Part shown: positions 1 through 42,917 of the stretch, piece after piece
How the letters are laid out: each line of letters starts with the position of its first letter
How positions within the stretch are numbered: the stretch's first letter is position 1
Origin: Nitrospira sp.
Lineage (GTDB): Bacteria > Nitrospirota > Nitrospiria > Nitrospirales > Nitrospiraceae
NCBI GenBank assembly: GCA_021323395.1
Contig: JAJONL010000025.1
Coordinates: 1-42,917, forward strand
DNA length: 42,917 bases
Direction: 5' to 3'
Notes under the pieces: model-generated
What the model was told of the DNA's origin: nothing
Database searches by the model: none
What the model saw: only the letters and a program-made list of their open reading frames with translations
Translations under genes and position numbers: made by a program

Positions 1-552
1 ACCTTCTACGCCGCCGCCGACGATCAGGAGACTCGCCGGAATCGTGGCCAGGTCCAGGGCCTGCTTACTGGTGATGATCTGAGTTCCATCGATGGGAAAA
101 AGCGGCAGATTCGGCCAGGAAGATCCGGTGGCGATGATCAGGCCATCGGCCGCAATCTGGCTGTCGGTGCCGTCCTTCCTAGTGATGCGGACGGTTCGGG
201 CATCCAATAACTCACCCGTCCCCTCCATATGTTCGATGTTCCAGGTTTTGAAGAGGGTGGCGATGCCCTTCACCAAATTAGACACCACTTTGTTTTTTCT
301 GGCGACCATCACCGCCGCATCATAGGTGATCGGGCCGCCGAGCTGGAGACCAAGGTCCTTCGCCTTCTTGGCCTTGTCGCCGAGTTCCACCACCGACAGC
401 AGCGCCTTGCTCGGGATGCAGCCGCAATTCAGGCAGACGCCGCCGAGCGCCTGGTTTTCAACCACCGTGACTCGCGCTCCCAGCTGGGCGGCTCGAATGG
501 CCGCCACATACCCGCCCGGACCGGCGCCAAGAATTGCGATGTGTTTGGACAT
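1..552 (-). CDS. lpdA: dihydrolipoyl dehydrogenase, N-terminal 184 residues (cut by window edge)
   Basis: FAD/NAD-dependent E3 enzyme that re-oxidises dihydrolipoyl groups of 2-oxoacid dehydrogenases and of the glycine cleavage H protein. Translating from the ATG at 552 gives an N-terminal FAD-binding Rossmann motif (GAGPGGYVAA, residues 10-19) and the redox-active disulfide motif CLNCGCIPSK with Cys40 and Cys45. A second glycine-rich stretch near residue 180 is where the NAD domain begins. No stop occurs before the window edge, so the C-terminal NAD and dimerisation domains lie outside. It sits 90 bp downstream of gcvH on the same strand, fitting a shared role in glycine cleavage or lipoate chemistry. 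An additional cysteine (Cys43) lies inside the redox loop, where V, R or W is usual. Confidence 0.93.
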   Translation of the reverse strand, partial: MSKHIAILGAGPGGYVAAIRAAQLGARVTVVENQALGGVCLNCGCIPSKALLSVVELGDKAKKAKDLGLQLGGPITYDAAVMVARKNKVVSNLVKGIATLFKTWNIEHMEGTGELLDARTVRITRKDGTDSQIAADGLIIATGSSWPNLPLFPIDGTQIITSKQALDLATIPASLLIVGGGVEG

Positions 553-642
553 GAGACTCAATTCAATGAAGCATGGCCGATGGACTCATCGAGTATGAGG
601 AAGCCCAGCTCAGATGATTCACCGACACCATGGTGATCGACG

Positions 643-1029
643 CTAATGTTTCTGTTGACTCAAAAAATCCTGGTACTGGGCGGCCGTCATGAGCTGGTCC
701 ACTTCAGCGGGAGTGGAGAGGTCGACCACAACCATCCAGCCCTTGCCGTAGGGATCGGAATTGACGGCCTCGGGATGATCCTTGAGGTCGGCATTGATCT
801 TCGTGATGGCGCCGCTGACCGGCGTATAAATGGTGGACGTAGTTTTGGTCGATTCCACTTCGCCGATTTGCTGACCGGCTGTGATGTTGGCGCCCACCTT
901 CGGGAGGTCGATGAACACGATGTCGCCCAATGCATCCTGGGCGAAATGACTGATGCCGATCGTCGCCTGCGCGCCTTCGACGCGGACCCATTCGTGCTCT
1001 TTGTGGTAACGGAGATTGGACGGTATCAT
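643..1029 (-). CDS. gcvH: glycine cleavage system H protein
   Basis: Small lipoyl carrier that shuttles the aminomethyl group between the P, T and L proteins of the glycine cleavage complex. The 128-residue product has the family's usual length and fold order: N-terminal KEHEWVRVEG, a central DALGDIVFIDLP segment, and the lipoylation site ESTKTTS, with Lys62 as the expected lipoyl lysine. The ATG at 1029 is preceded by AGAGGAG at good spacing. lpdA follows 90 bp downstream. The P and T proteins are not in the window. H-protein paralogues also occur in lipoate-assembly and sulfur pathways, but the sequence looks like an ordinary GcvH. Confidence 0.95.
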   Translation of the reverse strand: MIPSNLRYHKEHEWVRVEGAQATIGISHFAQDALGDIVFIDLPKVGANITAGQQIGEVESTKTTSTIYTPVSGAITKINADLKDHPEAVNSDPYGKGWMVVVDLSTPAEVDQLMTAAQYQDFLSQQKH

Positions 1030-1123
1030 GACACTCCTCTTGACGGCCGCCTACCAGCGACCGAGATGATCAGTAAATTTCAGGACAGGGGTCGGGCGAT
1101 CGTAAAAGGTGGCGGCGGCTTTG

Positions 1124-2671
1124 TCAAGGAATCGCCTCTTGCGCATCGGGCACGAAGACGAGGTGCCGAATGTCCGGCGTCCGTAGTTCATCTGCCTGTT
1201 GGGCGAGCCCGGTGAACATCCCGGCTCCATGCTCAGCCGGCGTGTGGAGCAACACCCACCCTTGCGGCAGCGTCAGAGGTTCTCCCTTGGCCGGTTGGAT
1301 GACATCGCGGTTCCACCCCTTGAACGAGCCTGCGAAGGCTCGCACATCCGACGCCTCGCGAGTAGGTCCGCCCAAGAGAAGATCAAAACCCCGGCGACGC
1401 GCCTCGGCAGCGTCTTCCCCATAGTTGACTAGCGCGGACGTCGGATTCGACAAGGCCTCAAGATGAACCTCGAGCACGAGACGCAGACGCGGAACCATCT
1501 TCTGTAAGTGTTTCCTCAGGAGGCCCATCACCTCCAGTTCCTGGCGCGCCTTCCAGCCCACCCATCGCCAGAGCGTCTTATCGGAAATCGGCACAACCGC
1601 TTCCTTGCCGGGGACCATTCGGTCGCGCAGGGCCTGTGCCACCTCGGACGACGGCTGATGAAACTGCGTTTCGAATTGGCGCAGCACCCCATCACTGACC
1701 TCATAGGCGAAGCTGTTCTCGGCCCTGGCGCGGAACACCACGCCATCGACCCCGGTCCTAATCAGGTCGGTCAACAACTGACCCATTGCCGCTTGAACGG
1801 CCGGAGACAGCAAATCGAATTGTGTCCAGGGATGCACCCTGCGCCTAGTCGGATCGTACAGGAGCATTCGAGTGTTGGGGCGGACATCGGACAGGGGCGC
1901 GCGAAAGAGATCGATGACGGCATAGACCGAGATGCCCAGTTCATGGGCTTGCGGCACGATCACACTGTACCAATCACCGAGCACCGGCCCTCGCGAGGTG
2001 GCGAACAAGGCGCCCGTCGGCACTTCCGACGAGTGGCCCGAGGCGGCACCGAGCTGAATGGCCGGCCTGATGAAGGATGATTCTGCGCTGGCATCCAACA
2101 GGATGGCGCTGATCCCTTGCGCGCTCAGTTGCTTCGCCCACGTTTCGACTTGCGATTGGCGCGGCAAATGGTTGAAGGAGACATAGAGCGCCGTGTGTCC
2201 GGACCGAGCACCGCCCGGCGAGATCGGTTGATGACGCAACGCCTCGATGCGCTGCAAGGCCCGATCGCCGTAGGAACTCAGAGTAGCGGCGGGTGCCCCC
2301 TCAGGGCCGGCCAATGTACGGTATTCTTTGACGGCCGCCGTCACCTCCCCCATCTGTTCATAGGCCTGCCCTAGATCCCAATGGGCTTCCATCGCACGGC
2401 GGGATTTTGGGTAGGTGGCCAGGTAGCGTTCATAGAGCAGCATCGCGGCGGAGTATCGTCCGTCTGAGAAAGCAGTGGAGGCTTGGTACCAGAGGCTGGT
2501 CTCGGCTTCGAGGGCTGGATCGCTGATCGTCTCTGCCACAGGAGCGGAAGGCGCGACCGTGCAGGCCGCGAGGAGCACAGTGCCCAACGCCAACGTCCAT
2601 GGAGACGGACCGGCTCGGCGGCCTCTCTGGGACCGCCGAAGACCGGTGGGGTGAGAAGAGTCTGCGCTCAA
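1124..2671 (-). CDS. predicted lipoprotein with TPR region and PgaB-like (GHL13) barrel
   Basis: Unnamed envelope protein of about 515 residues. An Arg-rich N-terminus and a short hydrophobic stretch end in a lipobox (LAAC, Cys37), so it is probably lipidated. Residues ~55-135 look like tetratricopeptide helices (YSAAMLLYERYLATYPKS, then HWDLGQAYEQMGEVTAAVKEY). The remainder resembles the C-terminal glycosidase-like barrel of PgaB: an 'ALYVSFNHLP' strand, 'ISAILLDASAESSF', and 'LSPAVQAAMGQLLTDLIRTGVDGVVF'. PgaB acts on poly-N-acetylglucosamine, but no deacetylase domain is present here, so the substrate is unknown. The frame is open much further upstream, but that part lies on top of ndk and is not protein-like. 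I chose TTG at 2671, 7 bp after the ndk stop, because it places the signal peptide correctly; no strong ribosome site supports it. Confidence 0.7.
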   Translation of the reverse strand: MSADSSHPTGLRRSQRGRRAGPSPWTLALGTVLLAACTVAPSAPVAETISDPALEAETSLWYQASTAFSDGRYSAAMLLYERYLATYPKSRRAMEAHWDLGQAYEQMGEVTAAVKEYRTLAGPEGAPAATLSSYGDRALQRIEALRHQPISPGGARSGHTALYVSFNHLPRQSQVETWAKQLSAQGISAILLDASAESSFIRPAIQLGAASGHSSEVPTGALFATSRGPVLGDWYSVIVPQAHELGISVYAVIDLFRAPLSDVRPNTRMLLYDPTRRRVHPWTQFDLLSPAVQAAMGQLLTDLIRTGVDGVVFRARAENSFAYEVSDGVLRQFETQFHQPSSEVAQALRDRMVPGKEAVVPISDKTLWRWVGWKARQELEVMGLLRKHLQKMVPRLRLVLEVHLEALSNPTSALVNYGEDAAEARRRGFDLLLGGPTREASDVRAFAGSFKGWNRDVIQPAKGEPLTLPQGWVLLHTPAEHGAGMFTGLAQQADELRTPDIRHLVFVPDAQEAIP

Positions 2672-2678
2672 GGCGCGC

Positions 2679-3098
2679 CTACCCGACCAGCTCCATTTCC
2701 GGAAAAAAATAGCCGATTTCGAACTTGGCCGTGTCCTGCGCATCGGACCCGTGCACCGCGTTGAACTCGATGTTTGCGCCATGGGCCGCGCGGATGGTGC
2801 CGTTCTCCGCCTTGGCCGGATCGGTCGCCCCCATGATCTCACGGTTGACCTTGATCGCGTTATCGCCCTGCAACACCAGGACGACACAGGGTCCCGATGA
2901 CATGAAGGTGCAGAGGCTGTCGAAGAAGGGGCGGGCCTTATGGACAGCATAGAACCCTTGCGCCGTCGACTTCGACAGTTGCATCAAGCGGATGGCAACC
3001 GGTTTCAAGCCAGCCTTCTCGTATCGGTTAATAATGTCGCCGATGGCGTTCTTCTTCACAGCGTCCGGCTTGATGATCGCGAGGGTACGTTCACTCAT
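2679..3098 (-). CDS. ndk: nucleoside diphosphate kinase
   Basis: Transfers the gamma-phosphate from ATP to nucleoside diphosphates through a phosphohistidine intermediate. The 139-residue length is typical. It begins [20 protein letters not shown] and contains the active-site motif NAVHGSDA with His116 as the phosphorylated residue; the usual serine after HGSD is alanine here. The ATG at 3098 is preceded by GAAGGAGC. The TPR lipoprotein gene starts almost at the stop codon, so the two are probably co-transcribed. The 280 bp between ndk and mtnA (3099-3378) presumably carries the ndk promoter; I saw no other gene there. Confidence 0.97.
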
Positions 3099-3378
3099 GG
3101 GTCGTCGGGCTCCTTCAGCTAGAAAATGTCATGACTCGGAACTTAATAAAACTCCGCGCATTATAAAGAAGCGGTTGAAGAGCTGGCAAGGCAAAGGACC
3201 TCGCTTGGGAGCAGGAACCGTCGGCATTCTTCCATGGCCTCGCGGCATGATCAGCGCGCGCATTCCTGTCTCCGGTCCTCTCACAGTGAGAAGGAAAATT
3301 TCCGGCGGCACAGGAAATCGAACCGGTAGGATGCTCGTCTCCGGGCCTGTCCTCCTTGAAACACAAACCGATATCCCG

Positions 3379-4410
3379 TCAGGACGTAAAGTGAGCGGCA
3401 ATGTCACCCGGCTTGAACACACCGCGCTCCGTGATGATCCCCGTGATGAGATGCGCCGGTGTGATATCGAATGCGGGGTTGAAGACCTCGACGCCTTCGG
3501 GGGCGACGGAATGGCTGCCATGGATGGCGGTGACTTCTCGCGAACCTCGTTGTTCGATCGGGATGTCATCGCCTGAAGCGGTCGCGAGATCGATGGTGGA
3601 ATAGGGCGCGGCCACGTAGAAGGGAATAGCGTGCGCCCGAGCGAGAACGGCGACCGAATAGGTGCCGATTTTATTCGCGACGTCCCCGTTGGCGGCAATG
3701 CGGTCCGCCCCGACGACGCAGAGCTGAATTTTTCCCTGCCGCATGAGGGCGCCGGCCATATTGTCCGTAATGAGGGTGACGGGAATGTGGTCCTGCATCA
3801 GCTCCCAGGCGGTAAGCCGCGCGCCCTGCAAAACCGGTCTGGTTTCGTCGGCGATGACACGAATTTGTTTCCCCTGCTCCCAAGCCGCCCGAATGACCCC
3901 CAACGCCGTCCCATAGCCGGCGGTCGCGAGCGCCCCCGCATTACAGTGGGTGAGAATCGTTTGGCCGTTTTGAATCAATGCCGCGCCCTGTTGTCCCATC
4001 GCCTTACACAGCGCGATGTCCTCTTCCAGAATCGCTTGTGACTCTTTGACGAGTTCGTCTTTGATCGATTGCACAGATTGTCCATGGAGGGCCATTACTT
4101 TCTGCTTCATTCTGACGATGGCCCAGAATAAATTGACCGCGGTGGGTCGTGAGGCTGCGAGGTGCTCGCAGATTGCCGCTACCCCATTCACGAATTCGTC
4201 ATAGTCGGTGGTCTGAATCGCCTGGGCGCCAAGCGCCACGCCCATGGCAGCCGTGACCCCGATGGCCGGAGCACCACGGACCTTCAATTCCCTGATGGCC
4301 TGCGCCACCGCCTGATAGTCGCGGCAGTCTATGAACTCAACAGAGGTCGGGAGCCGGCTTTGATCCAGCAGACGAACCGCTCCATCTTTCCACTCGACGG
4401 TGGGCACCAT
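3379..4410 (-). CDS. mtnA: S-methyl-5-thioribose-1-phosphate isomerase
   Basis: Converts methylthioribose 1-phosphate to methylthioribulose 1-phosphate in methionine salvage. The 343-residue product starts [10 protein letters not shown] and has the conserved RGAPAIGV segment, the catalytic cysteine in THCNAG (Cys156) and the catalytic aspartate in GADRI (Asp236). The reading frame is open 138 bp further upstream, but the ATG at 4410 matches the normal family N-terminus and has AAAGAGGAG upstream, so I placed the start there. A DegT-type aminotransferase lies 176 bp upstream. No other methionine salvage gene is in the window. eIF2B-alpha-like relatives exist, but the catalytic residues support MtnA. 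Confidence 0.95.
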
Positions 4411-4586
4411 CAGCACATGCTCCTCTTTGAGAGTGAGAGAGACGCCAGCGCTCCTGTGGACGACTCTGACAGCCCGCTCCCGATGACCATCGGGCAAGAG
4501 CATGTCATGTGCGCCGCTCTCCCGAACCCAGGAAATCGTTGAGGACAATCACAATGTTTTTATCGGCACACGAGCGAGTGCCGGCA

Positions 4587-5669
4587 TCAGGGAAGTTCTT
4601 CCCGGAGGACCTGCGCGGCCTGCTTGATCTCCACTTCCGTCAACGATGGATAAATCGGCAGCGAGACGGCGGATGTATCGGCCTCATCGCTGGCGGGAAA
4701 ATCACACAACTCAAGATAGCGATGGAGGGGGCGAAACACCGGTTTGCGGCACTGCACACCGCGATGCGACACCCGTGAGAGGTAAGCCGTGAATTCATCG
4801 GCCGACTGCAGCCCTTTCGGCAGACGCACCACAAACCGGTAATAACTGTGAGTCCGACCTGAGGGAACGGCCGGCAGCGTAAAAAGTTCCGCGGGCAAGC
4901 TCTCGCGGTAGAGCGCGGCCAACGCCGCCCGCTGATCAAGAAATAGCCCCAGCCGATTGAGTTGCGCGATTCCCATCGCGCCTTGCAGGTCGGTCATTTT
5001 GCAATTGAATGCCGCCCCATCGAGCGAAGGAGCTTTGTCATATTCGCGCAAGGCGCGCACACGTTCGAGCAAATCCGCATCATTCGACAACACCATCCCC
5101 CCTTCCCCCGTGCAAAGGAGTTTGGTGGCATAAAACGAACAGACGGTCAGAATGCCGACAGTGCCGACGGAACGCCCCTGTTCCGTTGCACCCAATGTCT
5201 GAGCGCAATCCTCGATCAGGGGGATGCCCAGGGATTGCAATCCCGTCAGGTCCGCCGGCAACCCGAACATGTGGGGGACGATCACCGCGCGCGTGCGCGA
5301 AGTCCTGGCCTTACGAACCCTCTGCGGGTCGAGGTTGTAGGTTTCCGGATCGATGTCCACAATGCGCGCTTGAGCGCCGACCCGCTGTACCGCGAGCCAA
5401 GGCGCGGAGCACACGTAGCTGGGCAAAATAATGTTGTCACCTGCTCCGACGCCGAGCGCACGTAAGGCCAACTCGATGGCAACTGTTCCGGAATTCACGG
5501 CCACTCCCCCTTGGAGGCCGAGGTATGCTGCCATGCCTCGCTCAAACTGCGCCACGGCTGGGCCTTGGGCGACCTGGCCCGAACGAAGGACCTCCGTCAT
5601 GACACGGATGTCGTCTGGTCCGATAGCGGGCTTGGAATGCGGGATCATGGTCATGGCATCACGGGTCAC
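4587..5669 (-). CDS. DegT/DnrJ/EryC1/StrS family aminotransferase
   Basis: PLP-dependent sugar or cyclitol aminotransferase-fold protein of 360 residues. It shows the family's substrate-loop motif (VNSGTVAIELALRALGV), an internal aspartate in PLIEDCAQTLGA, and the PLP lysine in SFYATKLLCTGEGG (Lys183). Such enzymes usually make amino sugars for lipopolysaccharide or secondary products; no sugar pathway genes are adjacent, so the substrate is open. The start is uncertain: GTG at 5669 opens the frame, but ATG codons at 5654 and 5648 are also possible and none has a good ribosome site. A possible promoter lies about 65 bp upstream. Confidence 0.88.
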   Translation of the reverse strand: MTRDAMTMIPHSKPAIGPDDIRVMTEVLRSGQVAQGPAVAQFERGMAAYLGLQGGVAVNSGTVAIELALRALGVGAGDNIILPSYVCSAPWLAVQRVGAQARIVDIDPETYNLDPQRVRKARTSRTRAVIVPHMFGLPADLTGLQSLGIPLIEDCAQTLGATEQGRSVGTVGILTVCSFYATKLLCTGEGGMVLSNDADLLERVRALREYDKAPSLDGAAFNCKMTDLQGAMGIAQLNRLGLFLDQRAALAALYRESLPAELFTLPAVPSGRTHSYYRFVVRLPKGLQSADEFTAYLSRVSHRGVQCRKPVFRPLHRYLELCDFPASDEADTSAVSLPIYPSLTEVEIKQAAQVLREELP

Positions 5670-5733
5670 TCATCAGGATGAGAGATTTCAGTGGAATGAG
5701 TCATGAGAAGGGAGAGCCGGGCATTGGATTAAA

Positions 5734-5763
5734 ATTCTACGTGGCAACGGCTGCGCAATACAA
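5734..5763 (-). promoter_or_regulatory. possible sigma70-type promoter for the DegT aminotransferase
   Basis: On the minus strand TTGTAT (5758-5763) and TAGAAT (5734-5739) are separated by 18 bp, 65 bp upstream of the aminotransferase start. The -10 matches five of six consensus positions. The rest of the interval 5670-5933 holds no gene I can support. Confidence 0.35.
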
Positions 5764-5933
5764 CTGGCTAATGTGGCACGTAAGAGACGGCCTCTGAAAT
5801 GCGGGAGAAAAGCATTGATGGGAGAATTGACAGCCTCTCAATCCATGGGCACCTCGACGGTTACGACGATTCAGCATGGAAGCGTAGAGCAGAAGGAGCG
5901 GCAGAGCAGACGGTTCATGCGCAATAGGCGGGC

Positions 5934-8465
5934 TTAAGTCCAGTTCCAGCGATGCCACAATCGACGAATATTATGCCATTCGGTCGTCCACGGAGCCGGG
6001 GACCAGCTTGCCGATTGAAGGGCCCAGTCCCCGGTTCTATGGACCGTGAGACGGGACTGCTGTAGATCAAGATCAGCCCAGATCGCTCCATCCAGATCGG
6101 TTCTCCAGACCTGCGTTCCTACAGCCCGGTAGGCGTCCAACACCTCTCTCACCGGATGACCGTACGGATTGCGACGACCAGCTGATACCACCGCGATCTC
6201 CGGCTTCGTCACGTTAAGCCAATCACGCTCCATAGAGCTCTGTGCCCCATGATGCGGCACCTTCAGCAGCGCTACCTGCCCGAGCATTCCTGACTGTGTC
6301 AGGCGGGCCAAAGCCTCGCGTTCGATGTCGCCGGTGAATAACATGCGCCGGTCCCCGCACGTCAGCTCGGTGACGACCGACAAATTGTTGAGTGAATCGC
6401 TTTTGGGGGCGGGCGAAGAGCCTCGGTTCGCGCGCGGGCTCAGCACCGTTATGCGGCAGTCGGCTCCTGCCACAATCACTTCACCTTCGGACGCAACCTT
6501 CACCGGGATACGGTGTTGGGCCAGGGCCCCTTCAATCTTACGCCAGAACTCTTCGTCCCGTCTTACGCCGTTGGTCCAGAACTGACCGACTCGCATATGC
6601 GCGAGGATCCACGCCAACCCTCCCACATGGTCGAGTTGCGGATGGGTGCCGATGACGTGGTCGATTTTTCGTATCCCGCGATTCCAGAAAAAGGGAGCGA
6701 CCACACTGCGGCCCATATCGAATCGCTCATAGGTCGCCCCTCCATCGATGAGTATCACCTCCCCCGCGGGCAATTCGATCACGGCGCTATCCCCCTGTCC
6801 TACGTCGAGGAAGGTCACGCGCACCTGCCCGTCCCTGTTGAATGGCCGGGGAGACCACAACCACCAGGCCACGATGCAAAACAATCCCATCACCATGGCG
6901 CCCCTCAACAGCGGAGCGGAATCAGCAGGCCTGCCGGTCAGCAATGCCCAGCCGAGAAGATAGAAGAGCAGCATCATGGGAAGGGTCGGAGCGGCTACAA
7001 ACCATTCCGCCCCCGGGAGACCGGCCAACGCATGGGTTGCAGCGATCAAGCCTTGGCCAAGAGCGTCAATCACACCCCCAGCAGGCAGTGTATTGCTGTG
7101 CGCCACGATGACCCAGACGGCAGATACCAGGCTGACGGGCAACAGCACGAACCCGACGAAGGGCACCACGAGTAAGTTGGCAAACAGTCCCATCCACGAG
7201 ACTTGGTTGAAATAACAGGCCACCAAGGGCATCGTCGCCAATGACACCAAGGCTGTGAGGCGAACGGACTCCCACAACCAGAAGCGCATTCGGCCGGTGG
7301 CCGGTGGGACGAGTTCCGGCAGCTCCTCGTCGCGTCCTTTTCGTTCAACCGCCAAAGCAAGGACCCAGACCGACACATACGAGAGTTGAAATGAGATGTC
7401 GTACAATGCAGCGGGGTGCACCAAGAGCGTCAGGCCGGCGGCCGCCGCAAGGGCGTGCAGTAGATAGCGTGGGGCGCCGAGCCACACCGTCCAGAGGCCG
7501 ACGGTGATCATGATTGCCGAACGGAGCGTAGCCGTTTCCGCCCCCGCCAGCATGGTATAGAACAACACCGGAAACAAGGTCAGGAACGCCGCCAGTCGAG
7601 TGGCGGTCAGCCATCGCGAGAGGCACAACAGCCACATCGGAGGCAGCAGGAGGCACCCTCTCCTGATCAGAAGGAATGACAGGAGCGCGATGAGCCCGAG
7701 GTGCGACCCGGAAATGGACAGGATGTGCACCGTGCCTGTTGTCATGAACCAATCGCGGACTTCTGGTGCGAGGAAGCCCTGCTCTCCAATAGTGAGGCTG
7801 AGAAACAATCCGCGGCTAGGCTGAGGAAGCACATCCGCGGACGACCGAATCCGGCTACGCCATTCTTCGATCCAGGGCGAGAAAACTTGAGCCGTCCTCG
7901 CGGGCTGAGAATTCGGCACCTCGACTGCGCCAGCCCCGGACACCGATCCGACAGCATCGACACCCTGTGCTTCCAGGTAGGCCGTATAATCGAACCCTCT
8001 TGGATTAAGGGTCCCGGACGGGCCATGCAGGTGGCCGCGCGCGCGAATCCGCAATCCAGGATGGAGATCGCGGTCTGGGTCACGCCAGGTGAGGCGCAAG
8101 TGAAATGGCACAACGTATGCGGGATCATCAGTGATCGCGACTTTCACCAGAGCGGTCAACCGCGCAGGCGAATGCCTCACGGCCTCGATGATGGTTCCCT
8201 CAAACCGCACGGGGAACACCCTGGCGCTGTCTGGTATGGGAATGTGAGGGGTGAACCACGCAAATAGATTCCAGTAGAGGCAGCCGCCGGCTAAACAGGC
8301 GAACACAACCTGACTCCGCTTGGGCGCCAGCAGGCGCCGGGATTCCAGAAACGTGAGAAGGCCCACGGAACCGAACAATAAGGCCGTGATGCTGAAGGGG
8401 AAATACGGTAGGTACGAACCGAAGGCCAGCCCGAGAACGAAGGTGATCGTGAACACTGGCAGCAT
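5934..8465 (-). CDS. comEC: ComEC/Rec2 family DNA uptake channel protein
   Basis: Inner-membrane protein expected to pass single-stranded DNA into the cell during natural transformation. The 843 residues show all three parts of the full-length family: an N-terminal membrane anchor with an OB-like soluble region (~1-200), a multi-helix competence domain (~200-530) with the characteristic HILSISGSHLGLIALL segment, and a C-terminal metallo-beta-lactamase-like domain (DVGQGDSAVIELP, then GTHPQLDHVGG, LFTGDIE and KVPHHGA). In the lactamase motif the usual THxHxDH is THPQLDH, so some metal ligands are replaced, as often seen in ComEC. It starts 27 bp after the glmM stop. No other competence gene is in the window. 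Confidence 0.9.
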   Translation of the reverse strand: MLPVFTITFVLGLAFGSYLPYFPFSITALLFGSVGLLTFLESRRLLAPKRSQVVFACLAGGCLYWNLFAWFTPHIPIPDSARVFPVRFEGTIIEAVRHSPARLTALVKVAITDDPAYVVPFHLRLTWRDPDRDLHPGLRIRARGHLHGPSGTLNPRGFDYTAYLEAQGVDAVGSVSGAGAVEVPNSQPARTAQVFSPWIEEWRSRIRSSADVLPQPSRGLFLSLTIGEQGFLAPEVRDWFMTTGTVHILSISGSHLGLIALLSFLLIRRGCLLLPPMWLLCLSRWLTATRLAAFLTLFPVLFYTMLAGAETATLRSAIMITVGLWTVWLGAPRYLLHALAAAAGLTLLVHPAALYDISFQLSYVSVWVLALAVERKGRDEELPELVPPATGRMRFWLWESVRLTALVSLATMPLVACYFNQVSWMGLFANLLVVPFVGFVLLPVSLVSAVWVIVAHSNTLPAGGVIDALGQGLIAATHALAGLPGAEWFVAAPTLPMMLLFYLLGWALLTGRPADSAPLLRGAMVMGLFCIVAWWLWSPRPFNRDGQVRVTFLDVGQGDSAVIELPAGEVILIDGGATYERFDMGRSVVAPFFWNRGIRKIDHVIGTHPQLDHVGGLAWILAHMRVGQFWTNGVRRDEEFWRKIEGALAQHRIPVKVASEGEVIVAGADCRITVLSPRANRGSSPAPKSDSLNNLSVVTELTCGDRRMLFTGDIEREALARLTQSGMLGQVALLKVPHHGAQSSMERDWLNVTKPEIAVVSAGRRNPYGHPVREVLDAYRAVGTQVWRTDLDGAIWADLDLQQSRLTVHRTGDWALQSASWSPAPWTTEWHNIRRLWHRWNWT

Positions 8466-8492
8466 CCGGCGCCTGCGATGAAAGGCTCGATG

Positions 8493-9842
8493 CTATCCGA
8501 TGCGGGCGCGAACGATTTCGGCCAGGTGATCGGCGACCTCCCGAATCGTCGAATCGCGTTCACCTTCAACCATGATTCGCAACAGCGCCTCGGTGCCGGA
8601 ATACCGCACCAGCACCCGCCCACTTCCATTGAGAGTCGCTTCCGCAGTTTTGATGGCCTGCTGAATATCTGGAATCTGGTTCAAGTCCGGCTTATGTTTT
8701 ACCCGCACGTTGAGAAGGATCTGAGGAACGGCCGTCATGGCCTTCGCAAGTTCCGACAGCGCGGTACCGGTTCGCTTCATCAGCGAGAGGATTTGCAGCG
8801 CCGAAATCAAGCCGTCCCCCGTGGTGTTATGATCGAGAAAAATAAAGTGGCCTGATTGTTCACCGCCGAAGTTATAGCCGTCGGCCAACATCCGCTCCAT
8901 CAAATACCGGTCGCCCACCGGTGTCCGCATGAGTTGAATCCCGGCCTTCTTCATGGCCAGTTCCAACCCGAAATTGCTCATGACGGTGCCTACCACCGTC
9001 TGACAGGCAAGCTGACCTTGCGCATGCAGATCGAGTCCCAACGCTGCCATGACATGGTCGCCATCGATGATCTTACCCTGCTCACAGACGAATATCGCTC
9101 GATCAGCATCCCCGTCCAGTGCGATACCGATATGGGCTCTATGCCGGCGGACGGCCTCTTGCAATCGCTCGGGATGTACAGCCCCGCATTTGTCATTGAT
9201 GTTCATACCGTCCGGGGTGTTGGCGATCACCTCGATTTCGGCGCCGAGTTCACGGAGTACGGCTGGAGCCACCTTATAGGCCGCTCCATTGGCACAGTCC
9301 ACGACTAACTTGATTCCTTGCAGGTCGAGATCCTTGGGTAGCGAGCGTTTGACGAATTCGATGTACCGTCCCTCGGCATCACCGATCCGATAGGCTTTTC
9401 CGATGGCATCCGCGGTAGGACGAAGGTGCTTGATCTCGTCGGAAATGATCAATTGTTCGATACGTCCCTCAACCTCGTCGGGCAGTTTGAAGCCTTCATT
9501 CGAAAAGAATTTGATCCCGTTGTCCTGATAAGGATTATGCGAGGCTGAAATGACGACGCCGGCGTCTGCGCGCAAACTACGTGTCAGGAAGGCGATCGCG
9601 GGAGTGGGCATGGGACCGACGAGCAAGACATCCACTCCCATGGAACAAATACCCGAGGTCAATGCCGATTCCAGCATGTATCCCGATAACCGTGTATCTT
9701 TTCCGATGACCACTTGGTGCCGGCCGGAGCGCCGCATAAAAATGTGGGCGGCGGCGCGCCCCAACTGCATCGCGATTTCGCTGGTCATGGGCTCCAGGTT
9801 TGCGACTCCGCGGACACCGTCTGTGCCGAACAATTTACGCAT
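8493..9842 (-). CDS. glmM: phosphoglucosamine mutase
   Basis: Interconverts glucosamine 6-phosphate and glucosamine 1-phosphate for peptidoglycan and lipopolysaccharide precursors. The 449-residue product starts [12 protein letters not shown] and has the phosphoserine site [12 protein letters not shown] (Ser101), the metal-binding loop DGDADR (~residue 241) and the C-terminal phosphate-binding [18 protein letters not shown] 9842 has GGAGAGG upstream; the frame is open for 141 bp beyond it but without family similarity. The start overlaps the last 8 bp of folP, indicating translational coupling. The ftsH-folP-glmM order is widespread in bacteria. Confidence 0.97.
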
Positions 9843-10725
9843 GTGATACCTCTCCACCAGAACGCGCGTGGCGGCAAATGGCTGACACGACCGAGACCGT
9901 GTCCCGCATGGATCGGACGTCATGCACACGGATGAGATGGGCGCCCTTGAGGACGGCGACCGCCACCGCACCGGCCGTGCCATAGCCCCGTTCGTGAATC
10001 GGCTGTTGTGTCAGATGACCGATAAACTGTTTGCGGGACAGCCCCACGAGCATGGGATAGCCAAGCTTCGTCAGCATGGTGAACTCGGCAAGAAGTTGAA
10101 GATTGTGCACTTGGAGCTTACCAAAACCAAAGCCTGGGTCAAGGATGATCTGACTTCGCTGAATGCCATGGTCGACCGCCTTTTGCGCCTGTTCGGAAAG
10201 AAACGCGGTCACTTCTTGTGTGACGTCCTGATACCGTGGCGCCTTCTGCATCGTCTGCGGCGTGCCCTGCATGTGCATGAGCACGACTGCAGCCCCGCTT
10301 TCCGCCACCAACTCAGTCATCAATGGATCGCCACGCAAGGCGGTGATGTCGTTGACAATCACGGCGCCCGCCTGGATGGCTTGGCGGGCAACTGCCGCTT
10401 TCGTGGTGTCAACCGAAATGGGCAAGGGGACTGCCTCATGAACTGCCTCCAACACCGGAAGGAGACGTCGCAGTTCTTCGGCTTGGTCGATTGGGTGGGA
10501 ACCCGGTCTCGAAGACTCAGCGCCGATGTCTATGATATCGGCGCCTTCCTCGTGCATTTGCTTCGCGTGCCGCAGTGCTTGTTCAACCCTAAGATAGGCG
10601 CCGCCATCTGAAAATGAATCGGGCGTGACGTTCAGAATCCCCATGATGAGTGGGCGTGATTCCAAACGGAGCATCTGCGATCGAGCCGTTACCAGGAAAG
10701 ATCGTGACGAACTCGCGGTGCCCAT
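9835..10725 (-). CDS. folP: dihydropteroate synthase
   Basis: Condenses p-aminobenzoate with the pterin diphosphate in folate synthesis; it is the sulfonamide target. It carries both family signatures: [17 protein letters not shown] and [13 protein letters not shown], plus [22 protein letters not shown] and DPGFGFGK. I chose ATG 10725, which gives 296 residues and has AAGGA upstream; a shorter version from the ATG at 10674 is possible, since the family signature begins soon after it. The stop lies inside the start of glmM. About 200 bp separate it from ftsH, including a hairpin. Confidence 0.95.
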
Positions 10726-10879
10726 GGTCAAGAGATCCTTCAGTGGCAACGACCAAACCGGCACGCGCTGAAAGGAAATAAGTCTGATGCGGTAGGGAAG
10801 GTGGGGAAACGATAGAGAGGCTTTGAATGGGAAGTGGCGACTATCCAAGCCCCAATATGAAACTTATCGGAGATACTTG

Positions 10880-10915
10880 CTTCGCAGAGGCACATCACTC
10901 CATGCCCCTGCGAAG
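10880..10915. terminator. hairpin between ftsH and folP, possible terminator or processing site
   Basis: Two 13-base arms (10880-10892 and 10903-10915) pair with one mismatch around a 10-base loop. It lies 14 bp beyond the ftsH stop. No T-tract follows on either strand, so it may be a processing or stability element instead of an intrinsic terminator. Confidence 0.4.
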
Positions 10916-10929
10916 ACAAACGTGCATAA

Positions 10930-12744
10930 TTAGGCGGGAACCGTTTGGGACGAAGAACCTTGAATGAGGATCTGATCGATCTCCAGTGCGTCCAACACTT
11001 CCTTTTCCAACAATGCTTCCGCCAGCGCTTTGAGACTGGTCATGTTGTCGGTCAAAATACGCTTGGCCCGCTCGTAATTTTCCGTGACCAGCCGACGAAC
11101 CTCGTGATCGATTTCCAGCGCAACCTGCTCACTGAAGTCGCGCTTCGTCGCAATCTCCCGGCCCAGGAAAATTTCCTCTTCTTTTCGGCCGAACGTCAAG
11201 GGCCCCAGCTTTTCACTCATGCCCCACTCGCAGACCATTTTCCGGGCAAGGTCTGTAGCCCGTTCGAGGTCGTTCCCAGCTCCCGTCGTCACCGCATGCA
11301 GCACCAATTCTTCCGCCACTCGCCCTCCCATGAGGATGGCGAGGTTGTTGTAGAGAAAGTCTTTGGAATAGTTATGCCGATCGTCCGTCGGAAGCTGCAT
11401 GGTGACGCCCAGCGCCCGGCCACGGGGAATAATGGTCACCTTATGGACAGGATCAGTTCCCGGCAACAGTTTTGCCATGAGAGCGTGGCCGGCCTCATGA
11501 TAGGCCGTGGTGCGCTTTTCTTCGTCGCTGAGCACCATGCTCTTGCGTTCGGCGCCCATCAACACTTTGTCTTTCGCCATCTCAAAATCAATCAGCTCGA
11601 CCTCTTTCTTGTTCCAGCGAGCGGCCCACAATGCGGCTTCGTTCACCAGATTTTCGAGGTCGGCGCCGGAGAAGCCCGGCGTCCCACGGGCAATCTTCTC
11701 CAATTCGACGTCTGAGGACAGTGGCACCTTTTTGGTATGGACCTTCAGGATCTCTGATCGACCACGGAGGTCCGGTCGATTCACCACCACCTGACGATCG
11801 AATCGGCCCGGGCGCAATAACGCGGGATCCAGCACATCCGGACGATTGGTCGCCGCGATCAAGATCACGCCTTCGGTCGTGTCGAACCCATCCATCTCAA
11901 CCAACAATTGATTCAGTGTTTGCTCACGCTCATCATGCCCTCCGCCAAGACCCGCGCCGCGCAACCGGCCAACGGCATCGATCTCATCAATAAAGATGAT
12001 ACAGGGGGCATGTTTTTTCCCCTGTTCGAAGAGGTCTCGAACTCTGGACGCGCCCACGCCGACAAACATTTCGACGAAATCCGAACCACTGATGCTGAAG
12101 AAGGGAACACCCGCTTCACCCGCAATGGCTTTGGCCAGCAAGGTCTTGCCCGTCCCCGGAGGACCGACGATAAGCACTCCCTTTGGAATACGCCCACCTA
12201 GTTTCTGAAACTTCCTCGGATCCTTCAAAAACTCGATGATTTCCAGAACCTCTTCCTTCGCTTCTTCGATACCTGCGACATCGGAGAAGGTGACTTTCTT
12301 CCGCTCTTCGGTCAGCATCCTGGCGCGGCTCTTCCCAAACGATAGAGCCTTGTTGCCACCGATTTGCATCTGGCGCATGAGGAAAAACCACAGACCAAGA
12401 AAGAGGATGAACGGACCCCATGTCACCAGGAAAGTGATGTACCAGGGACTTTCATCCGGAGGTCTGGCTTCGATCTGCACATCCTTCTCGCGGAGATGCT
12501 TGACCAACTCCGGATACTCCGCCGTATAGGTCCGAATCCGACTTTGATCTTTCAGGATCGCGCTGATGTGATTGGCTTTGATCGTCACTTTCATGACCTC
12601 GCCCTTATCGAGTTTGGCCATGAAATCGCTGAATATGACTTCATCTTCCGGCGCGTGGGTCGGCACGCTAAACAGATTGAACAGCAAAATCATGAACAGG
12701 CCGACCACGACCCAGAACAACAGATTCTTTACCCGTGAATTCAT
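10930..12744 (-). CDS. ftsH: ATP-dependent zinc metalloprotease FtsH
   Basis: Membrane-anchored AAA protease that degrades misfolded membrane proteins and short-lived regulators. The 604 residues show a first membrane helix (~7-25), a small periplasmic domain, a second helix (~101-122), the AAA module with Walker A GPPGTGKT (194-201), Walker [10 protein letters not shown] and the second region of homology [19 protein letters not shown]. The zinc motif HEAGH is at 416-420. ATG 12744 has AGGAGAGG upstream. It follows hpt after 88 bp, part of the widely conserved tilS-hpt-ftsH order. Confidence 0.98.
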
Positions 12745-12832
12745 CCACCTCTCCTTTGGGGAAATTAGGCAGACTGCACATTATGAAAAGCCTGCAGAAT
12801 GTTACCATAGGTTCCGCAGGGGTAACAACCTT

Positions 12833-13384
12833 TCATGCGGACTCTTGCTCCCTTTCATCACCCTGATCGAGTGCGGCCAGGTAAGGAAGATTGCGGTACT
12901 TCTGTCGGTAATCGAGCCCATAGCCGACGACGAATCTATTCGGGATCTTAAATCCCACGTATTCGAGATCTACTTCAACCGTCCGGCGCTCCGGCTTACT
13001 GAGGAGCGTACACACTTTCAGTGATCGAGGCTTTCGGCGAGACAATGTCTTCAGGAGATGTCGAATGGTCAGACCCGAGTCCACGATATCTTCCACCAGC
13101 AACACGTCTTTGCCGACGATTGGTTCCGTCAAATCCGACACCAGCTTCACCTTCCCGGAACTTCTTTTGCCGGAGCCGTAACTCGTCACGACGATAAACT
13201 CCACCCGCATCGGGATTCGAATGGCGCGTGCCAGGTCAGCGTAAAAGGCATAGGCCCCCTTCAAAACTCCAACCAGCACCAAATCTTTTGCAGCATAGTC
13301 GGACGCAATCTGCCTGCCCAGTTCTCGGATTCGAGTCCGCATCTGTTCCTGCGTCACGATGGGACGACCAAAAAGGCGTTCCAT
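12833..13384 (-). CDS. hpt: hypoxanthine phosphoribosyltransferase
   Basis: Purine salvage enzyme making IMP or GMP from base and PRPP. The 183-residue product starts MERLFGRPIVTQEQM and contains the PRPP-binding motif LLVEDIVDSGLT plus the family's LVGVLKGAYAFYADLAR and VEFIVVTSYGSG segments. The frame is open far upstream across tilS, but ATG 13384 matches the family start and lies 2 bp after the tilS stop, with AAAGGAG upstream inside the tilS end. Tight coupling to tilS and ftsH is typical. Confidence 0.96.
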   Translation of the reverse strand: MERLFGRPIVTQEQMRTRIRELGRQIASDYAAKDLVLVGVLKGAYAFYADLARAIRIPMRVEFIVVTSYGSGKRSSGKVKLVSDLTEPIVGKDVLLVEDIVDSGLTIRHLLKTLSRRKPRSLKVCTLLSKPERRTVEVDLEYVGFKIPNRFVVGYGLDYRQKYRNLPYLAALDQGDEREQESA

Positions 13385-13386
13385 TC

Positions 13387-14877
13387 CTAGAAGGCTCCTT
13401 TCCGAGGAGTCGGCTGCCTCACACGGCCTACGACAAACCGGGTCGTCGACGCAGTGGCAGCGAATCGAGCGTCGACTCGCCGGCCCACAATCCAAGCAAT
13501 GTCGTCTGACGACAGCAGCAGTGGCACCCGTTCTCGCATAGACCGACCCAGTTTTGCATCTGTGAAGTAATCTTGCAATTTCTTTCGTCGCCCCTTCATG
13601 CCAAAAGGACAAAACCAGTCTCCCTGACGCCAGGATCGAATCTTCAAAGGCAGTGACAGTTGTTCGGCATCGAAGAGTGCGACGAGTGGACATTGCTTTT
13701 TCAAGAGCAGAAGTCCCCGCTCGCTGGTCACAGTCCGGAGTCGAATGGAGTCTCCGGTGAGGCGCCATGAGGCCGTCCATGGCAAGGAGGAAATGGTCAC
13801 CTCTTCGGGCAACGGGCTCGGATGTCTGCCTTTCACTCCCATAACTACATGTGTCCCCCCGCCCAGCGGTGCAGCAATCGTCATCCGCAGCAGATGTTGT
13901 TCACAAGCAATCCTCACAACCCCGACACTCCAGGTGCCTCCCGACCGCGAACTCGACAGGGACGCTACCAACGATAGCAGCTGATCACTCCGCGGAATTC
14001 CGTCCGGCGTCAGCGACTGCAAGGCGAGTCGCAGCATTCGGCGTTGCAACGCCGCCGATTCTTCAAGCAAAACGGCCCGATCAAGCACCAAGGTCGTGGA
14101 GTCACGAGACCGAATGATTCGTTTCAGCCGATGCCTGGCCAAAGCATCCAGGACACAATCATCATCGCGCAGGATGTCGGCCTGTCGCGCCAAGGTTCGA
14201 ATCGCAGCGGGAGCCAACGATCGCAAGACTGGTACCAACTCATGCCGGATACGATTGCGAAGGTAGATGGATTTGGCATTGCTGGAGTCGGTGCGATAGG
14301 TCAGGCCGGTCGATTCGAGATAGGACAGGATGTTCTGGCGCTCAACACCCAGCAAGGGACGAATGAACAGACGATCTCTGATGTGAGGCATGCCGGCCAA
14401 CCCGCGCAGACCGGCGCCGCGCAACATTCGCAGCAAAACGGTTTCGGCCTGGTCATCGGCGTTATGTCCCAGCGCCACCCGTTCTGCCCCGAGTTCATCG
14501 GCCAGCTCCCGAAACAACCGATAGCGGGCTTCTCGAGCACGAGCCTGGAGAGAGCTGGAGGATCCGGATTCGCGCCCAGCCACGCTGAGAGGAGTGATCA
14601 GACAAGGAATTGCCAATCGTCGGCAGAGGGTTCTGACAAATCGAGCGTCCCCATCAGACTCGGCGCCCCGCAGGCCGTAGTTACAATGCGCCACTGTCAA
14701 GGCGACATCCCAGACCGGAGCAATAGCATGCAGGATAGACAGCAATGCTACGGAATCGGGGCCGCCGGACACGGCCACCAAGACCTTCTGTCCCGGTTGC
14801 AACAACCCTCGCGCACGAATGGCTTGGGCGACCTGCTTATGGAGCGGGTGATGAAAGGCTGCCGAAGAGAGCTTCAT
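13387..14877 (-). CDS. tilS: tRNA(Ile)-lysidine synthase
   Basis: Modifies C34 of the AUA-decoding tRNA-Ile to lysidine, an essential step in decoding. The 496-residue length is typical of the long form. The N-terminal PP-loop ATPase has SGGPDS at residues 37-42 and the GHNADDQAETVLLRMLRGAGLRGLAGM motif; the C-terminal region includes the substrate-binding CPFGMKGRRKKLQDYFTDAK segment. ATG 14877 lies 3 bp beyond the ribF stop, and hpt starts 2 bp after its own stop, so three genes are tightly packed. Confidence 0.96.
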   Translation of the reverse strand: MKLSSAAFHHPLHKQVAQAIRARGLLQPGQKVLVAVSGGPDSVALLSILHAIAPVWDVALTVAHCNYGLRGAESDGDARFVRTLCRRLAIPCLITPLSVAGRESGSSSSLQARAREARYRLFRELADELGAERVALGHNADDQAETVLLRMLRGAGLRGLAGMPHIRDRLFIRPLLGVERQNILSYLESTGLTYRTDSSNAKSIYLRNRIRHELVPVLRSLAPAAIRTLARQADILRDDDCVLDALARHRLKRIIRSRDSTTLVLDRAVLLEESAALQRRMLRLALQSLTPDGIPRSDQLLSLVASLSSSRSGGTWSVGVVRIACEQHLLRMTIAAPLGGGTHVVMGVKGRHPSPLPEEVTISSLPWTASWRLTGDSIRLRTVTSERGLLLLKKQCPLVALFDAEQLSLPLKIRSWRQGDWFCPFGMKGRRKKLQDYFTDAKLGRSMRERVPLLLSSDDIAWIVGRRVDARFAATASTTRFVVGRVRQPTPRKGAF

Positions 14878-14880
14878 GGC

Positions 14881-15846
14881 TCATGACCGGGGCACGGTCG
14901 TCGTGAGAGGGCTCGGCGTCACTGCCTCGCAAAATTGGATCCGAGCCGCTTCCACATCCAGCGCGATCTGACGCGTCAAGTCGTCCGCGGAGGCGAAGAT
15001 CTTATCCTCTCTGATAAAACTGATGAACTGCACTCGAATCGATTCCCCGTAGAGATCCAGTCGCTCGTCCAGGACCGAGACTTCAAGCAAACGTTCACCC
15101 ACGCCGAATGTGGGCCTGGTCCCGATATAAACCACGGAATTCAAGACTCGATGGTTCCAGACGGTCTGCGCGGCATAGACGCCATCCGGTGGGATCACGC
15201 GGCTCGTCGGAAGGCGCAGATTAGCGGTCGGCCAACCAAGCTCGGCCCCGCGATGAGCCCCTGGAATGACCGTCCCCTCAATGCCGTAAGGCCGTCCCAG
15301 AAAGCGGATGGCTTTTCGCAGGTCGCCTGCCTGAATCAGCTGGCGGATGCGGGTGGAACTGACCACCTCGCCATCAATGGAAACGGGAGCCATGGGATGG
15401 ACCCGAAACCCGAACTGCGCGCCGAATGTTAACAGGTCTGCAATGCGCCCGGCCCGGCCCTTTCCAAAGGCAAAGTGTTCTCCGACAAACAACTCTCGCG
15501 TCCCGATGCCCTCACTCAGCGTTTGCTTCACAAACTGGACCGGGCTCAAGCCGGCAAAGGCCGGGGTAAACTCAAGAAAGACCACTTCATCGATACCGGC
15601 TGCCTCGAAGTGGGCCAGCTTTTCTTCCGGCGTGGTCAGAAACTGAAGATTGACCTGGGGAGCCAGGATCTTGACGGGGTGCGGATCGAAGGTCAACACC
15701 AGCGCCGTGCCCTTATGCCGGCGGGCCGTTTCCACGACTTGGCCCAAAAGGGCTCGGTGGCCGTGGTGGTGACCATCGAAATTCCCGATCGTGACGACGG
15801 CATAAGATCTTGGTATCGAGGGGATGAGACCGCGAGAAATTTTCAT
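14881..15846 (-). CDS. ribF: bifunctional riboflavin kinase / FAD synthetase
   Basis: Makes FMN from riboflavin and then FAD. The N-terminal nucleotidyltransferase has [10 protein letters not shown] (residues 21-30), where most family members have GNFDGVHLGH, so one position is an unusual histidine. The C-terminal kinase domain is recognised by [20 protein letters not shown]. Total length 321 residues fits. The start is fixed by an ATGA overlap with the hemB stop (ATG 15846-15844); the longer open frame upstream overlaps hemB and lacks similarity. This overlap physically links haem and flavin cofactor genes. Confidence 0.96.
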
Positions 15847-16826
15847 GTCCGTCGTGACTGCAGCAGCCTGGCCGCTTCTTTCGCGAAATATGTCAGGATG
15901 ATCTCGGCCCCCGCCCGTTTGATCGACAGGAGTGATTCCAACATGGCGCGGTTCTCGTCCAACCATCCGGCCTGAGCCGCCGCTTTGATCATGCTGTATT
16001 CGCCACTCACTTGATAGGCGGCAAGGGGCAAAAGGGTCCGTTCACGCGCGGCGCTGATCACATCCAGATATGGCATCGCAGGCTTCACCATGATGATGTC
16101 TGCCCCTTCTTCGACGTCCAGGTCGATCTCTCGCAGGGCTTCACGCTTGTTGGCCGGATCCATCTGGTAGGACTGCCGATCTCCGAATTGCGGGCTGGAA
16201 TTGGCTGCGTCCCGGAATGGCGCGTAGAAACAGGACGCGAATTTGGCCGCATAGGCCATGATGGGAATATCCATGAATCCGGCTCGGTCCAGCTCATCGC
16301 GGATCGCGGCCACCCGTCCATCCATCATGTCGGACGGTGCGACCATGTCGGCTCCCGCCTCCGCGTGAGTCTTCGCCATGGCTCTGAGACAATCCAGCGT
16401 CTCGTCATTGAGGATCTTGCCCTCGCGCACAATGCCGCAATGACCATGACTCGTGTACTCATCGATGCAGACATCGGTGATCAACGCCAAATCCGGCACC
16501 TCTTTCTTGAGGGTGCGGAGGGCGCGTTGCACGATGCCGTCCGGATCGAAGCCGGAGCTGCCCCGCTCGTCTTTCTTTTCAGGGATTCCAAAAAGAATCA
16601 AGGCCGGGATGCCCAGATCCCGCACCTCAAGCGCTTCCTTCACCAAAAGATCAATTGATAAGCGCGACTGCCCCGGCATGGATGCGATCGAGTCGCGGCG
16701 CCCCTGCCCTTCGGTCACGAAGGCCGGATAAATGAAATCATTCGGCGTTAGCGCCGTTTCACGTACCATCCGCCGGAGCGGTTCTTTCTCGCGCAAGCGA
16801 CGCAAGCGCTGAATCGGAAAGGCCAT
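15843..16826 (-). CDS. hemB: porphobilinogen synthase (delta-aminolevulinate dehydratase)
   Basis: Condenses two 5-aminolevulinate molecules to porphobilinogen, the second committed step of tetrapyrrole synthesis. The 327 residues include the Schiff-base lysines in [14 protein letters not shown] (Lys195) and [12 protein letters not shown] (Lys248), and [15 protein letters not shown]. The metal-binding loop [14 protein letters not shown] carries Cys120, Asp122 and Cys130: the middle cysteine of the classical zinc triad is aspartate. The gene starts 7 bp after the CBS-protein stop and overlaps ribF by 4 bp. Confidence 0.97.
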
Positions 16827-16833
16827 GCTCTGC

Positions 16834-17226
16834 TTACTTCCTCGGCAAATTGGTCAGAAAGACGACCAAGTCGCGCACCGAAATCATGCCGACGAGCTGT
16901 CCGTCTCTCGTCACGCCGAGATGCCGCAGGTGTGTTTGGGCCATGAGGTCGTTCGCGTCCAGCAGCGTCTTGTGTTCCTCAATCGTGACGAGCGGCGCGG
17001 ACATGATTTGTTCCACGGTCGTCTTGGTGGTGTCAGCCCCGGTGGCCACGACCCGCCGCACCATGTCGGTGTCGGTGATAATGCCGATGACCTCTTTGCC
17101 GTTGGTGACGAACAGGCTGCCGATATTGCGATCGCGCATGAGTCGTCCCGCCGTGCGCACATCGATATCCCGCTCAACAGTGATGAACTTGTCTTTCGGA
17201 ACCATGAATGACTTGACTGGAACCAT
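16834..17226 (-). CDS. CBS-domain pair protein
   Basis: A stand-alone regulatory module of 130 residues with two CBS domains (~4-60 and ~75-130), each ending in the usual strand-helix pattern ([16 protein letters not shown] and [14 protein letters not shown]). Such Bateman modules typically bind adenine nucleotides and sense energy state; the partner is unknown. It starts at ATG 17226 with GGAGGG upstream and lies between hemD and hemB, 7 bp from hemB, so it is made with the haem enzymes. A paralogue is encoded at 40111-40545. Confidence 0.88.
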
Positions 17227-17277
17227 GCAATACCCTCCTTCTAGGTAACGAACATCTTTCTACGTATCGGCATGTGT

Positions 17278-17733
17278 TCAATGGCGTACCGTCGTCTCAG
17301 GTCGAGCATTGGCCGCATTCGTAACATACGCCACAATGGCTTCGGCCAGTGCGGGAATCGTGTTCTGCCCGGCCATCACATGCACCCTGAGACCAACCTC
17401 CCGAGCAGTCGCTGCGGTAATGGAGCCGATACAGGCAATGAGGGTGTCTCCCGCCAACCGTACCATTTCTTCTTGCGACGAAAACACTTCCACAAAGTTC
17501 CGCACAGTAGAGGAGCTCGTGAAGGAGATGATGTCGATGGCGCGTGTACGGAGCTGTTCGATGAGGCGATCCGTCGCAACGGCGGGACGTATCGTCCGGT
17601 AGACCGGCACTACGTCCACTGTGGCGCCACGCGCGCGCAATTGATCCGGCAGTATTTCACGGGCGACCAACGCTCGCGGGATCAATATATGCATGCCTCG
17701 CACCTGGCGCTCGTCGAGGACCTCCCAGACCAT
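17278..17733 (-). pseudogene. hemD: uroporphyrinogen-III synthase C-terminal half, out of frame with its N-terminal half
   Basis: This frame encodes the second half of HemD: EVLDERQVRG, then the family motif MHILIPRALVAREILPDQLRARGATVDVVPVYRT, and FTSSSTVRNFVEVF followed by CIGSITAATAREVGL. The first half of the same domain is in another frame at the end of the cobA fusion (17657-18799). HemD normally has about 14 more residues between the 'IGPRTAEALSAYGL' and 'EVLDERQ' parts, and these are missing. A deletion of 3n+2 bases near 17721-17735 would explain both the loss and the shift. No good ribosome site precedes this half, so it is unlikely to be made separately. An assembly error cannot be excluded. 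Confidence 0.75.
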
Positions 17734-18799
17734 AGGCCGATAGCGCCTCAGCCGTGCGAGGCCCGATGCAACAAACCTTGAGACCAGCCAATGCGCGGGC
17801 ATCACGCTGTGTTCCCATGAGTCGCGCCATGAACGGAGCAATTCCATTCACACTGGTGAAGATCAACCAGTTATAGGTCGACAGCCGCTCCAGGGCTCGG
17901 TCAAGCGGACCCCAGTCTTCAGGAGGAACGATCTCGATGGTCGGGCATTCCAGCGCCTCTCCACCCGCGGCTGCGATCAGATCAGAGAATGCCGGCGCCT
18001 GTGATGTGGGTCTTGTCACCAAGATCCGTTTTCCAAACAGGGGCCGGCGCTCAAACCAGTTCATCTGCTCCCGAAGGCGCACAACTTGTCCCACGACAAT
18101 GACCGTAGGCGGTTCCATGTGGGCCGCCGTCGCCTTCTCCACGATATCGTCCAAGGTTCCCACGACCGTCTGCTGGAACGCCCGCGTGCCCCAGCGAATC
18201 ACTGCGGCGGGAGTCGAGCCGTCCTTGCCCTCGACACGCAGGCATTGCACAATTTTTGGCAAGTTCGTCATGCCCATGAGAAACACCAAAGTGCCGTGCA
18301 CGGTGGCTAAGCGCGTCCACTCGATCGCGCTATGAGCTTTCGCGGGATCCTCATGCCCGGTGATGAACGTCACGGTCGATGCCAATGTGCGATGGGTGAC
18401 CGGAATGCCGGCATAGGCCGGCGCCGCCACAGCCGCCGTCACCCCCGGTACCACCTCGAAATCCAGACCGGCGGCTGCGACCGCTTCCGCTTCCTCGCCG
18501 CCCCGTCCGAACACGAATGGATCGCCGCCCTTCAGCCGCACGACGCGTTTGCCTGCTTGAGCATGATCAATCAGCAAGCGATTGATTTCTGCTTGATCCC
18601 GGTACTGCCCACGCCCGCGACGGCCGACATACACTCGCTCTGCCCGCGAGGAGACATACCCCAACAGGCCCTCATTTGCGAGATAATCGTAGAGGACCAC
18701 ATCGGCCTGCTCAAGGCACTCCTTCCCGCGTAATGTCAGCAACTTCGGATCACCGGGACCCGCGCCAACCAGGTAGACTGTTCCTTTCCGCGTGGTCAT
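17657..18799 (-). CDS. cobA: uroporphyrinogen-III C-methyltransferase fused to a truncated HemD
   Basis: The first ~245 residues are a complete SUMT enzyme, which methylates uroporphyrinogen III to precorrin-2 for sirohaem and corrinoids: VYLVGAGPGDPKLLTLRG, VRLKGGDPFVFGRGGEE and VVPGVTAAVAAPAYAGIPVTHR. A HemD domain follows (KRILVTRPTSQAPAFSDLIAAAGG, then LIFTSVNG and CIGPRTAEALSAYGL), after which the frame runs into unrelated sequence and stops at 17657. CobA-HemD fusions are known in several phyla, so the intact gene would run 17278-18799. ATG 18799 is 4 bp past the hemC stop. With precorrin-2 dehydrogenase at 35.3 kb this covers the sirohaem branch. The methylase half should be functional; the HemD half is not intact as given. 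Confidence 0.9.
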   Translation of the reverse strand: MTTRKGTVYLVGAGPGDPKLLTLRGKECLEQADVVLYDYLANEGLLGYVSSRAERVYVGRRGRGQYRDQAEINRLLIDHAQAGKRVVRLKGGDPFVFGRGGEEAEAVAAAGLDFEVVPGVTAAVAAPAYAGIPVTHRTLASTVTFITGHEDPAKAHSAIEWTRLATVHGTLVFLMGMTNLPKIVQCLRVEGKDGSTPAAVIRWGTRAFQQTVVGTLDDIVEKATAAHMEPPTVIVVGQVVRLREQMNWFERRPLFGKRILVTRPTSQAPAFSDLIAAAGGEALECPTIEIVPPEDWGPLDRALERLSTYNWLIFTSVNGIAPFMARLMGTQRDARALAGLKVCCIGPRTAEALSAYGLGGPRRAPGARHAYIDPASVGRP

Positions 18800-18803
18800 G
18801 GAA

Positions 18804-19736
18804 TCAGGCCCGCCCATAGATTTCCTTGAGAATGACATCCCCCCCCGCAGCCAGCAGGTGCTCCGCCAACTTCGTTCCCAGTTGAGAGGCCTCGGTCGAG
18901 ACACCCTTGATCTGGTGACGAATGATTCGCCGGCCATCGACGCTCGCCACGAGCCCATCGAGGGTGAGAACCTCTCCCTCCAGGACGGCATGGGCGGCGA
19001 TGGGCACCTGACATCCTCCTTCAAGACGATGCAGCAATGCCCGTTCAGCCGTCACGGTGATGCGGGTGGGCGGATGCTCGAAACGGCCCAGCAGTTCATG
19101 CACGAAGCTATCGTCACTGCGCGCTTCAATGCCGAGCGCGCCTTGAGCGATTGCCGGCAGACTCACGTGAACCGGCAGACATTCCGTGATTTCTGTTTCC
19201 CAGGCAAGCCGCCGCAGTCCCGCCGCCGCCAGCACAATGGCATCGAAGCGCCCCTCGCGGAGCTTTCTGAGCCGCGTATCCAAATTACCGCGAAGCATCT
19301 CGATGATGAAATCCGGCCGATAGTGGAGGAGTTGCGCTTGTCTGCGCAAACTGCTGGTACCGATTTTCGCGCCTGGTTTCAACTGATCCAGCCTGCATCC
19401 GTCATGCGTGATCAAGGCATCCCGCGGATCTTCACGCGGAGGAACGCACACAATCTCAAGCCCCTGCGGCAAAGCCGTCGGCACGTCTTTCATGCTGTGT
19501 ACGGCCAGATCGATGTCCTTGCTCAACAATGCGTCTTCGATTTCCTTGACGAACAAGCCTTTCCCGCCGATTTTCGCCAGGGGAACATCCACGATCTTGT
19601 CGCCGGAAGTTTGGATGCGCTTCAAGGAAATTGTCAGCTCCGGAGCCAATTCCTGCAGGCGTGCCTGCACCCATTGACTCTGATGCACGGCCAACTTGCT
19701 GCCACGGGTGCCTAGGATGAGGGTCGAACGAGTCAT
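18804..19736 (-). CDS. hemC: hydroxymethylbilane synthase (porphobilinogen deaminase)
   Basis: Joins four porphobilinogens into hydroxymethylbilane, the substrate of HemD. The 310 residues show TLILGTRGSKLAVHQSQWV at the N-terminus, the SMKDVP motif, GTSSLRRQAQLL and the dipyrromethane cofactor site EGGCQVPIAAH (Cys242). The ATG at 19736 fits the family; its ribosome site is weak. It lies 83 bp after hemA and 4 bp before cobA. Confidence 0.97.
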   Translation of the reverse strand: MTRSTLILGTRGSKLAVHQSQWVQARLQELAPELTISLKRIQTSGDKIVDVPLAKIGGKGLFVKEIEDALLSKDIDLAVHSMKDVPTALPQGLEIVCVPPREDPRDALITHDGCRLDQLKPGAKIGTSSLRRQAQLLHYRPDFIIEMLRGNLDTRLRKLREGRFDAIVLAAAGLRRLAWETEITECLPVHVSLPAIAQGALGIEARSDDSFVHELLGRFEHPPTRITVTAERALLHRLEGGCQVPIAAHAVLEGEVLTLDGLVASVDGRRIIRHQIKGVSTEASQLGTKLAEHLLAAGGDVILKEIYGRA

Positions 19737-19819
19737 AATCGGGCACGTCTCAATCGTCGAGCCAGGGATGGCAGGTCACACATGCTGCTGGGTCCGACCA
19801 TAGCGTTCAGCCCTCTGCG

Positions 19820-21226
19820 TTAGCTTACCCGTCGGCCTTGGTCTTTGGTTGATTGCGGGATCAATGACGTGTCGGTGAGCCGGCCGGCCCCGTTGCTGGC
19901 CCCGCCTCCCTCCTGCGCACCCGGCCTCTCCGTAGGCCCGGTGGAAAATCCGGCCGGCATCTCTTCTAAATTGAAGAACCGGCGCGCCGCATCCACATAG
20001 GCCGCTCCGCCGGCAGAGGTGGCTTCCGCTTTCAGGGTGACCATCGTGCCGTGCACCACTTTGTTGATGATGGCGGACGCCATGGATTCGACGGCGGCGC
20101 GATCCTCCATCGAGAGGTGTCCCAAACGCGCCATGATTTTGTCCACTTCACGCCGCTTGATGTCTTCGGTCCGGGCTCGCAATGCCACGATGGTCGGCGT
20201 CACTTCCAGGGATTGGAGCCACTGTCCCAGAATCGCCACTTCTTCGATCACCATCTGCTCGGCTTTCGCCGCTTCACGCAATCGATCCTCGCGGTTCTGT
20301 TCCACGCGCATATGCAGGTCGTCGATGTCGAAGAGAAAGGCATCGTCGATCGGTCGAACGGCGGGATCGATATTGCGAGGCACGGAAATATCGATCAAGA
20401 ACATCGGGCGACTCATCCGTTGTCTCATCGCGCGCTGTACATCGTCGGCGCCGACCAGATAGTGCGATGCCCCGGTGGACACGAGCACGATGTCGGCTCC
20501 GGCCAACTCGGCCTTGTAGTCGTCGAACGGCACAGCCGTTCCGTTGAACCGTTGAGCCAATTCCAAGCCATGTTGAAAATTGCGGGTGGTGATCCGCACC
20601 TGGCGCACGCCGTTGGCAATCAGATGACGGGCCGCCAGCTTGGCCATTTCCCCCGCCCCGATCAGCAATACCGTTTTCTCATTCAGGTTCGAAAAGATTT
20701 TTTTGGCCAGCTCCACGGCCGCATAACTCACCGACACGGCCGTCTCGGCGATTTTGGTTTCGGTGCGCACACGCTTCGCCACCGAGATCGCTTTTTTCAC
20801 GACCTTGTTCAACAGCAAACCGGACGCCTTGTGGGTCAGCGCGACTTCGAACGCATCCTTGATCTGGCCGAGTATCTGAGACTCGCCGATAATCATCGAA
20901 TCGAGACTGGAGGCCACCCGGAAGAGATGCCCGATGGCGCGATCGCCGGCATGCCAATAGAGATGGGGCGTCAGGTGTTCGGAGGACAGAGAAAGGTGCG
21001 TGTCGGCCAGGAATTCTTGCACCCGACCGTAGCCACTTTCGAGATCATCGACGACGGCGTACACTTCCACCCGATTGCATGTCGAGAGCAACAACCCTTC
21101 GCGAACCCCGGGATAGGCGCAGAGTCGGCTCAGTGCCTCCCTGAGCCGACTTTCCGGCACGGCGAGTTTCTCGCGGATCTCGACCGGCGCGGTCTTATGG
21201 CTCAGGCCGACGACGATGATATGCAT
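19820..21226 (-). CDS. hemA: glutamyl-tRNA reductase
   Basis: First enzyme of the C5 route to 5-aminolevulinate, reducing glutamyl-tRNA(Glu) to glutamate 1-semialdehyde. The 468 residues begin MHIIVVGLSHKTAPVEIREK and carry the catalytic cysteine in LLLSTCNRVEVYAV (Cys50), the GESQILGQIKDAF segment, the NADPH domain (VLLIGAGEMAKLAARHL) and the helical dimerisation region. The C-terminus ends in a low-complexity tail of about 35 residues. It starts 1 bp after the upstream membrane-protein gene, so the two are coupled. hemL is not in the window. Confidence 0.97.
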   Translation of the reverse strand: MHIIVVGLSHKTAPVEIREKLAVPESRLREALSRLCAYPGVREGLLLSTCNRVEVYAVVDDLESGYGRVQEFLADTHLSLSSEHLTPHLYWHAGDRAIGHLFRVASSLDSMIIGESQILGQIKDAFEVALTHKASGLLLNKVVKKAISVAKRVRTETKIAETAVSVSYAAVELAKKIFSNLNEKTVLLIGAGEMAKLAARHLIANGVRQVRITTRNFQHGLELAQRFNGTAVPFDDYKAELAGADIVLVSTGASHYLVGADDVQRAMRQRMSRPMFLIDISVPRNIDPAVRPIDDAFLFDIDDLHMRVEQNREDRLREAAKAEQMVIEEVAILGQWLQSLEVTPTIVALRARTEDIKRREVDKIMARLGHLSMEDRAAVESMASAIINKVVHGTMVTLKAEATSAGGAAYVDAARRFFNLEEMPAGFSTGPTERPGAQEGGGASNGAGRLTDTSLIPQSTKDQGRRVS

Positions 21227-21227
21227 G

Positions 21228-22034
21228 TCAGGACACCGACCCGTGACTTTTCAGCACCACTCCAATCAGGGTGAGGATCACGCCGGCAAAGCCGATGATC
21301 GTGAGATAGGCCGCTCGCTTGGCGCGCCAGCCGATGGTGAGTCGACCGACGAGGACCGCAAAATAGAATCCCCAGGTGACCATTGCCCAGGTCTGTTCTG
21401 GGTTCCAATTCACATAGGTCCCGCGGACGATCTCAGCCGAAAAGGCGCCGCTGATGATCCCGAGGGTCAGCAGGGGGAAACCCATCACGATGGACTGTTG
21501 GTTCAGATGATCGAGATAATCGAGGGCCGGAAGTTTCGCATAGAGCACGTTGAAGCGCTTGGACTTGAGAAGTCCGTCTTGAATGAGATACATCACTCCC
21601 GCCACAAACGCGATCGCAAAACCGACCGTGCCCAACATGCTGAGGGTCACATGGACCCAGAGAGTCTTGAATACGGGCTGGAGACTGGACGCCTCGTCTG
21701 AACGAAACGCGGCGGCCGTTACCAACGACACCAGGGCGAGCGGTACGATGAATGAGCCGAGGACATGAAGTTGGCGACGAAATTCGACCACGAGAAATAC
21801 CAGGATGAGCATCCAGGATAAAAACGACAAGGCTTCGTGAAAGGTCGGAAGCTGCGTCTGTCCCGTGTCCGCCATTCTTGCGACCAATGCCACCGTATGG
21901 GTGCCGAATCCAATGGCGGTAATTCCGAGCGACACCTTTGACAGAGTCTCGGCCCGGCGAAGCAAATAGGCCAGGTAGCAGACGGTGCTTGCGAAATAAA
22001 GCGCCATGGTAAGCATGAAAAAGACCGACGACAT
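21228..22034 (-). CDS. CcsA/HemX-family cytochrome c assembly membrane protein
   Basis: A 268-residue integral membrane protein with about eight predicted helices, matching the cytochrome c assembly (CcsA/CcmF/HemX) family: a WVHVTLSMLGTVGFAIAFVAGVMYLIQD segment and the signature GTYVNWNPEQTWAMVTWGFYF, a tryptophan-rich haem-handling motif. Proteins of this kind are often encoded directly before hemA and called HemX; they may handle haem in the membrane or influence HemA. ATG 22034 begins the operon, and the divergent RsmI-like gene starts within about 60 bp. Confidence 0.85.
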   Translation of the reverse strand: MSSVFFMLTMALYFASTVCYLAYLLRRAETLSKVSLGITAIGFGTHTVALVARMADTGQTQLPTFHEALSFLSWMLILVFLVVEFRRQLHVLGSFIVPLALVSLVTAAAFRSDEASSLQPVFKTLWVHVTLSMLGTVGFAIAFVAGVMYLIQDGLLKSKRFNVLYAKLPALDYLDHLNQQSIVMGFPLLTLGIISGAFSAEIVRGTYVNWNPEQTWAMVTWGFYFAVLVGRLTIGWRAKRAAYLTIIGFAGVILTLIGVVLKSHGSVS

Positions 22035-22095
22035 TTCGCCTATCCTCGCATGATTTCAACGCAAAGCCGATTTTTTGGAACTGGAAATTATATCG

Positions 22096-22845
22096 GTGCG
22101 ACGAGAACAGAGTCAAGAAAAGTACGTTCCATCCGGTGGCCTGTCGGGAACGCTCTTCATCGTCGGCGTCCCCATCGGTCATCCAGATGATCTCACGATC
22201 CGAGGTCTCGCGACATTGCAGCACGTGAATCTGATCGCCGCCAAACATCCGCCCGCTACCCAGATGCTGCTTGCGCATCACGGCATCCATGCGATGTTGA
22301 CCACGTATGATCGGAGCAATGCCGCGGAAAAGGCCCCCATCCTCTTGGATCGTTTGAAACAAGGTCTACACATCGCGCTGGTGTCAGACTGCGGAATGCC
22401 GGTCGTCTATGATCCTGGCCGAATGCTCATCAACGCAGCGGTCGCGGAACACATTCCAATCGAAGTCGTTCCAGGAGCCTCCGCGGTGGTGTCCGCAGCT
22501 GTTGTGGCTGGGATGGCATGCGATGCCTTCGTCTTCGAAGGGCGCTGCTCCGGAGACGCTCGAAACCTTACGCGTCGGCTTGCTTCGTTGAAGGCAGAGT
22601 CTCGCACGATGATCTTTTTTCCCCCGGTGCAAGCCCTCCGGCAAACCCTCTCTCTTCTATCGAGAATCCTGGGCAACCGGCGTGTCGTCGTGGCGACCGA
22701 CCTCACACACAACTCACAGCAGATCGTTCGGGGACGAGCGCGGGAAGTCCTGGCAAACTATCCATTCCATGATGGTCATGGATTGTTGCAAGTGACGCTC
22801 GTTGTGGAGGGCATGAGACCAGCGAGAAGGAGGGAACGGAAGTGA
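22096..22845 (+). CDS. divergent RsmI-like tetrapyrrole-methylase-fold protein
   Basis: Its order of conserved blocks follows RsmI, which 2'-O-methylates C1402 of 16S rRNA: GTLFIVGVPIGHPDDLTIRGL, LIAAKHPPATQMLLAHHGI, LVSDCGMPVVYDPG, VVPGASAVVSAAVVAG, and RTMIFFPPVQALRQTL. Two signature motifs are altered: the usual AEDTRHT is AKHPPAT, and SDAGTPxISDPG is SDCGMPVVYDPG. It is therefore probably a paralogue with altered or lost activity. The start is unsure: GTG 22096 follows GGAA at reasonable distance, TTG 22075 is an in-frame alternative. It diverges from the haem operon. Confidence 0.75.
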   Translation: MRREQSQEKYVPSGGLSGTLFIVGVPIGHPDDLTIRGLATLQHVNLIAAKHPPATQMLLAHHGIHAMLTTYDRSNAAEKAPILLDRLKQGLHIALVSDCGMPVVYDPGRMLINAAVAEHIPIEVVPGASAVVSAAVVAGMACDAFVFEGRCSGDARNLTRRLASLKAESRTMIFFPPVQALRQTLSLLSRILGNRRVVVATDLTHNSQQIVRGRAREVLANYPFHDGHGLLQVTLVVEGMRPARRRERK

Positions 22846-22853
22846 TGCGAAGA

Positions 22854-23114
22854 TTATTCGTCAAGCCTCTTTCTGATCATGACACGGTAGGATTGCTCAG
22901 CCCGCTCCTGCGATAAGACATCATGACCATCGTCGCTGACGCTCCGCGGGACATTGCGAATGGGATCACCGTCATCCAGATGAACCAACAGCAATTGACC
23001 CGGCGCCATTGTCTCGAGTTTCAGCTTAGTCTTAACGAAGTTGTACGGACAAATGACCCCACGGAGATCCAACTCTTCATCCGCGGTGGGTGTATGCGCC
23101 GGCGATTCTGACAT
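22854..23114 (-). CDS. TusA/SirA/YedF-family sulfur carrier protein
   Basis: An 86-residue protein with the family's core: LDLRGVICPYNFVKTKLKLE, in which Cys22 of the CPxx motif would carry persulfide sulfur, followed by the strand LLLVHLDDGDPIRNVPRSVSDDGH. TusA proteins relay sulfur for tRNA thiolation, molybdenum cofactor or sulfur oxidation; the CPYN form is less typical than CPxP, so the role is undecided. It converges with the RsmI-like gene, leaving 8 bp between their stop codons. Confidence 0.82.
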   Translation of the reverse strand: MSESPAHTPTADEELDLRGVICPYNFVKTKLKLETMAPGQLLLVHLDDGDPIRNVPRSVSDDGHDVLSQERAEQSYRVMIRKRLDE

Positions 23115-23200
23115 GTGTGACGTCTCTGGTGCGAATGAGAGATGTTACCAATTGATGCATTGAATCCACAATGGTCGTACGCGAGTACCTTCACGAAACA

Positions 23201-23234
23201 AAAGCGGGGCACTTCTCTCGAAGTACCCCGCTTT
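23201..23234 (-). terminator. intrinsic terminator of the secreted-protein gene
   Basis: Nearly perfect 14-bp stem (AAAGCGGGG paired with CCCCGCTTT plus inner pairs, one mismatch) with a 6-base loop. On the minus strand the arm is followed by a T-rich run. It lies about 25 bp beyond the stop of the gene at 23260-24042. Confidence 0.85.
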
Positions 23235-23259
23235 GAAACCGGCCATGTGAGTGGCCTAT

Positions 23260-24042
23260 CTAGTTCGTCAGGCCTTTTTGCAGGTTCGGCTTGGCGCCAT
23301 CGGTCCCGTAATCAGACTTGTTTTGGACTTTGGTTTCCGGAGCGACGGTCTGATAACCCCATCCCGGCTGCGGTTCGCAATTCCAGCAAGGTGCGCTGCC
23401 GGTGAATTCACCGACACTGGTAGTGACCACCCCGGTCGTAACCGTTCCGGGAAATACGCCGCCGACCAGCCCGCCAGTGACGGTGCTTGAGTTCGTCTCA
23501 ATTCCCCGTTCATTCACTGGGCTCGGTCGCTGTCCGAGGCCGCCGAATCCCGCCAACTTTTCATTACCGCGGAACAGATATATTTCACGCACGAGCTTAC
23601 GACCCGATCCGTACACACCTTGATCTGCTCTTTCATTCGGAGCTTCAACCACCTGCACGGAGATATCATCGCCGGCGTTCAGCGCTTTAATTTGATCCAT
23701 ATTGCTCTGCGCGTCGAAATAGAGCGTCAACGAAGACATCGCGCCAGTGCCTGCACGACCTTCGTCGTGTGAGCTTCCACCGGTCTCCAGGTGCAGCTTA
23801 TGTCCGGGAACATCAATGGCGAGCACGCGACCGAACACAGTTTCTGCCTGACCCAACCGATCGATGAATGCGTTCCGATCAAACGCGGCGGTACGACCGG
23901 AGTTGCCCGAAACGTCTCCGACACCGGTACCCACACCGAAACCGGATCCTGACGAGGACTGCGGCAAACGCTCCTGAGCGCCTGCAACACCAACGGAGCT
24001 GATGAAAAGCACCGCAGCTCCAAGTGCCAACACGTTACGCAT
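23260..24042 (-). CDS. exported glycine-rich protein of unknown function
   Basis: I do not recognise this 260-residue protein. It has a clear Sec signal peptide (MRNVLALGAAVLFISSVGVAGAQE, cleavage likely after AGA), a glycine/serine-rich linker, and a central region (~65-165) with beta-strand-like stretches (ETVFGRVLAIDVPGHKLHLETGG, SLTLYFDAQSNMDQI, LNAGDDISVQVVEAPN) that could form a small barrel. The rest is Gly/Thr/Val-rich, with a CWNC pair that could form a disulfide or bind metal. It has AAGGAGG before ATG 24042, a near-consensus promoter and a strong terminator, so it looks like a highly expressed single-gene unit. Confidence 0.8.
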   Translation of the reverse strand: MRNVLALGAAVLFISSVGVAGAQERLPQSSSGSGFGVGTGVGDVSGNSGRTAAFDRNAFIDRLGQAETVFGRVLAIDVPGHKLHLETGGSSHDEGRAGTGAMSSLTLYFDAQSNMDQIKALNAGDDISVQVVEAPNERADQGVYGSGRKLVREIYLFRGNEKLAGFGGLGQRPSPVNERGIETNSSTVTGGLVGGVFPGTVTTGVVTTSVGEFTGSAPCWNCEPQPGWGYQTVAPETKVQNKSDYGTDGAKPNLQKGLTN

Positions 24043-24137
24043 GTGCTGCCTCCTTAGTGAGATGGAATTGATAAGAGAGTGATGATGGACGGCGATAAAC
24101 TAAACTGGTCATAGTAGTTCCAGACAAATTCGGGCGC

Positions 24138-24166
24138 ACTATAGGCCAACAACCACATCATGTCAA
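24138..24166 (-). promoter_or_regulatory. near-consensus sigma70 promoter of the secreted-protein gene
   Basis: On the minus strand TTGACA (24161-24166) and TATAGT (24138-24143) are 17 bp apart. The -35 is perfect and the -10 matches five of six positions. The predicted transcript start leaves a leader of about 90 bases. Confidence 0.75.
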
Positions 24167-24186
24167 GATGTTTTCAGGCAACCCAT

Positions 24187-24200
24187 CCACTATATAGTGG
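24187..24200. promoter_or_regulatory. 14-bp perfect palindrome, possible operator
   Basis: CCACTATATAGTGG reads the same on both strands. It lies 20 bp upstream of the -35 box of the secreted-protein promoter and about 40 bp past the 3' end of tRNA-Leu. The position suits an activator or repressor dimer, but no regulator is identified. Confidence 0.45.
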
Positions 24201-24241
24201 TGAAGCGGGAGGCCAATTTGAACCAAAGGTCACTATCTAAA

Positions 24242-24328
24242 TGGTGCCCAGAGGGAGGGTCGAACTCCCACTCTCTTGCGAGAACCGGATTTTGAGTCCG
24301 GCGCGTCTGCCAGTTCCGCCATCCGGGC
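24242..24328 (-). tRNA. tRNA-Leu (anticodon CAA)
   Basis: Cloverleaf with acceptor stem GCCCGGA pairing with TCTGGGC (one G-T), discriminator A and encoded CCA (24242-24244). The anticodon stem CCGGA/TCCGG encloses a 7-base loop with anticodon CAA at 24292-24294. A long variable arm (TCTCGCAAGAGA) identifies a class II tRNA, and the T arm is GGGAG-TTCGACC-CTCCC. It would read UUG. Confidence 0.96.
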
Positions 24329-24381
24329 ACAGCCATCGGTCATAAGTCCCATTACGAAGCCTCACAATTCAAGGGGAGGGT

Positions 24382-24410
24382 TTTTTATCATGACGACGCA
24401 AAAGCGTCAA
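24382..24410 (-). promoter_or_regulatory. possible promoter of tRNA-Leu
   Basis: TTGACG (24405-24410) and TAAAAA (24382-24387) on the minus strand are 17 bp apart, about 55 bp upstream of the mature tRNA 5' end. The -10 is weak. Confidence 0.35.
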
Positions 24411-24511
24411 TCCGATGCACACTCTTTTTTTCTTGAAATATCAGATGCTAGAATGGGCCCACGTTATCTATGAAAAGATGAGACGGAAGAAGACACTATA
24501 TGGAGGCAACC

Positions 24512-24793
24512 ATGGCAGAAGTGCAATGTGTCACCTGCGGCCAAGCAGGCGAAGCAATTACCGATACGCTATTTCTCGGAAAACTTGAAGCCGAGATCAA
24601 GGCGCAGGTCTGCAAACCCTGCTGGAAGAAGTGGGAAGGAATGCGTGTGATGGTTATCAATGAATACCAGGTCAATCTAGGCGACGAGAGTGGTCGCGAG
24701 CTGGTCAAAAAACAGATGAAGGCGTTCCTCAAGCTGGGAGAACAAACGGATACCTCCAAACTTGAACAGAACTTTCGGCCGGCTGGCTCGTAA
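24512..24793 (+). CDS. YggX-like Fe(II)-trafficking protein with zinc-ribbon cysteines
   Basis: A 93-residue cytosolic protein. From about residue 35 on it follows the YggX pattern (W-x-x-W region, VMVINEYQVNLGDESGRELVKKQMKAFL), a family linked to iron handling and protection of Fe-S clusters from oxidation. Unlike E. coli YggX it has two CxxC pairs (Cys6/Cys9 and Cys34/Cys37) that could bind zinc or iron. ATG 24512 is preferred over ATG 24500 because GGAGG (24501-24505) sits at ideal distance from it. Confidence 0.75.
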   Translation: MAEVQCVTCGQAGEAITDTLFLGKLEAEIKAQVCKPCWKKWEGMRVMVINEYQVNLGDESGRELVKKQMKAFLKLGEQTDTSKLEQNFRPAGS

Positions 24794-24916
24794 TGGAGTG
24801 ACCGATTCTGATACCGGATCGGCAAAAGCAGCTTGCATCCCCCGTGGTGACGGACAAGATCGCTTGGGCCGGTGTCGGGCATTTCTCCTCATTCCGTTGT
24901 TGTGAGATCGAACTCA

Positions 24917-24946
24917 TTGACACTCTGATTTGTGAAGTGCTAAAGT
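24917..24946 (+). promoter_or_regulatory. probable sigma70 promoter of the bifunctional-nuclease pair
   Basis: TTGACA (24917-24922, perfect) and TAAAGT (24941-24946) with an 18-bp spacer, about 45 bp upstream of the first DUF151 gene. It may also drive rplM-rpsI, because no terminator is seen until 26.9 kb. Confidence 0.5.
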
Positions 24947-24995
24947 CGCGTCTTACCATGATTTTGAGCTGAGATTCGGAAGGAACATTCCCGCC

Positions 24996-25451
24996 GTGAT
25001 TACACAAATGCGGGTAAAGGGTCTCATTTTCGATCCTTATAATAACGCCTACATCGTGGTGTTGCGAGATGAAGACAATTCCGACATGCTTCCGATTTGG
25101 GTGGGGAAATCAGAGGCCAGCGCGATTGGCTTGGCGCTGGAGAGTGTGACCGCGCCGCGTCCCATGACGCATGACTTGATGAAGTCATTCCTGGAGACCT
25201 TCGACGCAAAAATCATCAGTGTGGTCATTACCGACTTGAATGAGAATACGTATTTCGCCACAATCCACTTGATGTACGAAGATTCCGAGTACACCGTCGA
25301 CTCTCGTCCAAGCGATGCGATTGCACTGGCACTGCGAACCAGCGCCCCGATTTTTGCCAGTGAAAAGGTCATCAAGAAACAGTCATCTGAAGAACTCGAG
25401 CAGTGGCTTGAAAATTTGAAGCCGGAAGACTTCGGCAAACTCGATACCTAA
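24996..25451 (+). CDS. bifunctional nuclease family (DUF151) protein, copy 1
   Basis: A 151-residue member of the BFN/DUF151 family, whose plant and bacterial members have reported DNase/RNase activity. It shows the family blocks LRDEDNSDMLPIWVGKSEASAIGLALE, PRPMTHDLMKSFLE and the signature SRPSDAIALALRTSAPIFASEKV. Start GTG 24996 has GGAAGGA upstream at a rather long distance; ATG 25008 is an alternative. The second copy begins 2 bp after its stop. The cellular role in bacteria is poorly defined. Confidence 0.9.
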   Translation: MITQMRVKGLIFDPYNNAYIVVLRDEDNSDMLPIWVGKSEASAIGLALESVTAPRPMTHDLMKSFLETFDAKIISVVITDLNENTYFATIHLMYEDSEYTVDSRPSDAIALALRTSAPIFASEKVIKKQSSEELEQWLENLKPEDFGKLDT

Positions 25452-25453
25452 CC

Positions 25454-25942
25454 ATGGAATCAGTTCCTCAAGGTAATGAAGCGCGCGAGCTCGTGGCGTT
25501 GACCGTGAAACAGGTATTGGACGACGGCAATACCGACACCCGTATTGTCGTGCTCAAGAGTGACGATTCGAGCGTGACACTGCCTATCTGGGTCGGATCT
25601 GCAGAGGGAAATGCGATCAGGCTGGCAATGGAACGGGTCGTGACTCCCCGTCCCATGAGCCATGACCTCATTCGGAGCTTCGCGGATCACCTCGGCGTTC
25701 GGATTGAGCGGGTCGTGATTTCGGATGTGAAGAGCAGCACCTACTATGCAAGCGTGGCATTCGCCTCCAAGGGGGTGCACCGAACGTTGGACGCGAGGCC
25801 AAGCGATGCGATTGCTCTGGCGCTGCGAGCGGACTGCCCGATTTATGCCACCCAAGATGTGCTCAACCGGCGGACGGCGATTCACTTGGATGCCTGGATC
25901 AACAAACTCGACCCCAAAAATATCGAACCCCAACAAGCGTAA
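25454..25942 (+). CDS. bifunctional nuclease family (DUF151) protein, copy 2
   Basis: A 162-residue paralogue of the preceding gene with the same blocks in the same order: LKSDDSSVTLPIWVGSAEGNAIRLAME, PRPMSHDLIRSFAD and ARPSDAIALALRADCPIYATQDV. The two copies clearly arose by tandem duplication but have diverged along their whole length. ATG 25454 lies 2 bp after the first stop, implying translational coupling. rplM begins 49 bp downstream. The two proteins could form a heteromer, because the family is known to oligomerise; that is inference. Confidence 0.9.
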   Translation: MESVPQGNEARELVALTVKQVLDDGNTDTRIVVLKSDDSSVTLPIWVGSAEGNAIRLAMERVVTPRPMSHDLIRSFADHLGVRIERVVISDVKSSTYYASVAFASKGVHRTLDARPSDAIALALRADCPIYATQDVLNRRTAIHLDAWINKLDPKNIEPQQA

Positions 25943-25991
25943 AGCCAGACATTCACCATAGAAGCCTATCGTGCAGGAGCAGATGGAGATC

Positions 25992-26423
25992 ATGACAAAA
26001 ACGTACCTCGAAAAGCCGGCTGATGTGAAACGTAAATGGTTCTTGGTGGATGCCGACGGCAAGACGCTTGGCCGGCTCGCGGCGAAAGTCGCCACGTTGT
26101 TACGCGGGAAGCATAAACCCACCTTCACGCCCCACGTGGATACCGGGGACCATGTCGTGATCGTGAATGCCGAAAAGATCCGCCTGACCGGGAACAAAAT
26201 GGAATCCAAGACCTACTCCAGCCACAGCGGGTATCCTGGTGGGTTGAAAACCTTGACCGCCGAACATATTCACCGGAAACAACCGACGGAGTTGTTGACC
26301 AGAGCCATTGAGGGCATGTTGCCCAAGACCCCCCTTGGAAATCATATGGCAAAGAAATTGCGTGTCTATGCGGGTCCGACCCATCCGCATCAAGCACAGC
26401 AGTTAGAATCACTCTCACTGTGA
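25992..26423 (+). CDS. rplM: 50S ribosomal protein L13
   Basis: Early-assembling large-subunit protein binding 23S rRNA. The 143-residue product begins MTKTYLEKPADVKRKWFLVDADGKTLGRLA and has the conserved GDHVVIVNAEKIRLTGNK, the SHSGYPGGLK motif and AIEGMLPKTPLGNHMAKKLRVYAGPTHPHQAQ. ATG 25992 is chosen over an upstream in-frame ATG because GGAGATC directly precedes it and it matches family length. It pairs with rpsI in the classical L13-S9 operon. Confidence 0.98.
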   Translation: MTKTYLEKPADVKRKWFLVDADGKTLGRLAAKVATLLRGKHKPTFTPHVDTGDHVVIVNAEKIRLTGNKMESKTYSSHSGYPGGLKTLTAEHIHRKQPTELLTRAIEGMLPKTPLGNHMAKKLRVYAGPTHPHQAQQLESLSL

Positions 26424-26465
26424 CCATTATTGTTTGCATCCGATCTGTGAAGGAGACGGCCTGAT

Positions 26466-26858
26466 ATGGCAGCATTGACGCAGTACGCAACCGGAAAGAG
26501 AAAGAGCGCGATCGCGCGTGCCTGGGTGACCGCCGCGGCTGGTGATATCGTCGTAAATGAGAAGCCGCTGGAAAAAGCGTTTCCTCGCATGACCCTGCGG
26601 AATGTCATTCAATTCCCATTTGAGTTGGCGGGCATCGCAGGTAAGTACTCCGTGCGCGCCACCGTCTATGGCGGTGGTCCGGCGGGCCAGGCGGGAGCCT
26701 TGCGACATGCGATCTCCAAGGCGCTGGTGATCATGAGTGCGGCCTTTCGCAGCCCCCTCAAGAAGGAAGGCTTGCTGACCCGAGACTCCCGCGTGAAAGA
26801 GCGTAAAAAGTACGGTCAAAAGGGTGCCAGAAAGCGCTTCCAATACTCGAAGCGATAA
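26466..26858 (+). CDS. rpsI: 30S ribosomal protein S9
   Basis: Small-subunit head protein whose basic C-terminal tail reaches the P-site tRNA. The 130-residue product has ATGKRKSAIARAWV, the GGGPAGQAGALRHAISKAL block and the conserved end KYGQKGARKRFQYSKR. GAAGGAG lies upstream of ATG 26466. It is 42 bp behind rplM and is followed at once by a strong terminator. Confidence 0.98.
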   Translation: MAALTQYATGKRKSAIARAWVTAAAGDIVVNEKPLEKAFPRMTLRNVIQFPFELAGIAGKYSVRATVYGGGPAGQAGALRHAISKALVIMSAAFRSPLKKEGLLTRDSRVKERKKYGQKGARKRFQYSKR

Positions 26859-26880
26859 CCAACGCCTGGAGCGATGTGTG

Positions 26881-26913
26881 AAAAGGGAAGGCTCCGCAGC
26901 CTTCCCTTTTTTT
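26881..26913 (+). terminator. intrinsic terminator of the rplM-rpsI operon
   Basis: A perfect 13-bp stem (26881-26893 with 26898-26910) with the tetraloop CCGC, running into a T-tract of about seven bases. It lies 22 bp after the rpsI stop. Confidence 0.93.
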
Positions 26914-26968
26914 ATGTGCGAGATGAAGTAATAGAAGAGTATTTTTCCGATGTTCCAGGAGATGTGAC

Positions 26969-28042
26969 ATGACCTTGGTACGAGTGGCGGTGGCCGGTGC
27001 CAGTGGATACACAGGGGCAGAACTACTGCGGTTGCTGTCTCAGCATCCCCACGTCAATTTAACTGCGGTGACCTCTGAGAAATCGGCGGGAGTCGCGGTC
27101 TCGTCCGTCTATCCCCATTTGCAGAACGTGATAGACCTGAATTTTGAAGCCTTGGCGCCAGAGGCCTTGGCGGAGCGGGCCGATGTCCTGTTTCTCGCCC
27201 TCCCGCACACCAAGTCCATGGGCCCTGTGGCGAGTTGTATGAAAGCCGGCAAGCGCGTCATCGACCTCAGTGCGGACTTCAGGCTCAAGGATCCCCACAC
27301 CTATGAGACATGGTATCAAACCGCGCACGCACATCCCGATTTAATCGAAAGCGCCGTGTACGGCTTGCCGGAACTGCATCGATCCGCCATCGCGCAGGCT
27401 CGTTTGGTCGCCTCGCCGGGCTGCTATCCCACAGCCGCCATTCTTCAATTGGCGCCGCTGCTGGTTCACGGATTAATCGTGCCGGACACGATTGTGATCG
27501 ATGCGAAGTCTGGTGTGTCAGGGGCTGGAAGAAGTCCGGCCCTGCCCTACCATTTTCCCGAAGCACACGAATCGCTCGAGCCCTACAAGATAGGTCGGCA
27601 TCGACACATCCCTGAAATTGAACAGGAACTTGCAGGGCTGGCGAAAAAACATGGACAGGGCACGACAGACCGGGAATCCACTGTCACGATCGCCTTCACA
27701 CCACATCTCGTCCCGATGAATCGAGGCATTTTAAGCACCGCCTATGCGCGGGTGAAGGGAACACTGGATGTCGTTGAACTGCGAGCCCTCTATCGGGATT
27801 TCTATAAGGGTGAGCAATTTGTCCGATTGCTTGAGAGCGCCATGCCGAATCCGCGGCATGTGCGAGGCGCCAACTATTGTGATATCGCCGTGCACACTGA
27901 TACGCGAGCCGGATGGGTCGTGACCGTCTCCGCCATTGATAATTTGATCAAAGGGGCGGCAGGGCAAGCGATCCAAGCCATGAATCTCATGCTCGGATAT
28001 CCTGAGGGAATGGGTTTGGCCGCACCAGGCATTTATCCGTAG
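26969..28042 (+). CDS. argC: N-acetyl-gamma-glutamyl-phosphate reductase
   Basis: Third step of arginine synthesis: NADPH reduction of N-acetylglutamyl phosphate to the semialdehyde. The 357 residues show the Rossmann start VRVAVAGASGYTGAELLRLL, VIDLSADFR, and the catalytic cysteine in ASPGCYPTAAIL (Cys152). AGGAG precedes ATG 26969. argJ follows 60 bp downstream on the same strand, so the two form an arginine operon after the ribosomal terminator. Confidence 0.97.
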   Translation: MTLVRVAVAGASGYTGAELLRLLSQHPHVNLTAVTSEKSAGVAVSSVYPHLQNVIDLNFEALAPEALAERADVLFLALPHTKSMGPVASCMKAGKRVIDLSADFRLKDPHTYETWYQTAHAHPDLIESAVYGLPELHRSAIAQARLVASPGCYPTAAILQLAPLLVHGLIVPDTIVIDAKSGVSGAGRSPALPYHFPEAHESLEPYKIGRHRHIPEIEQELAGLAKKHGQGTTDRESTVTIAFTPHLVPMNRGILSTAYARVKGTLDVVELRALYRDFYKGEQFVRLLESAMPNPRHVRGANYCDIAVHTDTRAGWVVTVSAIDNLIKGAAGQAIQAMNLMLGYPEGMGLAAPGIYP

Positions 28043-28102
28043 CCTCTGGCTCATTCGCGAGTCCGCAGACGAGCCATTTCACTCCACCTCACAGGGTTAT
28101 CG

Positions 28103-29308
28103 ATGAACCGTATTCCAGGAGGCGTCACCGCCCCGCGTGGGTTTCGGGCTGCCGGAGTCTACTGCGGAATCAAGAAAAAGAAGCAGCTCGATTTGGCGCT
28201 GCTGGTGTCCGACAAACCAGGCCCCATCGCTGGCGTCTTCACCACCAATCGGGTCGTGGCGGCCCCTGTCATCCTTGATCGCCTGCATCTGGAAAAGGGC
28301 ATCGGCCGCGCCATTCTGATCAATAGTGGAAATGCTAACGCCTGCACCGGCCCTGAAGGGATGCGCGTGGCCACAGACATGGCTCTACTGGCAGCCACTG
28401 CGCTTCAGACCGCTCCTCATACCATTTTCATTGGATCGACTGGTGTGATCGGCCGGCCGCTCCCGCTGATTCGTATCAAGCAAGGATTTCCTGCCCTCCT
28501 CGCGCGAGTCAGCCGGCGCGGCGGACGCGAGGCAGCACAGGCCATCATGACGACCGATCTCAAGCCCAAGGAGGTGGCCCTCCGCGCCCGACTCGGCGGA
28601 CAAGTGGTAACCGTGGGTGGAATGGCCAAGGGGTCCGGCATGATTCACCCGAACATGGCCACCATGCTGGCCTATCTCACGACCGATGCGGCCGTCACCC
28701 GGCGCGCGCTTCAGATGGCACTGCGTCAGGCCGTCGATCAATCATTCAACTGCATCACGGTTGACGGAGATACGAGCACAAACGATACCGTCCTCTGCCT
28801 CGCCAATGGCATGGCAGGGAATGAGACCCTCACACCTAACTCCCCCGACTTCACGCGTTTCTGCGCGATGGTCGAAACAGTATGCCGAACATTGGCCATG
28901 AAAATTTGTTGGGACGGCGAAGGCGTCACCAAAGTGGTGCAGGTGCAAGTCGTAGGAGCCAGGACTACTCAGGCAGCCAAAAAGGTCGCGCAGACGATCG
29001 CTACGTCGAATCTGGTGAAAACAGCCTTGTTCGGCGGTGATGCAAATTGGGGTCGTGTCATGGCCGCACTGGGACGTGCGGGAGTGGCTCTCGATCCAGC
29101 GCGCGTCAGCCTTCGATTTGAAGATGTTGAGATGGTCAAACGGGGACAAGGTCTGGGGGCAGCGGCGGAACGGCGACTGGCGAAAGTCTTTCAACGACGT
29201 GACTTTACCATCCGGGTCGATCTCGGAGAGGGCAATGGCACCGCCCATATGTGGACCACTGATTTATCTTATGAATACGTGCGCATCAACGCGAGTTACC
29301 GGTCGTGA
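28103..29308 (+). CDS. argJ: glutamate N-acetyltransferase (ornithine acetyltransferase)
   Basis: Recycles the acetyl group from N-acetylornithine to glutamate; many members also use acetyl-CoA. The 401-residue precursor self-cleaves before the nucleophilic threonine in HPNMATMLAYLTTDA (Thr187). Other family marks are GVFTTNRVVAAPV, INSGNANACTG, VDGDTSTNDT and GDANWGRVMAALGR near the substrate site. Start ATG 28103 fits the family although its ribosome site is weak. Whether it is mono- or bifunctional cannot be decided by eye. Confidence 0.96.
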   Translation: MNRIPGGVTAPRGFRAAGVYCGIKKKKQLDLALLVSDKPGPIAGVFTTNRVVAAPVILDRLHLEKGIGRAILINSGNANACTGPEGMRVATDMALLAATALQTAPHTIFIGSTGVIGRPLPLIRIKQGFPALLARVSRRGGREAAQAIMTTDLKPKEVALRARLGGQVVTVGGMAKGSGMIHPNMATMLAYLTTDAAVTRRALQMALRQAVDQSFNCITVDGDTSTNDTVLCLANGMAGNETLTPNSPDFTRFCAMVETVCRTLAMKICWDGEGVTKVVQVQVVGARTTQAAKKVAQTIATSNLVKTALFGGDANWGRVMAALGRAGVALDPARVSLRFEDVEMVKRGQGLGAAAERRLAKVFQRRDFTIRVDLGEGNGTAHMWTTDLSYEYVRINASYRS

Positions 29309-29319
29309 CCGGATCCGCG

Positions 29320-29347
29320 TTGGTTGCAAAGTACAGAGGATTATGCT
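29320..29347 (+). promoter_or_regulatory. possible promoter and leader of the rpsB operon
   Basis: TTGGTT (29320-29325) and TATGCT (29342-29347) are spaced 16 bp apart at the start of a 230-bp gap between argJ and rpsB. The remaining ~190 bp would be an untranslated leader, where S2 or EF-Ts autoregulation could act; I did not recognise a specific leader structure. Confidence 0.35.
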
Positions 29348-29539
29348 AGCGTTCGGGCGTTTTCGTGCAGTGAAAGGTCCGTCCCATCGTTCACGGCTTG
29401 AGCCATCACAATCAGGGACGTCTTATTTAAATCCACACCAGCGTGATGCGCACGCTGCGCAGCCTGAGAATAAGGGGGACATCCCCCTCGTCGTTGGCGT
29501 TCGCCAGGCGCTCTGCAGGCTTCGGAGGGAGGTGAAGGT

Positions 29540-30313
29540 ATGGGAGTAGTTGCGATTAAAGAATTATTGGAAGCCGGTGTCCATTTCGGCCACCAGACGA
29601 ACCGTTGGAATCCGAAGATGAAGCGGTTCCTCTTCGGCGAGCGAAATGGCGTCTACATCATCGATCTCCAACAGACCGTCGCGCGTATGGAACAGGCCTA
29701 TGCCTTCGCGCGCGACACCGTGGCGGCCGGTGACTCCGTGTTGTTCGTCGGCACCAAGCGCCAAGCGGCGGAGATATTGGAAGAAGAGGCCAAACGAGCC
29801 AACCAATTTTTTATCAATCAGCGATGGTTGGGCGGCATGTTGACCAATTTCCAGACCATCAGGCGCAGCATCGACAAAATGAAAAAGATGGAGGCGACGC
29901 TGGCTGATCCGACGCATCAGGGCCACACCAAGAAAGAGCTCGGACAGATGCAGAAGGAAGTCGTGAAACTTCAGAAGAATCTGTCGGGCATCCGCAACAT
30001 GCGGGCCTTGCCGGGAGCGGTCTTCATTCTAGATACCCGGATCGAGCACATTGCCATTCTCGAGGCCAGCAGGCTTGAGATTCCCGTCATCGCCATCCTC
30101 GATTCGAATTGCGACCCGGATCACATTCAATATCCCATTCCCGGCAATGACGATGCGATTCGCTCCATCAAATTGATTATTTCCCGCATCGCGGATGCCT
30201 GTCTCGAAGGAGCGCATCTCCGGGCACAGCATGAAGAAACTGAGTTTGCGGCCGCACCGGCAGGCGGCGGCGCGAAACCGGCCGCGCACTTGGCCGGCGT
30301 GTCAGCCTTGTAA
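29540..30313 (+). CDS. rpsB: 30S ribosomal protein S2
   Basis: Binds the 30S subunit between head and body and helps recruit S1. The 257 residues begin with GVVAIKELLEAGVHFGHQTNRWNPKMKRFLFGERNGVYIIDLQQT and include FINQRWLGGMLTNFQTIRRSI and PVIAILDSNCDPDHIQYPIPGNDDAIRSI. The C-terminus adds a short Ala/Gly-rich tail. GGGAGGTGAAGGT precedes ATG 29540. It heads the canonical rpsB-tsf-pyrH-frr order. Confidence 0.98.
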   Translation: MGVVAIKELLEAGVHFGHQTNRWNPKMKRFLFGERNGVYIIDLQQTVARMEQAYAFARDTVAAGDSVLFVGTKRQAAEILEEEAKRANQFFINQRWLGGMLTNFQTIRRSIDKMKKMEATLADPTHQGHTKKELGQMQKEVVKLQKNLSGIRNMRALPGAVFILDTRIEHIAILEASRLEIPVIAILDSNCDPDHIQYPIPGNDDAIRSIKLIISRIADACLEGAHLRAQHEETEFAAAPAGGGAKPAAHLAGVSAL

Positions 30314-30366
30314 ACGCCGTATCCCCGCGCGATGGAATTGTTGTACTCGACCAATCTGAGGAGCCC

Positions 30367-30963
30367 ATGGCAAGTCTGAGTGATCTCGTCAAAGAGCTGC
30401 GTGAAAAAACAGGGGCCGGCATTCTGGATTGCCAGAAAGCGTTGTCCGAGAATGGAAACAGCATCGACAAAGCGATCGATTATCTTCGGCAGAAGGGCTT
30501 GGCGGCGGCCCAGAAAAAGGCCGGTCGTGAAACGAATCAGGGGTTGATCCACGCCTACATCCATGCCGGAGGGAAGATCGGAGTGCTCATCGAAGTCAAT
30601 TGTGAAACCGACTTCGTGGCGCGGAACGAACAGTTCAAAACGTTCGTGAACGATTTGGCCCTGCAAGTAGCCGCCGCGGGCCCCTCCTGTGTCAGACGGG
30701 AGGAGATTCCCGCGGACGTCGTCACGAAGGAACGCAGCATCTACGAAGGACAGGCCAAAGAACTGGGCAAACCGCCCGCAGCCTGGCCCAAAATCGTTGA
30801 CGGGAAGCTGGAAAAGTTTTTCCAAGAAAATTGCCTGCTCGAACAAGCCTTCATCAAAGATCCGTCTGTCACGATCAAGGATCTGCTGGCGCAGCAAATC
30901 GCAAAAATCGGCGAAAACATGAACGTTCGGCGCTTCACCCGGTACCAATTAGGCCAGGCATGA
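30367..30963 (+). CDS. tsf: elongation factor Ts, short form
   Basis: Nucleotide exchange factor for EF-Tu. The N-terminal UBA-like domain ([38 protein letters not shown]) and the core motif [19 protein letters not shown] are clear. At 198 residues it lacks most of the second core subdomain found in the ~283-residue E. coli protein, like the short EF-Ts of Thermus and others. GAGGAGCC precedes ATG 30367. Its stop overlaps the pyrH start as ATGA. Confidence 0.97.
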
Positions 30964-31685
30964 GTTCTGTCCCTTACCGCCGCATCCTGCTGAAAGTCAG
31001 CGGAGAAATGCTGGCCGGTGAGCAGGGCTATGGTATCCAGCCTTCGATTCTCGAAGGCTTGGCCGATGAAATTGCCGACGTGGTCGCGCTGGATGTGGAG
31101 GTCGCCGTCGTGATCGGCGGCGGCAATATCTTCCGCGGGCTGGCGGCCAGTGCGCGGGGCATGGAGCGGGCCTCGGCCGATTACATGGGCATGCTGGCCA
31201 CTGTGCTGAACGCGCTCGCCCTGCAAAATGCGCTGGAAAGCAAAGGGGTCACCACCCGCGTCCAGTCGGCAATTGAAATGCGACAGTTGGCAGAAGGCTA
31301 TATCCGACGGCGGGCCATCCGCCACCTGGAAAAGAAACGTGTGGTGATTTTTGCCGGTGGAACGGGAAATCCCTATTTCTCCACCGACACGGCTGCGTCG
31401 CTGAGGGCCATGGAAATCGGCGCACAGGTCATCATGAAGGGCACCAAAGTCGACGGCATCTACGACAGCGATCCGGTCAAGAATCCAGAGGCCAAGAAAT
31501 ATACGGAAATTCCCTTCCTGTCGATTCTGACCCAGAATCTGAAAGTCATGGACTCGACGGCCATCAGCCTCTGCATGGACAACCGATTGCCGTTGATCGT
31601 CTTCAACTTAAAAGAGAAGGGAAACTTTAAACGGGTCGTCCAAGGTGATCCCATTGGAACCCTGGTCACCGTAGGAAGTCGCTAA
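30960..31685 (+). CDS. pyrH: UMP kinase
   Basis: Phosphorylates UMP to UDP for nucleotide synthesis; bacterial PyrH is a hexamer regulated by GTP and UTP. The 241-residue product has [44 protein letters not shown], and [21 protein letters not shown], with [14 protein letters not shown] near the nucleotide site. The ATG is fixed by the 4-bp ATGA overlap with tsf; the longer open frame upstream covers tsf in another frame and is not protein-like. Confidence 0.97.
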
Positions 31686-31697
31686 GGAGAAAGGCAG

Positions 31698-32261
31698 ATG
31701 TCGACGGCGCTTGAAGTGAAGCAACGCGTTACTGAAAAAATGGATCATGCCATCGAACATTTGAAACGTGACCTGGCCGGGCTCCGAACCGGCCGCGCGT
31801 CAGTGGCGCTTGTCGACGGTATCAAGGTGGATTATTACGGCACCCTCACCCCGCTAAAACAGGTTGCGAACGTCGCCACCCCGGAAGCCCGGCTGATTAC
31901 GATTCAGCCGTGGGAACAGAATCTCATCAGAGAAATCGAAAAGGCGATTCAAACCTCCGACCTCGGGTTGACGCCGTCGAACGACGGAAAACTCATCCGC
32001 ATTCCCCTTCCGCCGCTTACCGAAGAGCGACGGAAAGAACTCATCAAGGTGTGCAAGAAACATGGCGAAGAAGTGAAGGTGCAGATCCGCGGTTTTCGCC
32101 GGGATGGAAACGAAGAGCTCAAGAAACTACAGAAAGACACGAAACTGACCGAAGACGAGTTACGCAAGTCGGAAGCCGACATTCAGAAATTGACCGATCA
32201 GTACGTCCAGAAAATCGACGACGTCATGAAGAAGAAAGAAGGCGAAATTCTCGAGGTCTGA
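31698..32261 (+). CDS. frr: ribosome recycling factor
   Basis: With EF-G it splits post-termination ribosomes. The 187-residue protein is typical: [50 protein letters not shown], and the helical KEGEILEV end. AAGGAG lies upstream of ATG 31698. It closes the rpsB-tsf-pyrH-frr set; alr begins 23 bp downstream instead of the uppS/cdsA genes common elsewhere. Confidence 0.98.
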
Positions 32262-32284
32262 CGCCTTCCTTCACGACAGGCTGC

Positions 32285-33433
32285 GTGTACACCCCCTCTC
32301 ATTTTCTCCCAACTTCAGTCTCGGTCGATCTGAGCGCTCTGGCACACAACCTCGCACAGGTGCGACGTCTCGCGCCCCACTCCGAGGTGCTGGCCGTCGT
32401 CAAGGCCAATGCCTATGGCCATGGCGCCGTGGAAGTGACGCGAGCCCTGCAACGGCTCGCCGTCCATCGCTTCGGTGTCGCCACCGTCGAAGAGGGCATC
32501 GCCCTTCGCCAAGCCGGCATTCATGAGGCCATTCTGGTGATGGGCGCGACGGTCCCTGCACAATTTCAGGACCTGGCGGCGCATCAATTGACACCCGTGC
32601 TGTTTCGAGCCGATATGGTGCAGGCTTTCGCCGACAAGATTCCTTCCGGCGCCAAGCCCTATCCTGTGCACGTCAAAATCGAAACCGGTATGGGCCGCCT
32701 CGGCCTTTCCCCTGAACAGCTTCCTCATCTCATCGCCGGTTCGACATTTCAGACCGTTCTTCATCTGGAAGGGCTGATGACTCATCTGGCCGATGCCGAC
32801 AACGAAGATGCTCGACATACCGAGGCGCAACTCGCACGGTTCCAGCAGAGCCTTGAGAGCCTCCGGCAGCGTGGCTTGGTACTGCCCCTCGTGCATGCGG
32901 CGAACAGCGCCGCCATCGTCAAATACCCCGCAAGCCGCTATTCCCTGGTGCGACCCGGCATCATGCTCTACGGGTACCAAACTACGGATGAGATGACTTC
33001 AACCTCCCAGGTGCGACCGATCCTGACGTGGAGAACGATCGTGGCGCACCTGCACAACATCCAACCAGGCCATAGCGTCAGCTACAACCGCACATTCGTC
33101 GCCTCTCGCCCATCCCGCATTGCGGTGCTGCCGATTGGGTATGCGGATGGATACAATCGTCTGCTGTCAAACCGTGGAGAAGTCCTGATCGGGGGGCGGA
33201 GAGTCCCGGTTATCGGACGGGTCTGCATGGACATGACCCTCGTCGATGTGACCGACGTGCCCGGCGTCGACATCGGGCATGAAGCCATTCTTATTGGGCA
33301 GCAAGGACAGGAGCGCATCACCGCCGCCGATCTGGCCTCATGGCAACAGACGATTCCCTACGAAATTCTCTGCGCGATCGGTCCTCGCGTGCCGCGACAG
33401 CACAGTCCCCTTCCAGCCAGCACCACCTCATAA
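32285..33433 (+). CDS. alr: alanine racemase
   Basis: PLP enzyme making D-alanine for peptidoglycan. From GTG 32285 it has 382 residues, with the PLP lysine in AVVKANAYGHG (Lys40), HLEGLMTHLADAD, LVHAANSAAIVKYP, and RPGIMLYGY with SYNRTFVA near the second catalytic tyrosine. The GTG is chosen because it lies just after the frr stop and directly before the conserved SVSVDLSALAHNL; the frame is open through frr but without similarity. The ribosome site is weak. Confidence 0.94.
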   Translation: MYTPSHFLPTSVSVDLSALAHNLAQVRRLAPHSEVLAVVKANAYGHGAVEVTRALQRLAVHRFGVATVEEGIALRQAGIHEAILVMGATVPAQFQDLAAHQLTPVLFRADMVQAFADKIPSGAKPYPVHVKIETGMGRLGLSPEQLPHLIAGSTFQTVLHLEGLMTHLADADNEDARHTEAQLARFQQSLESLRQRGLVLPLVHAANSAAIVKYPASRYSLVRPGIMLYGYQTTDEMTSTSQVRPILTWRTIVAHLHNIQPGHSVSYNRTFVASRPSRIAVLPIGYADGYNRLLSNRGEVLIGGRRVPVIGRVCMDMTLVDVTDVPGVDIGHEAILIGQQGQERITAADLASWQQTIPYEILCAIGPRVPRQHSPLPASTTS

Positions 33434-33579
33434 CGAGCCCACAGTGCGCGGGAGTCGCCGCGCATCCTCCTTCGACATATCCTTGCACTTGTCTTGGCCT
33501 CCGGGATCCTCCATATTCGTCACAGCACTGCGAAGTGAATTCACGCGACGACTTTTTCGCCGGGTGATGAGGAGACAGG

Positions 33580-35001
33580 ATGGCGAAACGGAATGTAGTC
33601 AGTCACGTCAAATTGTTCTCGTTCGTTGTCATTCTCCTAGTCGCTGATCCCGGTGCCTCCACAGGGACGGCTGGAAAAAAGGACTCTCATCAATCGCGCG
33701 ACGAAGTCTCCAGCATCACCCTCCATGTGCCTATTCCTCTGCAGGCCATGAGCGAGGTCTACAATGGCATTCACCGGGATTTAGCCTCTCAACAAACTGC
33801 TCCGCGTGAATGGATCCCATTGGGCGGTGGCACGGGGTTTTTGAAATATCGAATCTGGCCGGGAGACCAGGGCTTCAAAACGGCGGGCGGGCGACTCATC
33901 TCGCACTCTGCCTTCCCATTCGGGGTGGAGTATGCGAAACCCCTCAACGGCTCGCTCACGAAGGTTGCCGAATGTGGGCAAAGCGATGCGACGGCGGGCG
34001 CTGGTCGGTTGGCGATACAGCTTGCGACCGCTTTCGCCCAGGGTCCCGGCTATGGGGTCATCCCGAAGAGCAGAGTCGCTGCCATAGAACCGGTTGGGTC
34101 ATGCGTATTATCCAGCCAACATGTGGATGCAGCACCGTTGATGGCGCAGGTCTACCGAAGCGAACTTCAACGGGTGCTGCCTGCTGCGGATCGGAAAGCC
34201 GCTGGCTTGGTTACACTGAAGCCAGCCGTGGGCCGCATCTGGAAGGAATTGCAGGAGCCCATACTACTTGATGAAGCAGAGTCCCTCTGGCTGCTGGTGA
34301 ACCCTGCATCCGTTGGATCCGCCGGTCTGGGGACTCTCTCGGAGATGCCGGCCGCCGCCTTTGGAGTGACCGCCAGACCCACGGTGGTCCGAGGGACCAA
34401 ACCTGTTTCCCCTCATCCGCCTCTGCCTGACGCCCAGGCTCGATTCCACGATGACGGCTTTCACGTCTCCTTCACCCTGCAGGTTCCGATTGAGGAGGCC
34501 AACCAACGTCTGCGTGAGGCGGTCGTCGGCCAGGAATGGTCGTTGGGAGTCGGCACGATCAAGATTGCCGGAGCGACGCTTTATCCCTTGGGGCATCAGG
34601 TCGGAGTAGAACTCGCTTTGCGAGGCCTGCTGCCCTTGACGCTACGCCTCAAGGGGACACCGTCTTACAATGAGCCTACGGGACGGATCTTGTTTCGGGA
34701 AGTCGACTACAGCATCAAGGAACGCACCCCGGCCACAGATTTAGCGGAGGAATGGCTACATGAACCGTTGCGCGAGGAACTGGCCAGAAGGCTCGTAGTC
34801 CCCGTTCGGGAAGAACTGGATCTCATGCGGAAAGCTCTGGAGAAGGGCGTGAACCGCGACATGACGAGCGGGCGGTTGCGCGGAACGGTTCAACAATTAT
34901 CACTCAAAGATCTGACCGTCCAGACCGACAGTCTTTCGGCCACGTTCAAAACCGACGGCACGCTGCTGTACGAGGCCCATGACGGCGGCATGGGTCAGTG
35001 A
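33580..35001 (+). CDS. DUF4403-like exported protein
   Basis: A 473-residue protein with an N-terminal signal or membrane helix (~9-22) and extended beta-rich sequence. Its layout fits DUF4403: an initial 'SSITLHVPIPLQAMSEVYNGIH' strand-helix, a central 'VGRIWKELQEPILLDEAESLWLLVNPASV' block, 'PTVVRGTKPVSPHPPLPDA', and a repeated lipid-binding-like half (FHVSFTLQVPIEEANQRLREAVVG). This resembles tubular lipid-binding folds, so envelope lipid handling is possible but unproven. ATG 33580 has AGGAGACAGG upstream. The 146 bp before it hold no gene. Confidence 0.72.
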   Translation: MAKRNVVSHVKLFSFVVILLVADPGASTGTAGKKDSHQSRDEVSSITLHVPIPLQAMSEVYNGIHRDLASQQTAPREWIPLGGGTGFLKYRIWPGDQGFKTAGGRLISHSAFPFGVEYAKPLNGSLTKVAECGQSDATAGAGRLAIQLATAFAQGPGYGVIPKSRVAAIEPVGSCVLSSQHVDAAPLMAQVYRSELQRVLPAADRKAAGLVTLKPAVGRIWKELQEPILLDEAESLWLLVNPASVGSAGLGTLSEMPAAAFGVTARPTVVRGTKPVSPHPPLPDAQARFHDDGFHVSFTLQVPIEEANQRLREAVVGQEWSLGVGTIKIAGATLYPLGHQVGVELALRGLLPLTLRLKGTPSYNEPTGRILFREVDYSIKERTPATDLAEEWLHEPLREELARRLVVPVREELDLMRKALEKGVNRDMTSGRLRGTVQQLSLKDLTVQTDSLSATFKTDGTLLYEAHDGGMGQ

Positions 35002-35008
35002 AGTATAC

Positions 35009-35317
35009 TCACACCTTCAGTTTTCGTTTCAATTGCGATTCCACGCTGGAGACTTTAGTCGACAGCCGTCCCTTCGGTCCTTTGCGATAGTCGATTTTAA
35101 TACTGCAGGAGACGCGGTTACAGTCCTTGCGCATGCGCATGTAACATTTCTTGACTACCGCCATGACCTCGTCCCACTCCCCTTCCAGCACCGTTCCCAT
35201 CGGGTTCAATCGATAGGCCACGCCGCTTCGATCGATAATGTCCAAGGAACGCGCCACATATTTGCTCACGCTTTCGCCTTTGCCGAGCGGCGACATACTG
35301 AATTCCAATAACACCAT
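35009..35317 (-). CDS. MTH1187/DUF77-family thiamine-binding protein
   Basis: A 102-residue cytosolic protein: VLLEFSMSPLGKGESVSKYVARSLDIIDRSGVAYRLNPMGTVLEGEWDEVMAVVKKCY is the DUF77 pattern, a ferredoxin-like fold reported to bind thiamine or related pyrimidines. The ATG at 35317 fits the family start, with AAGGA about 12 bases upstream. It lies 17 bp after the precorrin-2 dehydrogenase stop, so the two may be one operon. It converges with the DUF4403 gene, with 7 bp between stops. Confidence 0.88.
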   Translation of the reverse strand: MVLLEFSMSPLGKGESVSKYVARSLDIIDRSGVAYRLNPMGTVLEGEWDEVMAVVKKCYMRMRKDCNRVSCSIKIDYRKGPKGRLSTKVSSVESQLKRKLKV

Positions 35318-35334
35318 AATGGTCGTCGTCCTTC

Positions 35335-35994
35335 TTAGGAGGTTGTGGCGGGCGAGACGGGGGCCTGTTGGCTCGCGCGATGATCGAGCCATACTTTGGG
35401 GTACTGCACTTTCCCCAAGAGACGAAAACCGTCCAACGCCTCCCGTAGGAGTGCGCGACGTTTGTCCGCGTCCGGTTCGTTGGCCTTGGCCTGCTCGCGA
35501 AGCTGCCCCAACCAATCGACAAAGGCGGCGAACTCATTGTCCAAAATACGTTCCAGATCTTCCTTCATGAATCCCGATAGAGCCGGCGCTTGACCACTCG
35601 TGCTGACGGCCAGACGCAGATGGCCGCAGCTCACGACGGCCGGCATCACCACATTGGAGACGTCGGGCTGATCGACAGACCAGATCAGGAACTTCTGCTC
35701 GCGAGCCAGACGCATCAGCGAATGGGACAGTTCACGGTCATCCCGCACCGTATTCAACACCAAGATCACGCTCTCCAGATCGTTCGCACGGAAATGTCGG
35801 CCGCGGTGAATAATCTTGGCCGAGGCCGCCAGCTTGCGGAGCGCTTCGTTCATGGTGGGACTGATCACGGTTACCTTGGCGCCGGCATCCAGTAACCGCT
35901 GAACCTTTTCAGCCGCTTCCTCTTCGCCACCGATGACCAGAACCGGCCACCCCCGCACATCGAGTGAAATTTGAAAGCCAGAATTTGCAGCCAT
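35335..35994 (-). CDS. precorrin-2 dehydrogenase / sirohydrochlorin ferrochelatase (Met8/CysG-N type)
   Basis: Oxidises precorrin-2 and may insert iron to form sirohaem. The 219-residue protein has the N-terminal NAD fold (WPVLVIGGEEEAAEKVQRLLDAGAKVTVISP), the VDQPDVSNVVMPAVVSCGHLRLAVSTSGQAPALS block and a C-terminal helical domain. It lacks the methylase half of E. coli CysG, which matches the separate cobA at 18.8 kb. Start: ATG 35994 has AGGAG at 7 bases; ATG 36000 is in frame but too close to it. The 3' end is near DUF77. Confidence 0.88.
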   Translation of the reverse strand: MAANSGFQISLDVRGWPVLVIGGEEEAAEKVQRLLDAGAKVTVISPTMNEALRKLAASAKIIHRGRHFRANDLESVILVLNTVRDDRELSHSLMRLAREQKFLIWSVDQPDVSNVVMPAVVSCGHLRLAVSTSGQAPALSGFMKEDLERILDNEFAAFVDWLGQLREQAKANEPDADKRRALLREALDGFRLLGKVQYPKVWLDHRASQQAPVSPATTS

Positions 35995-36160
35995 CGTCAT
36001 ACTCCTCCCAAGCATCAACAACGTAGGGGCGTATCATACAACAGGCGATTTCGCAGGGTAAACCCGCTTCAGCATTCCCCTTTCCGCGCCGAGCTGAGTA
36101 TAATGCGCCCGCTGGATCTGAGCGCCCCGCTCTCACGACGAGTCAACCAAGGAGCATGTT

Positions 36161-36613
36161 GTGGCTGGATATACAGGACGATCCCTCGTAATGGCCGGAG
36201 GCATCATTGGCATCGCGGCGCTGGCTGCCTATTTCGGCCTCGCGCACATTGGAGAACCGGAACAGGGCGGTGGATCGATTGCCGGACAAGTGCAGATTGC
36301 GCCCAGCTTGGCCGATCAGGTCAAACCGACGGACGTGTTGTTCGTCATCGTGCGGCGTCCGACCGGACCACCGCGACCGATCGCCGCCAAGCGGATCGAT
36401 GGACCGAAATTCCCGGTGCAGTTTGAGATTACGAACGCAGATGTCATGGTGCAAGGCAGCGAGCTGAAAGGCATGGTGGATGTCATTGCCCGCCTGGATC
36501 GCGATGGGCAGGCCGGCCAGCCGCAACCGGGAGATATGGAAGGGCGCTATGCGAAAAATCCAACCTTGCCCGGCGGACGGGACCTGATGATCACGATCGA
36601 TAAGGTGTACTAG
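36161..36613 (+). CDS. membrane-anchored CcmI C-terminal-domain-like protein
   Basis: A 150-residue protein with one N-terminal membrane helix (~10-28) and a periplasmic beta domain. The pattern 'GQVQIAPSLADQVKPTDVLFVIVRRPTGPPRPIAAKRI' followed by 'ADVMVQG..LKGMVDVIARLDRDGQAGQPQPGDMEG' strongly resembles the C-terminal domain of the cytochrome c maturation protein CcmI/CcmH, which handles apocytochrome c. Here it stands alone, without the TPR part. GTG 36161 has AAGGAGC upstream. No other ccm gene is nearby. Confidence 0.72.
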   Translation: MAGYTGRSLVMAGGIIGIAALAAYFGLAHIGEPEQGGGSIAGQVQIAPSLADQVKPTDVLFVIVRRPTGPPRPIAAKRIDGPKFPVQFEITNADVMVQGSELKGMVDVIARLDRDGQAGQPQPGDMEGRYAKNPTLPGGRDLMITIDKVY

Positions 36614-36632
36614 AGGGGGAAGGGCCGGGTTA

Positions 36633-36754
36633 TGAATTCTGAGTTGTGAGTTGGAGGAGGTTCGGAAGGCAAGTTATGAGTGGGAAATTATGGGAGCGAA
36701 TAGCTAAACGTGAAATCCCTGGCTGTTCGACTCAGAACTCATAACTCATAACTC
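36633..36754. repeat. degenerate inverted and 7-bp direct repeats
   Basis: Three near-copies of a 7-bp unit (AACTCAT) lie at 36736-36754, and an inverted version (GAGTTGTGAGTT, 36641-36652) lies about 85 bp to the left; the two arms can pair with one G-T. The 154-bp gap between the CcmI-like gene and the HNH gene holds nothing else I recognise. Confidence 0.45.
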
Positions 36755-36767
36755 GCCACTGAGCCCG

Positions 36768-37313
36768 TTAGGGCTCTGCCGGGTCTGCGTCGAGTTCCAG
36801 ATTCCAATACAAGTAGTCCCGCCAGCTTTCCGGCGTATTGCGAATGCCGATCGTAATGGTGACGGTGGGACTCCAGCGAGGCTTCACGGGCTTCTTGATG
36901 AGACGCATATTGGCTTCTTCAGGAGTGCGGCCACTCTTGCGGTTGTTGCATCGCCAGCAGGCCGTCACGATGTTTTCCCACGTCTTTCGCCCTCCCTTCG
37001 CGATCGGTACAACGTGGTCGAACGTCAATTCCTCGGTGCGGAACTTGTGTTTGCAATATTGGCAGCAATACCCGTCGCGCGTGAAAATATTGATGCGGGA
37101 AAACTTCACGGCCCGGTGGCTCTCCTTCAGCTTAACGAGCTTCAGGAGACGCATCACGGATGGAAGCTTGATCGTGATAGAAATGCCGTGGATTTGGCGG
37201 TCGTAAACTTCGAGGACTTCGACCTTCCCCTGCCAGAGCAAGGTAATGGCCTTTTGCCAATGCAGGACTCGCAACGGTTCATAGGTGGAGTTGAGCAACA
37301 GGGTCATTTCCAT
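36768..37313 (-). CDS. HNH endonuclease-family protein
   Basis: A 181-residue stand-alone HNH protein. The nuclease core runs from about residue 75: a zinc knuckle CQYC (84-87), DHVVPIAKGG with the catalytic His100, and TWENIVTACWRCNNRKSGRTPEEA with Asn114 and the second cysteine pair (119, 122). The N-terminal part (LLLNSTYEPLRVLHWQKAITLLWQGKVEVLE) defines a common chromosomal HNH family of unknown role. ATG 37313 has GGGAGC upstream. No intron, phage or restriction gene is next to it. Confidence 0.88.
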   Translation of the reverse strand: MEMTLLLNSTYEPLRVLHWQKAITLLWQGKVEVLEVYDRQIHGISITIKLPSVMRLLKLVKLKESHRAVKFSRINIFTRDGYCCQYCKHKFRTEELTFDHVVPIAKGGRKTWENIVTACWRCNNRKSGRTPEEANMRLIKKPVKPRWSPTVTITIGIRNTPESWRDYLYWNLELDADPAEP

Positions 37314-37508
37314 AGCAGCTCCCGGGTCTCCTATGAGTGCACTCTTGTAAGAATAGCAAAATGACGGCGGCGTTATATCCTTCCCTGAGAACGAGTGCTC
37401 AATCTATGCCATATGTAGCTAATGAAATCAAGCGCTTAGGCTGTAATGCGCAGAATGTTACCCGGCTGTAAGACGCAACAGACGCTCTTGTAATATACGA
37501 AGGACCCT

Positions 37509-37835
37509 ATGGATTCATTCCCCATCTATGTCACCGTGGCCCAGGTTGACGAGATTCCTCCTGGTACCTGCCGAACGGTAAAGGTGGATGGCATCTTTCT
37601 CGCCCTTTGCAATGTGAATGGAACATTTCGGGCGGTCGATAACACCTGTCCCCATGCAGGGGGGCCGCTGGGTGAAGGCTCGCTGGATGGAGAAGTGCTG
37701 GAATGCCCCTGGCATGGATGGCAATTCAATGTCCGCACCGGCGAACGTCCAGAAAATCCCGAGATCTGTGTGACGTGCGTCGAGGTGCGAGTACAAGGCG
37801 CGAACGTGCAAGTGAAAACGCCGCTTACATTGTAG
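37509..37835 (+). CDS. Rieske-type [2Fe-2S] ferredoxin
   Basis: A 108-residue soluble Rieske protein. The cluster ligands are clear: CPHAGGPLGEG (Cys47, His49) and CPWHGWQFNVRTG (Cys66, His69). It resembles the small subunit NirD of assimilatory nitrite reductase and oxygenase ferredoxins; no partner gene is adjacent, so the electron acceptor is unknown. The 3' end overlaps by 11 bp the convergent gene at 37825. Confidence 0.92.
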   Translation: MDSFPIYVTVAQVDEIPPGTCRTVKVDGIFLALCNVNGTFRAVDNTCPHAGGPLGEGSLDGEVLECPWHGWQFNVRTGERPENPEICVTCVEVRVQGANVQVKTPLTL

Positions 37836-38280
37836 GAGGCAGCGGCGGAGAATCGGAGCCGGGACCGCGCGGCCGGCCACCCTCCGGTCCTTCCGGCATC
37901 AGGCCATCGGCCGGCAACGAGGCGGCGTTCACCCGCTTCGTGGCTAAATCGACGTGCCAAATGAAATCCCGTTCGAACCATTGCGTGGTTCCCTGTTCGC
38001 GCATGTAGATACGAACCTCATACCGTTGCCCTTCCTGCTTGATCACCTGCCATTCCCCCAAACGCAACCCGAGCTTGCGAGCTTCCTGAATGCGGGCCCG
38101 CTCATTGAATGCTTGCAGAATCGTGGGGTAGCCCACCGCTCGGTGGGTCTGCACCAAGGCCAACGCCTCTGCTGCCTGAGGGTCGGTCATGGGGTTGAGG
38201 GTGGGTGGTTTCATCCACCAATACACCAACCCTCCGGCAACGAGCAGAAGAAGAACCGCGTAATGGATCGCTTTACTCAT
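37825..38280 (-). CDS. unrecognised membrane-anchored protein
   Basis: I do not recognise this 151-residue protein. It has an N-terminal membrane helix (residues ~6-22, AVLLLLVAGGLVYWW), a soluble region with helices (DPQAAEALALVQTHRAVGYPTILQAFNERARIQEARKLG) and beta strands (GEWQVIKQEGQRYEVRIYMREQGTTQWFERDFIWHVD), and a Pro/Gly-rich C-terminus. The alternating charged and aromatic strand residues look like a real folded domain. The end overlaps the Rieske gene tail-to-tail. Confidence 0.7.
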   Translation of the reverse strand: MSKAIHYAVLLLLVAGGLVYWWMKPPTLNPMTDPQAAEALALVQTHRAVGYPTILQAFNERARIQEARKLGLRLGEWQVIKQEGQRYEVRIYMREQGTTQWFERDFIWHVDLATKRVNAASLPADGLMPEGPEGGRPRGPGSDSPPLPPTM

Positions 38281-38409
38281 ACGTGTAAGACCATAGGCTC
38301 AAAAGACCTCATCGATGACTGGCCATCATATGTGGCGCCAGATTTCACTGTCAATCCGCAGGCAGGCTTGCGGCGGGCGACCGGTGGCGACAGCCGACGA
38401 TCGCTCAGC

Positions 38410-38440
38410 TTGACAAGGCCGCGCAACGCTGTGGTACAAG
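38410..38440 (+). promoter_or_regulatory. possible promoter of the GGCT-like gene
   Basis: A perfect TTGACA (38410-38415) is followed after a long 19-bp spacer by an extended -10 of the form TGGTACAAG (hexamer 38435-38440). It lies about 43 bp upstream of the start at 38483. The rest of 38281-38482 holds no gene I can see. Confidence 0.4.
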
Positions 38441-38482
38441 TACCGGTCAACCTTCGCCACCTAATCGGAGCATCATTGTTCA

Positions 38483-38926
38483 ATGAAGTTCTTCTTCTAC
38501 GCGGACAATCTCAATTTGTCTCAGCTCAAGCGTCGCGCCCCCGAACACAAGTTCCTGTTTACCGCCTATCTCCCTGACCACAGCATTCAGTTCTGCCGCT
38601 GGTCGACGCAATGGCGCTGCGGTCTCGCGAGTGTCGTTCCCTCGCCGGGAGAAAAAGTATGGGGAGCCGTGTTCGAGATCACCGACGAAGACCTCAAAAT
38701 TCTGGATGAGTTCGAGGACGATGTTCCGCAGGGCGCGTACCGGCATTTGCCCGTGACCGTGATCACGGCCGAAGACGACAAGATGCTCGTCACAACCCAC
38801 GCGGCAAATCCCATCGGAAAATTCAAACCTAAGGAGCACTACATCGATTGGGTTCTTAAAGGGCTCAAGCAATGGAAGCTGCCCGAAGAATGTATTGAAC
38901 AGTGGCAGGCGTATAAGCCACACTGA
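38483..38926 (+). CDS. gamma-glutamylcyclotransferase-like (AIG2/GGCT fold) protein
   Basis: A 147-residue protein with the GGCT pattern: an opening YADNLN in place of the common YGSNL, AYLPDHSIQFCRWS, and VWGAVFEITDEDLKILDEFEDDVPQGAYRHLPVTV, where the glutamate in 'DEFED' corresponds to the usual catalytic acid region. Family enzymes cleave gamma-glutamyl amines or glutathione derivatives; the substrate here is unknown. ATG 38483 is the first codon matching the fold. The [2Fe-2S] ferredoxin gene follows after 46 bp. Confidence 0.85.
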   Translation: MKFFFYADNLNLSQLKRRAPEHKFLFTAYLPDHSIQFCRWSTQWRCGLASVVPSPGEKVWGAVFEITDEDLKILDEFEDDVPQGAYRHLPVTVITAEDDKMLVTTHAANPIGKFKPKEHYIDWVLKGLKQWKLPEECIEQWQAYKPH

Positions 38927-38972
38927 GCGCCCTGCGCGTCGGCCATCACCCTATCGAAAACTAGAGGTCACC

Positions 38973-39299
38973 ATGCCAAAACCGAAATATCATATCCTCG
39001 TCTGCACCAATGCCCGCCCGCCCGGCCACCCCAAGCCTTCCTGCGGGGGCCAGGGGTCCGCGCAACTCCTCATGACCTTCAACATGGGGTTGATGCAACG
39101 GGGCATCATGCCGGGAGAAGTGCTTGTTACGGGATCTTCCTGCCTCGGTCCTTGTGAGCAGGGCCCGACGGTCGTCGTCTATCCCGAGGGCATCTGGTAT
39201 TCAAAAGTCACTGAAGCCGACGTCGCCACCATCCTGGATGAGCACATCAAAGGCGGGAAGCCCGCGGAGAAGTTGAAGCCCGATTCTGTCTGGGGCTAA
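38973..39299 (+). CDS. thioredoxin-like [2Fe-2S] ferredoxin
   Basis: A 108-residue ferredoxin with a thioredoxin fold. The four cluster cysteines are visible as LVCTNARPPGHPKPSCGG and GSSCLGPCEQGPTVVVYPEG. Related proteins occur alone or as a subunit of hydrogenases and NADH dehydrogenases (NuoE-like). AGAGGT lies upstream of ATG 38973, and the longer open frame before it lies over the GGCT-like end. moaB follows 22 bp after the stop, so the pair may be co-transcribed. Confidence 0.88.
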   Translation: MPKPKYHILVCTNARPPGHPKPSCGGQGSAQLLMTFNMGLMQRGIMPGEVLVTGSSCLGPCEQGPTVVVYPEGIWYSKVTEADVATILDEHIKGGKPAEKLKPDSVWG

Positions 39300-39321
39300 T
39301 CATTCAAGGTGAGCAGCTACC

Positions 39322-39834
39322 GTGGGACATTCCACTCCACAGGAACACAAAGCCCAGGCACCCCGAAGCGTCGGGTGTATGGTCGTGACCTGTAGCGATA
39401 CCCGCACCGCCGACACGGATACCAGCGGCCAATTGATCATGAGGCTGCTGAAGGAACAGGGACATCAGGTGATGGCCTATTACCTGGTGAAGGACGAGCC
39501 GCTGCTGATCAAGGAGCGGCTCGGTGAGGCGCTGCGGACCGCGGGCATTCACGCCATCATCGTCAATGGCGGAACAGGCATCTCTCGACGGGATTCGACC
39601 TTTGAAGCCGTCGATGCCATGCTTGAAAAACGGCTGGATGGATTCGGCGAAATCTTTCGCGCGCTCACCTATCAGGAGATCGGCTCGCCGGCCATCATGA
39701 CCCGCGCGACCGCCGGCATCGTCCATGGACGAGTCCTGTTCTCCACACCGGGCTCGGAAAATGCGGTGCGTCTGGCCATGGAAAAACTCATCCTTCCCGA
39801 ACTCGGCCACCTCGTCAAAGAACTCAGTAAATAG
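39322..39834 (+). CDS. moaB: MoaB/Mog-type molybdenum cofactor protein
   Basis: Acts at the adenylylation step of molybdopterin before metal insertion. The 170 residues show MVVTCSDTRTADTDTSGQLI, the signature VNGGTGISRRDSTFEAVDAMLEKRLDGFGEIFRALTYQEIG and STPGSENAVRLAMEKLILPELGHL. GTG 39322 has AAGGTGAGC upstream. Sequence alone does not separate MoaB from Mog securely, because MoaB is catalytically weak in some bacteria. No other Mo-cofactor gene is near. Confidence 0.9.
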   Translation: MGHSTPQEHKAQAPRSVGCMVVTCSDTRTADTDTSGQLIMRLLKEQGHQVMAYYLVKDEPLLIKERLGEALRTAGIHAIIVNGGTGISRRDSTFEAVDAMLEKRLDGFGEIFRALTYQEIGSPAIMTRATAGIVHGRVLFSTPGSENAVRLAMEKLILPELGHLVKELSK

Positions 39835-39941
39835 TCGTGAAGCGTCATTCGTGAAGGGCGCCCCTGACTCGTGAGGAGCAAGGGGGGCACGGTATGCGGG
39901 GTTCTTCCAGGGAGAATCCTGACCTGACAATCTACTTATTC

Positions 39942-39960
39942 AAGGATGCTCAAAACGGCC
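39942..39960. repeat. isolated end of the dispersed repeat (fragment)
   Basis: AAGGATGCTCAAAACGGCC matches the terminal repeat of the elements at 40027, 41716 and 42831 but has no partner end nearby. It is followed by a partial GC-rich tract with 'GCAAGGCTGCAG', similar to the element core. Probably a decayed copy. Confidence 0.6.
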
Positions 39961-40026
39961 ACTTCTCACCCGCCCATCCCAGCGCGCCGAGACGCGCTTT
40001 TCCTCAGGCAAGGCTGCAGAAAGACG

Positions 40027-40110
40027 CAGGATGTTCAAGACGGCCTGCCAGCAAGGCCGCAAGGAGACATGCAACCGAGAACGATGCTGGAGGCCGTTTT
40101 CAACATCCTG
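40027..40110. repeat. dispersed repeat, short copy with terminal inverted repeats
   Basis: The 19-bp ends (CAGGATGTTCAAGACGGCC and the inverse of CAGGATGTTGAAAACGGCC) match at 17 positions. The inside carries CCAGCAAGGCCGCAAGGAG, shared with the other copies. The right end touches CTAG, whose TAG is the stop codon of the CBS gene. It codes for nothing I can recognise. 39835-40026 is otherwise empty. Confidence 0.75.
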
Positions 40111-40545
40111 CTAGTCTTGCCCGATTTTCGGTTCCGAATACACCTGATTCGCAGCCAACCGCGATTGCGCGTACCGTTTGTAGTGCATTAACAGATCGCG
40201 GACGGATACGACGCCCACGATCGAGCCGCCTTTGGTCACGGCAAGATGGCGCACGCCGAGATCGCCCATCATATCCTGCGCCTCATCGACCGCCTTATTG
40301 CTTTCGATGGTGCACACGGGTGAGGTCATGATTTTGTCCACCGTGAGTTTCGACACATCCTGGCTACCGGCCAGCGCCTTGCGCACCAAATCGGTATCGG
40401 TCACGATGCCGACATGATTCTTCCCCTTCTTGACAAGGAGAGAGCCGACCCGCAGCTCCCGCATTTTCTTCGCCGCGCCGCGAACAGACGTAGTCGGACC
40501 CACACTTTGAGGATGTTTGTTCATGATCTGCGCCACAGTCGCCAT
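40111..40545 (-). CDS. CBS-domain pair protein, second copy
   Basis: A 144-residue protein with two CBS domains (~1-60 and ~70-125), ending in HVGIVTDTDLVRKALAG and IVGVVSVRDLLMHYKRY. It is a diverged paralogue of the CBS protein in the haem operon (shared GI(I/V)TDTD(M/L)VR and SVRDL motifs) with an extra C-terminal tail. Start ATG 40545 has AAAGGT at suitable distance; an in-frame ATG 21 bp upstream lacks one. The last residues (KIGQD) and the TAG stop run up to the edge of a dispersed repeat. Confidence 0.87.
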   Translation of the reverse strand: MATVAQIMNKHPQSVGPTTSVRGAAKKMRELRVGSLLVKKGKNHVGIVTDTDLVRKALAGSQDVSKLTVDKIMTSPVCTIESNKAVDEAQDMMGDLGVRHLAVTKGGSIVGVVSVRDLLMHYKRYAQSRLAANQVYSEPKIGQD

Positions 40546-40596
40546 ATCACATACCTTTCTGCCCAATGGGACAAGAGAATCGATAATGAAGCCACA

Positions 40597-41628
40597 CTAC
40601 GGAATCGCGAGCACGATCTTACCAAAAAACTTTCTGCTCAGTAGATGTTCTTGCGCCGCCTTCGCGTCGGCCAGCGGGAAGGTCCGATCGATCACCGGCC
40701 GCAACCGCCCTTGCCCGATCAATTGCGCGGCCCTTAGCAATTCGCTCAGAGATCCCATGTACGACCCTTTGATCGTGAGCTGGCGGGAATACACGTAGCG
40801 AAGATCGAGCTTCACCTCCGCCCCGGTCGTGGCCCCGCAGGTCACCAACCGCCCGCCCTTGGCCAACGAGTCGATACACTGCCCCCACACATCCGGTCCG
40901 ATATGCTCGATTACCACATCCACCCCACGGCGATGCGTCAGCTCTCGCACCCGCTGGTTGACCGGCTCACGGCTGTGATTGATCACCTCATCGGCGCCGA
41001 GTGACTTGGCCTTGGCGATCTTGTCGTCGCTGCCGACGGTGGTGAAGACCCTGGCGCCGGCCAGCTTGGCCATCTGGATGGCCATGTGCCCCACCCCACT
41101 CCCCGCCCCCATGATCAACACGTCTTCGCCGAGCCGAAGATCGGCGAGTGAAAACAACATGTGCCAGGCGGTGACGGACACCAGCGGAAACGCTGCCGCC
41201 TGCTCAAAGGTCAACGTGCCTGGAACCGGGTAGACGTTCCTCGCGGGAACCTTGACGTATTCAGCATACCCGCCATGACACATCGCCCCGATCAACCCAT
41301 AGGAACGGCACATATTGTCACGACCGGCAACACAGTGCTCGCACCGTCCGCAACCAACACCGGGAGACACGAACACCCGTTCCCCCTCGACCAGGCCCTC
41401 CACCTGCGAACCGATTTGTTCCACTACGCCGGCGATATCCGAGCCCGAGATGTGGGGCAGCGGCATGGGATAGGCGGGGCTGCCCTGCCTAATCCAAATG
41501 TCGAGGTGGTTCAACGCGCAGGCTTTCACCCGAATGAGCACCTCATTCTGGCTGAGAGTCGGCGCCGGCATCTCTTGGTACTGCAACTTGCCGGGCCCGC
41601 CATGTTCATGAAAAACGACTGCGTTCAT
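40597..41628 (-). CDS. medium-chain dehydrogenase (zinc-type alcohol dehydrogenase / quinone reductase-like)
   Basis: A 343-residue oxidoreductase: GroES-like N-terminal domain, structural zinc lobe GCGRCEHCVAGRDNMC with four cysteines, and NAD(P) domain (DVLIMGAGSGVGHMAIQMAKLAGARVFTTVGSDDK). The usual catalytic zinc ligands are missing: positions near the first ligand read CALNHLD, and GHE is replaced by SGSD. It is therefore probably a zinc-independent reductase. ATG 41628 has GAGGGG upstream; a longer start 12 bp before it lacks support. Confidence 0.9.
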   Translation of the reverse strand: MNAVVFHEHGGPGKLQYQEMPAPTLSQNEVLIRVKACALNHLDIWIRQGSPAYPMPLPHISGSDIAGVVEQIGSQVEGLVEGERVFVSPGVGCGRCEHCVAGRDNMCRSYGLIGAMCHGGYAEYVKVPARNVYPVPGTLTFEQAAAFPLVSVTAWHMLFSLADLRLGEDVLIMGAGSGVGHMAIQMAKLAGARVFTTVGSDDKIAKAKSLGADEVINHSREPVNQRVRELTHRRGVDVVIEHIGPDVWGQCIDSLAKGGRLVTCGATTGAEVKLDLRYVYSRQLTIKGSYMGSLSELLRAAQLIGQGRLRPVIDRTFPLADAKAAQEHLLSRKFFGKIVLAIP

Positions 41629-41715
41629 GTCACCCCTCACGCGTGATTCGTGGCTACATTACGTTTCCGTCCCAATGCACCCTTTCCCGGATGATAACTA
41701 GATACAGCTTTCTCG

Positions 41716-41840
41716 CAAGATGATCAAAACCCCATCTGACAAGGCCGCAGGGAGCCCGGCGACTGCGTCGTACCCTTGTGGTACGTCGCAGGGAGGCGGG
41801 TGACTGAGAACGCAGTGAGATGGTGGTTTCATCATCCTGC
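41716..41840. repeat. dispersed repeat, long copy with internal hairpin
   Basis: About 125 bp with 23-bp imperfect inverted ends (around 41715-41737 and 41818-41840, about 19 matches). The core shares AAGGCCGCAGGGAG and GAGAACG with the 40.0-kb copy and adds an internal hairpin CGTACC-CTTGT-GGTACG. The right end is CAGGATG next to CTAG, whose TAG is the phzF stop codon. There is no coding frame inside that I can support. Confidence 0.75.
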
Positions 41841-42657
41841 TAGAAGGTGAGCGTCCCCTCCACCACCATCATGGCCTGCCCCCCGACCATCACGGCTTGA
41901 ATCACTTCCTCATCGGAATCCACCTGAATCAGAATGCGGGATGGGCGATCGATCTCATATCCCTGCTCAGCGGTAATTTCGGTCATCGGACTGATATCCA
42001 CGACGCCGTGCTGCACCAAGTAGGCGCCCAAGGCGCCGCTGGCGCTGCCGGTCGCAGGATCTTCCACGATCCCGATCAAGGGAGCGAACATGCGCGTATG
42101 CACCGTTGAGGATTGTTCGACCGTCATTGTACTGAACACCATGAGACCATTGGCACCGTACTGCTGAGAGAGTTCCGCAATGGCGGCGACATCGGGAATG
42201 ATCGAACGAACAGCCGTGAGCGTTCGCACCGGCACGATGATGACCGGCAGTCCGGTCGGTTTGGTTGCGACATCACCACACGTTCGATCACACCGTCTCG
42301 CGCATGGATGTCGACAGGAAATAGTCCCAAATTGCATTCCTGCAGAACCCTGGTCACCGGTCCCTTGAGAGTCAGGCGTTTCAGCATCCCCAGCACAAAG
42401 AAGGTGCCGATCACAGGATGTCCGGCAAAGGGAATTTCTTGCGTAGGAGTAAAGATGCGCATTTTGACCACCGCCGCCTTGTCGGTCGGTGGAAAGACGA
42501 ACACGGTTTCCGACAGATTCATTTCGCGAGCGATCTGCTGTAACTCCACATCGGTCAATCCATCGGCGTCCGGAAAAACCGCCACGGGATTCCCACCGAA
42601 TGGTTCGTCGGTAAACACGTCGGCTTGATAGAACTGCAGTCTACGCTGCTCGGCCAT
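41840..42657 (-). pseudogene. PhzF-family isomerase/epimerase gene with internal deletion and frameshift
   Basis: The first part, from ATG 42657 (GAGGAG upstream), encodes the PhzF N-terminal half: VFTDEPFGGNPVAVF, the catalytic glutamate in LSETVFVFP (Glu50), FTPTQEIPFAGHPVIGTFF and RVVMSQPNRP. After about 42258 that frame loses similarity. The second half continues in another frame: PTGLPVIIVPVRTL, GLMVFSTM and FAPLIGIVEDPATGSASGALGAYLVQHG. The family has roughly 30 more residues between the two parts, which are missing. A deletion of a length not divisible by three explains this. Assembly error is an alternative. The substrate of an intact protein would be unknown. Confidence 0.8.
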
Positions 42658-42830
42658 AGGCTCCTCAAGAAAGTTGCTGGCGCATGTTGCCCCGAGTCGC
42701 GTTTTTTTGCAAGGGGCGTCTGAGCGGTTCGGCAGATCAGAATTTCAATACTGAATGTTCAAGGCGCAATTGAACGCTGCGCATGGCGGGCGCTCACATT
42801 TCACGTTTCACAACTAACATTTCACTCCCG

Positions 42831-42917
42831 CAGGATGCTCAAAACGACGTCCACTAGGCCGCAGGCAGGGCAAAACCGGAGGCGTACCCTCAGAGGTACG
42901 TTGAGGATTTTGACGAG
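42831..42917. repeat. dispersed repeat, copy cut by the window end
   Basis: Begins CAGGATGCTCAAAACGACG and shares AGGCCGCAGG and the hairpin CGTACC-CTCAGA-GGTACG with the copy at 41716. The right end lies outside the window. The stretch 42658-42830 before it is the phzF upstream region and holds no gene I can support. Confidence 0.65.

Follow-up and report, generated by a model that had tools for sequence, protein, structure and literature searches.

The window, by which we mean the whole stretch of DNA analysed, is the complete contig C16 (42,917 nt) of a 234-contig, 3.50-Mb Nitrospira assembly. The closest named relatives of a gene neighbouring the repeats are Nitrospira MAGs with at most 91% protein identity; Candidatus Nitrospira defluvii (FP929003) stands at 87%. 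Two minus-strand genes, both named by eye, accompany the repeats: a CBS-domain-like gene (40111–40566), which is orthologous in same-genus genomes, and a PhzF-like gene (41840–42657). The latter is split over two overlapping frames (41840–42337 and 42124–42657) despite collinearity with its relatives, a reading that reflects a frameshift or an assembly error.

Three fuller copies of a short repeat and one fragment had been claimed for this region in a preliminary description, and all the pieces were located, each on the plus strand. Copy 1 (40026–40114; covariance-model E of 9e-17) is a short unit devoid of the apical hairpin, with arms (40026–40046 and 40091–40111) that are 90% complementary and a fold z-score of −7.1 against shuffled sequence. 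Copy 2 (41715–41843; E of 1.3e-18) is a full leaderless unit, in which 41715–41740 pairs with 41816–41841 as a basal stem and the fold reaches −67.4 kcal/mol (z of −6.9 against shuffled sequence). The right ends of both copies run into TAG stop codons, that of the CBS-domain-like gene for copy 1 (reverse complement of 40111–40113) and that of the PhzF-like gene for copy 2 (reverse complement of 41840–41842). Copy 3 (42830–42917) has a type-B interior (GCAAAACCGGAGGCGTACC..GGTACGTTGAGGATTTTGA) and is incomplete because the contig ends inside it. The reported CGTACC-loop-GGTACG hairpin lies in two copies, as CGTACC-CTTGT-GGTACG in copy 2 (41769–41785) and as CGTACC-CTCAGA-GGTACG in copy 3 (42883–42900). 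The core described as shared, AAGGCCGCAGGGAG, is exact in copy 2 only and reads AAGGCCGCAAGGAG in copy 1 and TAGGCCGCAGGCAG in copy 3. The fragment at 39942–39960 is present, but it represents just the first 19 bases of the left half of a variant unit (39942–40020), with the left arm CAAGGATGCTCAAAACGGCC and the interior CTTCTCACCCGCCC...AGGCAAGGCTGCAG; the right half of this unit is absent. The variant interior also occurs in the orthologous spacer of L216, L225, L227 and L242. An Rfam search of the window at the gathering score found a tRNA alone and no match for the repeats.

Architecture and target site of the mobile form

The complete mobile form measures at least ~200 bp and is asymmetric, in the order YTAR, CAGGCTGCGGAAAAAC, a ~75-bp leader, a long imperfect hairpin and YTAR. 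The outer arm of the hairpin (GCAGGATG..CAAAAnGG.. / ..TTTTTC..CATCCTG) constitutes the right end of the element. Read from left to right, the copies consist of the outer end CAGGCTGCGGAAAAACTC, the leader, the left arm GCAGGATGnnCAAAAAGGCCGTCCAGC, a conserved AAGGCCGCAG(C/G)GAG, an interior in which a GTACC hairpin is joined by optional modules, and then GAGAACnnnGCTGGCGGACTTTTTCnnCATCCTG. None of the copies read contains a transposase gene. In one copy (L012, contig C67), an interior module (GGTCCACGGCGCG..GTGTC) is nested within another copy of itself, which suggests that the module may itself insert.

The leader-type elements carry terminal inverted repeats, CAGGCTGCGGAAAAAC on the left and CAGGATGCGGAAAAAG on the right, with YTAR outside both ends, and the two ends of an element belong to matching subfamilies (CGG with CGG, TTG with TTG). 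Identical four-mers, including the pairs CTAA/CTAA and TTAG/TTAG, bound 18 of the 26 leader-type elements that have YTAR on both sides, compared to 11.3 expected on shuffling (p=0.004). The tetranucleotide is duplicated target DNA, as the empty site described next shows.

A filled site on contig C163 of the host (4945–5148) consists of CTAA, a 200 bp element and CTAA, with a small gene on one side and a convergent gene on the other. The exact empty site exists in at least eight same-genus genomes, where the flanks join at a single YTAR, mostly CTAA (one CTAA in G007, G001, G020, G003, G019 and G042; one TTAA in G023 and G016). The spot has also been hit repeatedly: G008 and G018 have insertions in the opposite orientation, G022, G010 and G014 have an insertion with another leader, several other species retain degenerate remnants, and G013 holds an unrelated element of a second palindromic family (see below). 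Both convergent genes have their stop codon within the CTAG/CTAA at this position, and each retains one after insertion. The site is a clear illustration of how duplicating 4 bp (CTAG/CTAA) makes insertion at stop codons harmless.

The copies in the window differ from this form in having neither a leader nor a left YTAR. No target site duplication was found at them; in copies 1 and 2, CTAG adjoins the right end but not the left. Since both leader and target duplication are missing, these copies are old relatives of the mobile form, and we conclude that they represent an older, leaderless layer of the family and not intact MITEs.

Family size and candidate transposase

A 15-base end, GCAGGATGNTCAAAA, matches the genome 110 times with at most one mismatch, compared to a single match for the reversed control. 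A covariance model built from nine copies gave at least 78 matches in the host at E≤0.01 (150 candidates scored), and merging the two lists yielded at least 117 distinct sites on 78 contigs. A repeat with no further genomic copies is excluded by these counts. The model also matches 40 of 41 relatives, with only two copies in one genome of the same genus (G004), and it has matches in 25 of 72 genera across the phylum, which are strong inside the host's own family and order and weak further out. The family is thus order-wide among the relatives of Nitrospira. No earlier description of this family was found in open-access full text; in RepRanger (PMC12306157), Nitrospira moscoviensis appears as a table row only. 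The specific family is absent from the literature searched, and the kind of element is already known. The family accounts for many intergenic repeats in Nitrospira, which is among the major groups of nitrite oxidisers, and is probably part of the reason why Nitrospira assemblies break, as exemplified by contig C16, which ends within a copy.

The preliminary description placed the responsible transposase outside the window, and insertion sequences that are autonomous and share the end do exist in relatives. A search among the DUF772 genes of the genus identified insertion sequences of ~1.32 kb (about 1,315–1,325 bp) in G001, G023 and G019, bounded at both ends by YTAR|CAGGCTGCGGAAAAAC and sharing an identical 16-bp end with the repeat family; the one in G023 has TTAG on both sides. 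The proteins of G001 and G023 match NCBIfam NF033581 (IS5_4) with 282.5 and 278.9 bits (cut-off 140), and both carry the Pfam domains DUF772 and DDE_Tnp_1; by these scores they are IS5-type DDE transposases. IS1182 was rejected as the partner family, with scores of 203, 186 and 227 bits under the NCBIfam cut-off of 270. The DDE_Tnp_1 genes of the host (on contigs C157, C215 and C148) were likewise discarded as a source, having no CAGG ends beside them.

No insertion sequence with the CGG-type end was found in the host assembly, which does contain broken pieces, at contig ends, of a sister insertion sequence that terminates in CAGGCTGTTGACAAAC and has a CTAG target. Contigs break within this sister element at four loci (L147, C47:1–99; L151; L158; L159), and the CTAG target seems to supply the TAG stop of its transposase frame. 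Many repeat-rich genomes (e.g. G009 and G011) have no DUF772 transposase, which counts against a single IS5_4 source; another transposase may act there, or the copies in those genomes may be fossils. Because of these genomes, the link between IS5_4 and the repeat is one that we infer from shared ends and target. As judged from these sequence features, IS5_4 transposases most likely moved the family in trans.

Persistence, covariation and gene ends

The orthologous spacers of the window copies were read at 28 same-genus loci. Nearly all species carry leaderless units in the spacer between the MoaB-like and CBS-domain-like genes (IG1), from one to four of them in a direct tandem row; these are mostly exactly 122 nt long and have two interior types. 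The spacer between a dehydrogenase gene and the PhzF-like gene (IG2) has one copy in about two thirds of the species, and several species have none. Occupancy extends to the majority of about 27 species for IG1 and to about 18 for IG2. In these alignments of related sequences, compensatory changes affect 7 of 24 basal pairs among the IG2 orthologs (13 cells compared to 4.1 in shuffled alignments, 0/500), where the basal stem is 91.7% paired, compared to 31–53% when slid. IG1 gave 33 compensatory cells compared to 13.8, across 29 units of exactly 122 nt. A fold with conserved pairing had been proposed earlier, with emphasis on the apical hairpin; the compensatory changes in the basal stem of orthologous copies support the fold, but the apical hairpin contributes a single covarying pair, and the pairing evidence sits in the long basal stem.

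Two further kinds of palindrome were observed near stop codons. A second family, with ends like CCCGGATTATTCATGA .. TCATGAATAATCCGGGC, lies beside CTAG/CTAA at L010 (around C51:3,700), in IG2 of L228 and at the C163 site of G013, and shares some stop-codon sites with the main family. A third type, with TCAGC(T/A)(T/A)TCAGC-like words, lies directly 3′ of stop codons, in IG1 of L218, L221, L223, L233 and others (after the MoaB stop) and also in L231 and L234.

The association with stop codons could mean that the transposase actively seeks stops or gene ends. Of 77 element ends at YTAR, 23 close a frame of 100 codons or more, compared to 220 of 1713 (12.8%) for other YTAR. However, among the elements with YTAR on both sides, 15 of 25 touch a stop that ends a frame of 60 or more codons, where about 43% is expected for any YTAR, so that target sequence and the loss of harmful insertions mostly account for the pattern and active seeking is improbable. 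A role of the hairpins at gene 3′ ends is plausible from sequence comparison. More specifically, the leaderless hairpins may now be host parts, serving the genes whose stops they touch as bidirectional transcription terminators or as elements that protect or tune the ends of the mRNA; this tentative possibility is compatible with an origin by transposition, mobility having merely supplied the hairpins. It is favoured by the long occupancy of both sites, by the compensatory changes, by the order of A-tract, GC stem and T-tract on both strands, and by unrelated hairpins in the same place in four of the five repeat-free species that were folded (L231, L234, L240 and L216; z of −3.0 to −4.1), of which that of L240 is a classic GGCCGTCCA..TGGACGGCC-CTTTT terminator. 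On the other hand, no canonical intrinsic terminator was called at the copies by a scan that admits short loops only, IG2 is devoid of a hairpin in the repeat-free L229 and lacks the copy in several species, and, under crude ORF calling, such a hairpin is missing from most of the window's other gene ends, so that a long hairpin is not seen there as a general feature. In a broader and more speculative form, which we regard as somewhat doubtful, the transposon family would have become a reservoir of interchangeable gene-end hairpins for the order: by inserting at a CTAG stop overlap, an element would part convergent genes, restore their stops and install a bidirectional terminator or 3′-end protector kept by selection for the lifetime of the genus. 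The conserved, covarying copies make such a takeover of a mobile hairpin as a gene-end signal testable.

Compensatory changes could also arise with no selection at all, by quasipalindrome correction in which one arm is repaired from the other, the copies then being neutral fossils. Long, near-perfect palindrome arms do invite arm-to-arm correction. However, correction should perfect the arms, yet a C-C mismatch (columns 11/118 of A2) persists across species, as does the exact unit length of 122 nt; we therefore consider this explanation doubtful, and selection would be the likelier keeper of the stem. A quite different origin, as REP, REPIN or BIME sequences moved by a RAYT (Y1 HUH transposase), draws on the palindromic, intergenic, high-copy and at times clustered nature of the repeats, on ends in CTAG beside stops that resemble GTAG-tagged REPs, which often supply the TAG stop of flanking ORFs (PMC3733652), and on the one Y1_Tnp gene in the genome. 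However, the empty site identifies CTAG as duplicated host target and not an element-borne GTAG/CGTC tag, the units measure 120–200 bp or more and not 20–40, and no copy was found within the 3 kb read around the sole, RAYT-like Y1_Tnp gene (L060, C58:1157–1480; 298 aa). The REP-like alternative of the preliminary description is accordingly rejected, and a RAYT origin appears very improbable.

The preferred reading, to which we assign a probability of about 0.82, is a large MITE family of Nitrospira and its order that is most likely moved by IS5_4-type transposases, duplicates YTAR and is tolerated at stop codons, with old, leaderless, hairpin-keeping members in the window. It is supported by the shared ends, the 4-bp target duplications, the exact empty site and the autonomous insertion sequences in relatives. 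The non-autonomous MITE proposed at the outset therefore stands for the family, but not for the leaderless window copies, which have no duplication. In the mechanism that we propose, the element has no transposase of its own, and the IS5_4-type DDE enzyme of the ~1.32-kb insertion sequences would act in trans, cutting at the two CAGG ends and joining them to a 4-bp YTAR target, which would be duplicated. YTAR, above all the palindrome CTAG, often includes stop codons, among them the stop overlap of convergent genes, and duplication restores one stop on each side. As a stop is left on each side, such insertions are tolerated, and one site can receive several. The window copies would then be old leaderless members at fixed sites, inherited vertically, in which units were gained, lost and rearranged while the hairpin was retained. 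Persistence at orthologous sites and the exact length of the tandem units exceed what a simple hopping MITE predicts and count against this reading. Overall, we conclude that this is a real, order-wide IS5-type MITE family with old leaderless, possibly domesticated relatives.

Comparison with known repeat systems

Cyanobacterial small dispersed repeats and Rickettsia palindromic elements are nested, modular, high-copy palindromes, as is the Nitrospira family; by description, they differ from it in sequence, ends and target. GTAG/CGTC-tagged REPs, REPINs and BIMEs (PMC3733652, PMC3116915) are also high-copy intergenic palindromes that can cluster and whose terminal TAG is often the stop of a neighbour. 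In the Nitrospira family, in contrast, CTAG is a duplicated target, linkage to a RAYT is absent, the unit reaches 120–200 bp or more, and the signature is of the DDE type. The likeness to IS5-derived MITEs and the IS5 family extends to the 16-bp terminal repeat of the relatives' insertion sequences, the 4-bp YTAR duplication, the short length, the high copy number and the lack of a transposase gene in the copies read. Compared to these MITEs, the Nitrospira family is asymmetric, with a ~75-bp leader at one end and a long structured hairpin arm, with optional nested modules, at the other, and it adds leaderless, tandem and positionally conserved forms.
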